A DNA stretch of 64,000 nt from Marinobacter panjinensis (GTDB taxonomy: Bacteria > Pseudomonadota > Gammaproteobacteria > Pseudomonadales > Oleiphilaceae). The stretch is taken from assembly GCF_005298175.1 (NCBI RefSeq), contig NZ_SZYH01000001.1, forward strand, positions 2,046,001-2,110,000, read 5' to 3'. Under the pieces are notes generated by a model. It did not search any database. It saw only the letters and a program-made list of their open reading frames with translations, and had not been told where the DNA came from. Below, in pieces: positions 1 to 64,000 of this stretch. Positions within the stretch are counted from its first letter, which is position 1; every line of letters begins with the position of its first letter. The translations under genes were made by a program, and so were the position numbers.

Positions 1-2
1 AC

Positions 3-626
3 CGCTTTGTGACCGACAAGGACGCAGACGAGCTGATCGACCTGTTTGCCCGCCTGGTCGATGCGGGCAAGCACGTAGCCATCATGGCTCACTACAACCA
101 CTGGCAGGAAATCACCACCGACATCGCCGAAGAGGCCATTCGCCGCCTGCGCGCCACCGGTGCCGAAATCCGTGCCCAGGGTCCGCTGATCAAACATGTC
201 AACGACAACGCCGACGATTGGGCGAAGCTGTGGAACAAGGAAGTGCAGCTGGGCATCATCCCCTACTACATGTTTGTAGAGCGCGATACCGGTGCCAAGA
301 ATTACTTCGAAGTGCCCCTGGTAGAAGCATTCCATATCTACCGCGAGGCCATGAAGCAGGTATCCGGGCTCGCGCGTACCGCCCGCGGCCCGTCAATGAG
401 CGCCGGCCCCGGCAAGGTAGAGGTACAGGGCATCACCGAGATCAACGGTGAAAAGGTGTTCGTGCTCCGGTTTATCCAGGCCCGTAACCCGGACTGGGTA
501 CAGCGCCCGTTCTTTGCCAAATACAGCGAAACAGCCACCTGGCTGCATGAACTGGAACCAGCCCTCGGGGAGGAGAAGTTCTTCTTTGAGGATGAGTTTG
601 AGGAAATGAAAAAAGGGAACAACTAA
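3..626 (+). CDS. KamA-family radical SAM protein (lysine 2,3-aminomutase-like), 3' part
   Basis: Only the C-terminal ~207 residues lie in the window; the frame is open to the left edge, so the GTG at position 9 is not a real start. The segments GIIPYYMFVERDTGAKNYFE, VSGLARTARGPSMSAGPGKV and VFVLRFIQARNPDWV resemble the C-terminal part of lysine 2,3-aminomutase-type enzymes, which use a [4Fe-4S] cluster, SAM and PLP to move an amino group. The CxxxCxxC cluster motif would lie upstream, outside the window, so activity cannot be judged. It ends in a charged tail (EMKKGNN) and is followed by a hairpin. The exact substrate is unknown; family assignment is fairly sure. Confidence 0.75.
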   Translation, partial: RFVTDKDADELIDLFARLVDAGKHVAIMAHYNHWQEITTDIAEEAIRRLRATGAEIRAQGPLIKHVNDNADDWAKLWNKEVQLGIIPYYMFVERDTGAKNYFEVPLVEAFHIYREAMKQVSGLARTARGPSMSAGPGKVEVQGITEINGEKVFVLRFIQARNPDWVQRPFFAKYSETATWLHELEPALGEEKFFFEDEFEEMKKGNN

Positions 627-643
627 ACGCCGTATCTCTTCTA

Positions 644-667
644 AGCTGGCACACGGATGTGCCAGCT
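644..667 (+). terminator. Hairpin after the KamA-like gene
   Basis: A perfect 10-bp inverted repeat (AGCTGGCACA / TGTGCCAGCT) with a 4-base loop lies 18 bases past the stop codon. There is no T-run after it, so it may be a weak or Rho-assisted terminator or a 3'-end stabiliser. Confidence 0.5.
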
Positions 668-736
668 GGACCCGATTGTTGCAACACTAATCCTACGAAT
701 CGTTACCGACGAACCACACCAGTTACCCTCCTCTTA

Positions 737-765
737 TTGACTGCTTTAAAAAAACATTTTAAAAA
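737..765 (+). promoter_or_regulatory. Possible sigma70 promoter for the lipoprotein gene
   Basis: TTGACT (737-742), a 17-base A/T-rich spacer and TAAAAA (760-765) face the lipoprotein gene. The -10 is poor (4 of 6) and overlaps the palindrome at 751-784. An alternative -10, TACAAT, lies at 775-780 without a matching -35. Between here and the gene start (785-993) I see no further recognisable element. Confidence 0.3.
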
Positions 766-784
766 CATCATTTTACAATGTTTT
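751..784. promoter_or_regulatory. 34-bp AT-rich palindrome, possible operator
   Basis: Two 14-base arms (AAAACATTTTAAAA and TTTTACAATGTTTT) are reverse complements at 13 of 14 positions and flank a 6-base centre (ACATCA). It is strikingly AT-rich against a GC-rich background and covers the likely -10 region of the downstream lipoprotein gene, which fits a regulator binding site. The regulator is unknown. Confidence 0.45.
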
Positions 785-993
785 GCGCCCACTCGATTGC
801 GCATCACCAGCCCTTCCCCTAGCTTCCTCACAGTTCTTTCGCAAATGAAGAACCGTCGTCACGGCAGCTCCAAGGACCTGGGAGGGATAAACCAGCTAAC
901 GCCTCCTTCCCCTTTCAGGCCAGACGATTAAACAACAGTCCAGCGTCACTAAAGCCCGCTGATTTTGTGACAACAGCCAATAACGGAACTACT

Positions 994-2790
994 ATGTTCA
1001 AGAAGAAAGCCCTCCTGCGCGCCATCGTCGCCACCAGCCTTACATCCGCGCTAGTCGCCTGCGGCGGCGGAAGTTCCTCGGGAAGCACACCTCCTGTAAA
1101 CCAGACTCCACCAACAGAAAATACCGGCAACTTCATCGACAGCCCGGTTGGCGGCCTACAATACGAAGCCAAACCCTCCGGCATTACCGGTGTTACGGGC
1201 GATGACGGCAGATTTCGCTTCATGGACGGCGATGCTGTTTACTTCAAGGTGGGCAACTACTTTGTGGGCTCGGCAGACGGCGCCAAAATGATCTCACCCA
1301 AGAGTATCGGCCTAACCAATGAAGACGCGGTGGCCAACATTGCCCGCTTCCTTCAGACGCTGGACGACGACGGCATTCTGGAAAACGGTATCACCATTAA
1401 CAATGCCGCGCGGGAAACTGCCAGGAATTCGACCGGTGGCGAAGTTTCGGCACTGGATCTGTCGTCAGAAAGCGCCAAAGCCGGCATTCTTGAACTGACG
1501 GAAAAGAACTCTGTACAGAGAGCGGAACTGGTTGATCGAGCGTCGGCACTGGGTCACCTGAACCAGACACTGGCGGATTTTGAAGCGGCATCCAAAGTCA
1601 GCTGTTCCTCTGACGATGCCGCGGTGGAGAATGACGATCTCACTGGTAAGTTCTTCGGTCGGATCGGGAATGGCGAGATTACGCTGTTTGAATTCAGCTC
1701 TACCACTGAGTTCAAGGAGATCGCCAACGACGAAGGCAAACAAATAGAGCGCAGCGGTTCCTGGTCTATCGACGGTCAGGCTAAAACCCTGACCCTGACA
1801 TTCGAGGGCGGATCAGACACTGTTGGCGTCTGTGGCACCGGTCAGGGAATCATCCTGGATGATGGAGAGACCCCCATGATTTTCTGGGAGACTGCTCCGT
1901 TCACCAGCTCACAGGATGAAACATTCCAGATTGCAACCGGGACCGATCAAGGCACCCTGCTTCAGTTGAACAGTGAAACCAAAGCATATTCCATGCTTAA
2001 TGGAACCGGCACTTCTGAGCAAGGAACCTACTACGTTGAAGGAGAGACCAACCCATTTTTCTACCTCAGCCCTGACGATAACAGCGGATTCAGTGAAGCG
2101 TTCTTTTTAAAGGGACAGGACAACCGAATCGCGATTTATCTGCAATACACTACCGAAGGGGATGTCAACAACCTGACGGCTGTGGGTACGGCAACTGCTA
2201 CACCAAACCTTACTGATGTCGGGCCCGACACGTTTGCAGGGAACAGCTTCCTGCTTCGCAACGAAGGTGAAAACTCAGTGTACATGTTGGACTTCACCAA
2301 CAGCAGTTTCGTCCGCTATACCAACGAAACGGATACTGGCGAGCAGGGAGCTGTATTCTCTAAGGGAACCTGGTCTCTGGCAGGAAATGCTCTGACACTG
2401 GATGCTGATGGCGGTGCCTCGGAAACTTTCCGTGCCTGGGATGCAGGCAACCTGCTGTTCGTAGCCGATGAAGGCTCAGATATCCTGGCTCGCCTCTACA
2501 AAACCCAGCCCGTAACGCTCGGTACATTTACAGGCGAATACAACGTCAACATCCCGACTGAAAACGTGGTCAATAACAAACTGGTGATCAATGACAACAA
2601 AACCTGCAGTTACGATGGTACCGCTTGCGAGTGGGCAATCAATACCAAAGGTCATGCTGTCGTCAGCTTTCCTGGCAAGCCCGAGCAAGGCCATATCTGG
2701 CAGGTAGCCGGTCGCTCCAGCGCGTTCGGGTTCGTAATGAAGCACGAAGATGCCAACGACATCGAGCCTGGCTTTATGACTCGTCAGTAA
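994..2790 (+). CDS. Large putative outer-membrane lipoprotein, function unknown
   Basis: 598 residues from ATG 994, which has GGAA seven bases upstream; a GTG at 967 in frame lacks a good site. The N-terminus (MFKKKALLRAIVATSLTSA) leads to the lipobox LVAC, then a GGGSSSGSTPP linker, as in lipoproteins. Residues ~40-130 contain the pattern IDSPVGGLQYEA...GVTGDDGRFRF...VGNYFVG...NIARFLQTLDDDG, a segment I recognise from large surface or secreted proteins of marine gammaproteobacteria. The rest looks like repeated beta-strand blocks around the pattern 'G.W..(D/A)G..LTL' (for example GSWSIDGQAKTLTLTF and GTWSLAGNALTLDADGG), suggesting two or three related beta domains. The gene stands alone between two hairpins. 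No enzymatic motif is visible; the role is unknown. Confidence 0.8.
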   Translation: MFKKKALLRAIVATSLTSALVACGGGSSSGSTPPVNQTPPTENTGNFIDSPVGGLQYEAKPSGITGVTGDDGRFRFMDGDAVYFKVGNYFVGSADGAKMISPKSIGLTNEDAVANIARFLQTLDDDGILENGITINNAARETARNSTGGEVSALDLSSESAKAGILELTEKNSVQRAELVDRASALGHLNQTLADFEAASKVSCSSDDAAVENDDLTGKFFGRIGNGEITLFEFSSTTEFKEIANDEGKQIERSGSWSIDGQAKTLTLTFEGGSDTVGVCGTGQGIILDDGETPMIFWETAPFTSSQDETFQIATGTDQGTLLQLNSETKAYSMLNGTGTSEQGTYYVEGETNPFFYLSPDDNSGFSEAFFLKGQDNRIAIYLQYTTEGDVNNLTAVGTATATPNLTDVGPDTFAGNSFLLRNEGENSVYMLDFTNSSFVRYTNETDTGEQGAVFSKGTWSLAGNALTLDADGGASETFRAWDAGNLLFVADEGSDILARLYKTQPVTLGTFTGEYNVNIPTENVVNNKLVINDNKTCSYDGTACEWAINTKGHAVVSFPGKPEQGHIWQVAGRSSAFGFVMKHEDANDIEPGFMTRQ

Positions 2791-2803
2791 CTTCTTACAC
2801 CTC

Positions 2804-2835
2804 AGGGCTTACTGACATTGCTGTCGGTAAGCCCT
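2804..2835 (+). terminator. Hairpin terminator after the lipoprotein gene
   Basis: A 14-bp stem (AGGGCTTACTGACA / TGTCGGTAAGCCCT, one G-T pair) with a TTGC loop begins 14 bases after the stop. No long T-run follows. It lies between the convergent lipoprotein and cnoX genes and may serve either. Confidence 0.55.
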
Positions 2836-2945
2836 CTCACTGCGTTACCCTCTCCACAACTTCGGCACAAACCCCTCTGGCTTATCCGTCGGGTTTCCCC
2901 TTTGGCTCTACCCGACCTACGATTACAACTGCTCAGGCAGGTTAA

Positions 2946-3815
2946 TCAGTGCATCAAGGTATACAGCTTGCGCCGATAGGTGCGCACATCCGGGTTATTG
3001 TTGCCCAGCTTGTCGAACAGCTCAATCAGTGTGGTTTTGGCCACTTCGTCCTTGTACTTGCTGTCTACCTGCATCAGGCGGATCAATAGCTCCATCGCCT
3101 CGGCGTTGTTTTCCTGGAGGATGTGATGCAGCGCCAGCAGGTGCAGGGCGTTGGGGTCTTTCGGGTCTTTATCGAGTGAGTCCTCCAGTTCCTTGACCGG
3201 AGGCAGTTCCGCGGAGGCCTTGAGAAACTTGATGCGGGCCGCCAGCTGCTTGGCCTGGTGCTGCATTTTCTCTTCCGGCGGCAGGCTTTCCAGGACCTGT
3301 TCGGCGGTTTCCAGATCGCCCAGCTCGGCTTTCAGCTGTGCCAGGTCGATGAGCACTTTGAGATCTTCCGGGTTATTCCGGTTCATCTCCGTAAGCACCG
3401 CCAGGGCCGCTTCCACATCACCCTCTTCCCAGAGGCGATGGGCCTTGTCGTAGGGGGCTTCTTCCTCTTCCGGTATCTCGATGTGCTTGTCGAGAATCTT
3501 ACGGATCTCGCTTTCCTGTAGCGCGCCGTTAAAGCCGTCCACGGCCTGGCCGTCTTTCACCAGAATCACCGTGGGCAGGCTGCGCACACCCAGGCTGCCG
3601 GTCAGTTGTTCCTGCTCGTCGGCGTTCACTTTGGCCAGCATGAAACCGCCCCGGTACTCATCTGCCAACTTTTCCAGCAACGGCATCAACTGCTTGCAGG
3701 GGGCACACCACTCCGCCCACACATCGATCAGTATTGGCGTTCTGGACGACGCTTCCATCACATCCTGCTGGAAGTTCTCCATGGTGGCTTCAAAAATGTA
3801 CGGCGAGTTGCTCAT
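2946..3815 (-). CDS. cnoX: Thioredoxin-TPR co-chaperone, CnoX/YbbN-like
   Basis: 289 residues. Residues ~1-110 form a thioredoxin fold with the active-site motif WCAPCK (C37, C40). Residues ~125-289 are TPR-like helices (KAHRLWEEGDVEAALAVL, LADEL-type repeats). The layout matches CnoX/YbbN, a chaperedoxin that protects clients from over-oxidation and hands them to GroEL or DnaK. E. coli CnoX has lost the first Cys, whereas this protein keeps a full CxxC and so could be redox-active. Start: ATG 3815 is preferred because AGG lies at normal spacing, while the in-frame GTG at 3824 overlaps that site. It is divergent from the Lon-family gene, sharing a region with sigma32-like boxes, consistent with a proteostasis pair. 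Confidence 0.85.
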   Translation of the reverse strand: MSNSPYIFEATMENFQQDVMEASSRTPILIDVWAEWCAPCKQLMPLLEKLADEYRGGFMLAKVNADEQEQLTGSLGVRSLPTVILVKDGQAVDGFNGALQESEIRKILDKHIEIPEEEEAPYDKAHRLWEEGDVEAALAVLTEMNRNNPEDLKVLIDLAQLKAELGDLETAEQVLESLPPEEKMQHQAKQLAARIKFLKASAELPPVKELEDSLDKDPKDPNALHLLALHHILQENNAEAMELLIRLMQVDSKYKDEVAKTTLIELFDKLGNNNPDVRTYRRKLYTLMH

Positions 3816-3882
3816 GGGTGGCACCTGAAATTGGTTTTCTGGAAATGGTTTCCTGAAGTGTCGTTAACGGAATGTTGTTGGT

Positions 3883-3909
3883 TGTTGGGGCTGAGCGCAG
3901 AAATTCAAG
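3883..3909 (-). promoter_or_regulatory. Possible sigma32-type promoter of cnoX
   Basis: Read on the minus strand: CTTGAAT, 12 bases, CCCCAACA. This resembles the heat-shock consensus CTTGAAA-N11..16-CCCCATnT, with weaker agreement at the end of the -10. Confidence 0.35.
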
Positions 3910-3921
3910 GCTACCCCTTGC

Positions 3922-3950
3922 CTTGAAATAATCGCTGGCGCCGCTACATA
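3922..3950 (+). promoter_or_regulatory. Possible sigma32-type promoter of the Lon-family gene
   Basis: An exact heat-shock -35 (CTTGAAA, 3922-3928) is followed after 14 bases by GCTACATA, only a partial -10 match. A GC-rich hairpin (3961-3980) lies between it and the ribosome-binding site GGAGG (3993-3997). Confidence 0.3.
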
Positions 3951-4010
3951 GGCTTTAGGCCCGGGAGCGCTGCTCCCCGGATCAACATTCCCGGAGGATG
4001 CTTGCACGGT

Positions 4011-6461
4011 ATGAACGACGACAACCGCAACGACTCTTTTGAAGCGCCCGAAGAAGACCTGACTGAATACATCGGCAAGGATGAGAACAGCAAAAGCCTG
4101 GTGTTGCCGAAACAGCATATGCCCCGGCGCATGTACGTTCTGCCAGTCTCCAACCGGCCGTTTTTCCCGGCCCAGGTGCAGCCGATTGTGGTCAACCAGA
4201 ACCCCTGGCAGGAAACGCTTAAACGTGTGGGCGAAACCGATCACAAGGTGCTGGGCATCTGCTTTGTGGAAAACAGCGACCCCGAAAAGGGCATTCCGGG
4301 CAGTGACGAACTGGAAACCGTCGGCTGCGCGGTACGGGTTCATCACGCCCAGGGGGAGAACGGCAAAGTCCAGTTTATTGCCCAGGGCCTGCAACGGTTC
4401 CGCATTACCCAGTGGCTGCGGCGCCGTCCCCCTTACCTGGTGGAAGTGGAATACCCGGAAGAGCCCGAAGAAGCGGCCGACGAACTGAAAGCCTATACCC
4501 TGGCCATTATCAGCTCCATCAAGGATCTGCTGCGCACCAACCCGCTCTACGGCGAGGAAGTGAAGCAGTACCTGTCCCGTTTCGGACCGGACGACAGCTC
4601 GCCTCTGGCGGATTTCGGCGCCTCCATGACCAGTGCCAAGGGGACTGAACTGCAGGAAGTGCTCAACACCGTGCCCCTGCTGCGGCGCATGGAAAAAGTA
4701 CTGTTGCTGATGGCAAAAGAACAGGAAGTCGCGCGCCTGCAGAGTGAAATCAGCGAGGAAGTGAACGAGAAGGTCCAGAAGCACCAGCGGGAGTTCTTCC
4801 TCAAGGAACAGCTCAAGGTCATCCAGCGCGAGCTGGGGATGGCCAAGGACGACAAGACCGCCGATGCCGAGCGTTTCCAGGAACGTATGGAAAAGCTCAA
4901 TCCGCCGGAGCAGGTGCAGGAGCGTTTTGACGATGAACTCCAGAAGCTTCAGGTACTGGAGCAGGGCTCGCCGGAATACGGCGTTACCCGCAATTACCTG
5001 GACTGGCTGACACAGGTGCCCTGGGGCCTGACCTCGGACGATCACTTTGATCTTGCCGAGGCCCGTCGCATCCTGGACCGTGACCATGACGGCCTGGAAG
5101 ACGTCAAAAGCCGTATCGTCGAATTTCTTGCCGAAGGCACTTTCAAGGGCGAGGTCAGCGGCTCCATCCTGCTGCTGGTGGGCCCACCCGGCGTGGGCAA
5201 GACCTCTATCGGTCACTCCGTAGCCGACGCCTTGGGCCGCAAGTTCTACCGCTTCAGTGTCGGCGGTATGCGCGACGAGGCCGAAATCAAGGGCCACCGC
5301 CGCACCTACATTGGCGCCATGCCCGGCAAGTTCGTGCAGGCACTGAAAGACTCGAAAGTATCCAACCCGGTGATCATGCTGGACGAGATCGACAAGATTG
5401 GCGCCTCTTTCCAGGGCGATCCTGCCTCCGCGCTGCTGGAAACCCTGGACCCGGAGCAGAACCGGGAATTCCTCGACCATTACCTGGACGTGCGCATGGA
5501 CCTGTCCAAGGTACTGTTCATCTGCACCGCCAACCAGCTGGACACCATTCCCCGGCCCCTGCTGGACCGCATGGACGTCATCCGCCTGTCTGGCTACATC
5601 GCTGAGGAAAAGCTGGCCATCGCCAAGCACTACCTGATGCCGCGGCTGCTGAAGCGGGCCGGCCTGCTAAAAAAGCAGATGAACATTACCGACGCCGCCA
5701 TCAAGCAGATCATTGAAGGCTACGCCCGGGAAGCCGGCGTGCGTGGCCTGGAAAAGCTGCTACACAAGGTCATACGCAAGGGGATCGTGCAGCTACTGGA
5801 ACACCCGGACAAACCAGTGAAGGTGGGCGTTTCGGACCTGCAGACCTACCTGGGCCAACCGGCATTCCGTAAGGAAAAATCCCTGAAAGGCACCGGCGTG
5901 GTCACCGGCCTGGCCTGGACTGCCATGGGTGGCGCCACCCTGAGCATTGAAGCATCGCGCATCCACAGTACCCAGCGCGGCTTCAAGCTCACCGGGCAAC
6001 TGGGGGAGGTGATGAAAGAGTCCGCTGAAATCGCCTACAGCTATGTATCCTCAAACCTCAAGCGATTCAAAGGCGACCCGACCTTCTTCGACAAGTCTTT
6101 CGTGCATCTGCACGTGCCTGAGGGCGCCACACCGAAAGACGGCCCCAGCGCCGGTGTCACCATGGCCACCGCCCTGCTGTCCATCGCCCGTAAGGAAGCG
6201 CCCCAGCAGAATCTCGCCATGACCGGCGAGCTGACCCTCACCGGCCAGGTGCTGCCCGTCGGCGGTATCCGCGAAAAAGTCATTGCGGCAAGGCGCCAGA
6301 AGATCGGTAACCTGATCCTGCCGGACGCAAACCGGGGGGATTATGAGGAATTGCCGGATTACCTGAAGGAAGGGCTGACGGTGAATTTTGCGAAGCAATA
6401 CAGTGACGTTTTTCAGGTGTGTTTCGGGGATAAGCCGAAGAAGGGGGCTTCGGTGCATTGA
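4011..6461 (+). CDS. ATP-dependent Lon-family protease (second-Lon/AsrA-like)
   Basis: 816 residues from ATG 4011; an in-frame TTG at 4002 is closer to GGAGG and cannot be excluded. Order of parts: LON substrate-binding N-domain (~40-240), helical/coiled region, AAA+ module with Walker A GPPGVGKT (391-398) and Walker B VIMLDEID, then the Ser-Lys protease domain with S713 in KDGPSAGVTM and K756 in REKVIAARR, 43 residues apart as in E. coli Lon. All catalytic parts look intact, so it should degrade unfolded or regulatory proteins in the cytoplasm. It is not beside clpX or hupB, the usual neighbours of the main lon gene. With its longer acidic N-terminus it may therefore be a second Lon like AsrA (PA0779) of Pseudomonas; this is inference. 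Confidence 0.93.
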   Translation: MNDDNRNDSFEAPEEDLTEYIGKDENSKSLVLPKQHMPRRMYVLPVSNRPFFPAQVQPIVVNQNPWQETLKRVGETDHKVLGICFVENSDPEKGIPGSDELETVGCAVRVHHAQGENGKVQFIAQGLQRFRITQWLRRRPPYLVEVEYPEEPEEAADELKAYTLAIISSIKDLLRTNPLYGEEVKQYLSRFGPDDSSPLADFGASMTSAKGTELQEVLNTVPLLRRMEKVLLLMAKEQEVARLQSEISEEVNEKVQKHQREFFLKEQLKVIQRELGMAKDDKTADAERFQERMEKLNPPEQVQERFDDELQKLQVLEQGSPEYGVTRNYLDWLTQVPWGLTSDDHFDLAEARRILDRDHDGLEDVKSRIVEFLAEGTFKGEVSGSILLLVGPPGVGKTSIGHSVADALGRKFYRFSVGGMRDEAEIKGHRRTYIGAMPGKFVQALKDSKVSNPVIMLDEIDKIGASFQGDPASALLETLDPEQNREFLDHYLDVRMDLSKVLFICTANQLDTIPRPLLDRMDVIRLSGYIAEEKLAIAKHYLMPRLLKRAGLLKKQMNITDAAIKQIIEGYAREAGVRGLEKLLHKVIRKGIVQLLEHPDKPVKVGVSDLQTYLGQPAFRKEKSLKGTGVVTGLAWTAMGGATLSIEASRIHSTQRGFKLTGQLGEVMKESAEIAYSYVSSNLKRFKGDPTFFDKSFVHLHVPEGATPKDGPSAGVTMATALLSIARKEAPQQNLAMTGELTLTGQVLPVGGIREKVIAARRQKIGNLILPDANRGDYEELPDYLKEGLTVNFAKQYSDVFQVCFGDKPKKGASVH

Positions 6462-6490
6462 TGGGAGTTCGTCGTAGGTCGGAGTTGGGT

Positions 6491-6527
6491 TGTCGGATTA
6501 CGGCCCGCTGGGCCTAATTCGACCTAC
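6491..6527. repeat. REP-like palindrome, copy 1
   Basis: A palindromic element starting TGTCGGATTACGG and ending CGACCTAC, with a diverged centre. It belongs to the same family as the two copies just downstream and the one at 16924-16975; a half-element (GTAGGTCGG, 6474-6482) precedes it. Confidence 0.8.
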
Positions 6528-6561
6528 GGGGTCTGGATTGGAGACTACCCTGTGGCTGGGT

Positions 6562-6594
6562 TGTCGGATTACGGCTTCGCCTAATCCGACCTAC
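6562..6594. repeat. REP-like palindrome, copy 2
   Basis: 33 bases, TGTCGGATTACGGC...CCGACCTAC, itself a hairpin. It is the exact reverse complement of copy 3 (6620-6652), 25 bases away, so the pair can fold into one long cruciform, like a BIME. Confidence 0.85.
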
Positions 6595-6619
6595 GTGGAA
6601 GCTATCGACCTGGAAAGTT

Positions 6620-6652
6620 GTAGGTCGGATTAGGCGAAGCCGTAATCCGACA
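6620..6652. repeat. REP-like palindrome, copy 3 (inverted to copy 2)
   Basis: 33 bases, GTAGGTCGGATTAGG...TAATCCGACA, identical to copy 2 in inverted orientation. It lies between the convergent Lon-family and MarR genes, where such elements usually sit. Confidence 0.85.
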
Positions 6653-6700
6653 CATTCAGGCGCCACCCCCGCACCGGGACCAGCCACCGTGCCTGAAGCC

Positions 6701-7195
6701 TCAGGCTTTAGCCTTCCACCCATCCTCACGAAGCACAGGCCCCACATCCAGGACCGGCGACGCATCAATGTCATCGGCATCCATCATATTAGCCACCCGC
6801 TGAAGCGACGCCAGAATCATTGTCTGCTCCCATTCTGCCAGACTCTGGAATTTCTTGATGAAGTCCTCCTGCAGCGGCTCCGGCGCGCGGGCCAGGATGT
6901 CGGCGCCCTCCTCCGTGAGATGAGCATGGACCTTACGCTTGTCCTGGGTGCTGCGAACCCGGTAAACCAGCTTGCGAAGCTCCAACCGGTCCAGAATGGT
7001 GGTCACCGTGGCCTGGCTAAGGCTCACCTTGTCGGCGATGGTACCAATGGTCACCTCGCCCAGATCCCGGATGCTGCGCATAATCAGCAATTGCGGGCCG
7101 GTCAGCCCGGCATGCTTGCTCAGGCGTTTGGAATGCAGGTCAGTTGCCCTTATCACCCGGCGCAACGCCACCAAAACCTCTTCGTAGTTGTTCAA
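6701..7195 (-). CDS. MarR-family transcriptional regulator
   Basis: 164 residues from a TTG start at 7195, preceded by GGAG at normal spacing. A longer frame reaches a GTG at 7294, but its extra 33 residues (starting MAGCGYGCLQYPEQ) look non-coding and would swallow a likely operator. The core shows a winged helix-turn-helix: SKHAGLTGPQLLIMRSI, then TIGTIADKVSLSQATVTTILDRLE (recognition helix) and the wing VYRVRSTQDKRKVHAHLTEEG. MarR proteins are dimeric repressors, often released by small phenolic or lipophilic ligands. Its target is not obvious; a quasi-palindrome upstream suggests it controls itself. Family certain, ligand unknown. Confidence 0.85.
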   Translation of the reverse strand: MNNYEEVLVALRRVIRATDLHSKRLSKHAGLTGPQLLIMRSIRDLGEVTIGTIADKVSLSQATVTTILDRLELRKLVYRVRSTQDKRKVHAHLTEEGADILARAPEPLQEDFIKKFQSLAEWEQTMILASLQRVANMMDADDIDASPVLDVGPVLREDGWKAKA

Positions 7196-7231
7196 CGCAT
7201 CACTCCGCTTCGTGTCTGTCAGATTCTTTAT

Positions 7232-7250
7232 ACCACTAACTATTAGAGGT
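7232..7250. promoter_or_regulatory. Possible MarR operator (autoregulation)
   Basis: ACCACTAA-CTA-TTAGAGGT has arms matching at 7 of 8 positions around a 3-base centre, about 37 bases upstream of the preferred TTG start. Size and place fit a MarR-dimer site. Confidence 0.4.
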
Positions 7251-7413
7251 CTTTGTTCCGGATATTGCAAGCAGCCGTATCCACATCCCGCCACTACCCG
7301 GCATCATGTATTGCACTGTCCTGCCGGTGCTTTTACGAATTTCAGCATTTTTCCGCCAGCCACTATGGTAAGGTCACAACCTTGTTGAATTTCCGCAAAA
7401 CGGACACGGCCAG

Positions 7414-8364
7414 ATGAATACCCGAGTACAAAACACCGTCCCGCACCGCCCTTCCGGGAAGCGCCTCACATCCCTCTTCGCATCGTGTCTTTTGGCGCTG
7501 GTTTTCAGTAGCGGAACCCTGGCCCAGGACCCCGGTGAAGATCTCACCGCGGAAGACGTGCAGCAGCGAATCGACACCCTGGAAGAGCCCATGTACACGC
7601 CGTTTGTCGAGCTGTACCTGCTTGAGGAAAGCAAAGCACTGCGCAAGGAGATGATGAATACCCGGGCTGAACTGATCGAGAAGGTCGTGGACAAGGAACT
7701 GTCCGTGGCGGACAAAACCATGTCCTATGCCACTGATACCGTTACCTATTTCTTTTACCTGATTGCCGGCGCCACCTCCATTCTGGTGATGTTGGGCTGG
7801 AACTCCATTCGCGACATGCGCAACCAGCTGACCACCCTGGCCGAAAAGCGTGTGAACGAACTGGTTGTGGAATACGAGAAGCGCCTGGACTTCATTGAAG
7901 ACCAGCTCAGGCAGAAATCCGACATCATCCAGCAAAACCAGGCGGAAATTGAGCGCACTAACGAAGTGCATTCCCTGTGGCTGAAAGCCAGCCAGGAGAC
8001 CTCGCAGCAGAACAAGATTTCCGCCTACGATATCATCCTCGATCTTCGCCCGGACGACGTGGAGGCGCTAAGCTATAAAGCGGACGCAGTGCTGGAAATG
8101 CAGGAGCCCTTATGGGCCATCAGCCTCTGTCAACGTGCGCTGAAGCTGGCACCCGAAAATGGCCATGCCCACTACCAGCTGGCCTGCGCCTATGCTGAAA
8201 TTGGCCGATGGGACGATGCAATAGCAACGCTGCAAACGGCTATCAACATTTCCGAGGCTTACAAGGACGATGCCTCGGTAGATCCCAGTTTTGAACAGCT
8301 GCGGGATTACGACAGTTTCCGGAAACTGGTTTACCCGGCAGATGAGGAGCAGTCCGACACCTGA
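7414..8364 (+). CDS. Membrane-anchored TPR protein, function unknown
   Basis: 316 residues. A basic N-terminus and hydrophobic stretch (LFASCLLALVFSSGTLAQ) look like a signal peptide with cleavage near AQ-D. A second hydrophobic helix (FFYLIAGATSILVMLGW, ~112-128) should anchor the protein in the inner membrane. A charged, probably coiled-coil segment follows (~135-185: RNQLTTLAEKRVNELVVEYEKRL), then TPR-like helices (~195-285: ALSYKADAVLEMQEPLWAI, ENGHAHYQLACAYAEIGRWDDA). The C-terminus (FEQLRDYDSFRKLVYP) resembles the end motif of other TPR proteins. It is probably a scaffold; partners are unknown. The ribosome-binding site is weak, so the exact start is uncertain. Confidence 0.75.
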   Translation: MNTRVQNTVPHRPSGKRLTSLFASCLLALVFSSGTLAQDPGEDLTAEDVQQRIDTLEEPMYTPFVELYLLEESKALRKEMMNTRAELIEKVVDKELSVADKTMSYATDTVTYFFYLIAGATSILVMLGWNSIRDMRNQLTTLAEKRVNELVVEYEKRLDFIEDQLRQKSDIIQQNQAEIERTNEVHSLWLKASQETSQQNKISAYDIILDLRPDDVEALSYKADAVLEMQEPLWAISLCQRALKLAPENGHAHYQLACAYAEIGRWDDAIATLQTAINISEAYKDDASVDPSFEQLRDYDSFRKLVYPADEEQSDT

Positions 8365-8443
8365 TTGCTTGACAAGGCAGCATGTGTGGTGTTTGTTTAC
8401 ATCCCTGAGAACATAAGAATAACCCTGAAACAGGACAGACCCA

Positions 8444-9556
8444 ATGAGCACACCAGTCAAAAAACTCGTAACTGCTATTACAACCTCTATCGCCGTCATC
8501 GGCGCTGGCCACGCTGCCGCTGAAATCAAGATTGGCATCGCAGGGCCAATGACCGGCCCCGTAGCACAGTATGGTGACATGCAGTTCTCCGGTGCCCGCA
8601 TGGCGATCGAACAGATCAACGCCAATGGCGGTGTCATGGGAGAGAAACTCGTCGCCGTTGAACAGGACGACGTTTGTGATCCCAAGCAGGCCGTAACCGT
8701 TGCCAACAACATGGTCAACGAAGGCGTGCGCTTCGTGGTCGGGCACCTGTGCTCCAGTTCAACCCAGCCGGCTTCCGACATCTATGAGGACGAAGGCATC
8801 CTGATGGTCACGCCAGCCTCCACCAGCCCGGACATTACCGAGCGTGGCTATGAGTTGGTATTCCGCACCATCGGCCTCGATAGCATGCAGGGCCCGGTTG
8901 CCGCCAATTACCTGATCAGCCAGAAACCGGAACGTGTCGCCATTGTTCACGACAAGCAGCAGTACGGTGAAGGCATTGCCACCGCAGTACGCGACACCCT
9001 CGAGGAAGGCGGTGTCGAAATAGCGATGTTTGAGGGCATTACCGCCGGTGCCAAGGACTTCTCGTCACTGGTTACCAAACTCAGACAGGCTGACGTGGAC
9101 TACGTCTATTATGGTGGCTACCACCCGGAACTTGGCTTGATCCTGCGCCAGGCACAACAGGCTGACCTGGACGCAATTTTCATGGGCCCGGAAGGCGTTG
9201 GTAACAAAGACATCAACACCATCGCCGGTGAAGCAGCAGAAGGCCTGCTGGTCACGCTGCCGCCGAGCTTCAACGAGAAAGCCGAAAACCAGGAACTGGT
9301 TCAGGCCTTTGAAGAGAAGGGCGAAGACCCGTCCGGCCCCTTCGTACTCACGTCCTACGCTGCCGTGCAGCTGATTGCCGATGGTATTGAAGCTGCCGAA
9401 TCAACCGACCCGTTCGAGGTAGCCGAAGCCCTGCGTGAAGGCACATTCCAGACGCCTATCGGTACCGTTGAGTACGACAGTAAAGGTGATATGGAATCGT
9501 TTGAGTTTGTTGTCTTCGAATGGCATTCAGATGGCAGCAAAACTCCGGTAAACTAA
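8444..9556 (+). CDS. livK: Branched-chain amino-acid ABC transporter, periplasmic binding protein
   Basis: 370 residues. The signal peptide runs to about AGHAAA, and the mature protein begins EIKIGIAGPMTGPVAQYGD, a typical LivJ/LivK/BraC start. Two periplasmic-binding lobes follow, with the disulfide-loop-like pair in QDDVCDPKQAV and GHLCSSSTQPA and the family motif LMVTPASTSPDITERGY. It delivers leucine, isoleucine, valine or related amino acids to LivHM. It is the first gene of livKHMGF and is separated from livH by a terminator, which should make the binding protein more abundant than the membrane parts. Confidence 0.95.
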   Translation: MSTPVKKLVTAITTSIAVIGAGHAAAEIKIGIAGPMTGPVAQYGDMQFSGARMAIEQINANGGVMGEKLVAVEQDDVCDPKQAVTVANNMVNEGVRFVVGHLCSSSTQPASDIYEDEGILMVTPASTSPDITERGYELVFRTIGLDSMQGPVAANYLISQKPERVAIVHDKQQYGEGIATAVRDTLEEGGVEIAMFEGITAGAKDFSSLVTKLRQADVDYVYYGGYHPELGLILRQAQQADLDAIFMGPEGVGNKDINTIAGEAAEGLLVTLPPSFNEKAENQELVQAFEEKGEDPSGPFVLTSYAAVQLIADGIEAAESTDPFEVAEALREGTFQTPIGTVEYDSKGDMESFEFVVFEWHSDGSKTPVN

Positions 9557-9587
9557 GCCGCAATCGTTAACAAACGGTAATCATGAG

Positions 9588-9624
9588 AACACCTTCTCAC
9601 CGCGATCCGGGAGAAGGTGTTTTT
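9588..9624 (+). terminator. Terminator between livK and livH
   Basis: An 11-bp perfect stem (AACACCTTCTC / GAGAAGGTGTT) with a 12-base loop runs directly into a T tract. Partial read-through here would set a high ratio of binding protein to transporter. Confidence 0.85.
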
Positions 9625-9718
9625 CTAGGCTCCTGTTGATCCTGCAGTCAGAGCGCCCGGCACACCGGGGCCAAGCCTGAAGGCAGTGAAGGGGGCAGGC
9701 TATCGGAGTCCCACACAG

Positions 9719-10642
9719 ATGCAAGATCTCCTTTATTTTATTCAGCAGCTCATTAACGGGCTGACGATTGGGAGCACCTACGCCCTGATCGCCATCGGTT
9801 ATACGATGGTTTACGGCATCATCGGCATGATCAACTTTGCCCATGGTGAGATTTACATGATCGGGGCCTACACCGCCCTCATCACCATTACCGGCCTTAC
9901 GGCACTGGGCATCGTCTGGCTGCCGCTGATTCTGATCGTGGCGCTGATTTGCGCAATGATCGTTTCCAGTTCCATGGGCTGGGCGGTGGAACGGGTCGCC
10001 TACCGGCCAGTGCGCGGGAAACATCGACTGATCCCGCTGATCTCGGCGATCGGCATGTCCATCTTCCTGCAGAACTACGTCCACCTTGCCCAGGGATCCC
10101 GCAACATCGGTTTTCCAGCGCTGATTGAGGGCGGCTTCCGCTTCGGGGCCGAGGACTCGTTCCAGACGTCGATTACCTACATGCAGATCACCATTTTCGC
10201 GACCACCCTGGTGTGCATGACGATTCTTTCCCTGTTTATTTCCCGCTCCCGCATTGGCCGCGCCTGCCGTGCCGTCTCTCAGGATCTGGGCATGGCCAAC
10301 CTGCTGGGTATCGACACCAACCGGATCATATCGGCCACGTTTGTGATCGGCGCTGCGCTGGCAGCGGTCGCAGGCCTCCTGCTGGGGATGTACTACGGCT
10401 CCATTGACCCGCTGTTCGGGTTTATCGCGGGGCTCAAAGCGTTTACGGCCGCTGTGCTTGGCGGCATCGGAAGCATTCCCGGTGCCATGCTGGGCGGCCT
10501 CATACTCGGGGTTGCCGAGAGCATGACCTCCGGTTACCTCAGTGGAGAATACAAGGACGTTGTGTCCTTCGGACTGCTGATCCTGATCCTGCTGTTCAAA
10601 CCCACCGGCCTGCTTGGCAAACCGGAGGTTGAAAAGATCTGA
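9719..10642 (+). CDS. livH: Branched-chain amino-acid ABC transporter permease LivH
   Basis: 307 residues from ATG 9719 ([20 protein letters not shown]), close to the 308 of E. coli LivH; the frame continues upstream to a GTG at 9686 but without family similarity. About eight hydrophobic helices and the permease signature around [20 protein letters not shown], which contacts the ATPase, are visible. The stop codon overlaps the livM start (TGATG), indicating translational coupling. Confidence 0.95.
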
Positions 10643-11913
10643 TGGCTGCTCATAACCTGAAACATGCGCTGTTTTGCGCCATTGTCACCCTGGTGATTTC
10701 TTATCCCATTCTGGGATTCAACCTCGTGAGCGAGGGCATAAACGTCACTCTGGAGGGAGCCAAAACCTCCACAATACTCGGCGTATTGCTCGCTGCGGTT
10801 ATTGTTTTCCTGTTCCAGCTGTTCCGGGACAACATCATGGGGTCCCTGCGCCAGTTGCCCGCAGTAAACCCGCTTGCCAATCGCAAGCCAATGGAACAGA
10901 GCAAACGACTGAAACTGGAATCCTTCCTGCTTACGCTGATGGTCATAGGGGCACTCATCTGGCCCTTTGTTGCTTCCCGTGGTGCTGTCGACCTGTCAAC
11001 ACTGGTGCTTATATACGTCATGCTGGCCCTGGGCCTGAATGTGGTGGTAGGGCTGGCCGGCCTGCTGGATCTCGGCTATGTGGCTTTCTACGCTGTCGGT
11101 GCCTACACCTTCGCCCTGCTGTCCCAGTATTACGGCATTTCTTTCTGGTTCGCCCTGCCCATCGGTGCCTGTCTTGCCGCCCTGTTCGGATTGGTGCTTG
11201 GCTTTCCGGTGCTGCGATTACGGGGGGACTACCTCGCCATCGTGACACTGGGCTTCGGCGAGATCATCCGTATCCTGCTGAACAATATGACCAGCCTGAC
11301 CGGTGGCCCCAATGGCATTGGCGGCATTCCCGACCCAACCCTGTTCGGCATGGAATTCGGCCGCCGGGTCAAGGAAGAGGGCAACACGTCTTTTCACGAG
11401 ACCTTCGGCATTGCCTACAGCGGTGAACACAAGGTGATCTTTCTGTACCTGATCGCACTGGTGCTGGCCGTGATCACGGCTATCGCCATCCGTCGCCTGA
11501 TGCGCATGCCGGTGGGCCGTGCCTGGGAAGCACTGCGAGAAGATGAAATCGCCGCCAAGTCCCTGGGCCTGAGCCGCACCGCCGTGAAGCTGTCAGCTTT
11601 TACCATCGGTGCTTTCTTTGCTGGCTTTGCAGGCACCGTGTTTGCCTCCAAGCAGGGTTTTATCAGCCCTGAGTCGTTCGTGTTCCTGGAGTCGGCCATT
11701 ATCCTGGCGATTGTGGTGCTTGGTGGCATGGGCTCCCAGATGGGGGTCATCCTTGCGGCGATAGCGGTCACCATCCTGCCGGAACTGGCAAGGGAGTTCT
11801 CCGAGTACCGGATGGCGATATTCGGTGCCGCCATGGTGTTGATGATGGTCTGGCGCCCCCAGGGCCTGATGCCCATGCGACGCATCCACATCGAACTGAA
11901 ACGGCCGGAGTGA
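10642..11913 (+). CDS. livM: Branched-chain amino-acid ABC transporter permease LivM
   Basis: 423 residues. Like E. coli LivM it has an N-terminal extension with extra hydrophobic segments (~1-100) before the conserved core [29 protein letters not shown]. The coupling loop [19 protein letters not shown] contacts the ATPases. It pairs with LivH to form the inner-membrane channel. The start overlaps the livH stop by one base, and livG follows after six bases. Confidence 0.95.
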
Positions 11914-11919
11914 CGGGTA

Positions 11920-12675
11920 ATGCTTGAAGTACAGAATCTGTCAATGCGCTTTGGCGGCCTCCTGGCGGTGGATCAGGTGTCGCTGGACGTACAGGAACAC
12001 GAAATCGTGGCAATTATCGGCCCCAACGGGGCCGGCAAAACCACTGTCTTTAACTGCATGAGCGGGTTCTACAAGCCTACGGGTGGCAAGATCCTGTTTC
12101 AGGGTCGCGAGATCCAGGGCAAACCGGATTACAGGATTTCCCGCCTTGGTCTGGTCAGAACCTTCCAGCACGTGCGGCTTTTCAGCCGCATGACAGTGGT
12201 GGAGAACCTGCTGGTGGCACAGCATCGTCACCTCAATACCAACCTGCTCTCAGGCATTCTCAAGACACCGAACTACCGCGAAAGGGAGCAGAAATCTCTC
12301 GACCGGGCGGCCTACTGGCTGAACCGGGTTGGCCTGATGGATATGGCCAACCGGGAGGCCGGCAACCTCGCCTATGGCCAGCAACGACGGCTGGAAATTG
12401 CCCGCTGCATGGTCACCGAGCCCAAGCTGCTGATGCTGGACGAGCCGGCTGCCGGCCTCAATCCGGCCGAAACCAAGGACCTCAACCAACTGATCATCAG
12501 CCTGAAGGAAGACTACAACGTTTCCGTGGTGCTGATTGAGCACGACATGAGCCTGGTGATGGATATTTCCGACCGCATCAACGTAATTAACCAGGGCCGC
12601 CCCCTGGCCAGCGGCACACCGGATGAGATTCGCCGGAACGACGATGTAATCAAAGCCTATCTGGGTGAGGCCTGA
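11920..12675 (+). CDS. livG: Branched-chain amino-acid ABC transporter ATPase LivG
   Basis: 251 residues. Walker A GPNGAGKT (34-41), an ABC signature in the LivG form (LAYGQQRRLEIAR) and Walker B LLMLDEPAAGLNP are present, followed by the switch His in VLIEHDMSLVM. It drives import together with LivF. Codons and spacing match the neighbouring liv genes, and nothing in it is degraded. Confidence 0.96.
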   Translation: MLEVQNLSMRFGGLLAVDQVSLDVQEHEIVAIIGPNGAGKTTVFNCMSGFYKPTGGKILFQGREIQGKPDYRISRLGLVRTFQHVRLFSRMTVVENLLVAQHRHLNTNLLSGILKTPNYREREQKSLDRAAYWLNRVGLMDMANREAGNLAYGQQRRLEIARCMVTEPKLLMLDEPAAGLNPAETKDLNQLIISLKEDYNVSVVLIEHDMSLVMDISDRINVINQGRPLASGTPDEIRRNDDVIKAYLGEA

Positions 12676-12684
12676 GGAAAAACC

Positions 12685-13386
12685 ATGCTTGTACTAGAAG
12701 ACGTCCATACCCACTACGGCAAGATCGAGGCGCTTCATGGCGTCTCTGTTGAAGTAAAGAAAGGTGAGATTGTGTCCCTGATCGGCGCCAATGGCGCCGG
12801 CAAAACCACGCTGCTGATGACTGTCTGTGGCAATCCCCAGGCCACTTCCGGCCGGGTGACTTTTCAGGGGCGCGACATCACCCGGGACATGACCTCCAAT
12901 ATCATGCGCTCGGGCATTGCCATTGTGCCTGAAGGCAGGCGCGTGTTTTCCGGCCTGACTGTCGAAGAGAACCTCCATATGGGCGGTTTTTTCAATACCA
13001 AATCGGAAATCCGCAAAAGCCAGGAACACGTCTACGAGTTGTTTCCGCGCCTGAAAGAGCGGGAGCATCAGCGTGCCGGCACCATGTCCGGTGGTGAACA
13101 GCAGATGCTGGCCATCGGGCGGGCGCTGATGAGCAAGCCCAACATGATCATCCTGGACGAACCTTCTCTGGGGCTGGCACCGCTGGTGATCAAACAGATT
13201 TTCGAGATCATCGGCAAGCTGCGGGAGGAAGGTATTACCGTGTTCCTGGTGGAGCAGAACGCCCACCAGGCGCTGAACCTGGCAGACCGGGGTTACGTGC
13301 TGGAAACCGGACGCATCCGCTTGCATGACACAGGGAAGAACCTGCTGGCCAACCCGGATGTTCAGAATGCCTACCTTGGCGGTTAA
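12685..13386 (+). CDS. livF: Branched-chain amino-acid ABC transporter ATPase LivF
   Basis: 233 residues. Walker A GANGAGKT (34-41), signature MSGGEQQMLAIGRAL and Walker B MIILDEPSLGLAP are intact, and VFLVEQNAHQALNLADRGYV gives the LivF-type switch region. Its start lies nine bases after livG. It is the last gene of the liv operon. The 230 bases that follow hold no obvious T-run terminator. Confidence 0.96.
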   Translation: MLVLEDVHTHYGKIEALHGVSVEVKKGEIVSLIGANGAGKTTLLMTVCGNPQATSGRVTFQGRDITRDMTSNIMRSGIAIVPEGRRVFSGLTVEENLHMGGFFNTKSEIRKSQEHVYELFPRLKEREHQRAGTMSGGEQQMLAIGRALMSKPNMIILDEPSLGLAPLVIKQIFEIIGKLREEGITVFLVEQNAHQALNLADRGYVLETGRIRLHDTGKNLLANPDVQNAYLGG

Positions 13387-13464
13387 ACAGGAGAAGGTCT
13401 AGAAATATCAACATGATCAAACTTTGACTTTGCAGGCCAAATCAATGACTCAGCGCGTTTGTAA

Positions 13465-13492
13465 TTTGCCTTCCTGATATATGAACTATACT
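13465..13492 (+). promoter_or_regulatory. Possible promoter of the DUF3015 gene
   Basis: TTTGCC, 16 bases, TATACT. A leader of ~120 bases follows, GC-rich and able to fold (for example GGGCC at 13532 with GGCCC near 13558), but I recognise no known riboswitch. Confidence 0.4.
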
Positions 13493-13619
13493 CAGAGTCA
13501 ACGGTCGACCTGTCTCCACGGGGAATCAATCAGGGCCGTTAGCGCGCCGGCTTCCCGGGCCCTTCTCAGGCGGAGGTGGCGCGTTTGCGACGACAGCTAA
13601 ATTAAACAAGGAGTTAATA

Positions 13620-14084
13620 ATGAAAAAACTGATCGCAGGTGCACTGCTTATGGGTGCCTCTACCCTCGCTTTCGCCCAGCCTGGCTGTGGCATCGGTGCC
13701 ATGGTCTGGAAAGGACAGTCCGGCATTGCACCCCACGTTCTGGCAGCAACCACCAACGGTACCTTTGGTAACCAGACCTTTGGCATGACCACCGGCACCC
13801 TCGGTTGTCAGACTAACCAGTCTGTCCAGTCCATGGCCATGTACATGGAAAGCAACATTGATAAGGTAGCCCGTGACATGTCTCGCGGCTCTGGTGAAAA
13901 CCTGGACACCCTCGCAGTGCTGCTGGGTGTAGACGAAGCGGATCGCGACTCTTTTCGCAAGGCCCTCCAGGACAACTTTGCAACCATCTTCCCGTCCTCT
14001 GACACCACGTCTGGTGAGGCGGTAGATGCGATCGTAGCCCTGCTGGAAAAGGATGAGGCGCTGAGCAAGTATGTAGCAGCCTGA
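13620..14084 (+). CDS. DUF3015-family secreted protein
   Basis: 154 residues with a clear signal peptide (MKKLIAGALLMGASTLAFAQ) cut before PGCGIGAMVW. The motif CGIGAMVWKGQSG, the later Cys (TLGCQTNQS) and the helical C-terminus place it in DUF3015, small periplasmic proteins of unknown role. The two Cys probably form a disulfide. It has a good ribosome-binding site (AAGGAG) and lies upstream of the DUF4105 gene, a pairing I believe recurs in related bacteria (from memory, unchecked). Confidence 0.88.
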   Translation: MKKLIAGALLMGASTLAFAQPGCGIGAMVWKGQSGIAPHVLAATTNGTFGNQTFGMTTGTLGCQTNQSVQSMAMYMESNIDKVARDMSRGSGENLDTLAVLLGVDEADRDSFRKALQDNFATIFPSSDTTSGEAVDAIVALLEKDEALSKYVAA

Positions 14085-14179
14085 TCCTATGGCCCGATAA
14101 ATGATCTCGCGCGCCAGGGACGGCGCAACGGAGTCCAGCCTATCCACCCAACGTTCAACCCGGAATTGACTGACCATCC

Positions 14180-16045
14180 ATGCGCACTTCGCTTCGGTTT
14201 GCGCTGGCCTTCGTCTGGCTGGCATCAGGTTTCAATGCACTCGCCACCCCGCTTCCTGACACCGGAAACCTCCATCAACATCCCGCCTGGCTGACACTGG
14301 TGCACTACCAGCCCGACCGCTTCGGTGATGGTTATACCGGCCAGGCAGACGATGATGATTTTTTCCTCAGTGCCAACGGCAAAACCTCACCAAAGGCGGA
14401 ACTTGACGCTACCCTGGAAGCCATTACCCGGCCTGGCGGCGGAGACAATCATGCGCGCTGCCGCTTCCCCGCACGTGACCGTTGGTTGAGGGACCAACTG
14501 GACCTGGCACAGCAACCGGCTGACTGCCCCGCCTTCGACCAGTGGACCGAAGAACTCAATACCGAAACCGTGACACTGGTGTTTGCAGCCTCGTATCTGA
14601 ACAGTCCGTCATCAATGTTCGGCCATACCTTCCTGCGTCTTGACCCGCCCCAGGAAGACGAGGAAACCAACCTGATCCTCGCCAACACCATTTCCTACGC
14701 TGCCGATGCTGCCGCCCACGACAGCGAGATCCTGTTCGCCTACAAGGGCATCTTTGGCGGCTACCCGGGCATCACCTCCATCCAGCCCTATTACGAAAAG
14801 ATCCGCCTGTATTCCGACATCGAGCATCGGGACCTGTGGGAGTATCAGCTCAACCTGACCCAGTCGGAAGTGGACATGATGCTGGCCCACACCTGGGAAA
14901 TCCGTGACCGCAACTTCGACTACTACTTCTTCGATGAAAACTGTGCCTACCGGCTGCTGGCGCTGATCGACGTGGCTCGCCCCGGCACCGACCTGCTGGA
15001 CGAAGTCGGCACCCATGCCATTCCCTCAGACACCGTGCGCTGGGTGGTGGACAGGGGGCTGGTGGAAGACGTCTATTACCGCCCTTCCGCTGCAACCAGC
15101 GTCAGCCACAGCATCGACTCGCTGCCCGACGAACACCAGACGCTGGCCGCCGCCATCGCTAACGGTTATGTAGAGGCAGACGCCCCGGAGGTAAAAGCAT
15201 TAAACGATGAGGAGCGGGCCCGGGTGCTCGACACCACCTACGACTATGTCCGTTACCAGAGTGAGGCAGACGGCTGGCCCCGGGAGCATGCTGCCCCCCT
15301 GTCCCACGACCTGCTGAAGGAACGCAGCCAGATTCGCGGTGTAGCCGCACAGAACGGCGCGCCAGAGCCTGCCATACGTGACGACCAGGGCCACGACACC
15401 TTCCGCGCCAGCCTCAGTGGCGGGCGAATAGGCGACCGTAACTTTGCAGAAGTGACATTGCGCCCGGCCTATCACGATGTACTGGACCCACCGGCGGGCT
15501 ACCGTGGCGGCGCCCAGCTCCAGTTCCTGCGCCTTGATGCACGCTTATACACCGACAATGACGAATTGCAGATCGAGCAACTGACCGGTGTGGAGATCCG
15601 TTCCCTCTCGCCGCGCAACCAGTTCTTCTCGCCACTGTCCTGGCAGGTCGGCTTTGGTGGCCGCCGCACAGACACCGAAACCAACCGCGTATTCGCGCCT
15701 TACCTCGAAGGTGGCGCAGGCGGCAGCTGGCAGCTGGCCACCGGTACCCAGGCCTTCGCCATTGCCACCGCCGACCTTGAAATCGACGACGACCTGCGCC
15801 GGGGCTACGACGCTGCCCCGGGTGCCGACCTGGGCATACTCCACCAGAACAACCGGTTCAGTCTGCTGGGCGGCGTAAAAACCAAAGCCTGGATCGTCAG
15901 CAGCCAACACCGCCAGGACCAGGCCTACCTTGAGGGCAACTGGCACTTCGGACGGGAGTTCAGCCTGTTCGGGAAGTTCAGCCGTGAAGACCACTACGAC
16001 AGGTACCGCAGCACATGGCAACTCGGACTCCACGCGTACTTTTGA
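14180..16045 (+). CDS. DUF4105 (Lnb N-terminal-like) exported protein
   Basis: 621 residues with a signal peptide (LRFALAFVWLASGFNALA). Residues ~120-300 hold the conserved DUF4105 core, with SSMFGHTFLRLD (H149) and FDENCAYRLLALID (C255). The paired 'GH' and 'NC' motifs resemble a rearranged papain/NlpC-like catalytic site, but that is inference. Residues ~400-621 alternate polar and hydrophobic positions and end ...WQLGLHAYF with a C-terminal aromatic, like a beta-barrel that sits in the outer membrane. So it may be a periplasmic hydrolase domain tethered to a barrel. It is followed by an overlapping hydrolase gene. Confidence 0.82.
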   Translation: MRTSLRFALAFVWLASGFNALATPLPDTGNLHQHPAWLTLVHYQPDRFGDGYTGQADDDDFFLSANGKTSPKAELDATLEAITRPGGGDNHARCRFPARDRWLRDQLDLAQQPADCPAFDQWTEELNTETVTLVFAASYLNSPSSMFGHTFLRLDPPQEDEETNLILANTISYAADAAAHDSEILFAYKGIFGGYPGITSIQPYYEKIRLYSDIEHRDLWEYQLNLTQSEVDMMLAHTWEIRDRNFDYYFFDENCAYRLLALIDVARPGTDLLDEVGTHAIPSDTVRWVVDRGLVEDVYYRPSAATSVSHSIDSLPDEHQTLAAAIANGYVEADAPEVKALNDEERARVLDTTYDYVRYQSEADGWPREHAAPLSHDLLKERSQIRGVAAQNGAPEPAIRDDQGHDTFRASLSGGRIGDRNFAEVTLRPAYHDVLDPPAGYRGGAQLQFLRLDARLYTDNDELQIEQLTGVEIRSLSPRNQFFSPLSWQVGFGGRRTDTETNRVFAPYLEGGAGGSWQLATGTQAFAIATADLEIDDDLRRGYDAAPGADLGILHQNNRFSLLGGVKTKAWIVSSQHRQDQAYLEGNWHFGREFSLFGKFSREDHYDRYRSTWQLGLHAYF

Positions 16046-16884
16046 GAGCTCTGAACACACTGACCGGCATCGCTGCCGCATTCATCCTGCTGCTGCAGAC
16101 CGGCTGCAGCAGCGTATTCTTCTATCCCGATAACGTCACCTACGTCACCCCGGACCGCCTGAACCTGGAATACGAAGATGTATTCCTGAACACCCCGGAC
16201 GGCGAAACCCTCCATGGCTGGTGGCTGCCCGCGACATCCGAACCCAGGGGTAGCGTCTACTTCCTGCACGGCAATGCCCAGAACATCAGCAGCCACATAA
16301 TGAACGTCGCCTGGCTGCCTGAGAGGCGCTACAACGTGTTTCTGATCGACTACCGGGGATATGGACGCTCCACCGGAGCACCGGACATAGAAGGCACCCT
16401 GCACGATGCTGAGACCGGTCTTCGGTGGCTGGTTGAGCAGCCGGAGGTGAAGAGCCAGCCCCTCTTCCTGCTGGGCCAGAGCCTAGGTGGCGCACTGGGA
16501 ACCGCGCTGGCCAGCGAGTGGGTAAAACGGGGCCAACAGCCGCCATTGGACGGCGTAATCCTTGACGGCACCTTCAACGGTTTCCGTGCCATTGCCCGGG
16601 AAAAACTGGGCGAATTCTGGCTCACCTGGCCACTGCAGGTTCCCCTGAGCCTGACCATTACCGACGAGTACGAACCCTATGAGCGGATCGGGGATATCAG
16701 CCCGGTTCCGGTGATGGTGATTCACAGCGTGCGGGACGGGATTATTCCGTTTCACCATGGTGAGCAGTTGTATGAGGCAGCGGAAGAGCCCAAGAAGTTT
16801 TTAAGGACGGATACGGGGCATGGGTCGACATTTATGATTCCGGGGTATAAGGAGGAGGTATTGGGGTTTATGGGGCAGCCATAA
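16015..16884 (+). CDS. Alpha/beta-hydrolase lipoprotein
   Basis: 289 residues from ATG 16015; an alternative TTG at 16042 overlaps the DUF4105 stop (TTGA) and would be translationally coupled. A signal sequence leads to the lipobox LLLQTGC. The alpha/beta-hydrolase fold shows the oxyanion motif FLHGNAQN, the nucleophile elbow GQSLGG, an Asp in VIHSVRDGIIP and a final His in TGHGSTF, all as expected for a serine hydrolase of the YfhR/BEM46 type. It is probably anchored in the envelope and acts on small esters or lipids; the substrate is unknown. It forms a module with the DUF3015 and DUF4105 genes. Confidence 0.85.
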   Translation: MATRTPRVLLRALNTLTGIAAAFILLLQTGCSSVFFYPDNVTYVTPDRLNLEYEDVFLNTPDGETLHGWWLPATSEPRGSVYFLHGNAQNISSHIMNVAWLPERRYNVFLIDYRGYGRSTGAPDIEGTLHDAETGLRWLVEQPEVKSQPLFLLGQSLGGALGTALASEWVKRGQQPPLDGVILDGTFNGFRAIAREKLGEFWLTWPLQVPLSLTITDEYEPYERIGDISPVPVMVIHSVRDGIIPFHHGEQLYEAAEEPKKFLRTDTGHGSTFMIPGYKEEVLGFMGQP

Positions 16885-16924
16885 AAAAGCCCGCCGGACT
16901 CGGTGGTCGAGTGGCGGGCTTTTT
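16883..16924. terminator. Bidirectional terminator between the hydrolase and pnp genes
   Basis: The stem GCCCGCC (16889-16895) / GGCGGGC (16913-16919) is flanked by an A-run on the left and a T-run on the right, so it can stop both convergent transcripts. Confidence 0.9.
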
Positions 16925-16975
16925 GTCGGATTACGCCTTCGGCTTTTATGCCCTTTACGGGTAAATCCGACCTAC
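16924..16975. repeat. REP-like palindrome, copy 4 (with insert)
   Basis: Same ends as the 6.5-kb copies (TGTCGGATTACG ... AATCCGACCTAC), but with a longer centre containing a second small palindrome (CCCTTTACGGG). It directly abuts the terminator. Confidence 0.75.
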
Positions 16976-17001
16976 GGGTTGTGGCTCCCGTCAGGTTCAG
17001 C

Positions 17002-19125
17002 TTACAGTGCGGAGAGGTCCGTGGGCTGTTCGCCTTCCTTTACTTCTTTCATGGACAGTTTTACGCGTCCACGGTTGTCTACGTCCAGTACCTTGACCAG
17101 AACTTCCTGGCCTTCACTGAGTTCGTCGGTGACGTTCTCGATGCGACGCTCGGAGATCTGGGAAATGTGTACCAGACCATCCTTGCCGGGCAGGATGTTG
17201 ACGAAGGCACCGAAGTCCACGATGCGCTCAACGCGGCCGCTGTAGATGGCACCCACTTCGATTTCCGCGGTGATTTCCATCACCCGCTTCATCGCAGCAT
17301 TGGCTGCCTCCTGATTGTCGGCGTAGATCTTCACGTTGCCGTCGTCATCCAGATCGATGGAAGCACCGGTCTCGTCACAGATAGAACGGATCACAGAACC
17401 GCCCTTACCGATGACGTCGCGGATCTTCTCCGGGTTGATCTTGATGGTGGTAATGCTCGGCGCGCGGCTTGAAAGCTCTTTGCGCGGTGCAGAGATCACC
17501 TTCGCCATTTCACCCAGGATGTGCATACGGGCTGCATTGGCCTGGTCGAGAGCAATTTCCATGATCTCGTCGGTAATGCCCTGAATCTTGATGTCCATCT
17601 GCAGCGCAGTGATACCTTCAGAAGTACCTGCCACCTTGAAGTCCATATCGCCGAGGTGATCCTCGTCACCCAGGATGTCGGTCAGAACCGCGAACTTGTC
17701 GCCTTCCTTGACCAGACCCATGGCAATACCGGCAACCGGCGCCTTGATCGGTACACCCGCATCCATCAGCGCCAGGCTGGAACCACAGACAGACGCCATG
17801 GAGCTGGAACCGTTGGACTCGGTGATCTCGGAAACCGCACGGATGGTGTACGGAAATTCTTCCATGGAAGGCATGACCGCAGCCACACCACGCTTGGCGA
17901 GACGGCCGTGGCCGACTTCACGACGACCCGGCGTACCAACACGGCCGGCTTCACCGACAGAGTACGGAGGGAAGTTGTAGTGGAACAGGAACGGATCCTT
18001 ACGCTCACCTTCCAGGGCATCGATGATCTGCATGTCACGAGCAGTACCCAGCGTGGTGGTCACGATGGCCTGGGTTTCACCACGGGTGAACAGGGCGGAA
18101 CCATGGGTGCTGGGCAGAATGCCAACTTCCACTTCAATTGGGCGAACCGTCTTGTTGTCACGGCCGTCAATGCGCGGCTTGCCTTCGATAACCTGCTGAC
18201 GAACGATGGTTTTCTCGACCTTGCCGAAGTACTTCTTGACGTCATCCGCGGAAGGCTGGCCTTCCTCTTCGCCCGCCAGCTTCTCAACCAGTGCAGACTT
18301 GATTTCGCTCAGACGGGCGTAACGCTCCATCTTGTCGCGGATGCTGTAGGCTTCTTCGATGGCCGCAGCGGCTTCGGCGTTAACGGCATTGAGAAGATCC
18401 GTGTTCTCAGGCTCCGGCTGCCAGTCCCAACGCGGCTTGCCAACTTCAGCAGCAAGTTCCTTGATGGCGGTAATCGCTGTCTGCATTTCCTGATGGCCAT
18501 ACAGCACCGCACCCAGCATCTGGTCTTCGATCAGGCCCTTGGCTTCGGATTCAACCATCAGAACCGCATCCTCGGTACCGGCAACCACCATGTCCAGCAG
18601 GGAGGTTTCCAGTTCTTCGAATGTGGGGTTCAGGAAATAGCCTCGCTCGTTGGTGTAGCCAACGCGGGATGCACCAATCGGACCGTCAAACGGGATACCA
18701 GAGATCGACAAAGCCGCAGAGGCAGCCAGCATGGCAGCGATATCCGGATCCTGGTTCTTGCTGGAGGACATCACCGTGGTGATCACTTGGGTTTCGTTCA
18801 TGAACCCCTTGGGGAACAGCGGACGAATCGGACGGTCGATCAGGCGGGATGTCAGGGTTTCTTTCTCGGACGGACGGCCTTCGCGCTTGAAGAAGCCACC
18901 CGGGATTTTACCCACAGCGTAGGTCTTTTCGAAATAGTTAACGGTCAGCGGGAAGAACGGCTGGCCGGGCTTGGCCTCTTTGGCCGCAACCACGGTACCC
19001 AGTACCGAAATGTCATCAACGGTAACCAGCACAGAGCCAGTCGCCTGACGAGCAATACGGCCGGTTTCGATGGTGACGGTCTTGCCGCCCAGTTCAAACG
19101 TTTTCTTTACGGGTTTAAGATCCAC
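17002..19125 (-). CDS. pnp: Polynucleotide phosphorylase
   Basis: 707 residues if translation starts at the GTG at 19125. An in-frame ATG at 19143 gives six more residues, but the strong site AGGAG lies inside that extension, five bases before the GTG, and the shorter start ([13 protein letters not shown]) lines up with other PNPases. Order: two RNase PH domains (~5-540), KH ([21 protein letters not shown]) and S1 ([26 protein letters not shown]). It is a phosphate-dependent 3'-5' exoribonuclease and part of the RNA degradosome. It follows rpsO, with a long hairpin in the spacer that probably serves RNase III-dependent autoregulation. Confidence 0.97.
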
Positions 19126-19244
19126 TGTAACTCCTGAATTCATCTTTTCAAATTGACTCAGACAGCCCGCCCATGCGAACTATCCGTTATAACTGCACCA
19201 AGGCCTGAATCGATGAACTGAAGAGCAACCCGTCTGAAAGCTAA

Positions 19245-19308
19245 CAGGCTGTTGCAAAACCCCGGGGCCAGAATCACGTTCTTCGAGACCGGGCTTTTCA
19301 ACAACCTG
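19245..19308 (-). promoter_or_regulatory. Long hairpin in the rpsO-pnp spacer
   Basis: Arms CAGGCTGTTGCAAAACCCC... and ...GGGCTTTTCAACAACCTG pair over about 20 positions with few mismatches. In E. coli the same spacer holds the pnp leader stem that RNase III cuts before PNPase represses its own mRNA. Position and shape fit that role here. Confidence 0.6.
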
Positions 19309-19387
19309 CTATCAATTTCAACTTTCCAATACGACAGGGAGTTTCTTCAGGTTTCACTGACAGACACGATGCAGGGGAGAAGCACAA

Positions 19388-19411
19388 CCGGCGAGGCAAA
19401 CGCCCCGCCGG
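19388..19411 (-). terminator. GC-rich hairpin after rpsO
   Basis: CCGGCGAGGC / GCCCCGCCGG (one mismatch) around an AAAC loop, about 20 bases past the rpsO stop. There is no proper T-run, so partial termination or RNA-end protection is likely. Confidence 0.5.
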
Positions 19412-19429
19412 CCGTTAAGTACAACCGGA

Positions 19430-19699
19430 CTAGCGACGCAGGTTCAGACGCTGGATCAGCTCCAGGTAGCGGTCTGCGTTCTTGCGCTTCAGGTAATCCA
19501 GCAGCTTGCGGCGCTGGTTAACCATCCGGATCAGACCACGGCGGGAATGGTGATCCTGCTTGTTGGTCTTGAAGTGATCCTGCAGCTTGTTGATGTTGTG
19601 GCTCAACAGTGCAACCTGAACTTCAGGAGAACCGGTATCGCCATCACCCTGCTGAAAATCCTTAACGATCTGTGCTTTCTCGTTGGCAGAAAGTGCCAT
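19430..19699 (-). CDS. rpsO: 30S ribosomal protein S15
   Basis: 89 residues, the family's normal length. [28 protein letters not shown]-type motif ([22 protein letters not shown]) and [15 protein letters not shown] are diagnostic. It binds 16S rRNA h20-h22 and organises the platform. It lies between truB and pnp, as in most gammaproteobacteria. Confidence 0.97.
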
Positions 19700-19792
19700 A
19701 ACTCACCTCTATTGTCGCGATGCTATCGAATTCGGCCGAACCACGCATCTCTACAGCCCGGCTAATCAGCCACAACCACTGTAAAACGGTTG

Positions 19793-20713
19793 TCAGCCAC
19801 TCTTCACCAGACGACGAGGCACCAGCTTGGTGACCTCCCCTTCCGGGAATCCTTCCGCCAGCCCGACAAAGCGCCCGTTGCCATAGAGGCGAACGTACCC
19901 TTCGGCTGGCTGACCCGACATTCTAACTGGTTGTCCGTTCAATATCGATACCAGTGCGCTGCCTTCCAGTTCCTGTTCCGGGAACATGGACAGCGCAGCA
20001 TCCGGGGCCACCAGCAGGCCATCCAGACTCTCGCCCTGTTCACGCATGGATTCCAGGGCAGGTACCTCAACAGCATCCGCCAGGGTGAAGCCTGAAGCCA
20101 TGGTGCGGCGCAGCGCCGTCACATGGGCGCCACAACCCAATGCCTCGCCGATATCTTCTACCAGCGAACGGATATAGGTGCCCTTGGTGCAACTGACCGC
20201 GATGTCGATCTCGGTCTCACGCACTTCCAGCAGTTTCAGTTCGTAGATGGTGACCGGGCGGGACGGACGCTCCACTTCGATACCTTCCCGGGCGTATTCA
20301 TACAGGGGGCGGCCCTTGTGCTTGAGCGCGGAGTACATGGAGGGAACCTGCTGGATTTCACCCCGGAACTGGTCGAGGACCGGCTCCAGGGTTTCAGCAT
20401 CCAGCCCGGCTGGCACCGGCTTTTCAGCTACCACCGCACCTTCACTGTCACCGGTTTCGGTACGGACACCCAAACGCGCCGTAGCAATGTAGGCCTTATC
20501 GCTGTCCAGCATCATCTGGGAAAACTTGGTGGCCTCACCAAAACACAGCGGCAACACACCGGTGGCCAGCGGATCAAGGGCGCCGGTATGGCCGGCCTTG
20601 GCCGCACCGAACAGACGCTTCACCTGCTGCAGTATGCCGTTGGACGTAATATCCATCGGCTTGTCGATCACCAGGATGCCGTTTACATCACGACCTTTGC
20701 GGCGTCGACTCAA
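19793..20713 (-). CDS. truB: tRNA pseudouridine-55 synthase
   Basis: 306 residues. The catalytic Asp lies in [17 protein letters not shown], and the N-terminal [14 protein letters not shown] and the RNA-binding segment [19 protein letters not shown] are intact. It makes pseudouridine 55 in the T-loop of tRNAs. The C-terminal part (~250-306) is PUA-like. The start overlaps the end of rbfA by four bases (ATGA), so translation is coupled. Confidence 0.97.
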
Positions 20714-21117
20714 GAGTCCGACTCCGGATCATCACGGTCAACCGCTGGCTTGTCGCCAACCGCTTCGCGAATCAGGTTATCCATGTGGCGGCTGTGCCCG
20801 AGCAGCGCGTCGAAGTGAAAACGCAGCTGGGGCGTTACCCGCAACTTCATGGCACGGCCGATCTGGCCACGCAGGAAGCCGGCTGCCTTGTTCAGTACCG
20901 CCAGGGACTCCCGTACCTCAGGAGATTCCTCAGTCAGTTCCTCGGTGGTGAGCAGGGATACATAGATATCCGCGTAGCCCAGGTCACGGCTGACCTTGAC
21001 GGCATTGACCGTGACCATACCCACCCGCGGGTCTTTGACCTCCCGCTGGATGAGCTGGGCCAGCTCACGCTGCATCTGATCGCCGATGCGATCAATTCGG
21101 CTGAACTCTCTTGGCAT
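20710..21117 (-). CDS. rbfA: Ribosome-binding factor A
   Basis: 135 residues. The KH-like fold shows [28 protein letters not shown] at the N-terminus and [21 protein letters not shown] near the end. It helps mature the 16S rRNA 5' end and is needed for cold adaptation. The start shares one base with the infB stop (TGATG). Confidence 0.96.
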
Positions 21118-23693
21118 CAGGCCCCCGTAGACTCAAGCTTACGCTCGACCCGGACGCGATCGAACACCTCGATCTGGTCACCGACTTTCACGTCATAACC
21201 TTTAACGCCGATACCACACTCCATGCCGTTCCGGACTTCCGGTACGTCATCCTTGAAGCGACGCAGGGATTCCAGTTCGCCCTCAAAGATCACCACGTTG
21301 TCACGCAGAACGCGGATCGGCTTGTTACGGTACACCGTACCCTCGATCACCATGCAGCCGGCCACCTGGCCAAACTTCGGTGAACGGAACACGTCCCGCA
21401 CATCGGCAATACCCACGATATCTTCGCGGAACTCTGGCGCCAGCATACCGGTCAGAGCTGCCTTCACATCATCGATCAGGTTGTAGATGATGCTGTAGTA
21501 ACGCAGATCCAGGCCTTCCTGCTCCACCAGTCGCTTCGCGGCTGTATCGGCACGGACGTTAAAGCCGAAGATAACCGCATTGGTGGCCATGGCGAGGCTC
21601 ACATCCGTCTCGGCAATACCGCCAACGCCTGAGGACACGATCTTGACCTGGACTTCTTCGTTGCCCAGATCCTTGAGCGACTTGGTAATAGCTTCCAGTG
21701 AACCACGAACATCGGTCTTGAGGACCACGTTGAGGGTCTTGACCTCGTCCTTGCCCATGTTCTCGAACAGGTTCTCGAGTTTGGCGGCCTGCTGCCTGTG
21801 CAGACGCTGCTCCCGTTCGCGGGACTGGCGGAATTCCGCTAGCTCCTTGGCTTTCTTCTCGTCGGCGACAGCAAAGAACTCGTCGCCGGCGTTCGGCGTG
21901 CCGTTCAGACCGAGGATTTCCACCGGAATAGAAGGCCCGGCTTCCTTGACCTGCTTACCGGCTTCATCGGTCATGGCGCGAACCTTACCGAAGAAGCCAC
22001 CGGCGACAACCATCTCGCCCTGACGCAGGGTGCCGTTCTGGACCAGTACCGTGGCCACGGAGCCACGTCCGCGTTCCAGGCTCGACTCGACGACCACACC
22101 CTTGGCCGGAGCGTCCGGAGACGCTTCCAGTTCAAGAATTTCAGCCTGCAGCAACAATGCCTCAAGCAGATCGTCGATACCGGCGCCGGTGTGAGCGGAT
22201 ACCGGGATAAACTGGACGTCACCGCCCCAGTCTTCCGGAATCACTTCCATACCAGCCAGCTCAGTCTTGATGCGGTCAGTATCGGCCCCTTCCTTGTCCA
22301 TCTTGTTCATCGCGACCACGATGGGCACACCAGCGGAACGGGCGTGCTGAACGGCTTCCTTGGTTTGTGGCATGACGCCGTCATCGGCTGCAACCACCAG
22401 GACCACGATATCGGTACACTGGGCACCACGGGCACGCATGGCTGTAAAGGCGGCGTGGCCCGGGGTATCCAGGAAAGACACCATGCCGTGGTCAGTCTCG
22501 ACGTGGTAAGCACCAATATGCTGGGTAATACCACCGGACTCGCCGGAAGCAACCTTGGTGCGACGGATGTAATCCAGCAGCGAGGTCTTACCATGGTCAA
22601 CGTGACCCATCACACTGACAACCGGTGCACGCTTGGTCTTTTCCTTGCCTTCGAAGACAAATTCGCTCAGAACCTCTTCCTCAAAGGCATCCTCGCTGAC
22701 CGTGTTGGGCTTGTGGCCCAGTTCCTCGGTCACCAGCACGGCGGTTTCCTGGTCGAGAGCCTGGTTGATTGTCGCCATTACCCCCATGCCCATCAGTTTC
22801 TTGATCACATCGGCTGACTTGACGGCCATCCGCTGGGCAAGGTCACCCACGGTGATCGTCTCGGGAATATCGACTTCTCTTACCATTGGCTTGGTCGGCC
22901 TCTCGAAAGCGTGACGCTTCTCTTTAGGTTTCTTTTTCGCGCGAAGTGGCTTGCGCAACGTGGTGTCTTCTTCCTCTTCATTGATGATCAGAGGCTCTTC
23001 CACCGGACGGCTACGAGGCCCGCGATGCCCTGCGGACTTCTTCTTGGGCTTGCCATCGTCCGGCTCGTCACCGCGCTCACGAGCTTTCTCTTTCTTTTTC
23101 TTCGGCTTGCGATCCTTGCCCTCGCCTTCTTCAGGCGGCGGGATCGGCATATCTTCCGGCGCGGGAACCGGAGACGGCTCCGGCTTGGCAGCCACTTCCG
23201 GCTGCTCTTTTTCCGCCGGCTTTTCTTCGGCAGCAGGCTTTTCTTCGGCCGCTGGCGCTTCCGCCGCTGCCTCGGATACCGGTGCTTCCGTCTTCGGCGC
23301 CTCTGCAGGTTGTACCTGCTCGGCCGCTACCGCCTGCGCCTCTTCCGGTGCTGCGGCAGCCTGCTCGGCGGCCTCTTCCTGCTTGACAGCTTCCGGCTCC
23401 AGCTCGGCGCGCTTGATATACGTACGGCGCTTGCGAACCTCAACATTGACCGTTTTGGCACGGCCCGCTTTCAGCGTTGTTGTTGTCTTGCGCTTGAGAG
23501 TGATTTTCTTCGGTTCCGCTTCACTCTCACCGTGATTCTTTCTCAGATAGGTCAGCAACTGTTGCTTCTCATCACTGGTGACAGAGTCCTCTTCGGAGCG
23601 GGCTTTCAGGCCAGCCTCCACGATCTGTCGCAGCAAACGATCCACGGGAGCGCCTACATCTGCGGCCAGTTGTTTTACCGTTACATCAGCCAT
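21117..23693 (-). CDS. infB: Translation initiation factor IF-2
   Basis: 858 residues. Residues 1-50 form the IF2 N-terminal fold; ~95-270 are a low-complexity Ala/Glu/Pro/Lys-rich linker; the GTPase core follows with G1 GHVDHGKT, G3 DTPG and G4 NKMD, then domains II-IV that bind fMet-tRNA. It brings initiator tRNA to the 30S subunit. It sits in the usual nusA-infB-rbfA order, 17 bases after nusA. The alanine- and glutamate-rich linker is of normal type for this family and should be flexible. Confidence 0.97.
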
Positions 23694-23710
23694 ACTGGTC
23701 CTCCTCCCGA

Positions 23711-25204
23711 TTAAGCCTGGTCTTCAAACCAGGGGGCACGTGCAGCCATAATCAACTGGCCGGCACGCTCTTCTTCCATACCTTCAATGTCGATCAGATC
23801 ATCAACCGACTGCTCTGCAAGATCTTCCATGGTACGGATACCCATACCGGCCAGCTTGAACGCCAGGCCCCGGTCCATACCGTCCATTGCCAGAAGATCT
23901 TCTGCGGGCTCCGCGCCCTCAAGGGCCTCTTCACTGGCCAGCGCCTGGTTCAGCAGGGCATCCTTGGCACGACGACGCAATTCCGTGACGGTCTCTTCGT
24001 CAAAACCTTCAATAGCAAGCATCTCTTCCATAGGGATGTACGCCACTTCCTCAATGGACGTAAATCCTTCCTCGATGAGAACGCCGGCAAACTCCTCGTC
24101 CACATCCAGATTGCCGGTGAAGTGCTCCAGCAAGGTGTTGTATTCCTGCTCCTGACGCTGACCGGCTTCTTCCTCGGTCATCACGTTCAGTGTCCAGCCT
24201 GTCAGCTCTGTCGCCAGGCGCACGTTCTGCCCGTTTCGGCCGATAGCCTGGGCCAGGTTGTCCTCGGCTACAGCCACTTCCATGGTGTGACGATCTTCGT
24301 CCATCACAATGGAAGCCACTTCTGCCGGCGCCATGGCATTGATGACCAGTTGGGCGGGGTTGTCGTCCCAGAGCACGATATCAACGCGCTCGCCACCCAG
24401 CTCATTGGAAACGGCCTGAACACGCGAACCCCGCATGCCGACACAGGCACCCACCGGGTCAATCCGGCGATCGTTGGTTTTCACCGCAATCTTGGCGCGT
24501 GAGCCGGGATCCCGGGCAGCGCCACGGATCTCGATCAGCTCCTCGGCGATTTCCGGAACCTCGATACGGAACAGCTCTATCAGCATCTGCGGATCTGTAC
24601 GGCTCAGGATCAGTTGCGGGCCGCGGTGGTCCGTGCGGATTTCCTGCAGCAGCGAACGAACCCGGTCACCCATGCGGAATGTCTCGCGCGAAATCAGGTT
24701 TTCACGGGGAAGCAGGGCTTCGGCGTTGGCGCCCAGATCCACGATGACGTTGTCCCGTGTCACTTTCTTTACGGTACCGGAAACCAGTTCGCCCACACGG
24801 TCACGATAGCTGTCGACAATCTTGGTGCGCTCGGCTTCCCGAACTTTCTGGAAGATAATCTGTTTGGCTGCCTGGGCGCCAATACGTCCGAAAGCAACAG
24901 ATTCCACTTTCTCTTCGTGGATGTCGCCCGGCCGGAGGTTCTCATCAATTTCCTCCGCTTCCTGCATGGTCAGCTCGGTGCCAAGCGCAGGAACGGCGTC
25001 GTTGTCGACCACCAGCCAGCGGCGGAACGTTTCGTATTCGCCGGTGCGGCGATCGATGGAAACACGGATGTCGGCTTCCTCGTCGTCGTAACGCTTTTTG
25101 GCAGCGGTAGCGAGTGCCAGCTCAATTGCTTCAAAGATCACATCCTTCTCGACACCTTTCTCGTTCGAGACGGATTCGACCACCAGCAAGATCTCTTTAC
25201 TCAT
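23711..25204 (-). CDS. nusA: Transcription termination/antitermination factor NusA
   Basis: 497 residues. N-terminal RNAP-binding domain ([18 protein letters not shown]), S1 domain (~135-200, [19 protein letters not shown]), two KH domains ([42 protein letters not shown]) and two acidic C-terminal repeats (~365-495), as in E. coli. It modulates pausing and termination and probably acts on the attenuators upstream of rimP in its own operon, as NusA autoregulation is known in enteric bacteria. Confidence 0.97.
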
Positions 25205-25245
25205 TGGAATGCCCTGCCCTTAAAATAAACTTTTCGTCCACTGAC

Positions 25246-25707
25246 TTATTCAAATACCGGAACGATGTTGGCTTTCTCTATGCTATCGAATGGCAGCAGG
25301 TACTCGTGATCATCAACAACCACGACAACGTCCTCGCCCTCAACACCTTTTATCAGGCCCTGAAACTTGCGACGCCCCTCAAATGCCATCCGTAATTTGA
25401 TCTGGACCTGATGGCCGGCGAATGCCTCATACTGCTCCAATCGGAACAACGGCCGATCCATGCCCGGAGACGAGACCTCCAGGGTATATTCGGTCTGGAT
25501 GGGGTCTTCCACATCCATTACGCCGCTCGCCTGGCGGCTGACCTTTTCACAGTCTTCTATGCCAATGCCGTTCTCGACATCGTCAATAAATATTCTTAAC
25601 AGGGAATGGTGTCCCTGGGAGCGGAATTCAATGCCCCAGAATTCGTAGCCCAGGCCTTCCACAATGGGCCTGAGTATTTCTTCCAGCTGCTTCAACTTTG
25701 CTGACAA
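25246..25707 (-). CDS. rimP: Ribosome maturation factor RimP
   Basis: 153 residues, normal length. [31 protein letters not shown] and the central [15 protein letters not shown] motif are diagnostic of RimP, which is needed for 30S subunit assembly. It is the first gene of rimP-nusA-infB-rbfA-truB and stands behind a leader with its own promoter and two or more terminator hairpins. Confidence 0.96.
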
Positions 25708-25749
25708 GGCTATTCGGTCTCCGTTACTCGTTTTTTCGACCCCAAAAAC

Positions 25750-25778
25750 AAAAAAAGGGCTGTTGATCAGCCCTTTTT
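25750..25778 (-). terminator. rimP leader, attenuator hairpin 2
   Basis: On the minus strand GGGCTG-ATCAA-CAGCCC is followed by a run of seven T, only about 45 bases before the rimP start. A terminator here, after a strong promoter and before the gene, implies regulated read-through. Confidence 0.8.
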
Positions 25779-25786
25779 ATGCACCA

Positions 25787-25806
25787 GGGCCTGATGCGCC
25801 AGGCCC
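25787..25806 (-). other. Hairpin between the two rimP-leader terminators
   Basis: The perfect 7-bp stem GGGCCTG / CAGGCCC lies between the two terminators. It has no T-run and could take part in an alternative fold with the neighbouring hairpins. Confidence 0.5.
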
Positions 25807-25813
25807 CTTAATC

Positions 25814-25837
25814 AAAAAGCCCCTGAAAAATGGGGCT
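25814..25837 (-). terminator. rimP leader, attenuator hairpin 1
   Basis: On the minus strand AGCCCC-ATTTTTCA-GGGGCT is followed by TTTTT, about 115 bases downstream of the predicted start of transcription. It marks the possible end of a short leader RNA. Confidence 0.75.
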
Positions 25838-25953
25838 CTTTGTTGCAAGAACTCGCAGAGGATAACCACAAACCTAATACCTCCCCTGCTGACAGACACC
25901 TGGCCTGCCTGGAACAGGCAGGCTGAAATGTGCCCGGAGCCCGCTCCAATATC
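25838..25953 (-). ncRNA. rimP leader RNA or small RNA (predicted)
   Basis: Between the strong promoter at 25960-25988 and terminator 1 lies ~115 bases without a good reading frame. It contains an 8-bp hairpin (CCTGCCTG / CAGGCAGG, 25907-25925). A rimP-leader attenuator has been described in gammaproteobacteria (the Rfam rimP leader); this region has the right place and architecture, but I could not run a covariance model. It could also be an independent small RNA. Confidence 0.5.
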
Positions 25954-25959
25954 CGCCGG

Positions 25960-25988
25960 AGTATAGAGACGCCGGCCTTACTGGTCAA
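25960..25988 (-). promoter_or_regulatory. Strong sigma70 promoter for the rimP leader
   Basis: On the minus strand TTGACC, exactly 17 bases, TATACT: five of six at both hexamers with ideal spacing. It starts just after the tRNA-Leu terminator and so gives the rimP operon its own transcription unit. Confidence 0.8.
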
Positions 25989-25997
25989 GGACTGACC

Positions 25998-26031
25998 AAA
26001 AAAAACGGCCTGGTAATTCCAAGCCGTTTTT
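25998..26031 (-). terminator. Terminator after tRNA-Leu
   Basis: On the minus strand ACGGCTTGG-AATTA-CCAGGCCGT is followed by eight T (bounded by A-runs on both sides). It ends the transcript that carries secG and tRNA-Leu. Confidence 0.85.
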
Positions 26032-26040
26032 CTTCAAATA

Positions 26041-26125
26041 TGGTGCCCGGGGCCGGACTCGAACCGGCACAGCTTTCGCCACTACCCCCTCAAGATAGCG
26101 TGTCTACCAGTTTCACCACCCGGGC
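26041..26125 (-). tRNA. tRNA-Leu (anticodon GAG)
   Basis: 85 bases with encoded CCA. The acceptor stem GCCCGGG / CCCGGGC is perfect, the anticodon arm is CTATC-TTGAGGG-GGTAG giving anticodon GAG (reads CUC and CUU), a long variable arm follows as in type II tRNAs, and the T-arm holds GGTTCGAGTCC. It lies seven bases after secG, as leuU does in E. coli. No tRNA-Met (metY) is found between it and rimP, unlike E. coli. Confidence 0.96.
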
Positions 26126-26132
26126 AACACTC

Positions 26133-26507
26133 TTACTCGAGCTCGGGGAGCTCATTCTCATCCCCGCGCCCGGTTTCGCCTTCATCGGCCGCCTCACTCT
26201 CAGCCTGCCCGGCATCGGAACGGGATTCCTGAACTACAGGAATACCTGCCTCCCCTGCCACTTCGGCACGCTGCTTGGCGAATACAGCCAGCGAAAAACT
26301 TGTTACAAAAAATACGATGGCCAGCAAGGTCGTTGCGCGAACCAGGAAGCTGCTGCTGCCTTCGCTACCAAACACCGTCTGGGAGGCGCCGCCACCGAAT
26401 GCGGCGCCAGCGTTGGCACCCTTACCCTGCTGAATCAGCACCAGACCCACCAGTGCCACCGCGATGACCACGTGGAGAACGACAACCAGTGTTTCGACCC
26501 AATCCAT
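26133..26507 (-). CDS. secG: Preprotein translocase subunit SecG
   Basis: 124 residues. Two hydrophobic helices (LVVVLHVVIAVALVGLVLIQQ and FLVRATTLLAIVFFVTSF) flank the family motif GKGANAGAAFGGGASQTVFGS. It assists SecYE and SecA in protein export across the inner membrane. A polar Glu-rich tail (~95-124) is longer than needed but common. It is placed between tpiA and tRNA-Leu. Confidence 0.95.
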   Translation of the reverse strand: MDWVETLVVVLHVVIAVALVGLVLIQQGKGANAGAAFGGGASQTVFGSEGSSSFLVRATTLLAIVFFVTSFSLAVFAKQRAEVAGEAGIPVVQESRSDAGQAESEAADEGETGRGDENELPELE

Positions 26508-26564
26508 AATGTCTCTCTAATGACCTAATGATTCGTGCCAACGGCTTTCTCGAATCTGTATCTT

Positions 26565-27323
26565 TCAGGATCTGCCCGGCATCGCCCGGCAAATACTCAC
26601 AAAATCTTCTGCATTTAACGATGCGCCGCCAATAAGGCCGCCATCGATATCCGGCTGAGCAAAAAGCGCGGCCGCATTATCCGCTTTTACACTGCCGCCG
26701 TAAAGCAGGGATATCTCATCTGCCGGCGCCCCGAGGGACTTTAGCACGGCCCGGATAGCGGCATGCATGGCCTGGGCGTCTTCAGCGGTGGCGGTTTTCC
26801 CGGTCCCTATGGCCCATACCGGCTCATAGGCGATGACAACCTGTTGCCACTGCCCGGCACCAACCTCCGAAACAGCCTTACGGACCTGGCCCGAAACAAC
26901 GTCTTCGGCCTTGCCCGCCTCGCGCTCATCCAGGGTTTCGCCAACGCATATCACTGCGTCCAACCCCGATGCCAATGCCTTCACAACCTTGACCGAAACC
27001 TGCTCGTCGGTTTCGCCGAACAGCTGCCTGCGCTCCGAATGCCCCACAAGGGAATAACCGCATCCTGAGTCTTTGGCCATCCCCGCGGATATTTCCCCGG
27101 TGTAGGCGCCTGAATCCCAGCAGGCAATGTTCTGGACGCCAACGGCAATCTGTCCGTCAGCCTGCCTGACAACATCGCCGACAAACAGGGCGGGAGGAAT
27201 AATAACAGCCTCCACACCATTATCAAGCGATGCCAGCTCTGAGCGAATCTGGCCAACCAGGCTGTTCACAAGGTCTTTCGACCCGTTCATCTTCCAGTTT
27301 CCGGCGACGATCTTACGGCGCAT
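26565..27323 (-). CDS. tpiA: Triosephosphate isomerase
   Basis: 252 residues. VAGNWKMNGS carries the substrate-binding Asn-Lys, VGHSERRQLFGE the catalytic His, and AYEPVWAIGTG the catalytic Glu and the loop. It interconverts dihydroxyacetone phosphate and glyceraldehyde-3-phosphate. It is located after glmM, as is usual in Pseudomonas-like genomes. Confidence 0.97.
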   Translation of the reverse strand: MRRKIVAGNWKMNGSKDLVNSLVGQIRSELASLDNGVEAVIIPPALFVGDVVRQADGQIAVGVQNIACWDSGAYTGEISAGMAKDSGCGYSLVGHSERRQLFGETDEQVSVKVVKALASGLDAVICVGETLDEREAGKAEDVVSGQVRKAVSEVGAGQWQQVVIAYEPVWAIGTGKTATAEDAQAMHAAIRAVLKSLGAPADEISLLYGGSVKADNAAALFAQPDIDGGLIGGASLNAEDFVSICRAMPGRS

Positions 27324-27408
27324 AACTACCCCTGATTCGGCCCTGACTCGAGGGAGGGCGAACTATACAGCAGTCTTTTACGGCAGACAACTGCACCCGG
27401 ACACAAAG

Positions 27409-28752
27409 TCACGCCCGGGAATTCTCCACAACAACAGCAAGTTCCTCGGCAATCTTTACAATTTCCGACTCATCCTGCCCTTCCGTCATTACCCGGATCA
27501 GCGGCTCAGTGCCCGAGGCGCGCAGCAATACCCGGCCGCCGCCGCCAAGCCTGGCTTCCGCCGCTGCCACAGCGCTGACAATATCCTCACGCCCGAGGGG
27601 ATCAAACCGCTTGTCCACGCGCACATTGATCATTTTCTGTGGCAATTTGCTCATACCATGGCGAAGGTCCGCCAGCGAACCACCGGCACGACTGATCGCC
27701 AACAATACCTGCAGGGCCGACACTATGCCGTCACCGGTGCTGGTGCAGTCACGTATCACCATATGGCCGGATCCCTCTCCCCCGAGCAGCCAGCCCCGGT
27801 CGATCAGCCGCTCCATGACATAGCGGTCACCCACCTTTGCGCGCTCAAAGTCGATGCCCTGCTCTCTGAGGGCCAGCTCAACCCCCAGATTGGTCATCAA
27901 TGTTCCGACAACGCCGCCCCTGAGAGTGCCGGCGGCGTGGCGCTGGGTAGCAATCACGTAAAGCAGTTCGTCGCCATCCACTTCAGAGCCGTCACGATCC
28001 ACCATCAGTACCCGGTCACCGTCGCCATCAAAGGCGATCCCCAGGTCTGCTTTCTTTTCCAGAACTGTCTTGCTCAGGGTGTCCAGATGGGTAGACCCCA
28101 CATTGAGATTAATGTTCAGGCCATCCGGATCACCACCCACGACAGAGATCCTCGCGCCCAACTCACGAAAAACCTTGGGGGCAACGTGGTAGGTAGCGCC
28201 ATTGGCACAATCCAGAACAATGTGCAGGCCCTCCAGTGAAAACTCGTTGGGCACCGTGCTCTTGCAGAACTCTACGTAACGTCCGGGCGCATCATCCACC
28301 CGAAAGGCCTTGCCCAGCTCTTTGGCACCACAAACTTCAATGGGCCGGTCCAGCCAGTACTCAATCTCGGCCTCGAGGGCGTCATCCAGTTTGGTGCCCG
28401 CGGGAGAGAAGAACTTGATGCCGTTATCCTGGTGCGGGTTGTGGGAAGCACTGATCACAATACCCGCAGACGCGCGAAAGGTTCGCGTAAGATAGGCAAT
28501 GGCCGGCGTGGGCATGGGACCAAGCAGCTTTACGTCCACTCCGGCTGCAGACAGGCCGGATTCCAGGGCAGACTCGAACATATAACCCGAAAGGCGCGTA
28601 TCCTTGCCAATCAGCACACTGTTGCGCTGGCCATCCCGCTTGAAAGCCTGGCCTGCGGCCCACCCCAGATGCAACATGAATTCCGGCGTAATCGGGTATT
28701 CGCCAACCCGCCCCCGGATACCGTCCGTACCGAAGTATTTTCTATCACTCAT
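27409..28752 (-). CDS. glmM: Phosphoglucosamine mutase
   Basis: 447 residues. The phosphoserine loop [19 protein letters not shown] (active Ser ~103), metal site DGDGDR and sugar loop GEGSGH are intact. It converts glucosamine-6-phosphate to glucosamine-1-phosphate for peptidoglycan and LPS. Its start overlaps the folP stop by four bases. Confidence 0.97.
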
Positions 28753-29582
28753 CGCCCAGCTTCCTCCATGGCCATTACAACTTTAACGGCATCAACTGTT
28801 TCCCTGACATCGTGAACGCGAATAATCGACGCGCCCTTCATAGCGGATATTGTCGCGGCAGCGATGCTTGCGGGCAAGCGTTCACTGACTTCACGACCGG
28901 TGATGTGGCCCAGCATGCTCTTGCGGGACAACCCCACCAACACCGGATGCCCCAGCAGTTGCAGCTGCTCCAGCGAGGCCAGCAACTGCAGATTATGCCG
29001 GGGAGACTTACCGAAACCAAAACCGGGATCCAGAATGATGTTGTCGGGCCGTACCCCGGCCCGCTCAATGACGCGCATCCGCTCGGTGAGGAAGGAGCTG
29101 ACTTCCCGCCGTACATTACGATAGCGTGGATCGTCCTGCATGGTATCCGGCTCACCCTGGATATGCATCACACATACCGGAATACCCGCCCTGGCAACTA
29201 CTTCAGGCGCACCTTCCCGCTGCAGGGCCCTGACATCATTAATCATGCCTGCCCCCAGCTTTGCCGCTTCGGCCATAACCTGCGGCGAACTGGTATCGAC
29301 CGACACAATGACATCAAGCTCGCGTGTAATGGCTTCCACCACCGGACAAACCCGTGCCAATTCCTCTTCCGCAGCCACCGGGGTTGCACCCGGCCGCGTA
29401 GACTCACCGCCGACATCAATAAAGACCGCTCCGTCCGCCGCCATTTCACGGGCCCGGGCCAGGGCGGCATCCACCTCATTAAAGCGGCCGCCATCGGAGA
29501 ATGAGTCTGGCGTCACGTTGAGAATGCCCATGACATGGCAGCCAGACATATCCACGGTTCGGCCCGCGAAGTTCATTTGCAT
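28749..29582 (-). CDS. folP: Dihydropteroate synthase
   Basis: 277 residues. [28 protein letters not shown] and [17 protein letters not shown] are the pterin- and pABA-binding segments of DHPS, the sulfonamide target of folate synthesis. It lies between ftsH and glmM. Nothing suggests a resistance allele; that would need comparison with known variants. Confidence 0.97.
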
Positions 29583-29607
29583 AAGCGACCTTCAATCAGT
29601 GCAACCT

Positions 29608-29640
29608 GCAAAAACAAACGCCGCCCCGGCCGGGGCGGCG
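29608..29640 (-). terminator. Terminator-like palindrome after ftsH
   Basis: A perfect 22-base GC-only palindrome (CGCCGCCCCGG and its complement) is followed on the minus strand by TTTGTTTTTG. It lies between ftsH and folP and may reduce transcription into folP. Confidence 0.75.
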
Positions 29641-29679
29641 TACATGGGTAAGTGATCTCTGGCGCGGCATTACACCGGG

Positions 29680-31623
29680 TCAGTGTTCACCGGCCGGGCG
29701 GCCAACGCCGGGCTGGTGGCCGTCGTCAGAGCCTTTCGGAGCAGGCGCCGGCTCCGGCTCGTCAGCCGGAACACCACCCGAAGGCCCGTTATCACCCCAC
29801 CCTTTCGGCGGGCGTGGCTCACGGCCTTCCATGATGTCATCAATCTGGAAACGATCAATGGTTTCATACTTCATCAGGGCCTCGGCCATCAGGTCGAGCT
29901 TTTCGCGGTTATCAATCAGAAGCTGGCGAGCTTTTTCGTAACAGCTGTCGATAATGTTGCGAACTTCCTCATCAATCCGCTGCGCCGTTTCCGGGGAATA
30001 CACCGTCTGCGACTGGCCGGCAGAACGGCCGAGGAAAGGCTCTTCCGTATCCGTGTCGTACTGCAGTGGGCCGAGCTTTTCTGACAGCCCCCATCGGGTG
30101 ACCATATTACGGGCCAGACTGGTTGCCCGCTCGATGTCATTGGAAGCACCGGTCGTGACACCATCAATACCAAGGGTCAGCTCCTCGGCGATACGGCCAC
30201 CGAACAGACTGCAGATGGAGCTGATCAGGAAGCGCTTGCTGTGGCTGTACTTGTCCTCCTCCGGGAGGAACATGGTAACGCCCAGCGCCCTGCCACGGGG
30301 AATGATGCTCACCTTGTAGACCGGATCATGCTCAGGCACCAAACGCCCTACAATCGCGTGACCGGACTCGTGATAGGCAGTGTTCCGCTTCTCTTTCTCG
30401 CTCATGACCATGGATTTGCGCTCGGCACCCATCATGATCTTGTCTTTCGCGAGCTCGAACTCTTCCATCGAAACCAGGCGCTGGTTGCGGCGAGCCGCGA
30501 ACAGAGCTGCCTCGTTAACCAGGTTAGCCAGATCGGCGCCCGAGAATCCGGGCGTGCCACGGGCGATCAGCTTCGGCTCGACGCCATCGGACAATGGCAC
30601 TTTCTTCATGTGCACTTTCAGAATCTGCTCACGGCCGATAATGTCCGGCAGACCAACCACGACCTGGCGGTCAAAACGGCCCGGGCGCAGTAGCGCAGGG
30701 TCCAGTACGTCCGGACGGTTGGTGGCAGCGATCACGATAACGCCTTCGTTACCCTCAAAGCCGTCCATCTCAACGAGCAGCGCGTTCAGGGTCTGCTCAC
30801 GTTCGTCGTGACCACCACCCATGCCGGCGCCACGATGGCGACCGACCGCATCAATCTCGTCAATGAAGATGATGCAGGGACTCTGCTTCTTGGCCTGCTC
30901 GAACATGTCACGGACACGGGACGCGCCCACACCCACGAACATTTCCACAAAGTCCGAGCCGGAGATGGAGAAGAAGGGAACCTTGGCTTCGCCGGCAATC
31001 GCCTTGGCAAGCAGGGTTTTACCAGTACCCGGCTGACCCACCATCAATACGCCTTTGGGAATGCTGCCGCCAAGACGCTGGAATTTGCTGGGATCCCGCA
31101 GGAAATCCACCAGCTCCTTGACGTCTTCCTTGGCCTCGTCCACACCGGCGACATCGCCAAAGGTGGTCTTGATCTGATCCTCGCTCATCAGCTTGGCCTT
31201 ACTCTTGCCAAAGGACATAGGCCCTTTGCCGCCGCCACCGCCTTGCATCTGCCGCATGAAGAATACGAACAGAGCTATAATGATAAGAATCGGGAAGGCA
31301 GCCACCAGCAGTTGGGTCCAGAGGCTTTGGCGCTCGGGCTCCTTGCCAATGACTTCGACTTGGTTAGCCAGCAGATCGTCCATCAGCTTCTGATCAGCCA
31401 ACTGGGGCCGGATGGTCTGGAACTGGGAACCGTCACCACGGACACCCTGAACCTCCAGACCGTCAATGGTTACCTGACGGACCTGCCCGTCCTGCACCAT
31501 TTCCACGAACTGCGAATAATTGACCTGTTGGCCGCTGGTGGTGGGAGTAAAATTCTGAAACACCATCAGCAGTACGGCGGCTATAATTAGCCAGAGAACC
31601 AGATTTTTTGCCATATCGTTCAA
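29680..31623 (-). CDS. ftsH: ATP-dependent zinc metalloprotease FtsH
   Basis: 647 residues. Two N-terminal membrane helices ([17 protein letters not shown] and [18 protein letters not shown]) frame a periplasmic loop. The AAA+ domain has Walker A GQPGTGKT and second-region motif [20 protein letters not shown]. The zinc site is HESGH (418-422). It degrades membrane proteins and short-lived regulators such as sigma32 and LpxC in E. coli. It follows rlmE, as in most gammaproteobacteria. Confidence 0.98.
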
Positions 31624-31778
31624 GGATCATCACCTGTGAATTGAAGGATCGCCCCGTCAGGAGAAAGCCTTTTCTGACACCTTACACCAATTGTACGCCC
31701 GTCCACCAGAATCGGCCTATCCGTATCGGCCACTGCCGGGGTGTCAATCCCCATGGCCACTTCCGTTCTGCGGGCGGG

Positions 31779-32399
31779 TCAGCCCTTAAATCCCTTGCAC
31801 ACCTGGTAGATCTCCCTTGATCGTGCCCGGGAGGAGTCAGGCTTCCTGCTGACAACGGTGCCAAAACTTTTACGCATCTCGGCCAGCAGGGTATCGAATC
31901 CTTCTCCCTGAAAGACCTTGGCGACAAACACGCCACCTGGCTTCAACACCTGCTGCGCCATATCCAGCGCCAGCTCCACCAGGCCCATGGCGTTGGGAAT
32001 ATCTACTGCCGCCATACCACTCATATTGGGTGCCATATCTGAAATTACAACGTCAGCCCGTCGGCCACCCATTAATTCCAGCAATTCATCCAGCACTGAC
32101 TGCTCGGTAAAATCCCCCTGGACGAATTCCACGCCCGCAAGCGGGCTCATTTCCAGGATATCACTGGCAATCACCACGCCCTTGTCGCCAATCCGCTCAA
32201 CAGCGACCTGGGACCAGCCACCGGGCGCCGCGCCCAGATCCACAACAATCTGACCGGGCCGGAACAGCCGGTCTTTTTCATCAAGTTCAATCAGCTTATA
32301 GCTGGCGCGGGAACGATATCCGTCCTCACGGGACTTTTTGACCCAGACGTCGTCGAAATGTTCCTTCAGCCAGCGGTCACTGGTTTTCGAACGGGCCAA
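31779..32399 (-). CDS. rlmE: 23S rRNA (uridine-2552) 2'-O-methyltransferase RlmE
   Basis: 206 residues from a TTG start at 32399, which has GGAGG six bases upstream and gives the N-terminus [15 protein letters not shown], close to E. coli RlmE (209 residues). The frame runs on to 32540, but those residues are unlike the family and overlap the yhbY control region. The SAM site is [13 protein letters not shown], with the catalytic K-D-K-type residues [16 protein letters not shown] and [10 protein letters not shown]. It methylates the A-loop of 23S rRNA and is heat-inducible in E. coli. It precedes ftsH. Confidence 0.95.
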
Positions 32400-32551
32400 A
32401 ACCCACCTCCAAAAACATTCTGCCGCCGAGCCTGGATACGTGGTAACTGCCATTTCACCGGCCGGGCGATCTGTTACAATCCTGCAATTATACGGAATCG
32501 TCAGCTGTTTGGCCGCTGACGTTTTGTTAATTGCATCCATAAAGAGATTAC

Positions 32552-32866
32552 ATGATGAGTCTTTCGCCAGAACAGCGCCGGGAGTACCGGGGCATCGCCC
32601 ACAACCTGAAGCCAGTCATCATCGTAGGCGACAAGGGGCTGACAGAAGGGCTGCAGGAAGAGCTTGAGCGCGCCCTCAACGATCATGAGCTGATCAAGAT
32701 CAAGGTAGCAAGCCAGGACCGCGAAGCTCGCCAGGAGGCGGTAGCCGCATTATGCGAAGCCTCGGGCGCAGAACTGGTGCAGACCATCGGCAAGATTGCC
32801 GTCATCATGCGCAGGGCGAAAAAGCCCAACCCGAAACTCTCCAACCTGCTGCGCCAAAAGCACTGA
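32552..32866 (+). CDS. yhbY: YhbY-like RNA-binding protein of the pre-50S particle
   Basis: 104 residues. [29 protein letters not shown] and [18 protein letters not shown] are typical of the CRM (CRS1-YhbY) domain, whose conserved GxxG-like loop binds RNA. E. coli YhbY associates with immature 50S subunits. It is divergent from rlmE, another 50S-assembly gene. The start could be either of two adjacent ATG codons (32552 or 32555). Confidence 0.93.
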
Positions 32867-32895
32867 ATCAGCCACTGGCAACAGGCATGAGAAGC

Positions 32896-32930
32896 AAAAA
32901 GCCGGCGGGGTGAACCCAGCCGGCTTTTTT
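32896..32930. terminator. Bidirectional terminator between yhbY and greA
   Basis: AAAAAGCCGGC ... GCCGGCTTTTTT: a 6-bp GC stem with A-run and T-run on opposite sides, between two convergent genes. Confidence 0.88.
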
Positions 32931-32951
32931 GTGCCCGGGGCATGCCAAGCC

Positions 32952-33431
32952 TCAGAGGTGCTCTACCTGCTCGATCTCGTACTCGACCGTTCCTGAGGGC
33001 ACCCGAATTGCCACCACGTCTCCCTCACTCTTGCCCACCAGTGCGCGGGCTATTGGCGAAGAAATCGACAATTTGCCGGCCTTGATGTCGGCCTCGTCTT
33101 CACCGACGATCTGGTAGGTCACCTGCTCATCCGTATCCACGTTCAGCAGACGCACCGTGGTACCGAAAATCACCCTGCCGGTGTTCTCGATGGTATTGAC
33201 GTCGATGACCTGAGCTGCGGACAGCTTGCCCTCGATTTCCTGGATGCGGCCTTCAATAAAGCTCTGCTGCTCCCGGGCGGCATGATATTCCGCATTCTCT
33301 TTCAGGTCGCCGTGTTCACGAGCATCGGAAATAGCCGCGATCACCCGGGGACGATCTTCGGACTTGAGCTTCTTAAGCTCCTCGCGCAGGCGGGTTTCAC
33401 CCGCCTTTGTCATGGGTACTCTGTCAGCCAT
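32952..33431 (-). CDS. greA: Transcription elongation factor GreA
   Basis: 159 residues from ATG 33431 ([19 protein letters not shown]), with AGGAAAG upstream. The longer frame into carB is spurious. The N-terminal coiled coil with acidic tip ([30 protein letters not shown]) and the C-terminal FKBP-like domain are complete. It rescues backtracked RNA polymerase by stimulating transcript cleavage. It directly follows carB (4-base gap), ending the grpE-to-greA block. Confidence 0.97.
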
Positions 33432-33435
33432 AGTC

Positions 33436-36400
33436 TTACTTTCCTGCGTGTAGATCCTGAAGACGGCGCACAGTGCGCTCTGGGCCAAACATGATTGCCC
33501 TGCAGAACGCTTCGCCACCCGCCAGGGTCGTTGTATAGGTTACCTTGGACTGCAAGGCAGACTGGCGAATCTGCGCCGAGTCTGAAATGGCTTTGCGCCC
33601 TTCGGTAGTGTTGATAATCAGCTGAACCTGACCATTCTTGATGGCATCCACAATGTGCGGACGCCCTTCCCGCACCTTGTTCACCCGGTCAACGGTAATG
33701 CCGGCCTCTTTCAGCGCTTTGGCAGTACCGGTGGTCGCAATCACCTTGAAGCCGGCGTCGACCAGATCCTGCGCCACCTTGGCGGCACCTGGCTTATCCA
33801 CGTCACGGACCGACATAAAGGCTGTCCCCTTGACCGGAAGGCGTTCGCCAGAGGCCAGCGCTGCCTTGGCGAAGGCTTCGTCAAAGCTGTCGCCAATGCC
33901 CATCACCTCGCCGGTGGATTTCATTTCCGGGCCCAGAATGGGGTCCACAGCCGGGAACTTGTTGAACGGGAATACCGATTCCTTGACGGAATAATGGGTC
34001 GGTACAATTTCCTGGGTAAATCCCTGTTCCGCCAGCGACTTGCCGGCCATAACCCGTGCTGCCACCTTGGCCAGGGATACACCGATGGCCTTGGAAACGA
34101 ACGGCACTGTGCGGGAAGCCCGGGGGTTCACCTCGATGACGTAGATGCGGTCGTCCTGCCACGCCAACTGCACGTTCATCAGGCCGATAACATCCAGCTC
34201 GATGGCCATCTTGCGCACGGCCTCGCGCATTTCGTCCTGTACATCTTTGGGCAGCGTGTAGGGCGGCAGGGAGCAGGCGGAGTCGCCAGAATGCACGCCG
34301 GCCTGTTCGATATGCTGCATGATACCGCCAATCACCACATCCTTGCCGTCGCTGATGGCGTCGATATCCACCTCAATGGCCGCATTCAGGAAGTGGTCCA
34401 GCAATACCGGGCTGTCGTTGGAGACCAGCACCGCATTGCGCATGTAACGCACCAGCTCTTCTTCGTCGTAGACAATCTCCATGGCACGGCCACCCAGCAC
34501 GTAGGACGGGCGTACCACCAGCGGGTAACCGATCTCACGAGCCGCCACAATGCCTTCCTCGTGGCTGCGCACGGTGGCGTTTTCCGGCTGGATCAGGCCC
34601 AGGCGGCCAATCATCTGCTGGAAACGCTCCCGGTCTTCGGCACGGTCGATGGCGTCCGGACTGGTACCGATGATGGGCACACCAGCGGCCTCCAGGCCCC
34701 GGGCGAGCTTAAGCGGCGTCTGACCACCGTACTGGACAATGACACCCTTCGGCTTCTCGACGTTAATGATTTCGAGGACATCTTCCAGGGTGATCGGCTC
34801 GAAGTAGAGGCGGTCCGAGGTGTCGTAATCGGTGGACACCGTTTCCGGGTTGCAGTTGATCATGATGGTTTCATAGCCATCGTCACGCATCGCGAGTGCG
34901 GCATGAACACAGCAATAATCAAACTCGATACCCTGACCGATGCGGTTAGGCCCGCCACCGATCACCACGATTTTCTCGCGGTCTGACGGATCCGCTTCGC
35001 ACTCTTCCTCATAGGATGAATACATGTAGGCCGTAGAAGAGGCAAACTCCGCTGCGCAGGTGTCCACGCGCTTGTAGACCGGGCGAATGTTCAGTTCATG
35101 TCGCAGCTTGCGCAGGCTGATCTCGGAAATACCCAACAACGTGGCCAGCCTGGCATCCGAGAAGCCCTTGCGCTTGAGGCGAAACAGGGTGTCACGGTCA
35201 ATATCGGCCTTGCCGGCTGACTTGAGGGCATTCTCCTCTTTGATCAGATCCTCGATCTGGGCCAGGTACCAGGGGTCCACATGGGTGTTGCGGAACACAT
35301 CGTCCACGGACATACCGGCACGGAAGGCATCACCGATGTACCACAGGCGCTCGGCACCGGGCACGTTCAGTTCCTGGGTCAGGGTTTCCTGGCCGTCCGT
35401 GGTACTCAGGTCCACCCGCTCTTCGAAGCCATCAGAACCCACTTCCAGGCCGCGCATGGCTTTCTGCAGGGACTCCTGGAAGGTACGCCCGATGGCCATC
35501 ACCTCGCCCACGGATTTCATCTGGGTGGTCAGGCGGGCATCGGCCTGGGGAAACTTCTCGAAGGTGAAGCGCGGAATCTTGGTGACCACGTAGTCGATGC
35601 TGGGCTCGAACGAGGCCGGAGTCACGCCACCGGTAATTTCATTGCGCAGCTCATCGAGGGTGTAACCCACCGCCAATTTTGCCGCCACCTTGGCGATCGG
35701 GAAGCCAGTGGCCTTGGAGGCCAACGCTGAGGAACGGGACACCCGGGGGTTCATCTCGATGACCACCACGCGCCCGTTATCCGGATTGACACCAAACTGC
35801 ACGTTGGAGCCGCCGGTTTCCACACCGATTTCACGCAGCACCGCCAGCGAGGCGTTCCGCATGATCTGGTATTCCTTGTCGGTGAGGGTCTGGGCCGGCG
35901 CTACGGTGATGGAGTCACCGGTGTGCACGCCCATGGCATCGAAGTTCTCGATGGCGCAGACGATGATGCAGTTGTCGTTCTTGTCGCGGACAACTTCCAT
36001 CTCGTATTCTTTCCAGCCGATCAGGGACTCGTCGATCAGCAACTCATTGGTCGGCGACAGGTCCAGGCCACGGGTACAGATTTCTTCGAATTCGTCGCGG
36101 TTGTACGCAATACCGCCACCGGAGCCGCCCATGGTGAAGGATGGGCGAATGATACAGGGGAAGCCGATATCGTCAGCCACTTCCCAGGCTTCCGCCATGG
36201 TATGGGCGATGGTGGCGCGCGGGCACTCCAGACCGATCTTTTTCATGGCCTTGTCGAAACGGTCGCGGTCCTCGGCTTTGTCGATGGTGTCGGCATTGGC
36301 ACCAATCATTTCCACACCGTGCTTCTCGAGTATGCCGTGCCGCTCCAGATCCAGCGCGCAGTTCAGCGCCGTCTGACCGCCCATGGTGGGTAGCAGTGCG

Positions 36401-36651
36401 TCCGGTTGCTCTTTCTCGATAATCTTTTCGACGGTTTTCCAGGTGATGGGTTCGATGTAGGTGGCATCGGCCATGACCGGGTCCGTCATGATGGTGGCCG
36501 GGTTGGAGTTAACCAGGATAACCCGGTACCCCTCTTCCCGCAGGGCCTTGCAGGCCTGGGCTCCGGAGTAATCAAACTCGCACGCCTGCCCGATCACGAT
36601 GGGACCGGCGCCCAGGATCAGTATGCTTTTAATGTCGGTACGCTTTGGCAT
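33436..36651 (-). CDS. carB: Carbamoyl-phosphate synthase large subunit
   Basis: 1071 residues from ATG 36651 ([21 protein letters not shown]); its start shares a base with the carA stop (TGATG), while an upstream in-frame TTG lies inside carA. Two ATP-grasp halves (~1-400, ~550-935), an oligomerisation domain between them and an allosteric MGS-like domain at the end ([20 protein letters not shown]...) are present. It makes carbamoyl phosphate from ammonia delivered by CarA, feeding arginine and pyrimidine synthesis. Confidence 0.98.
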
Positions 36652-37775
36652 CAACGTGCCTCCATCAGGCGAATAAATTCATCAAACAGCGGCGCCACAT
36701 CGTGGGGGCCGGGGCTGGCTTCCGGGTGACCCTGAAAGCTGAAAGCCGGTTTGTCGGTGCGACGTATTCCCTGCAGGGAATCGTCAAACAGGGATTTATG
36801 GGTCGCCTCCAGGTTATCCGGCAGGCTGGCCTCGTCTACCGCGAAGCCGTGGTTCTGGCTGGTGATCATCACGGTACCGTCTTTCAGGTTCTGCACCGGA
36901 TGGTTGGCGCCGTGGTGACCGTGGCCCATCTTGATGGACTTTGCACCGCTGGCCAGGGCCAGCAACTGGTGGCCGAGGCAGATGCCGAATACCGGAATCT
37001 CGGTTTCCAGCACTTCGCGAATAGCCGTGATGGCGTAATCGCAGGGCTCAGGATCGCCGGGGCCATTGGACAGGAAAACGCCGTCCGGATTCATCGCCAG
37101 CACTTCGGAGGCAGGCGTCTGTGCCGGCACTACCGTGATGTCGCACCCACGACCCGCCAGCATGCGCAGGATGTTGAGCTTTACGCCGTAGTCCCAGGCA
37201 ACGACCTTGAACTTCGATTCGGTGCGCTCACCGTAGCCACTTTCGATGCTCCACTCGCTCTGGCTCCAGGTCCAGATTTTGTCCGCGGTGACTTCCTTTG
37301 CCAGGTCCATGCCCTTCAGGCCGGGAAAGGCGTTGGCCAGTTCCAGGGCACGGTCTGCAGTGGCATCCGCGCCGGCGACCACTGCGCCATTCTGGGAGCC
37401 TTTATCCCGCAGGATACGGGTGAGACGACGGGTGTCGATGTCGGCAATGCCCACGATGTTGTTGGCGCGCAGGTAATCCTGCAGGGAACCGGTGCTTCGC
37501 CAGTTGCTCACCATCAGGGGCAGATCGCGGATAATCAGGCCGGCGGCCTGGATGCGATCGGATTCGATATCTTCTTCGTTCACACCGGTATTGCCGATGT
37601 GAGGGTAAGTGAGGGTGACAATCTGGCGGGAGTAGGACGGATCGGTCAGGATTTCCTGGTAACCGGTCATGGCGGTGTTAAACACCACTTCGCCGCTGGT
37701 TTCCCCTTCAGCGCCAATGGCGGTGCCGTAAAACAGGCTTCCGTCTGCGAGTGCAAGGATGGCTGGTGTACTCAA
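36651..37775 (-). CDS. carA: Carbamoyl-phosphate synthase small subunit (glutaminase)
   Basis: 374 residues from a TTG at 37775, giving [15 protein letters not shown], which matches the usual CarA start; an ATG five codons earlier (37790) is the alternative. The class I amidotransferase domain (~190-370) has the nucleophile Cys in [12 protein letters not shown] and its His/Glu in the [11 protein letters not shown] motif. It hydrolyses glutamine and channels ammonia to CarB. It sits between dapB, beyond a terminator, and carB. Confidence 0.95.
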
Positions 37776-37844
37776 GGCTTGTATCCTCATCGAGTGGCGT
37801 ACAGGTTCGTCACGAACAGGAACGCAAGCGCAAATTCAGGTCGC

Positions 37845-37882
37845 AAAAAAGCGAGAGGGAGTTGAACTCCGTCCCGCTTTTT
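37845..37882 (-). terminator. Terminator between dapB and carA
   Basis: An imperfect stem based on AAAAAGCG..GAGGGAGTT and TCCGTCCCGCTTTTT. On the minus strand it ends in six T. It would separate carAB transcription from the upstream dapB unit; I see no convincing promoter between it and carA. Confidence 0.75.
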
Positions 37883-38003
37883 CTATAGAGCGTTGTCAAA
37901 GCTACGCTTGGTGCAGTTAAACCGCGTCATTGTAAGAAATATGGGGCTTTGTGTCCACGCTCATTTGGGCTTGACGCTACACCGGCTGTTGGCTGGGTAC
38001 CCC

Positions 38004-39955
<1,952 letters not shown>

Positions 39956-39981
39956 GCTCTAAAACCCTGTTGGTAAAACGA

Positions 39982-40011
39982 GGAAAACGCGGGAGAGCTC
40001 CCGCGTTTTCC
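39982..40011 (-). terminator. Hairpin between dnaK and dnaJ
   Basis: A perfect 14-bp inverted repeat (GGAAAACGCGGGAG and its complement) with a 2-base loop. On the minus strand it ends in TTTTCC, so it could lower dnaJ expression relative to dnaK or protect the dnaK mRNA end. Confidence 0.75.
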
Positions 40012-40033
40012 AACTGCCTGATGATCTTAAGTT

Positions 40034-41959
40034 TTATCGCTTGTCGTCGTCTTTGACTTCTTCAAACTCGGCATCAACGGCGTCGTCGCTGGCACCGGAC
40101 TGGGCTGTTTCCTCGCCCCCGGCCTGCTGGGCCTGTTCTGCCTGATCCGCGTACATCTTCTGGGCCATTTCAGAAGATGCTTCTGTCAGCTTTTGGGTCT
40201 TGGCCTCAATATCGTCCTTGTCGGATCCGGCCAGAGCTTCTTCCAGCTCCTTGATCGAGGCTTCAATAGACTCCTTCTCGCTGTCGGACACCTTGTCACC
40301 GGCATCGGCCAGGGTCTTGCGTACGGTGTGAACCATCGCGTCGCCCTGGTTACGGGCCTGGACCAGCTCTTCGAACTTGCGGTCTTCGTCGGCATTGGCC
40401 TCGGCATCACGGACCATCTTCTCGATTTCGTCTTCGTTCAGACCGGAAGACGCCTTGATCACGATGGACTGTTCCTTGCCGGTCGCCTTGTCTTTCGCCG
40501 ACACGTTCAGGATACCGTTGGCATCAATGTCGAAGGTAACTTCGATCTGCGGCGCGCCACGGGGTGCCGGCGGGATGTCGGCCAGGTCGAAGCGACCCAG
40601 TGACTTGTTCTGTGCCGCCTGCTTGCGCTCACCCTGAACCACGTGGATGGTTACCGCAGTCTGGTTGTCATCCGCAGTGGAGAAGGTCTGCGACTTCTTG
40701 GTCGGAATCGTGGTGTTCTTGTCGATCAGCGGCGTCGCCACACCACCCATGGTTTCGATACCCAGGGTCAGCGGGGTTACGTCGAGAAGCAGAACGTCCT
40801 TCACGTCACCGGAGAGCACGGCCGCCTGGATGGCAGCACCCATGGCTACGGCTTCGTCCGGGTTCACGTCTTTACGCGCTTCCTTACCGAAGAAGTTCTT
40901 CACCTTCTCCTGAACCATCGGCATGCGGGTCTGACCGCCGACCAGGATCACTTCGTCGATCTCACCGATCTTGGCACCGGAATCTTCCAGCGCGGTGCGG
41001 CAAGGCGCAAGGCTGCGCTCGACCAGTTCTTCAACCAGAGACTCCAGCTTGGCGCGGGTCACTTTCACATTCATGTGCTTGGGACCGCTGGCATCTGCCG
41101 TCACGTATGGCAGGTTAACGTCGGTCTGCTGGCTGCTGGACAGCTCGATCTTGGCCTTCTCGGCAGCTTCTTTCAGGCGCTGCATGGCCAGTGAGTCACC
41201 GCGCAGGTCAATGCCGCTGTCTTTCTTGAACTGATCGGCAAGATATTCGATCAGCTTCATGTCGAAGTCTTCACCACCGAGGAAGGTGTCGCCGTTGGTG
41301 GCCAGCACTTCAAACTGGTGCTCACCGTCTACATCGGCAATCTCGATGATGGAGATGTCGAAGGTACCACCACCCAGGTCATAAACGGCCACTGTGCGAT
41401 CACCGCTCTTCTTGTCCAGGCCATAGGCCAGGGCAGCTGCAGTCGGCTCGTTGATGATGCGCTTCACATCCAGGCCGGCAATCTTGCCGGCGTCTTTGGT
41501 GGCCTGACGCTGGCTGTCGTTAAAGTAGGCCGGCACGGTGATAACCGCTTCGGTTACTTTCTCACCCAGGTAGTCCTCGGCGGTCTTCTTCATCTTCTTG
41601 ATGATTTCCGCAGACACCTGCGGGGGCGCCATCTTTTCACCCTTCACTTCGACCCACGCATCGCCGTTATCAGCCTTGGCGATCTTGTAGGGCACCATCT
41701 TGATGTCTTTCTGGACCACGTCGTCTTCAAAACGACGACCGATCAGACGCTTGATGGCGTACAGGGTGTTGTTCGGGTTGGTGACTGCCTGACGCTTGGC
41801 AGACTGGCCTACCAGCGTTTCACCGTCTTCGGTGTACGCGACAATAGACGGGGTGGTGCGATCACCCTCGGCGTTTTCGATAACCTTGACCTTGTCGCCA
41901 TCCATGATGGCAACACAGGAGTTTGTGGTTCCCAGGTCGATACCAATGATCTTACTCAT
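40034..41959 (-). CDS. dnaK: Chaperone protein DnaK (Hsp70)
   Basis: 641 residues, typical. N-terminal ATPase ([31 protein letters not shown]), linker ([19 protein letters not shown]) and substrate-binding domain, ending in the acidic C-terminus [11 protein letters not shown]. It is the central ATP-driven chaperone working with DnaJ and GrpE. The 125-base gap to grpE holds a 14-base palindrome (42047-42060) but no clear heat-shock promoter. Confidence 0.98.
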
Positions 41960-42046
41960 GCAATTACTCCAATTCGGTTGTTCAATTCAGTTCCGGCTAC
42001 CTTCAAACCATTACCGGCAAGGCTGTTCCGGGTGGCCCGGCGCTCT

Positions 42047-42060
42047 GCCTGTTTACAGGC
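42047..42060. other. Short palindrome between grpE and dnaK
   Basis: GCCTGTTTACAGGC is a perfect 14-base palindrome, 25 bases past the grpE stop. It is of unknown use. Confidence 0.35.
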
Positions 42061-42084
42061 TATATTGGCGCTTTAATCTGCTTT

Positions 42085-42732
42085 TCAAGCCTGTTCGTCG
42101 ATTTTTGGTGAACTCTCTGCTTTGGCTACCATCACCATTGCCGGGCGAACCAGCCGGTCGTTCAGCATGTAGCCCTTCTGGACGACAGACACCACACTGT
42201 TGGGCTCGGCATTCGGTGCCGGCACCATCGACAGGGCTTCATGTTTCTGCGGGTCGAACGGCTCGCCGACCGGGTCAAGCTGCTCGACGTTGAATTTTTT
42301 CAGGCTGTTCATGAAAAGATTCAGGGTCATCTCAACCCCCTCGCGGATAGAAGCCACCTGCTCGCCCGCCTCTTGATGCCCTTCTGTGCTTTCCACGGCC
42401 TTTTCCAGGCTGTCAGCCACTGGCAGAAGCTCTTTGACAAACTTCTCCAACGCGAATTTATGAGCCTTTTCCACATCAATTTCGGCGCGCCGGCGGACGT
42501 TCTGCATCTCTGCCTGGGAGCGCAGCATCTGCTCCTGGAAATCCTGGGCCTGCGCCTTCAGTGCATCAACTTCGCTTTCGGGAGAGGTCTCCTCAGCTTC
42601 CTCAGCGGCACCTTTATCCTGGTTATCCTGGTTATCCTGGTCTTTATCTTGGTCTTTATCCTGGTCGGCCGCTTCAGCGGCATACCTAAGCTCTTCCTCA
42701 GCCCGATCGTTATGCTTGTCGTCAGCGCTCAT
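42085..42732 (-). CDS. grpE: Nucleotide exchange factor GrpE
   Basis: 215 residues from ATG 42732, which has AGGAG at good spacing; an ATG 11 codons earlier (42765) lacks one. Residues ~15-45 are an unusual acidic repeat of DQDK and DNQ units; the long coiled coil (~50-125: ALKAQAQDFQEQMLRSQAEM) and the beta domain (NVEQLDPVGEPFDPQKHEALS) follow. It releases ADP from DnaK and acts as a thermosensor. It is the first gene of the heat-shock block and is preceded by a sigma32-type promoter. Confidence 0.96.
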   Translation of the reverse strand: MSADDKHNDRAEEELRYAAEAADQDKDQDKDQDNQDNQDKGAAEEAEETSPESEVDALKAQAQDFQEQMLRSQAEMQNVRRRAEIDVEKAHKFALEKFVKELLPVADSLEKAVESTEGHQEAGEQVASIREGVEMTLNLFMNSLKKFNVEQLDPVGEPFDPQKHEALSMVPAPNAEPNSVVSVVQKGYMLNDRLVRPAMVMVAKAESSPKIDEQA

Positions 42733-42826
42733 GGCAACTCCTGCTTGGTCGTCGACGGCCGTCACAACGGCCGATTAACTATTGCTCCCGGCCAGACATA
42801 GCCGGGAAAAACGTGTTTGCGAACGG

Positions 42827-42854
42827 ATATGGGGCCCGTAACGAATGTTTCAAC
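42827..42854 (-). promoter_or_regulatory. Sigma32 (heat-shock) promoter of grpE
   Basis: On the minus strand GTTGAAA, 13 bases, CCCCATAT. This is one base from the -35 consensus and a full match to CCCCATnT, with correct spacing. Confidence 0.85.
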
Positions 42855-42895
42855 CTTTAAAGTCATCATTCACTCACAAATTCTTCCGGTGATGT

Positions 42896-42924
42896 TTGCA
42901 AACCACAAAAACCCTGTATATATT
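42896..42924 (+). promoter_or_regulatory. recN sigma70 promoter overlapped by a LexA box
   Basis: TTGCAA, exactly 17 bases, TATATT. The -10 lies entirely within the first LexA box, so LexA binding would block RNA polymerase. Confidence 0.75.
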
Positions 42925-42929
42925 CACAG
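42914..42929. promoter_or_regulatory. LexA (SOS) box 1
   Basis: CTGTATATATTCACAG fits the LexA consensus CTGT-N8-ACAG exactly. Confidence 0.9.
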
Positions 42930-42932
42930 TCA

Positions 42933-42948
42933 CTGTATGTATTAACAG
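42933..42948. promoter_or_regulatory. LexA (SOS) box 2
   Basis: CTGTATGTATTAACAG is a second exact CTGT-N8-ACAG site, 19 bases after the first (about two helical turns), allowing cooperative LexA binding. Confidence 0.9.
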
Positions 42949-42977
42949 TATTCAGGAATCGAGCGGAGGATATCTGC

Positions 42978-44657
42978 ATGCTCACACAGCTCACCGTCTC
43001 CAATTACGCCATTGCCGAGCGGGTTGAACTTCAGTTTGGAAAGGGCATGACAGCTCTGACCGGGGAAACCGGTGCCGGCAAATCCATCGTGCTGGATGCC
43101 CTTGGCCTCGCCATGGGTGGTCGTGCTGATGCCGGCGCCGTGCGACACGGTGCCAAGCGCGCAGATATCACCGCAACTTTCGATGTATCCGCGATCGCAG
43201 AAGCGAGGCAATGGCTGGAAGAGCACGAACTGGATGACGACAATGAGTGCATCCTGCGCCGGGTAATCAGCAAGGACGGACGCTCCCGCGCTTACATCAA
43301 CGGCCAACCCTGCCCGCTCGCACACCTGAAGGACCTGGGCAGCGCCCTGATGGACATCCACAGCCAGCATCAGCACCAGTCACTACTTCGTAAGGAAACC
43401 CACCGTAAACTGCTGGACGAATTTGCCGGTGTGGAAATGGTGGCAGAACAGACCAGAGACGCCTGGAAAATCTGGCACAAGACTCACCAGCGGCTGACCG
43501 AACGCCGGCAGAATGCTGATGAAGCCGAGGCCCGCCTGCAACTGCTTCGGTACCAGGTGGAGGAACTTGACCGGCTCGCCCTGGAGGAGGGTGAACAGGA
43601 GCAATTGGAGCAGGAACAGGAGCAGCTCAGCCACGCAGACGCCGTTCTGCATGGCAGCCACCAGGCCACTTTGCTGTGCACGGAAGACGACAACAGCGCC
43701 GCAAATCTGGTGCGGCAGGCGCTGCAGCAACTGGAACAACTGCCCGTGGAGGTACCAGCACTGGCAGAAACCATCCAGATGCTGAACGAGGCGCAAATCC
43801 AGATTACCGAGGCCGGGGATAACCTGCGGCATTTCGTGGAAGACTATGACGCCGATCCCGCCAGGCTTGCCGAAGTGGAAGAGCGCCTCAGCGCCATCTA
43901 TCAGATGGCCCGCAAGCACCGCATCACACCGGAAACCCTGCCTGAATTCCACCAGAGCCTGAGCGCCGAACTGGCCTCGCTGGACGATGGCGAAGGCAGC
44001 GTTGAAAAACTGGAAGCAGAACTGGAAGCACAACTTCGTCAGTTCAACGAACTCGCCACACAGCTGTCAGAGGCACGGCAACAGGCCGCGGCCAACCTGG
44101 ATCAGCGTATCGCTGAAGAGCTGGCGCAGCTGAGCATGCCAGCCGTCCAGTTTGTAACCCACCTGAGCCGCAACAAGGGTGACGAACCAGCCCCCCATGG
44201 CCTGGAAGATATCGAGTTCCTGGTCAGCGCCAACCCCGGTCAGCCTGCTCGGCCGCTGGCCAAGGTAGCCTCCGGCGGCGAACTGTCACGTATCAGCCTG
44301 GCCATTCAGGTAGTGGTTGCCCAAACCTCCACGACACCCACACTGGTGTTTGACGAAGTAGACGTAGGTATTGGCGGCGGAACCGCCGAAGTGGTTGGTC
44401 GCCTGCTGCGAAGCCTGGGCGATAACGGGCAGGTTCTGTGCGTAACGCATCTGGCCCAGGTGGCCGCGCAGTGCCACCAGCACCTGTTCGTCAGCAAGTT
44501 TACGGAAGCTGACGCCACCTACTCGAAAATCGAGTCACTGGACGATGATGGCAGGGTAAGCGAGGTAGCCCGGATGCTGGGCGGTGTTGATATGACCGAA
44601 CACACCATTGCCCATGCCCATGAAATGTTCACCAAGGGCCAGGCCACGCATCACTGA
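42978..44657 (+). CDS. recN: DNA repair protein RecN
   Basis: 559 residues, full length. Walker A GETGAGKS near the N-terminus, a long coiled coil (~150-360) and a C-terminal ABC signature (VASGGELSRISLAIQVV) with Walker B LVFDEVDVGIGG, as in SMC-like proteins. RecN holds sister DNA together during double-strand-break repair. A GGAGG site precedes the ATG. Two LexA boxes upstream show it belongs to the SOS regulon, as in E. coli. Confidence 0.97.
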   Translation: MLTQLTVSNYAIAERVELQFGKGMTALTGETGAGKSIVLDALGLAMGGRADAGAVRHGAKRADITATFDVSAIAEARQWLEEHELDDDNECILRRVISKDGRSRAYINGQPCPLAHLKDLGSALMDIHSQHQHQSLLRKETHRKLLDEFAGVEMVAEQTRDAWKIWHKTHQRLTERRQNADEAEARLQLLRYQVEELDRLALEEGEQEQLEQEQEQLSHADAVLHGSHQATLLCTEDDNSAANLVRQALQQLEQLPVEVPALAETIQMLNEAQIQITEAGDNLRHFVEDYDADPARLAEVEERLSAIYQMARKHRITPETLPEFHQSLSAELASLDDGEGSVEKLEAELEAQLRQFNELATQLSEARQQAAANLDQRIAEELAQLSMPAVQFVTHLSRNKGDEPAPHGLEDIEFLVSANPGQPARPLAKVASGGELSRISLAIQVVVAQTSTTPTLVFDEVDVGIGGGTAEVVGRLLRSLGDNGQVLCVTHLAQVAAQCHQHLFVSKFTEADATYSKIESLDDDGRVSEVARMLGGVDMTEHTIAHAHEMFTKGQATHH

Positions 44658-44705
44658 AGACTTACAGAAAGCGAACGTATTCCCCTCTCGATCCTGAGAG
44701 TTTTT

Positions 44706-44738
44706 GGGGCGGGCCTGAAACCCGCCCCTTTTTTCTTT
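44706..44738 (+). terminator. Terminator after recN
   Basis: GGGGCGGG-CCTGAAA-CCCGCCCC followed by TTTTTTC TTTT: a strong Rho-independent terminator. Confidence 0.93.
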
Positions 44739-44751
44739 TCTACCCCGGCGT

Positions 44752-45162
44752 TCAGGACTTGATGGGTTTGACGTAGAGAATCAGGCTGTGATCGACGATC
44801 TCATAGCCGCGCTCTTTGGCGATTTTCTGCTGGCGCTCTTCAATGATATCATCAACAAATTCAATGACTTCCCCGGTCTGCGTGCAGACCATGTGGTCAT
44901 GATGGTCGTCACCAGCCATCTCGAACACCGCATGCCCACCCTCAAAGTTGTGGCGCAGAACCAGGCCTGCAGCCTCAAACTGGGTCAGCACCCGGTACAC
45001 AGTCGCCAGGCCCACGTCATCACCCTGTTCCAGAAGCTTTTTGTAAACGTCCTCGGCACTGAGGTGATGTTCCTCGGAGTTTTCCAGGATATTGAAGATT
45101 TTCACTCGCGGCAGAGTGACTTTAAGACCGACTTTCCGCAATTCGGTGTTTTCGGATGACAT
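44752..45162 (-). CDS. fur: Ferric uptake regulator Fur
   Basis: 136 residues from ATG 45162 (MSSENTELRKVGLKVTLPR); the longer frame to 45216 is unlike Fur. Winged-helix domain with GLATVYRVLTQFEAAGLV, then the metal sites in HHDHMVCTQTGEVIEF. As in Pseudomonas Fur the second Cys of the enteric CxxC is absent (CTQTG), and the protein is short at the C-terminus. With Fe(II) it represses iron-uptake genes. It is divergent from bamE, the common arrangement in Pseudomonas-like genomes. Confidence 0.97.
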   Translation of the reverse strand: MSSENTELRKVGLKVTLPRVKIFNILENSEEHHLSAEDVYKKLLEQGDDVGLATVYRVLTQFEAAGLVLRHNFEGGHAVFEMAGDDHHDHMVCTQTGEVIEFVDDIIEERQQKIAKERGYEIVDHSLILYVKPIKS

Positions 45163-45284
45163 GTTACGATTCACTCTTTGGTGTGCCTCACGGCTTCCGG
45201 TATGATGGAGCCGCATGTTAACGGTCAGACCGTGTCACACCTGCCCCTGGCAGGCGATTTCAAGATAGAGGATTTCCCCCGGCG

Positions 45285-45611
45285 ATGCAAAAGATCACAG
45301 CTCTCATTCTCACTCTCATCATGACTGGCTGTGCTTTCCCAGGTGTGTACAAAATCAACGTACAACAGGGAAACATACTCACTGACGAAGAGCTGACCTC
45401 ACTGACCGAAGGCATGTCCCGCAGCCAGGTTCACTCCCTGCTGGGAACACCCCTGATGACCAATCCGGCTGACCCTTCCCGTGAATATTACGTCTACACC
45501 TTCCAGCGCGGCGGTGGCGACATCAAGGAACAGCGGGTTATTGTCTACTACGAAAACGAGCAGTATTCCTACTACGAGGCACAATTGCTGGAAGAAACTC
45601 CGGCGTACTAA
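45285..45611 (+). CDS. bamE: Outer membrane assembly factor BamE
   Basis: 108 residues. A signal sequence with lipobox (LIMTGC) precedes the SmpA/OmlA fold: VQQGNILTDEELTSLTEGMSRSQVHSLLGTPLM, the well-conserved BamE segment, then DPSREYYVYTFQ. A small lipoprotein of the BAM complex that inserts beta-barrel proteins. It is separated from fur by ~120 bases holding both promoters, and is convergent with rnfH at 7 bases. Confidence 0.96.
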   Translation: MQKITALILTLIMTGCAFPGVYKINVQQGNILTDEELTSLTEGMSRSQVHSLLGTPLMTNPADPSREYYVYTFQRGGGDIKEQRVIVYYENEQYSYYEAQLLEETPAY

Positions 45612-45618
45612 GCCAGCA

Positions 45619-45900
45619 TCAGGTCTTCTTCTTTGCCCGGTTGAGCCGGGCCTGCTTGGGATCAATTTTCAGCGGCCGGTAGATTTCGACCCGGTCGCCG
45701 TCCCGCAGTTCATGGGCAGACGGGGCCTTGAGGACCTTGCCAAAGATACCCATGTCGTCGTTTTCCGGATCAATTTCCGGAAAAACAGCGGCAATACCGG
45801 AACGCCGCACGGCCTCCACCGCGGAGGTGCCCTCTTCCACTTGTAAACGGATGATCTCCTGCCTGTCTGGCCGGGCAAACGCCACTTCCACATCAATCAC
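45619..45900 (-). CDS. rnfH: RnfH-family (UPF0125) protein
   Basis: 93 residues of ubiquitin-like fold: VEVAFARPDRQEIIRLQVEEGTSAVEAVRRSGI and the conserved FGKVLKAPSAHELRDGDRVEIYRPL. The function is not established. It overlaps ratA by four bases (ATGA), a pairing found widely (yfjF-yfjG in E. coli). Confidence 0.92.
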   Translation of the reverse strand: MIDVEVAFARPDRQEIIRLQVEEGTSAVEAVRRSGIAAVFPEIDPENDDMGIFGKVLKAPSAHELRDGDRVEIYRPLKIDPKQARLNRAKKKT

Positions 45901-46343
45901 GACTCACCTCCGCGATAAAGCTCGTCAGCACGTCGACAAAAAGCGTCCACCATTGTCGTCGCCGCCTGATTGAATACCGGCCCGAACGTCATGCGCGACA
46001 GTGACCCGGAAAACTCGAACTCCAGGGTCAGAATAACCTTGCAGGCATTGTCATCCAGGGATTTGAAGTGCCAGCGTCCACTGAGATTCCGGAACGGCCC
46101 ATCCACCAGATTCATTTCAATGGTATGCGGCAGCAACAGCTGATTACGGGTAGTCAGACGATGTCGAATACCGCCTTTGGCAATATCCATGGAGGCAACA
46201 ATCTGGCTCCCCGTTTCTTCATGTATTTCCGTGTCGGCGCACCAGGGAAGAAACTCCGGATACCGGGCTACGTCGTTGACCAGATGGAACATGCGGTCTG
46301 CCGGATGCATAACCAGCGCGGTTTTATCGATCTGATGGGGCAT
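45897..46343 (-). CDS. ratA: RatA/COQ10-like START-domain protein
   Basis: 148 residues. HPADRMFHLVNDVARYPEFLPWC and FRNLSGRWHFKSLDDNACKV are characteristic of the coenzyme-Q-binding START family. E. coli RatA was reported to hinder 70S assembly, while the mitochondrial homologue COQ10 binds ubiquinone; a role in quinone handling is the more general view. It is paired with rnfH. Confidence 0.9.
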   Translation of the reverse strand: MPHQIDKTALVMHPADRMFHLVNDVARYPEFLPWCADTEIHEETGSQIVASMDIAKGGIRHRLTTRNQLLLPHTIEMNLVDGPFRNLSGRWHFKSLDDNACKVILTLEFEFSGSLSRMTFGPVFNQAATTMVDAFCRRADELYRGGES

Positions 46344-46417
46344 TTGAGGAGAACGTCCTGCTTTTACGTGCTTGAATAGATGACGCTGCGGGAGCTTACC
46401 AGCGAAGTCAGTCTTTA

Positions 46418-48052
46418 TCAGACGCTATGATAAAGGATCTCGTCCTCCTTGGGACCACCTTCACCTCCATTTGCGCCATCCTGTTCACTGTCGCTCTCGG
46501 TTTGCGGAGGCTCTTCGCCCTCCTCTCGGCCAGCCTCACCCTCCCTGCCCTGGGGGTCCGAAGAACCTTCACCAGAGCCTTGCGGGCGCACGGGTTCGGG
46601 CGCTATCGCCTCCGCCGGGCCGCACCAGAGAGCAGCGCTGCCGGTATTACACATAGCCGCCAAAGATACCGTTGTGTACTGGATACCGATATACGCAACG
46701 ACCAGGGGTAGCACCAGCCGCATCACCCAGAACCATATGCCCCGGAACAGGCCCGGAGCACTGCCCAGTATGGTAAAAGTCAGGTTACGGGTCAGACACC
46801 AACCGGCAAAAACAGCAACCAGAATACTCACCAGTGGAATCAACAGACCACCCGTGGCCAGCTCCAGCCATCGGAAGATGGTTCCACCGGCAAAACGGAC
46901 GCCTGACCAGACGTTGAAAGACAGCAGGGAACCGAGCCCTAGCAGCCAGACCACGCCCCCCATCAGAAACACCGACCAGCCCCGCGGAGCGCCTGTCCAT
47001 TCACAGAACCACCCGACAACGGGTTCCAGCAGGGAGAGAGCCGTTGTCCATACAATCATGACAATAACCAGAAAGACGCTCGCAATCAGGAACTGACTGC
47101 CCGGCATGTCCGATAACGCCACCGGCAGGGACAGGAAAAGCAGGCCAAAGCCCCGCTCTCCTTCCATGGAATGCCCTCCGGGCACCAGCGAGTAGATTGC
47201 CAGGCCGGCAACAATGGCGATCAGGGTGTCCATCAGCACCACTGCCAGCACTGAGCGCTTGAGATGGGTGCCGGCTGGCGTGTAGGCTCCGAACAGTGTC
47301 CACACACCCATACCCAATCCCAGAGTAAAAAACGCATGAAACAAGGCAGCCTGCAGGCTTTCCGGGGTTACGTCGTCGGGGTGGAAACTGAGCATGAAAT
47401 TAGAGGCACTGCGATACTCACCCGTCCACACAGCCAGACCACAGAGCACCAGTAACATCAGCAGCATGGTCGGGGCCACCACCCGCACAGCACGCTCGAC
47501 ACCGTCAACCACGCCCTGCATGGAGACCCAGATGACCAGCAGCAGGAAGAACCCGTGCCAGGCCATGAATACGCGATAGTCTTCCGGGTCCGAGACCAGC
47601 GCGGACAGCGTGCTCGCCGCCTCAGCCTCGCCGGCGCCGATAAACCGGCCCATGGCACCATAGAAAACGTACGCCAGCGCAATGGCGCCAAAAACAGCGG
47701 TAAAGGAAAGCACCACAAGCGCTGCAAGAATACCCATCCTGCCGGCCCATACCCACCCGCGGGAACATCGGGCTCTGCGCACATACCCGTCCATGGCCAG
47801 CACCAGGCCATGGCGGGAATGGCGCCCCATGGCTGATTCCGTCACCATCAGAGGCAGGGTTATCAGTAGAAGGCAGAGCAGATACAGCAGAATGAACAGC
47901 CCGCCACCGTGCTGGCCTGCCAGGTAGGGAAACTGCCACACATTCGCCAGACCAAAGGTTGCTCCGGTCGCAGCCCAGAAAAAGGTGGTTGGCCGGGTCC
48001 AGGACCCGATTGGTGTTTCGTATGGAGTAGGCATTCCATTCCCTGACGACAT
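46418..48052 (-). CDS. Sodium-dependent neurotransmitter-symporter-family (SNF) transporter
   Basis: 544 residues. The N-terminal signature WTRPTTFFWAATGATFGLANVWQFPYLAGQHGGG holds the sodium-site helix TM1 of the LeuT fold; about eleven or twelve hydrophobic helices follow. It probably imports an amino acid or related solute with Na+. The last ~65 residues (after SAALWCGPAEAI) form a hydrophilic tail rich in Glu, Gly, Ser and Gln. That tail is not part of the transport core and is unusual. Substrate unknown. Confidence 0.9.
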   Translation of the reverse strand: MSSGNGMPTPYETPIGSWTRPTTFFWAATGATFGLANVWQFPYLAGQHGGGLFILLYLLCLLLITLPLMVTESAMGRHSRHGLVLAMDGYVRRARCSRGWVWAGRMGILAALVVLSFTAVFGAIALAYVFYGAMGRFIGAGEAEAASTLSALVSDPEDYRVFMAWHGFFLLLVIWVSMQGVVDGVERAVRVVAPTMLLMLLVLCGLAVWTGEYRSASNFMLSFHPDDVTPESLQAALFHAFFTLGLGMGVWTLFGAYTPAGTHLKRSVLAVVLMDTLIAIVAGLAIYSLVPGGHSMEGERGFGLLFLSLPVALSDMPGSQFLIASVFLVIVMIVWTTALSLLEPVVGWFCEWTGAPRGWSVFLMGGVVWLLGLGSLLSFNVWSGVRFAGGTIFRWLELATGGLLIPLVSILVAVFAGWCLTRNLTFTILGSAPGLFRGIWFWVMRLVLPLVVAYIGIQYTTVSLAAMCNTGSAALWCGPAEAIAPEPVRPQGSGEGSSDPQGREGEAGREEGEEPPQTESDSEQDGANGGEGGPKEDEILYHSV

Positions 48053-48213
48053 CTAAGGGCACATTGTAGCGGAGGAATTGCGCCCCATACGACTATCGAT
48101 GCAGCCAATCGCGCCGATTTCGTGACCGGTCTGGCACTACTGAGCTACAATGCGCGCTTTTCCGGCATGAATACGCCCGGTAAATTCCTTGTCCGACTCC
48201 GGATCATCGATTC

Positions 48214-48693
48214 ATGAGCAAGAAGAAACCCGGCGCTCCGAGCGCCACCATTGCCCTGAACAAAAAGGCAAAACACGAATACCACATCGAGGAACGCTTC
48301 GAGGCCGGCCTGGCACTGCTGGGCTGGGAAGTCAAATCCCTGCGTGCCGGCAAGGCGCAGCTGACCGATGCCTACGTACTGCTGAAGGACGGCGAAGCCT
48401 GGCTGCTCGGCTCCCACATCACACCGCTGATTACCGCCTCCACCCACGTGATTGCGGACCCGACCCGAACCCGCAAGCTGCTACTGCACGCCAAGGAAAT
48501 CGGCAAGATCGTTGGCAAGGTGAACCAGGCGGGCTACACCTGCATTCCGCTGGCACTCTACTGGAAGAAAAACAAGGTAAAGTGCGAGATTGCCCTGGTG
48601 AAAGGCAAGAAGCTGTTCGACAAGCGCGCCACCGAGAAAGAGCGGGACTGGAATCGCCAGAAACAGCGCATCCTGCGCGATACCAACCTCTGA
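48214..48693 (+). CDS. smpB: SsrA-binding protein SmpB
   Basis: 159 residues. [35 protein letters not shown] is the oligonucleotide-binding barrel, and the basic C-terminal tail ([18 protein letters not shown]) reaches into the decoding site. It brings tmRNA to stalled ribosomes. The ssrA gene itself lies 1.7 kb downstream, after an acyltransferase gene. Confidence 0.97.
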
Positions 48694-48841
48694 TCACGAA
48701 GCCGCACAAAACGCGAAATTTCTGACCCCGGTCATGGGCGCCACTGGCCGGTGTGTCGCATACTCATTCTCTTTGTTCAGATTTCCAACAGGCCTATAAT
48801 CGGGTACTCGGGAATTCCGGTGCATGGCAAAGGGAGAGCTT

Positions 48842-50269
48842 ATGTCACCTAAACAGACACCCATGTCCGCCGTTGACCACGCCTGGCTGAGAATGGACAC
48901 ACCCCAGAATCACATGGTGATCTGCGGAGTGTGGATGCTTGACCGCCCCGTTTCCATGAGCCGCCTCAGGCACACGATTGAGAAGCGCTTCCTCTGCTTC
49001 GACCGCTTCCGCCAGCGTGTCGTGGAGGCTGGAGACCGGGCCTACTGGCAGGATGACTCCCTGTTTGACCTGGATAATCACCTCCACCAGATCGCCCTGC
49101 CGGGCAAAGCTGACAAAGCCGAGCTCCAGAAACTGGCCAGCGACTTGAACAGTACTTCTCTGGATTTTCGGCAACCGCTCTGGCAAATGCATTACATCGA
49201 CAATTATGAGGGTGGCAGCGCACTGTTGATTCGCGTCCACCATTGTATTGCCGATGGGATCTCGCTGGTCCGGGTCATGCTGTCACTGACTGATAAAACG
49301 CCAGAACCAAAACTCAGCAAAGTAGTGTCAAAGCGCCATTCAAAACCGCGCAAGCGATCCGCGATCCAGCAACTGCTCCACCGCACAGTGGACAACCTCC
49401 AGACCGCCGCGAACCAGGGGAGATTGTTCATTCAGTCCGTTCGGGAAGAGCCTAATTACCCCCTTAAACTGGCGTCGACCGCCAGCGCCGTGGCCCTGGA
49501 CCTAATCAAACTCGGCCTGGCCCCCATTGAACCCAAAACCGGGTTGAAAGAGCCTCTTTCCGGACGCAAACAGGTTGCCTGGGCAGACCCTCTGGAGCTG
49601 GCCGAAGTAAAAGCCTGTGCCAAGGCACTGGGTGGCACCATTAATGATGCCCTGCTGTGCACCGTCACCGGTGCTCTGCAGCGGCATTTTGCAGCGCATC
49701 AGGAAGCCATCCCGGAATGCGGAATTCGCGTTGCCGTTCCTTTTAACTTGCGGCCTCTTGATCAACCCATCGAAACCCTCGGCAACAAGTTCGGACTGGT
49801 GCTGGTTACCCTGCCGGTGGAAGTGCAGGACCCAATCATGTGTTTTCGACAGGTACAGGAGAATATGAACCGGCTTAAGCGGTCTTACCAGGCCCAGGTT
49901 ACCTACAGCCTTCTGGATCTATTTGGCCGCGGCCCCGATGTTATTGAACGGCGGGCCCTGGACCTGCTCAGCAACAAGGCCTCCGCAGTACTGACCAATG
50001 TGCCGGGGCCAAAAAATGCCCTGTACCTGGCGGGCAGCAAGCTGACACAACCCATGTTCTGGGTGCCCCAGAGCGGCAATATCGGTATCGGCATGAGCAT
50101 TCTCAGCTACGACGGCACTGTGCAGTTCGGCATTACCGTCGATAAAGCCATCCACGCCGAACCAGACGCCGTGATGGACTATTTTCGACAAAGCTTTGAG
50201 GCCCTGAGCCAGGTGGCGCTGGCAGGCCGACAAGGCAACGCGAAAGACAAGAAAGGGAAAGTGGCGTAG
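48842..50269 (+). CDS. Wax ester synthase / diacylglycerol acyltransferase-family protein
   Basis: 475 residues from ATG 48842 (MSPKQTPMSAVDHAWLRMD), with GGGAGAG at ideal spacing; an upstream ATG at 48824 is less well placed. The catalytic HHxxxDG motif is VHHCIADG (H133-H134...D138-G139). The N-terminal SAVDHAWLRM, the middle GGTINDALLCTVTGALQRHF and the late motif VLTNVPGPKNALYLAGSKL and GNIGIGMSILSYDG are WS/DGAT-family blocks. Such enzymes join an acyl-CoA to a fatty alcohol or diglyceride, giving wax esters or triglycerides as storage lipid. The sequence departs from the best-known Marinobacter enzymes I recall, so specificity is open. Confidence 0.9.
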   Translation: MSPKQTPMSAVDHAWLRMDTPQNHMVICGVWMLDRPVSMSRLRHTIEKRFLCFDRFRQRVVEAGDRAYWQDDSLFDLDNHLHQIALPGKADKAELQKLASDLNSTSLDFRQPLWQMHYIDNYEGGSALLIRVHHCIADGISLVRVMLSLTDKTPEPKLSKVVSKRHSKPRKRSAIQQLLHRTVDNLQTAANQGRLFIQSVREEPNYPLKLASTASAVALDLIKLGLAPIEPKTGLKEPLSGRKQVAWADPLELAEVKACAKALGGTINDALLCTVTGALQRHFAAHQEAIPECGIRVAVPFNLRPLDQPIETLGNKFGLVLVTLPVEVQDPIMCFRQVQENMNRLKRSYQAQVTYSLLDLFGRGPDVIERRALDLLSNKASAVLTNVPGPKNALYLAGSKLTQPMFWVPQSGNIGIGMSILSYDGTVQFGITVDKAIHAEPDAVMDYFRQSFEALSQVALAGRQGNAKDKKGKVA

Positions 50270-50350
50270 GTATAACTACGGGCCGAAAGCACAAAACAAC
50301 AACAAACAAACCTTGAAGTCCGGCAAACCGGCCACATATACTGTGAGTAA

Positions 50351-50714
50351 GGGGACGACATGGCTTCGACGCTGGTGGCGAACCCTTGGGTGCATGTCGA
50401 GATGGCAGCCAATCTCGTTAATCCAAAGCTGCAACGCAATAGTCGCAAACGACGAAAACTACGCACTAGCAGCGTAAGCTGCTAGTCGTCCTGACTGGGT
50501 CGCCCGTAGCCCAGAGCTACATCTCAGGACGTCATCGCTTACGGGATGCTCCGTTATCCAGAGTTCACTGGCTAACGGCTAAGATTCAAAGAACTCGGTT
50601 CTTGCACCCTGACTCTCGGGTCGCTTGAACTTAAATCAATAGAGAGACGCTAAGCATGTAGATCTCAAGGCTGAGTACTGGCGGACGCGGGTTCAATTCC
50701 CGCCGTCTCCACCA
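50351..50714 (+). ncRNA. ssrA: Transfer-messenger RNA (tmRNA)
   Basis: 364 bases including an encoded CCA. 5' GGGGACGACATGGCTTCGAC and 3' GGTTCAATTCCCGCCGTCTCC form the tRNA-like end (7-bp acceptor stem). The tag reading frame at 50445-50477 begins at GCA and encodes ANDENYALAA followed by TAA, as in enteric bacteria; that tail marks proteins for ClpXP. The 3' end is intact, so no element interrupts it here. Confidence 0.98.
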
Positions 50715-50722
50715 ACCAACCG

Positions 50723-50752
50723 AAAAAGCCCCTGATTTCAGGGGCTTTTTTT
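50723..50752. terminator. Terminator after ssrA
   Basis: AAAAAGCCCCTGA...TCAGGGGCTTTTTTT: a 7-bp stem with A- and T-runs, able to stop ssrA and the convergent SRAP gene. Confidence 0.93.
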
Positions 50753-50770
50753 ATGCCTGACTGCCCCGAA

Positions 50771-51451
50771 TCACATCGCGTCCGCTGGAATCTCTTCCCC
50801 CTGCCCCATTTTCTCCAGGCTCGCCGGTGATTTTATCGGCTCCACCACCAACGGCTCCCTGATGCGGGTTGTAAGCAGGTGCTGTAGCGGATCGGTATTC
50901 GTCAGATGCGGGTCCAGCCACATATCAAAATCGTCCGGCCCAAGCATCAGGGGAATACTCTTCGGGTGAATATGGCTGAATCTGGGATGTGGCGGCAGGG
51001 TAACGATGGTAAACGATGGGACGACGTCGCCCTCAAAGTCCCAGAGCTCATAAAGGCCTGCAAAGGCGATAGCGCTATTAACGGGATGGATGTTGTAGCA
51101 CTGCTTATGCCCTTTCGCTCCGGTCCATTCGTGGAAGCCACTGGCCGGTATGATTGCACGCTGGGAGTGAAATCGTTTTTTCCAGAGTGGACTGGTTCCC
51201 AGGCTTCCCGATCGGGCGTTGAAGGTGCTGTATTTTGGTGAGGGGCGATAGCCGCTACCGTCGGGTTTGGGTTCGATGAGTAGTGACCAGATGGCGTCCT
51301 GCAGGATTCTTCCCTGGTTTGTCTCGTAGACGATCTGGCCTTTCGCACCTGGTGCTATGTTGAGGCGGGTTTGGACTCGAATGGGGATGCCCAGGATTTC
51401 GAGTAGATCCTGGACGAGTGGATCGTCGATTACGTTGTAGCGGCCGCACAT
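50771..51451 (-). CDS. SOS-response-associated peptidase (SRAP, YedK/HMCES-like)
   Basis: 226 residues from ATG 51451; this start exposes the catalytic Cys2 (MCGRYNV), which must follow the removed Met, so the longer frame to 51541 is wrong. The family residues are all seen: NIAPG, FNARSGS (Asn), ASGFHEW (Glu) and FSHIHPKSIPLML (His). SRAP proteins form a thiazolidine crosslink with abasic sites in single-stranded DNA and protect them. I see no LexA box upstream. Confidence 0.93.
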   Translation of the reverse strand: MCGRYNVIDDPLVQDLLEILGIPIRVQTRLNIAPGAKGQIVYETNQGRILQDAIWSLLIEPKPDGSGYRPSPKYSTFNARSGSLGTSPLWKKRFHSQRAIIPASGFHEWTGAKGHKQCYNIHPVNSAIAFAGLYELWDFEGDVVPSFTIVTLPPHPRFSHIHPKSIPLMLGPDDFDMWLDPHLTNTDPLQHLLTTRIREPLVVEPIKSPASLEKMGQGEEIPADAM

Positions 51452-51778
51452 TGCACTTCTCCCACGGAAACTTTGGGCCAGGTGAATGCCGCCAAGCGCC
51501 TCCAGTTGCATTGAGCGAATCATTGAACAAGCTTGTAGCATCCTAAAAACAAGAGGCGCGGGGAGGCAAGACTAATGCAGGCGTCTGAGAATCCCAAGAA
51601 CTGCTTCTGCACATGAGTCAGCATCTTTTTCAATCTCGTGCTGCCAAAACCCAATACAATCTATTCTATACTTTAATTATAAGCTAAGAGTGCCCGGGGC
51701 CCGGAGTAGTGCATCTTGGCAAGTTATCCCCTCGGGGTTCGCTACTTGATGCAGAAAACGCCCAGATTGGAGTGTTAA
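51452..51778. other. AT-rich intergenic stretch between two divergent genes
   Basis: 327 bases with no gene. The part 51640-51700 is markedly AT-rich (for example TATACTTTAATTATAAGC), the likely promoter zone of the downstream membrane-protein gene, but no clear -35/-10 pair can be chosen. No repeat or hairpin of note was seen. Confidence 0.4.
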
Positions 51779-52561
51779 ATGAACTCTCAGCTGATTGAAT
51801 CCATACCTATAGTTTGGATTTTTTTCGGGGTCTCTGCACTTATGCTCTTTTTTTGCGAATTGGGCTATCAGTTTGGCGTACGTGCCAAAACGCGGGGGGA
51901 CACGGAGTTCAACACCTCACTGGGGCCAATGGTTGGCGGATTATTAGGCATGCTGGCCTTCGTTCTTGCCTTTACGTTTTCCATGGCCTCTAGCCAGCAT
52001 GATCTCAGGAAAAAGAATGTCCTCGAAGAGGCGAATTTAATCGGAACGGCCTATCTACGAGCTGACTTACTTGAAGAGCGATACAAAATCCAGGTGAAGC
52101 AGCTACTGAGGGACTACGTCGCTATTCGCGTGGCGGCTGCAGACGGAAGCGCTTTAGAAACGGCCTTGGAAAAATCGACCGAGATCCATCGACTCATCTG
52201 GGCTCCGGTGTCATCAGCCGCGTTGGATCAACCTGATACCAATACAGCACTCGTGGTACAAGCCATAAATGACGTGATTGATATGCACGAAAAGCGAGTG
52301 ACGGGGGCTTTGCGTAATCGCGTTCCCATGAGTGTCTGGGTAGCGTTAGCCGCCATCAATGCCCTGGCAATGATCACCCTGGGCATACAGGTGGGACATA
52401 CGGGCAATCGACGATTAATTGCCCTGATCCCTTTAGCGCTTGCGTTTGCGGTGCTGGTGACACTGGTTGTTGATCTCAATCGACCTTCCACTGGCCTGAT
52501 AAAGGTAGGGCAGCAGTCGATGAGCGATCTTGAGAGCAGCATGGCTCCCGAAACCCGGTAG
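51779..52561 (+). CDS. Bestrophin-like (DUF4239-type) membrane protein
   Basis: 260 residues. Four hydrophobic segments: ~10-28 (PIVWIFFGVSALMLFFCEL), ~50-70 (GGLLGMLAFVLAFTFSMASSQ) and two near the end (~185-205, ~215-232), with a helical loop between. GPMVGGLLGMLAFVLAFTF and the following KNVLEEANLIGTAYLRADLL are the hallmark of DUF4239/bestrophin-like bacterial proteins. The function is unknown; ion-channel activity is only suggested by the name. Codon use looks a little more AT-rich than in the neighbouring genes. Confidence 0.8.
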   Translation: MNSQLIESIPIVWIFFGVSALMLFFCELGYQFGVRAKTRGDTEFNTSLGPMVGGLLGMLAFVLAFTFSMASSQHDLRKKNVLEEANLIGTAYLRADLLEERYKIQVKQLLRDYVAIRVAAADGSALETALEKSTEIHRLIWAPVSSAALDQPDTNTALVVQAINDVIDMHEKRVTGALRNRVPMSVWVALAAINALAMITLGIQVGHTGNRRLIALIPLALAFAVLVTLVVDLNRPSTGLIKVGQQSMSDLESSMAPETR

Positions 52562-52663
52562 AACAGGTAATGACAGGTATAAGCCCTCTTCGTTCGCTTT
52601 TGGGCGTAGTTGAATTGCTGATCATACCCCGAACCTCTTGTCTTTGTTTGATGCCTGTGGCGC

Positions 52664-53078
52664 TTGAAAATAATCAAAACCTTCAAAACTCTAGGCTGTA
52701 TCGTCGTACCCTTTATTCACACACCAAACCTGGAACAGCTCCTGGACCAGATCCGCGAATCGGCGGCGGGAACGGACCAGCTGGAAGGGGCTGGACTGGC
52801 TCCAAAAGCCGGCGAGGTTTCTGGACCGATGGACGGGCCCACGGCTGGTTTTGCTGGCAGACGGCCCAGGGCTTTACGTTATGGCAATTGTCTGCATGTT
52901 GGTTGCCCTGGCAATGCCGGCAACGGAGGTGGCGCCCTTTAGCGCCAATGGCGCCGGTGCTGCGCTGATGACATTCGGGCTGGGCATTGTGGCGCGAGAC
53001 GGCCTGCTGGCGTTGCTCGGCATGGTGATAACCGGCGCCACCCTGTGGGCGGTGGTAGCCGGCCTGGTTGGTGGCTGA
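52664..53078 (+). pseudogene. Decayed exoD (exopolysaccharide synthesis ExoD-like), internal deletion and frame change
   Basis: Two in-frame pieces in different frames recall ExoD. The first (about 52715-52790) reads TPNLEQLLDQIRESAAGTDQ, like the ExoD N-terminus. The second (about 52785-53078, shifted by one base) reads LDWLQKPARFLDRWTGPRL..., then two hydrophobic helices and FGLGIVARDGLLALLGMVIT, like the ExoD C-terminus. Roughly the middle third to half of a normal ~200-residue protein is missing. No other single frame repairs it, so it is most likely a dead gene. A 75-residue frame (52851-53078) could still be translated. Confidence 0.65.
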
Positions 53079-53100
53079 CTGCAGACAACCGGGCCCGCCG

Positions 53101-53778
53101 CTAGCGGAAGAACCACTTGTGCTTGATGGTCTCGTATTGCTCCTTGGAGATGACCCCGCGCTCCGATAGCCGGCGCATTTCGGCCACCGCCAGGGGAATC
53201 CGCTCCCGTCCTTCAGGCAACTGCTCCTGACCCTGACGAATACCGTTGGCCAGGGCATCAAGAAATGCAGCCACCCGGGCTTCGTCCGACGACAGAGCAT
53301 CAACACGGAACAGCACAGTCTCGCTGTTCAGGGCAACAAACTCGAAACAGTGCTTGCGCCAGCGCAGGGCCATCACCATCAACGTCAGCGCTATTGCCAC
53401 CGGGGCGACCAGCCACAGCGCCGAGGCTGGCACCAGAGAATAGATAGCTGCCGGAATGGTCAGCAGGCAAAAGGCGGCGAACCAGAGTCTCAACCGGTAA
53501 TCCATCACCTCCCGGGCTTCAGGCTCGACAAAAGTCAGGTCAATGACCTGCTCGGGCAGCTCTTTCTTGCGCCGATGCGTGGAAACGGACAGGTAGTGGC
53601 CGTTAAAACGCCGGAACAGGGTGCTCGTTTTAGCCCGGACATTGGTCTGCCGGAACTTGTCCTGAATACGCCACTCGTCGCGGGGTGGGATATCCCACCC
53701 GTCGCGCTGCATATCGAAGCTGGGAAGGCTCCGGCTATCCAGGTTAATGGTATCAGTCTGCTCCATTGCAACGTTCAC
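53101..53778 (-). CDS. Unknown inner-membrane protein with SHOCT-like C-terminus
   Basis: 225 residues. The start at GTG 53778 has AAGGA eight bases upstream; an ATG at 53766 is too far from it. Polar N-terminal ~90 residues, then two membrane helices (~93-112 LWFAAFCLLTIPAAIYSLV, ~117-137 LWLVAPVAIALTLMVMALRW), then a cytoplasmic segment. The end (AEMRRLSERGVISKEQYETIKHKWF) looks like a SHOCT short domain. No function can be given. It directly follows the HzsA-like gene by 14 bases in the same direction and may be the last gene of that train. Confidence 0.75.
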   Translation of the reverse strand: MNVAMEQTDTINLDSRSLPSFDMQRDGWDIPPRDEWRIQDKFRQTNVRAKTSTLFRRFNGHYLSVSTHRRKKELPEQVIDLTFVEPEAREVMDYRLRLWFAAFCLLTIPAAIYSLVPASALWLVAPVAIALTLMVMALRWRKHCFEFVALNSETVLFRVDALSSDEARVAAFLDALANGIRQGQEQLPEGRERIPLAVAEMRRLSERGVISKEQYETIKHKWFFR

Positions 53779-53792
53779 AATTACGGTCCTTC

Positions 53793-56717
53793 TCAGGGAT
53801 TCGGAAATTCAAATTTTTCCGGGTCGTTGTAAATATGGCCGCCGGAATCCAGCCACTCGGCAATCAGGCGCAGCTCGGCGTCGGTCAGCATGCCCGTGTG
53901 GCTCTGCTTGATGGTCTCCGTTTCGATCGTTTCTATTTCGTAGGCATCATCATCCGGGTCTTTATCGAACAGACTGAAGAAACGGGCACTTGCGATGGCG
54001 CCGCGGGCGCTCATCAGTCTTCGGCTGAAACACACGCCCGGGTCCGGCAGAATCGTCAGATCACCCTGTAAACCTCCAGGGCATGCGCCCTCCGCGTCCG
54101 GGTCTTCCACCTCAACCCATTCACCTGTTTCCGTTTTCCGCATGTAATAGTCAGCTTCGAACAGCTCGACATAAGACTCGATAAAGCGTTCATCCCAAGA
54201 CGCACTTCCACCGCCGAGCACTAAATCTCCGCCAGGGCCACTATCACCGCCCGGACAAGACTTGCCTCCGGTTTCAGCTTTGCTATGACAATTCGTGCAA
54301 GAGGTGAGAGCTCCACCTTCATTCGGATTCACCCGGCACTCATCCCAAATCGGCTGGATGTGCTCCAGGTAGTTAATGGTGGATTTGCAGTTCGGTGTCC
54401 AGTTGGTCAGGCACGAGGAATCGGTGACCGGGGCCGGCGTATCAAGCTGGGCGTAGGTGTTCTCGAACGCCAGCGAATCATCTGGCGGATTGCTCCAGTA
54501 GTCCTCATACCGAAGCGTATCGGCCCAGGTGGTGGTCAGCTTGCCCAGGGAATTCACCAGGGCCTCGGCCATGGTGTCTTTCCAGTTTGCCGCCAGAATG
54601 GTCGGGTTAGCGTTGGGGAACGGCATGGCGTCGCCCGGAGCGCCAGGGTTGGCGGAGGCCAGTTCGACATCGGTCCGTGCGTGCGGGGTGTCCAGCTCGG
54701 GATCATGGCAGCCGTAGCACTTGAGGACCTGCCCATTCTCCAGCAGCAGGGATTGCGGATGCTGCATCAGATAACTGTAGTTGTAATCCGCTTCGGCAAT
54801 CAGATCCACGCGCTTGCCGTACTTGTTGACCACTTCGAAGGTAAAACTGGTATCGGCCGGCACTTTCACCATAGCCGAACCATCGGGCTCTACCGTGGCG
54901 TAGGAGAGGACATCGTAGAGGGATTTCTTGTTGTCACTACCCAGCAGAGGCCACAGGTACAGGTTCTTGCGGGTGCTATCGTTCGGGTTGTAGGTCACGT
55001 CGGTGAGGATAGCCTGCTCTAGCTCGGCCGGTATCTCCCGTTTGCCAAGCACCCGGATGAACCGCTCTGAGCGGTCGTCGGGGCGGGTCAGCGACGGGTC
55101 ACGACGGGTTTCGATGCCCCCGTCGAACTGCGCGGCCATGTCGGCACCATCCAGATCGTAAATGCTGCGAATGTGAAACAGCGCGGTGTTATCTTCCAGA
55201 TTCAGGTTGTGCTGATCCCCGGTGTAGGGGCGAGCCAGCTCGTTTTTATCGGCAATTACTACATCGGTAAACAGGGAGCGCTTGGCGCTGCGGACTACCG
55301 GTAAGCGGGTATTCTGACTCGGATCCAGCATCCAGATGCCGTACTGGGGAGCACTCAGGTTATCAATGGTGGAGGAGCCCTCGCAGACACCGGTGATGCC
55401 CTCGGACTCGGTGAGACACTGTGACCAGCCGGCCAGCAATCGGCCGGAACCATCACCGTAGGGGGCGACCGAGCTGTACCAACCTGACGGAGACACCTGG
55501 TTGGGATAGAAGTTCACCAGTCCCGGGGTCATGGACTCTTCCGCTTCGCCAATGGCGTCATCCGAAATGGGCACATCTACGGCAAAGAAATTCTGGCTGT
55601 TGATGGTCACAACATCACCGCCATAAATCGGGTTGTAGACGTGACGCATAATCGTCAGCAGGTTGCCATCGTCGAGCGGAATCGGATCCATGTAGTGGAT
55701 AAAGGAAGCATCACTGAACGCCTCACTCAGACTGCCAAAATAACGGTGGACGTTACCGCCACTGGGGGTAATCCGGTACAGGCTGAGCACGTCTTCAACA
55801 AACACCCGTTCGCCTTCGGTGTCACCTTCCAGCGACGCCGTACACTTGTCCTCTTCAGTCCACTCCTTTGGCTCTTCCAATCCAGAGGGGAACTTGCCAC
55901 CGTTGCCCTGGCCATAGCCACCGCCATTGGTCTGCTGGTTGAAATCCGGATCGTCTATGTCGGCTGTCGTGCAGTCTTCCAGAGTTTCGTAGAGTCGACC
56001 AAAGCGGATGAACACAATCTGCCCGTCGTTCATGGTGCTCGGTTCGATGTCGTGAAACTCACCGAAGGTGATCTGGGTCAGGTCCGAACCATCGGGCTTG
56101 ACCGAGTGCAGCAGGGACGCCGGCTCTTCGAAATCCACCAGGTACTCCCGGAGGTCGAGCAGGCGCCAGTCGCCCCGGGCATGCTGCCGCGACGAGGAGA
56201 AAATAATCGTACCCTCGTTGGTATAGGCCGGGTTGGTGTCGTGCCCCAGATTGGCCAGCTCATTATCCTTGAGGATACGGCGCACTTCACCGGTGGCGAA
56301 GGTGTATTCGTAGATATTCCAGCTGCTGTGGGCCGCGTTGTCGGCCGGACCGCGAGCCGCAAACACCATGCGCTCGCCGTCCGGAGACACGTCCAGATCT
56401 TTGACGTCATACCCGCTGCTACCAAAGTAGCGGGTAAGCACATCGCGCTCCCCCGAGCTGAGCGCGATGCGATCACGGACCATCAGCTTGGCACCCGGCT
56501 CGAAAGCGTAGGGTGCGCGCGGGTCCAGGGGCGGTCGTTCGTTTGCTGAAGACACCTTTCCCATGTCCGGATAGTCCCTCACCACGTAGGCAAAGGGCTG
56601 ATCCGCCAGGATAGCCTGATCGTTGCTGCTCAGCTTGCCTTCAAAACAACCGCTCAGGCTTACCGCAACCAGCCCCGCCAGCACTAGGCTGCTGGCCTTA
56701 CGTTGAAATGTCTTCAT
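53793..56717 (-). CDS. HzsA-related lipoprotein: PD40-like propeller plus two CxxCH haem motifs
   Basis: 974 residues from ATG 56717 (MKTFQRKASSLVLAGLVAVS); an ATG three codons earlier sits directly against AGGGG and is less likely. The lipobox LSGC implies export and lipidation. Residues ~100-330 have TolB/PD40-type propeller features (VSPDGERMVFAARG, NPAYTNEGTIIFSSSR, VKPDGSDLTQITFG). Two c-type haem motifs follow: CYGCH (~670) and CTNCH (~810). The end (LTDAELRLIAEWLDSGGHIYNDP) is the cytochrome-like tail seen in HzsA-related proteins. Hydrazine chemistry itself is very unlikely here. It lies downstream of a TonB/ExbBD-like set and may be the surface end of that machine. Confidence 0.8.
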   Translation of the reverse strand: MKTFQRKASSLVLAGLVAVSLSGCFEGKLSSNDQAILADQPFAYVVRDYPDMGKVSSANERPPLDPRAPYAFEPGAKLMVRDRIALSSGERDVLTRYFGSSGYDVKDLDVSPDGERMVFAARGPADNAAHSSWNIYEYTFATGEVRRILKDNELANLGHDTNPAYTNEGTIIFSSSRQHARGDWRLLDLREYLVDFEEPASLLHSVKPDGSDLTQITFGEFHDIEPSTMNDGQIVFIRFGRLYETLEDCTTADIDDPDFNQQTNGGGYGQGNGGKFPSGLEEPKEWTEEDKCTASLEGDTEGERVFVEDVLSLYRITPSGGNVHRYFGSLSEAFSDASFIHYMDPIPLDDGNLLTIMRHVYNPIYGGDVVTINSQNFFAVDVPISDDAIGEAEESMTPGLVNFYPNQVSPSGWYSSVAPYGDGSGRLLAGWSQCLTESEGITGVCEGSSTIDNLSAPQYGIWMLDPSQNTRLPVVRSAKRSLFTDVVIADKNELARPYTGDQHNLNLEDNTALFHIRSIYDLDGADMAAQFDGGIETRRDPSLTRPDDRSERFIRVLGKREIPAELEQAILTDVTYNPNDSTRKNLYLWPLLGSDNKKSLYDVLSYATVEPDGSAMVKVPADTSFTFEVVNKYGKRVDLIAEADYNYSYLMQHPQSLLLENGQVLKCYGCHDPELDTPHARTDVELASANPGAPGDAMPFPNANPTILAANWKDTMAEALVNSLGKLTTTWADTLRYEDYWSNPPDDSLAFENTYAQLDTPAPVTDSSCLTNWTPNCKSTINYLEHIQPIWDECRVNPNEGGALTSCTNCHSKAETGGKSCPGGDSGPGGDLVLGGGSASWDERFIESYVELFEADYYMRKTETGEWVEVEDPDAEGACPGGLQGDLTILPDPGVCFSRRLMSARGAIASARFFSLFDKDPDDDAYEIETIETETIKQSHTGMLTDAELRLIAEWLDSGGHIYNDPEKFEFPNP

Positions 56718-56757
56718 GATACTCATCCCCTACTACCCGCACTTCCGGGAACAGACA

Positions 56758-56778
56758 GACCAGGCGTTGTGCCTGGTC
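56758..56778 (-). other. Hairpin between the TonB-like and HzsA-like genes
   Basis: A perfect 8-bp stem (GACCAGGC / GCCTGGTC) with a 5-base loop in the 72-base gap. Without a T-run it is not a classical terminator; it may tune or protect the downstream message. Confidence 0.4.
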
Positions 56779-56789
56779 ATTGTGATCCG

Positions 56790-57734
56790 TTAACCAGGCA
56801 TAAAATCGAACTTGTAATTGACCGGCGTGGCGGCGACATCCTCCGCTCCGAAGGAAATCATCTGGATCCGGGCCAGGAGCTTCAGCTCCAGCTTCTGGTC
56901 TTCCAGCTGACTGTCCACCAGATTGATGCTGGAGATGCTGCCATCCGGCTCGATTACGATGTGGAACACAAACTTGCCCTTGAGCCCCGGATCGCTGCGC
57001 AGCGCCCGGTTGTACAGGGCATAAATGGCGCCCTTGTGCTGCTCGAAGACCCGGCGAATGGCTTCCATATCGCGACCACCGGCCACGCTGGAGCGGTGCG
57101 AACCGCCGCCGCTGCCAGTTGCGCTGCCTCCGCCGCCGGTGCCACTGCCGATCGGACTATCAACCGACGTGGATGCGTGCGCCGCCAGCTGGGTGCCGCT
57201 GCCGGAGTCGTTCATCACCGAACTGTTCACACCGCCGCTGGTCTTGGTGGCCGAAGTGGCGCCCAGCACCGAGCGGGCGGCCTTGGCCGCGGCACCGGTT
57301 TTGACGTTGGTGTTGCGGGCCTGCAGCTTCGCCACATCCAGGGAACTGCGCAGTGACGACAGCTCCTTGGAGAAAGCCGCCACGCCCATGTTGGAGACCT
57401 TTTCCCGGGCCTTCTTCACTTCCTTGGCAGGGGCAGGTTCGGCCGCGGCCTTTTTCTCCACCGTTTCGGTCTTCTCTTCCTGTTTCACCGGCTCTGGCGG
57501 GGGCGGCGGAGGCGCCACCTTGCGCTGTTCGATCAGCACCTTGGCGAGGCTGGGCGGTACCCGTTCCTTTTCCTCCCGCTCGATTTCCGGCAGCGGCAGC
57601 CAGGGAAAGATCACCGCCAGCAACAGGAGCAACAGCAACAGGCGTTTCAGAATGCGCTTGAAACGGCTGTCCTCGTCACCACTGGCATCCCAGGGCAGAG
57701 CGAAGTCGTAGGGTGTTGTTGTCATTGCAGTCAT
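56790..57734 (-). CDS. TonB-like periplasmic protein with AgmX/PglI C-terminal domain
   Basis: 314 residues; GGAGG six bases before the ATG. One N-terminal membrane helix (KRLLLLLLLLAVIFPWLPL), a Pro/Glu/Lys-rich span (APPPPPPEPVKQEEKTETVEKK...) that could stretch across the periplasm, a Ser/Gly/Ala-rich middle, and a C-terminal ~95-residue domain: IRRVFEQHKGAIYALYNRALRSDPGLKGKFVFHIVIEPDGSISSINLV. This last part matches AgmX/PglI C-terminal and TonB-type folds, known from Myxococcus gliding proteins and related energisers. It probably transmits ExbBD-derived force to an outer-membrane partner. Confidence 0.87.
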   Translation of the reverse strand: MTAMTTTPYDFALPWDASGDEDSRFKRILKRLLLLLLLLAVIFPWLPLPEIEREEKERVPPSLAKVLIEQRKVAPPPPPPEPVKQEEKTETVEKKAAAEPAPAKEVKKAREKVSNMGVAAFSKELSSLRSSLDVAKLQARNTNVKTGAAAKAARSVLGATSATKTSGGVNSSVMNDSGSGTQLAAHASTSVDSPIGSGTGGGGSATGSGGGSHRSSVAGGRDMEAIRRVFEQHKGAIYALYNRALRSDPGLKGKFVFHIVIEPDGSISSINLVDSQLEDQKLELKLLARIQMISFGAEDVAATPVNYKFDFMPG

Positions 57735-57746
57735 TGGTCCCCTCCG

Positions 57747-58250
57747 TCAGGCGCCGCTGTTGCCGGAAACGCGTGAAACGGCCATGGAAAGGTCCCGATA
57801 ATCCGCCTTGGCACAGGTCAGCATCACCCGCTTCAGGAGTTCGTAGGGAATTTCCTGGTCACCCAGAATGGTTACCGCCCGCCCCAGAGTCTTCTCGCGC
57901 TCGGTCAACTCCGTGCGTTTGGTGGCCTGAAACCGAAGCTCTTCCATCAGGCCGTCAATCAGACCGTTGGACATGATCACCTCGTTGATGGTGGCAACGG
58001 GGCGGCCGTCCACCAGGATGTCATCCTCGGTGATGGTCACCACGGTGGTTTCCTTAGGGCGTTCTTCTGCGGTGGAATCCGGCAGGACAACATCGTTGAC
58101 CTTGAGGATTTCATTGCTGCCGGAATTGAGCAGCAGGAAGAACACCAGAATGGTGAAGATGTCCATCAGCGAGACCAGGTTCAGTTTGGCCGGCTTCATA
58201 AAGGCCTTGGTGCTGCTCTGCAGACCGAAGGAGGTCAGTTTTTCATTCAT
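57747..58250 (-). CDS. ExbD/TolR-family protein with intact Asp
   Basis: 167 residues. One membrane helix (LNLVSLMDIFTILVFFLLL) carries the family's conserved Asp (D30), expected to take part in proton passage with the ExbB-like pore; a periplasmic domain follows with VTITEDDILVDGRPV and EIPYELLKRVMLTCAKADY. Its start overlaps the preceding exbD-like gene (ATGA), so the two are coupled. Compare the partner, which lacks the Asp. Confidence 0.9.
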   Translation of the reverse strand: MNEKLTSFGLQSSTKAFMKPAKLNLVSLMDIFTILVFFLLLNSGSNEILKVNDVVLPDSTAEERPKETTVVTITEDDILVDGRPVATINEVIMSNGLIDGLMEELRFQATKRTELTEREKTLGRAVTILGDQEIPYELLKRVMLTCAKADYRDLSMAVSRVSGNSGA

Positions 58251-58780
58251 GACTTCCCTCCTTTCTTCGTCGGTGCATCACCCAGGGAGATGTCCGGGAA
58301 CAGCTCCACATCCACGGCTTCGGCCACCACCACGGTCTTGGCCGACCGCAGCGTATCCATGGTCGAGACCAGCGACTGATAGGTCACCCCCGGCTCCGAC
58401 AGCAGCAGGGCATCTTTCTTGGCGATATTCTTCGCCGCCAGCCGGCGCTTGATTTCCTGCAGGACATCGGACAGGGCACGGAAATCGTGATGCGCCTCCT
58501 TGCCGTCGTCCGTGGCCTCAACCTTGTCGATGGTCTTTACCAGGTTGCCGCTGGGGTAATAGACCTCGATCGCGGATTCCCGTACTACCACTTCCAGCTG
58601 CCGGTTTTCCTCGGCACTGGCGGTCTGGGAGCCGGTCAGATCGGGCAGGTTGAGCTCAAGTATTGAGATGTGATTGAACACCATGGTCATCAGCAGCACC
58701 GGCACCAGAACGATCATCAGGTTCATGAACGCGGTGATATCGATGTCCGATTCTTCCAGTTCTCTGCGTTTTACAAACAT
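58247..58780 (-). CDS. ExbD/TolR-family protein with Asn in place of the key Asp
   Basis: 177 residues. The membrane helix reads DIDITAFMNLMIVLVPVLLMTMVF. Aligned with E. coli ExbD (INVTPFIDVMLVLL), the proton-relaying Asp25 corresponds to N20 here. The periplasmic part (LPDLTGSQTASAEENRQLEVVVRE...) is longer than usual. It has AGGT before the start. The two ExbD-like proteins probably assemble as unlike subunits in one pentameric ExbB pore, with only one able to carry protons. Confidence 0.9.
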   Translation of the reverse strand: MFVKRRELEESDIDITAFMNLMIVLVPVLLMTMVFNHISILELNLPDLTGSQTASAEENRQLEVVVRESAIEVYYPSGNLVKTIDKVEATDDGKEAHHDFRALSDVLQEIKRRLAAKNIAKKDALLLSEPGVTYQSLVSTMDTLRSAKTVVVAEAVDVELFPDISLGDAPTKKGGKS

Positions 58781-58799
58781 AACGGGTTACCTGCTGCGA

Positions 58800-59465
58800 T
58801 CAGGCGTCGGATTCACGGGTATTAACGGACCGACGGTTGCTGCGAACGATGGTATTCAGGGCCTTCACACCGGCCATCTCGATGCTCTCGACGATTTCCA
58901 GTGTCTTGTTCTGCAGCAGGGAGTGGATCAGCAGCAGTGGAATGGCCGCGATCAGGCCGAAGGCGGTGGTGTTCATCGCCACCGAGATGGACTGCGACAA
59001 CAGGGTGGCCTTGTCCGCGGGATCGGCATTGGCCACCGCGGTGAAAGCGGCGATCAGACCGATGATGGTGCCCAGCAGCCCCAGCAGGGTCGAGACGTTG
59101 GCGAGGATGGACAGGTAGTTGGTGCGTTTGGACAGGCGCGGAATGCTTTCCATCACGCCTTCCTGCATGGCGGCGTGGATGTCATCGCGGCGGGGCGATG
59201 CGCGCATGGTGTCCAGCGCCACGGCAATCAGCCGGGAAATCGCCGAACTGCTGTCCTGGGCCTTCTTCTCGGCCTCGTCGAATTGGTTGTTTTTCATCAG
59301 GGGCAAGAGCTCGCCGTAGGCGGCCTTGTTGGAATGAAAAGCCCGTCTCAGGAATAACCAGCGCTCGGCCGCAATGGCCAGGCCCACCATCAACACCAGG
59401 GCAATCGGGAACATGAAGGCGCCGCCTTCCTGGAAGAATGAAACAATGCTTGAGTAAAGATTCAT
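58800..59465 (-). CDS. MotA/TolQ/ExbB-family proton channel protein
   Basis: 221 residues, family length. Three hydrophobic stretches: ~16-38 (AFMFPIALVLMVGLAIAAERW), ~120-145 (LANVSTLLGLLGTIIGLIAAF) and ~160-185 (SVAMNTTAFGLIAAIPLLLIHSLL). LGLLGTIIGLIAAF and SISVAMNTTAFGLIAAIP are the signature blocks that line the pore. It would use the proton gradient to drive the ExbD-like partners. GGAG eight bases upstream supports the start. Confidence 0.95.
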   Translation of the reverse strand: MNLYSSIVSFFQEGGAFMFPIALVLMVGLAIAAERWLFLRRAFHSNKAAYGELLPLMKNNQFDEAEKKAQDSSSAISRLIAVALDTMRASPRRDDIHAAMQEGVMESIPRLSKRTNYLSILANVSTLLGLLGTIIGLIAAFTAVANADPADKATLLSQSISVAMNTTAFGLIAAIPLLLIHSLLQNKTLEIVESIEMAGVKALNTIVRSNRRSVNTRESDA

Positions 59466-59516
59466 GTCGGGTACTCCACACGTCGCTAATCGAATAGATC
59501 GGTTTTGGTTGTTGCT

Positions 59517-59816
59517 TTACTCGGCCGAGCCCGCGGGCGCTTCCAGAGAAAGTTCGTCGTAGAACTGCATGGTTCTTGAGTGAATATCCCGGTCCACCAC
59601 CTCAAACACCTTGCCGGCAACGGAGGTGATCGACCGGTAGAGCTGATCTGGCCCTGCCGGTGGTTTCCAGGGAATGAAATAACTGACTGAGGGCTGCTCC
59701 TTGTCACCGACAAAGGTGCTTTCCAGGTCAATTTTGTCCTGCGCCGAGGCGCCCTGCGCCAGGGTCAGTGACACCAGAGCCGCAATGAGGGCGAGGCTCG
59801 AGCTGTCTGTCAGCAT
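59517..59816 (-). CDS. Small secreted protein, function unknown
   Basis: 99 residues with AGGAG before the ATG. A signal-peptide-like start (SSSLALIAALVSLTLAQGASAQ) gives a ~75-residue mature part (DKIDLESTFVGDKEQPSVSYFIPWKPP...). I do not recognise a family. It is spaced 9 bases after the TPR lipoprotein gene and 51 before the ExbB-like gene, so it is probably part of the same machine. Confidence 0.75.
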   Translation of the reverse strand: MLTDSSSLALIAALVSLTLAQGASAQDKIDLESTFVGDKEQPSVSYFIPWKPPAGPDQLYRSITSVAGKVFEVVDRDIHSRTMQFYDELSLEAPAGSAE

Positions 59817-59825
59817 GGCGGTCTC

Positions 59826-60677
59826 CTAGCCTTTGTCTTCGGTTTTTGTGGTTTCGTCGCTCTTCTCCGCCGCCATGGGCTCCGCCGGCACAACCTCTGG
59901 TGTGGGGGCCGGCGGCGGGGTGTCGATAAAGCTGGTGTCGATGCCGGTACGGCGGCGGATTTCGATCAGCCAGTCGGCCACCTGCGGGTTGTCACCTCCG
60001 CTCAGGAAGTCGTAAGCCTCGAAATGTGGTTGCGCCAGCGCGGGTTGGTTCATGTACAGGTCGTACAGGATCGCCAGGTTCAGGTGCGCCTCGGGGAAGT
60101 CCTTCCACAGCGCCAGTGCAGCGACATAGGTGTCGCGGGCGGCCGCAAAATCACCACTGCGACGCTGGAACAACGCCAGGGCGAGATAGGCATTCACGTT
60201 CTGGGGATTGACCGCCAACGCCTTCTCGTAAGACTTTTCCGCCCGCTCCATGCGCTCGCCGATTTCCGCCAGTTCACCCAGCTTCAGCCAGGGACCGGAC
60301 AGATCCGGATAATCCCGGGTGATGGCTTCAAACGCCTTGCGGGCATCCCGGTAGTGTTCGTCGGCCATCAGACCGTCGGCTTCGCGGAAACGGGCCACGG
60401 CGTCCGGTGGCACCGGTGCGGAGGTACCGGTGTAAGGATTCGGAGCCGGTACGTAGGCGATCTTCTTGCCTTGCGCATCGTAGGCCTGCTGGGGCAGGTA
60501 GCGCCGACTGGCCTGGGCATCTTTCGGCGCCGCCGGCTTGCTCTCCACCACGTTCCCGGCCGGAGCCTCCGGGGCCTTGTCCACTCCGCCGACTGTGCCC
60601 AGTCCGGCACAGCCGGACAGCAGCACTGCGGTCATGAGGGCGCCCGCACGCCAGTGTTTAACGGATACCATCGCCAT
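59826..60677 (-). CDS. TPR-repeat lipoprotein
   Basis: 283 residues. AGGTGG lies just ahead of the ATG; the signal sequence ends in the lipobox LLSGC. After a Pro/Ala-rich linker, residues ~90-225 form TPR-like helix pairs (FREADGLMADEHYRDARKAFEAITRDYPDLSGPW, RAEKSYEKALAVNPQNVNAYLALALFQRRSGDFAAA). The first 20 bases overlap the end of the large TPR gene, so they are co-transcribed. It is likely an outer-membrane-anchored adaptor in the periplasm. Confidence 0.85.
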   Translation of the reverse strand: MAMVSVKHWRAGALMTAVLLSGCAGLGTVGGVDKAPEAPAGNVVESKPAAPKDAQASRRYLPQQAYDAQGKKIAYVPAPNPYTGTSAPVPPDAVARFREADGLMADEHYRDARKAFEAITRDYPDLSGPWLKLGELAEIGERMERAEKSYEKALAVNPQNVNAYLALALFQRRSGDFAAARDTYVAALALWKDFPEAHLNLAILYDLYMNQPALAQPHFEAYDFLSGGDNPQVADWLIEIRRRTGIDTSFIDTPPPAPTPEVVPAEPMAAEKSDETTKTEDKG

Positions 60678-63504
60678 ACGCCACCTGTACTTCCTGTTTG
60701 TCGAATCGAGCCGGGTTCAGCTTCGCCATAGCGTCGAAGCTCTTTGCAATCCAGGGGTTGAACATGCCGCCCCAGGACCGTTCGATGTTGGCCTGATGCA
60801 CCTCAATGGCGAGGTCTTCGAACGGAATGGCCTGTTCCTCGAGTACCAGTTCATACTGCATCGCCTCAAGCTGGCTGAGGCCACTGGGCCGAGGCGCGTC
60901 CATTAGCTCGCGGGCGAACTGGCCGTAAAGGTCGGCAATGTTGAACGAAGCCCGGGTGGTCTGGCCGGCGATCTCGTAGCCCACCGCTTGCTGGTATCGG
61001 TCCAGGGCGTTCTTGAGCTTCTCGTTCTTGCGCGGAATGCTCTTGTTCAGCGGATGACGGAGCCGCACCCGGTCAAACTCGGTGCGCCAGTAGTCGCCGT
61101 ACTCGTTGTTGGCCCAGGCCGCCAGCCACGCCGAACGGTCGCTCTGCCAGTTGGCCGGCGCCTTGTTGTGGCCGTCGATCACCCGGCGCAACCAGTACAG
61201 GTGGCGGTTCAGGTCGTCCATCCGCTTGTACAGGTAGGCGACGTGGTAGCGCGCCTCCATGCGGGTGTCGAAGGGTTCCTCGTAATCGAACGCCCACTTC
61301 TTGAAGTAGGTCAGCGCCTGCTGGTCCTCACCCGCCTTCTCATACAGCTCGGCGGACAGGAACAGCGCATCCCGGCGCACGTCGGCCTTGACGTTGCTGC
61401 GATAGATGGATTCGTACTCACGGGCGGCCATCAGCCACTGCTCGTCCTGCTCGTAGGCCCAGGCAATCTTCTGGGGCAGATCGGCCGCCAGCTTGTGGTT
61501 GGGGAACTGCCGGCGCAGCTCGATCATCTCTGCCAGGGCCGGATCCCAGTCTTCCAGGGTCATCAGGTGGGTGGCGGCATCAAACTGGGCGATCACCCGC
61601 ACGTTGGTGTTCGGCGCCACCGCCTTGATGCGCAGGAACTGGGCCACGGCGCCGGCGAGGTCATCGGCTTCCAGAGCCTGCTCACCCTGCTTGTAGATGG
61701 TGACCGCCATGCGTTCGGTCACTTCGGCGTACTGCTCATCGCTGGTACCGATGTAGCGAAGCTGGCTGAGATACCCGGCTTCGGCTTCCGGGAACCGGCC
61801 CAGCTCATACTGACTGTGGGCAATCACGCCCCAGGCGGTGCGATTCAGTTCCCGGTCGACATTTCCGTCGCGGCTGACAATGCTGGTGGCCACTTCCAGG
61901 GCGCGCTCATAGCGACCCAGGGCAAAGAGTTCCTCGGAGGTTTTCGCCAGCACCGAACCGGAACGCTCGTCATCCCGGTAGGCCTGGACGAAACGGAGCT
62001 GGCTGTCGACACCTTTGCTGCGCCAGGCGGTGACCTTTTCCGAGCCCTTGCCAGCGGCATCAATCAGACGCTCCAGCTCTTTCTGATGGGCGATGATCGC
62101 GGCGTAGCCGGCGTCGGGGCCGTATTTCGGGTGCTTGAACTCATAGGCGCTGCGCTCGTAGTGGGTGATGGCGGTCGGGTAATCGCCGCCATCAAAGGCC
62201 GCCTCGGCGCGCAGGTACACCATCTCCGGAATGCGCGGATCGTTCGGGAAGGTCTGCTCGTATTCGCCGTAGAATTCCGCCGCCTTGAGGAAGCTGCTGC
62301 TCTGCTCGGAGGCCTTGGCCACCTTCGCAGCCGCGACCAGTGCGCCTTCCGCCAGCTCGCGCTTCAGACGCTGGCCGGTGGCGTGGTAATGCCGCGCCAA
62401 TTCGTCGATGTAGATCTTGAGGTTGGGGATGACCTTGGCTTTGAGATCCGCCGGCTTTCTCTCCCAGAACTGTGAGCGGATGCCGTAGTTACGCACGTAG
62501 CTCTCTTTCTCCGGCAGCACCTGCTGGGAGAACTCGCCGTCGACATAGGCGCGGATCATGTCGGCGTGCATTTCCGGGGCGCGCTCGGATTCCGGGTTCT
62601 GCATCACGAAGGCCCGGAAGGACGACGCCGAATCCTCGTAGCGCTCCTTCTCAAGGTAATGCTTGCCCAGGCTGGAATACAGAATCCAGGTGTACTTGGC
62701 GCTTTGCGGCCGGTTGGCAAACATGCTGTCGATTTTCGAGGCGCCGCCGGCGTAGGCCAGGCCGACACTCATGATGCGCAAAGTGTCATCCACCAGGGAG
62801 CGGTTGACGTTATCCAGCTTCTCGACCTTGCCGTCTTCCGGTACCAGCCGGTCCAGAACCTGGGAGAAGGCCATCAGGCTGTTGTCATAATCCGACAGCT
62901 TGTACTGGGACCAGCCCAACAGGTAATAGGAGTTGTTCAGGAAGGCCGAATCCCCGCCCAGGGCGATTACCGCCTTGTACGCCTGTTCCGCCTGCTCGTA
63001 CTCCTCATGCCGGAAATGGATATCGCCCTTGCGGAAATAGACCTCGGCGAGTCGCCCGGAGTGCGGATGGTCCTGGATAAACTGCTTCAGTACGGTTCGC
63101 GCGGCCTGGTCCCGACCATCCAGGTCGTAGGCCTTGGCGAGCTGATACATGGCCTCGGCATTGTCGTCGGAATCCGGGTATTTCTTCAGCAGCGCCTGAT
63201 AGGCCGCGATGGCATCGGGGAAATAACCGGTGTCGCCGGGCAGCGCACCGCGCAGCTGGTTGTAGTCACCTTCCAGCATGTAAACGCTGGCAATGCGGCG
63301 CTCAATCTGTTCCTTGAGCTTGCGGTCCTCGATGGTTTTCAGCAGCTCGCGGTATTCCCGGCGAACGTCCTCGTGCATCACCCGCGGCAGGGGAATGTCC
63401 GCCAGCGGCTGATGATTGTCCTGAATCCGGCCGATGGTGAGGCCACCATCAAAGTTGGCGCAGCCACCGATAACCAGGGTCAGCAGCAGAATCCTAGATC
63501 GCAT
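60658..63504 (-). CDS. Large TPR-repeat lipoprotein
   Basis: 948 residues from ATG 63504, which has GGAGG five bases upstream; the longer frame to 63573 lies in the preceding gene. Signal sequence with lipobox LVIGGC. Many TPR and TPR-like helices follow through most of its length (for example DAIAAYQALLKKYPDSDDNAEAMYQLAKAYDL, AEVYFRKGDIHFRHEEYEQAEQAY, RAEAAFDGGDYPTAITHYER, and a late WAYEQDEQWLMAAREYESIY). Such proteins in TonB/ExbBD clusters (as in TtpC-type and gliding systems) bridge the inner-membrane motor and outer partner. It overlaps both neighbours by 11 and 20 bases. Confidence 0.87.
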   Translation of the reverse strand: MRSRILLLTLVIGGCANFDGGLTIGRIQDNHQPLADIPLPRVMHEDVRREYRELLKTIEDRKLKEQIERRIASVYMLEGDYNQLRGALPGDTGYFPDAIAAYQALLKKYPDSDDNAEAMYQLAKAYDLDGRDQAARTVLKQFIQDHPHSGRLAEVYFRKGDIHFRHEEYEQAEQAYKAVIALGGDSAFLNNSYYLLGWSQYKLSDYDNSLMAFSQVLDRLVPEDGKVEKLDNVNRSLVDDTLRIMSVGLAYAGGASKIDSMFANRPQSAKYTWILYSSLGKHYLEKERYEDSASSFRAFVMQNPESERAPEMHADMIRAYVDGEFSQQVLPEKESYVRNYGIRSQFWERKPADLKAKVIPNLKIYIDELARHYHATGQRLKRELAEGALVAAAKVAKASEQSSSFLKAAEFYGEYEQTFPNDPRIPEMVYLRAEAAFDGGDYPTAITHYERSAYEFKHPKYGPDAGYAAIIAHQKELERLIDAAGKGSEKVTAWRSKGVDSQLRFVQAYRDDERSGSVLAKTSEELFALGRYERALEVATSIVSRDGNVDRELNRTAWGVIAHSQYELGRFPEAEAGYLSQLRYIGTSDEQYAEVTERMAVTIYKQGEQALEADDLAGAVAQFLRIKAVAPNTNVRVIAQFDAATHLMTLEDWDPALAEMIELRRQFPNHKLAADLPQKIAWAYEQDEQWLMAAREYESIYRSNVKADVRRDALFLSAELYEKAGEDQQALTYFKKWAFDYEEPFDTRMEARYHVAYLYKRMDDLNRHLYWLRRVIDGHNKAPANWQSDRSAWLAAWANNEYGDYWRTEFDRVRLRHPLNKSIPRKNEKLKNALDRYQQAVGYEIAGQTTRASFNIADLYGQFARELMDAPRPSGLSQLEAMQYELVLEEQAIPFEDLAIEVHQANIERSWGGMFNPWIAKSFDAMAKLNPARFDKQEVQVAYGDGIR

Positions 63505-64000
63505 GATCGCCTCCTTCCGCCTGCTCAGCGGGGGCGGCCGCGGACTCTGGTGCTGGCTGGCCGTCGTCTTCATTGACCTCGAGCTGCTGCAGTGAACGGT
63601 CCAGGATCCGGACCTTCGCCAATTGCGCTTCCACCTGATACTGCTCCAGGCGCTGCTGGTGAATATCCAGTTCGGTGGCCACCAGGGAACGCATGACGTC
63701 TTCCAGGCGGCTGATCAGGCCTTCGGTGCGCACCATCTGGTCATCCACCTGGGCCATCATTCCCACCACGGCCTCGCCAAACCGATCACCCCCGGAGTTC
63801 CCGTGGGCCCCGGTGAGCGCCTTCAGCATGTGTTCACCCCGGGTGATGTCGAAGGCCAGATCCTCAAGCTGCCAGCGCAAACGCTCCTGTGCATCCGGCT
63901 CAAGGCTGTCTATGCGGTTCGCTAGCGCCTGATACTGATGACGGCTCTCGGCCAGCTGCTGTGCCAGCCGGGACAGGCCCTGACGATGGCCGGCACCGTC
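63494..64000 (-). CDS. Coiled-coil/acidic protein, 5' part outside the window
   Basis: The frame is open to the right edge, so the N-terminus is missing. Visible: a helical, charged segment (HRQGLSRLAQQLAES..., QALANRIDSLEPDAQERLRWQLEDL), then MMAQVDDQMVRTEGLISRLEDVM and VATELDIHQQRLEQYQVEAQLAKV, all coiled-coil-like, and an Ala/Pro/Glu-rich end (PAPESAAAPAEQAEGG). The function is unknown. It overlaps the large TPR gene by 11 bases, so it is likely in the same operon. Confidence 0.75.
   Translation of the reverse strand, partial: DGAGHRQGLSRLAQQLAESRHQYQALANRIDSLEPDAQERLRWQLEDLAFDITRGEHMLKALTGAHGNSGGDRFGEAVVGMMAQVDDQMVRTEGLISRLEDVMRSLVATELDIHQQRLEQYQVEAQLAKVRILDRSLQQLEVNEDDGQPAPESAAAPAEQAEGGDHAI

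Follow-up and report, generated by a model that had tools for sequence, protein, structure and literature searches.

The leader that precedes rimP in Marinobacter panjinensis raises the question of whether the rimP-nusA-infB operon, which encodes the termination factor NusA, limits its own transcription, and of which RNA elements could take part. According to the available text of Naville and Gautheret (2010), no predicted transcription attenuator is more ubiquitous in bacteria than the rimP leader, for which NusA is proposed as the regulator (PMC2965389). The initial annotation was thus right that such a leader is already described in gammaproteobacteria, as both the Rfam family RF01770 and that study attest. 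Here, the locus was analysed computationally within a stretch of 64,000 nucleotides of the genome, hereafter the window. What is new is a conserved 5' RNA domain of Marinobacter that stands in the place of a tRNA-fMet, the tandem terminators being already known.

Organization of the Locus

The minus-strand order is secG, tRNA-Leu(GAG), promoter, leader, rimP, nusA, infB, rbfA, truB, rpsO and pnp, where the gene names are those that we presume from family knowledge and synteny. A rimP match is found once per genome in 58 of 58 genomes, and the nearest named relatives by RimP sequence are Marinobacter, with 97-99% identity. The elements and the basis on which each was placed are as follows:

26041-26125, minus strand: tRNA-Leu(GAG), the upstream neighbour (ARAGORN)
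25998-26031, minus strand: terminator of the tRNA-Leu transcript, AAAAACGGCTTGG-AATTA-CCAGGCCGTTTTTTTT (position; a script finds the same hairpin in relatives)
25960-25988, minus strand: sigma70-type promoter TTGACC-N17-TATACT (promoter scan and genus conservation)
25953, minus strand: predicted transcription start (from the -10 position)
25891-25909, minus strand: hairpin A, 7-bp stem, loop CAGGU (pairing and column identity, 77 sequences)
25855-25889, minus strand: hairpin B, variable in sequence, stem covarying (double-sided changes in 5 of 7 counted pairs)
25839-25854, minus strand: conserved linker GAGUUCUUGCAACAAA (mean column identity 0.959, 77 sequences)
25814-25839, minus strand: terminator T1, 5' arm C-rich (RF01770 alignment, script in relatives, pairing)
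25786-25807, minus strand: middle hairpin, conserved, located between T1 and T2 and inserted as compared to RF01770 (77 sequences, pairing in 96.4% of cells)
25750-25778, minus strand: terminator T2, 5' arm G-rich, U7 (terminator scan, RF01770 alignment, pairing)
25719-25722, minus strand: GGAG, likely the rimP ribosome-binding site (read from the sequence)
25246-25707, minus strand: rimP, TTG start at 25707 (ORF position)
23711-25204, minus strand: nusA (family knowledge and synteny)
21117-23693, minus strand: infB (family knowledge and synteny)

Two further RNA elements were recognized in the window, namely an rpsO leader (Ribosomal S15, RF00114; 19643-19777, minus strand), with 41.3 bits versus a cut-off of 39.5, and a tmRNA gene (50351-50714, plus strand) with the tag ANDENYALAA.

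The Promoter

The promoter claimed before rimP consists of TTGACC (25988-25983), 17 nt and TATACT (25965-25960) on the minus strand. It is the only promoter-like site in a scan of 25000-26600; since 0.8 such sites are expected there by chance, the match alone proves nothing. The claim is confirmed by the genus. Indeed, 117 upstream rows of Marinobacter, 115 of which were parsed, yielded 88 distinct leaders, and TTGACC is kept in all 88, while TATACT and the spacing of 17 are each kept in 87; column identity in the spacer falls to 0.44. L133 and L162 were missed by the pattern, and in L133 the promoter is visible on reading. Judged by this near-invariance across the genus rather than by match quality, the promoter is real.

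The terminator of tRNA-Leu stands between the upstream tRNA and this promoter. In the sequence before tRNA-Met of six relatives, an exact TTGACC-N17-TATAAT occurs in L037 and L038 and close matches occur in L053 and L056, so that the former metY promoter is the best reading of the Marinobacter rimP promoter. A GC-rich stretch (25953-25960, minus strand) lies immediately 3' of the -10 element and would fit an origin as a tRNA promoter. Such stretches are seen in stable-RNA promoters under growth-rate control. An inverted repeat, GGTCA-N5-TGACC (25983-25997, minus strand), overlaps the -35 element as a possible operator, and its CAGTCCTTGACC part is 98-100% conserved in the 88 leaders.

The Tandem Terminators and the Known rimP Leader

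Four hairpins had been described in the leader, two of them followed by T-runs at 25814-25837 and 25750-25778. The positions of the latter two, T1 and T2, are borne out and conserved across Marinobacter; the count has to be corrected, as five helices are conserved. The leader folds at -107.3 kcal/mol, versus -81.6 kcal/mol for shuffles (z -5.27, 0 of 200 shuffles as good). Across 77 distinct sequences (the window and 80 named loci, with four duplicates dropped and none skipped), 98.3% of the cells of the five helices form standard pairs, as compared to 42.7-66.3% when the partners are slid by 1-3 columns. T1 and T2 themselves vary too little within the genus for a strong pairing test.

T2 was picked up by the terminator scan, and T1 is absent from its minus-strand list because the T-run is short (TTTTTGATTAA). 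The RF01770 alignment places T1 on the family's first terminator. The check by the Rfam model, suggested in the initial annotation, gave a full-length alignment over T1 and T2 (25872-25750; 31.8 bits, E 0.0028 in 551 bases); the gathering score of 47 bits is not reached and the window is absent from the gathering-threshold scan, so that the leader is at best a diverged relative of the family. The tandem arrangement of RF01770, CCC..GGG followed by GGG..CCC directly before rimP, is present, and T1 and T2 are kin to the terminators of the known rimP leader. Thus, the doubling that had been singled out as deserving a look is family architecture, since RF01770 models two hairpins with U-runs; it is likewise known from t1 and t2 of E. 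coli and from the available text of PMC2965389, which reports the tandem upstream terminator, CCC..GGG before GGG..CCC, in several gammaproteobacteria. In the class sample of 369 genomes, RF01770 had matches at E <= 0.001 in 43, one of them above the cut-off; under the stricter filters of that search the own genome was unmatched.

The Marinobacter leader shares with RF01770 the place upstream of rimP and the order of a C-first T1 and a G-first T2. Set against the model, it differs by what the alignment indicates are two additions: the conserved middle hairpin, which separates T1 from T2, and a 5' domain (hairpin A, hairpin B and linker) that is missing from RF01770. As far as the available text of PMC2965389 goes, rimP leaders have a potential antiterminator structure and no larger conserved element.

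In thermodynamic folding of the leader, a static calculation that ignores kinetics, no mutually exclusive antiterminator is evident, and folds that lack T1 or T2 come out weaker by about 16-18 kcal/mol. Read-through would therefore need a factor or incomplete termination, and on these models a protein, or termination that is incomplete, is a likelier means of control than a ligand switch. A predicted helix, UUGCA/UGCAU, would enclose both T1 and the middle hairpin; it has 4 pairs, with one double change, in L148, and 15 G-U variants at that pair, and is possible but too short to claim. In the window, CCAGG in the loop of hairpin A is complementary to CCUGG in the middle hairpin; this long-range pairing was rejected because the loop changes in L122, L159, L029, L031, L139 and L154 lack restoring changes.

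T1 seems dispensable, as L122, L159, L029 and L031 show a degraded T-run or stem of T1 and the stem is decayed also in the sister genus G566. Hairpin-like inserts of ~15-45 nt are found in the T1 apical loop, with the stem intact, in L138, L151, L158, L160, L161, L166, L167, L032, L034 and L035.

A Conserved 5' RNA Domain in Marinobacter

Hairpin A, hairpin B and the linker make up the domain between the promoter and T1. Hairpin A has the consensus GRCAGGC-CAGGU-GUCUGUC, and all seven positions are paired in 77 of 77 sequences, with a mean column identity of 0.978. The small variation always keeps the pairing (G-U, A-U, G-C), and it is this retention, G-U pairs included, that argues for an RNA element rather than a DNA operator. 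Hairpin B holds most of the double-sided changes; as contrast columns, its loop has an identity of 0.609 and that of T1 0.589. Comparison of the leader with Rfam returned no family over hairpin A.

For a covariance model of the domain (R1), 41 of the 77 sequences were used. In 293 genomes of the order, it scored 67-96 bits in 12 same-genus genomes among the matches listed, some of which had supplied model sequences. The next-best match, with 24.1 bits, lies before rimP in G566, of another genus of the same family, whose leader keeps the promoter, hairpin A and T2. The remaining matches (<=23.4 bits in the order sample, <=23.0 bits in the 369-genome class sample) are at background level. By this measure, the domain is strongly found only in Marinobacter.

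No regulon was found, since in the own genome the linker (GTTCTTGCAACA) occurs once and the sequence of hairpin A has one mismatch-free site, with 16 others at 2-3 mismatches versus 5 control sites. A leader peptide starting at the GTG in hairpin A, the one start tested, was rejected, the distance from GTG to linker being spread over the three frames (40, 25 and 11 of 76 rows).

The domain may be the binding site of a protein that tunes termination, it may make the RNA more stable, or it may itself be a small RNA. In the last case, it would form the body of a stable RNA ending at T1 or T2 and acting elsewhere, the tRNA unit having been taken over and rimP being transcribed by leakage. This would fit the presence of an own promoter, the conserved hairpin A, the single-stranded linker and the terminators, as well as the rimP leader of enterobacteria, which is named in the available text of PMC5391140 as an attenuator-derived RNA associated with ProQ. 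However, the domain stands directly before rimP in all loci seen, and we regard a small RNA acting elsewhere as unlikely. Literature searches returned no paper on a Marinobacter rimP small RNA and no description of the 5' domain.

The Linker and boxA

A different role for the domain would be rRNA-style antitermination, in which the boxA-like linker (GUUCUUGCAACA) recruits NusB, NusE and NusA and, like a nut site, lets polymerase read through T1 and T2. The succession of hairpin, boxA-like sequence and terminators speaks for it, as does the conservation of the linker, the six leading letters of which fit the consensus GYTCTTTAANA (PMC5725501). However, the rRNA genes of the genus carry a canonical boxA (GCTCTTTAAAAA, GCTCTTTAACAA), and the linker resembles the rRNA and suhB boxA in its first letters but lacks the core TTTAA; with deviations from the consensus at positions 7, 8 and 11, it was rejected as a canonical boxA. 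Moreover, A is found at the leading letters in some species (GAATTC, TACTTGC), the linker is different in L162 and G566, and no boxA is reported upstream of other Nus factor genes within the 50 nt searched (PMC5725501). Recruitment of Nus factors by the linker thus appears quite improbable. Matches to the boxA consensus (GCTCTTTAAAAA, GTTCTTTAACAA) were also seen at G000:C1:1858074 and G000:C1:2907313, away from any 16S start found, making the genes there candidates for boxA regulation; RF00177 gave no match in the own genome, in which the 5' ends of 16S genes are located at contig ends.

The Place of tRNA-fMet

Outside the genus, 91 rimP upstreams were surveyed by a simple terminator pattern, 21 from the order, 69 from the class sample and one from E. 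coli. Both terminators, with the same inverse polarity as in Marinobacter, are found in 45, T2 alone in 21, T1 alone in 18 and neither in 7. A tRNA-Met(CAT) lies within 500 nt of rimP in 53 of the 91 (ARAGORN, linear, each region singly), and in 33 of these 53 a T1-like hairpin follows it within 80 nt. Such proximity of T1 to the tRNA would agree with terminators that merely insulate rimP from upstream transcription, without regulation; however, in Marinobacter the operon's own promoter precedes T1 and T2, and the tRNA-Leu unit possesses a separate terminator, which leaves mere insulation a very small probability.

None of the 117 Marinobacter upstream rows (91 distinct) has a tRNA-Met(CAT) before rimP, 116 have tRNA-Leu(GAG), and ARAGORN finds no tRNA in the Marinobacter leader. 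The own genome has tRNA-fMet at two other places, as do two other Marinobacter genomes; in G055, the sole tRNA-fMet match is the one before rimP. In Marinobacter, a conserved structured RNA occupies the place of tRNA-fMet between the promoter and T1. In its position, its promoter and T1, the leader agrees with the tRNA-fMet unit of sister genera, as if it were a mere leftover of that gene with persisting terminators. Yet local alignments of six leaders with four tRNA-fMet genes are at shuffle level (86-436 of 500 shuffles), for which a tRNA-fMet relic was rejected, and decaying DNA would not show the strong conservation seen in the domain. This conservation largely refutes a leftover, to which we give hardly any credence.

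A Proposed Model of Attenuation and Comparison with Known Systems

The attenuator-type arrangement before an operon encoding NusA, as put forward in the initial annotation, is well supported by anatomy and conservation. We consider it probable that the leader is an attenuator of rimP-nusA-infB under NusA feedback, with a promoter inherited from metY. Transcription would start at this promoter of the tRNA-fMet gene, which relatives keep here, and the polymerase would pass the structured 5' domain and then encounter, ahead of rimP, two intrinsic terminators. Some polymerases would stop at T1 (RNA of ~140 nt) or T2 (~204 nt), lengths that follow from a start near 25953, and the rest would enter the operon. 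In such a scheme both terminators would work under the control of NusA, and the operon would limit itself because the NusA that it makes raises termination, a mode of regulation that we carry over by analogy from E. coli and Streptococcus. The 5' domain would modulate termination or RNA stability. That hairpin A (loop CAGGU) and the linker UUCUUGCAACAAA became, after the loss of tRNA-fMet, an RNA sensor that binds NusA, RimP or IF2 and sets read-through is a more tentative proposal, which we rather doubt.

In E. coli, the available text of PMC6511841 describes terminators t1 and t2 before rimP, several promoters in the metY-nusA-infB leader, and more operon transcript when termination by NusA is reduced. 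NusA feedback on metY-nusA-infB is cited there and in the available texts of PMC2965389 and PMC4448216, and a 2011 paper to which the last of these refers names it in its title. The two terminators are common to both species, and the script used here finds T1 and T2 of E. coli as well; in contrast, E. coli has the metY tRNA-fMet and several promoters, whereas Marinobacter lacks that tRNA at this site and has one recognised promoter. The rimP (ylxS)-nusA locus of Bacillus and Streptococcus likewise has a short leader RNA with intrinsic termination. In B. subtilis, NusA-dependent attenuation was reportedly described by Mondal et al. in 2016. For the rimP operon of S. agalactiae, the available text of PMC4448216 reports a short terminated leader RNA and proposes NusA feedback; there, one terminator lies 31 nt after the start, leaving no room for such a 5' domain, as compared to two terminators in Marinobacter. 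The signal read by the rimP leader being unproven in most groups, Marinobacter, in which the 5' RNA domain is large and sharply conserved and the complicating tRNA of the E. coli operon is missing, offers a cleaner place in which to test NusA feedback and to find a binding partner.
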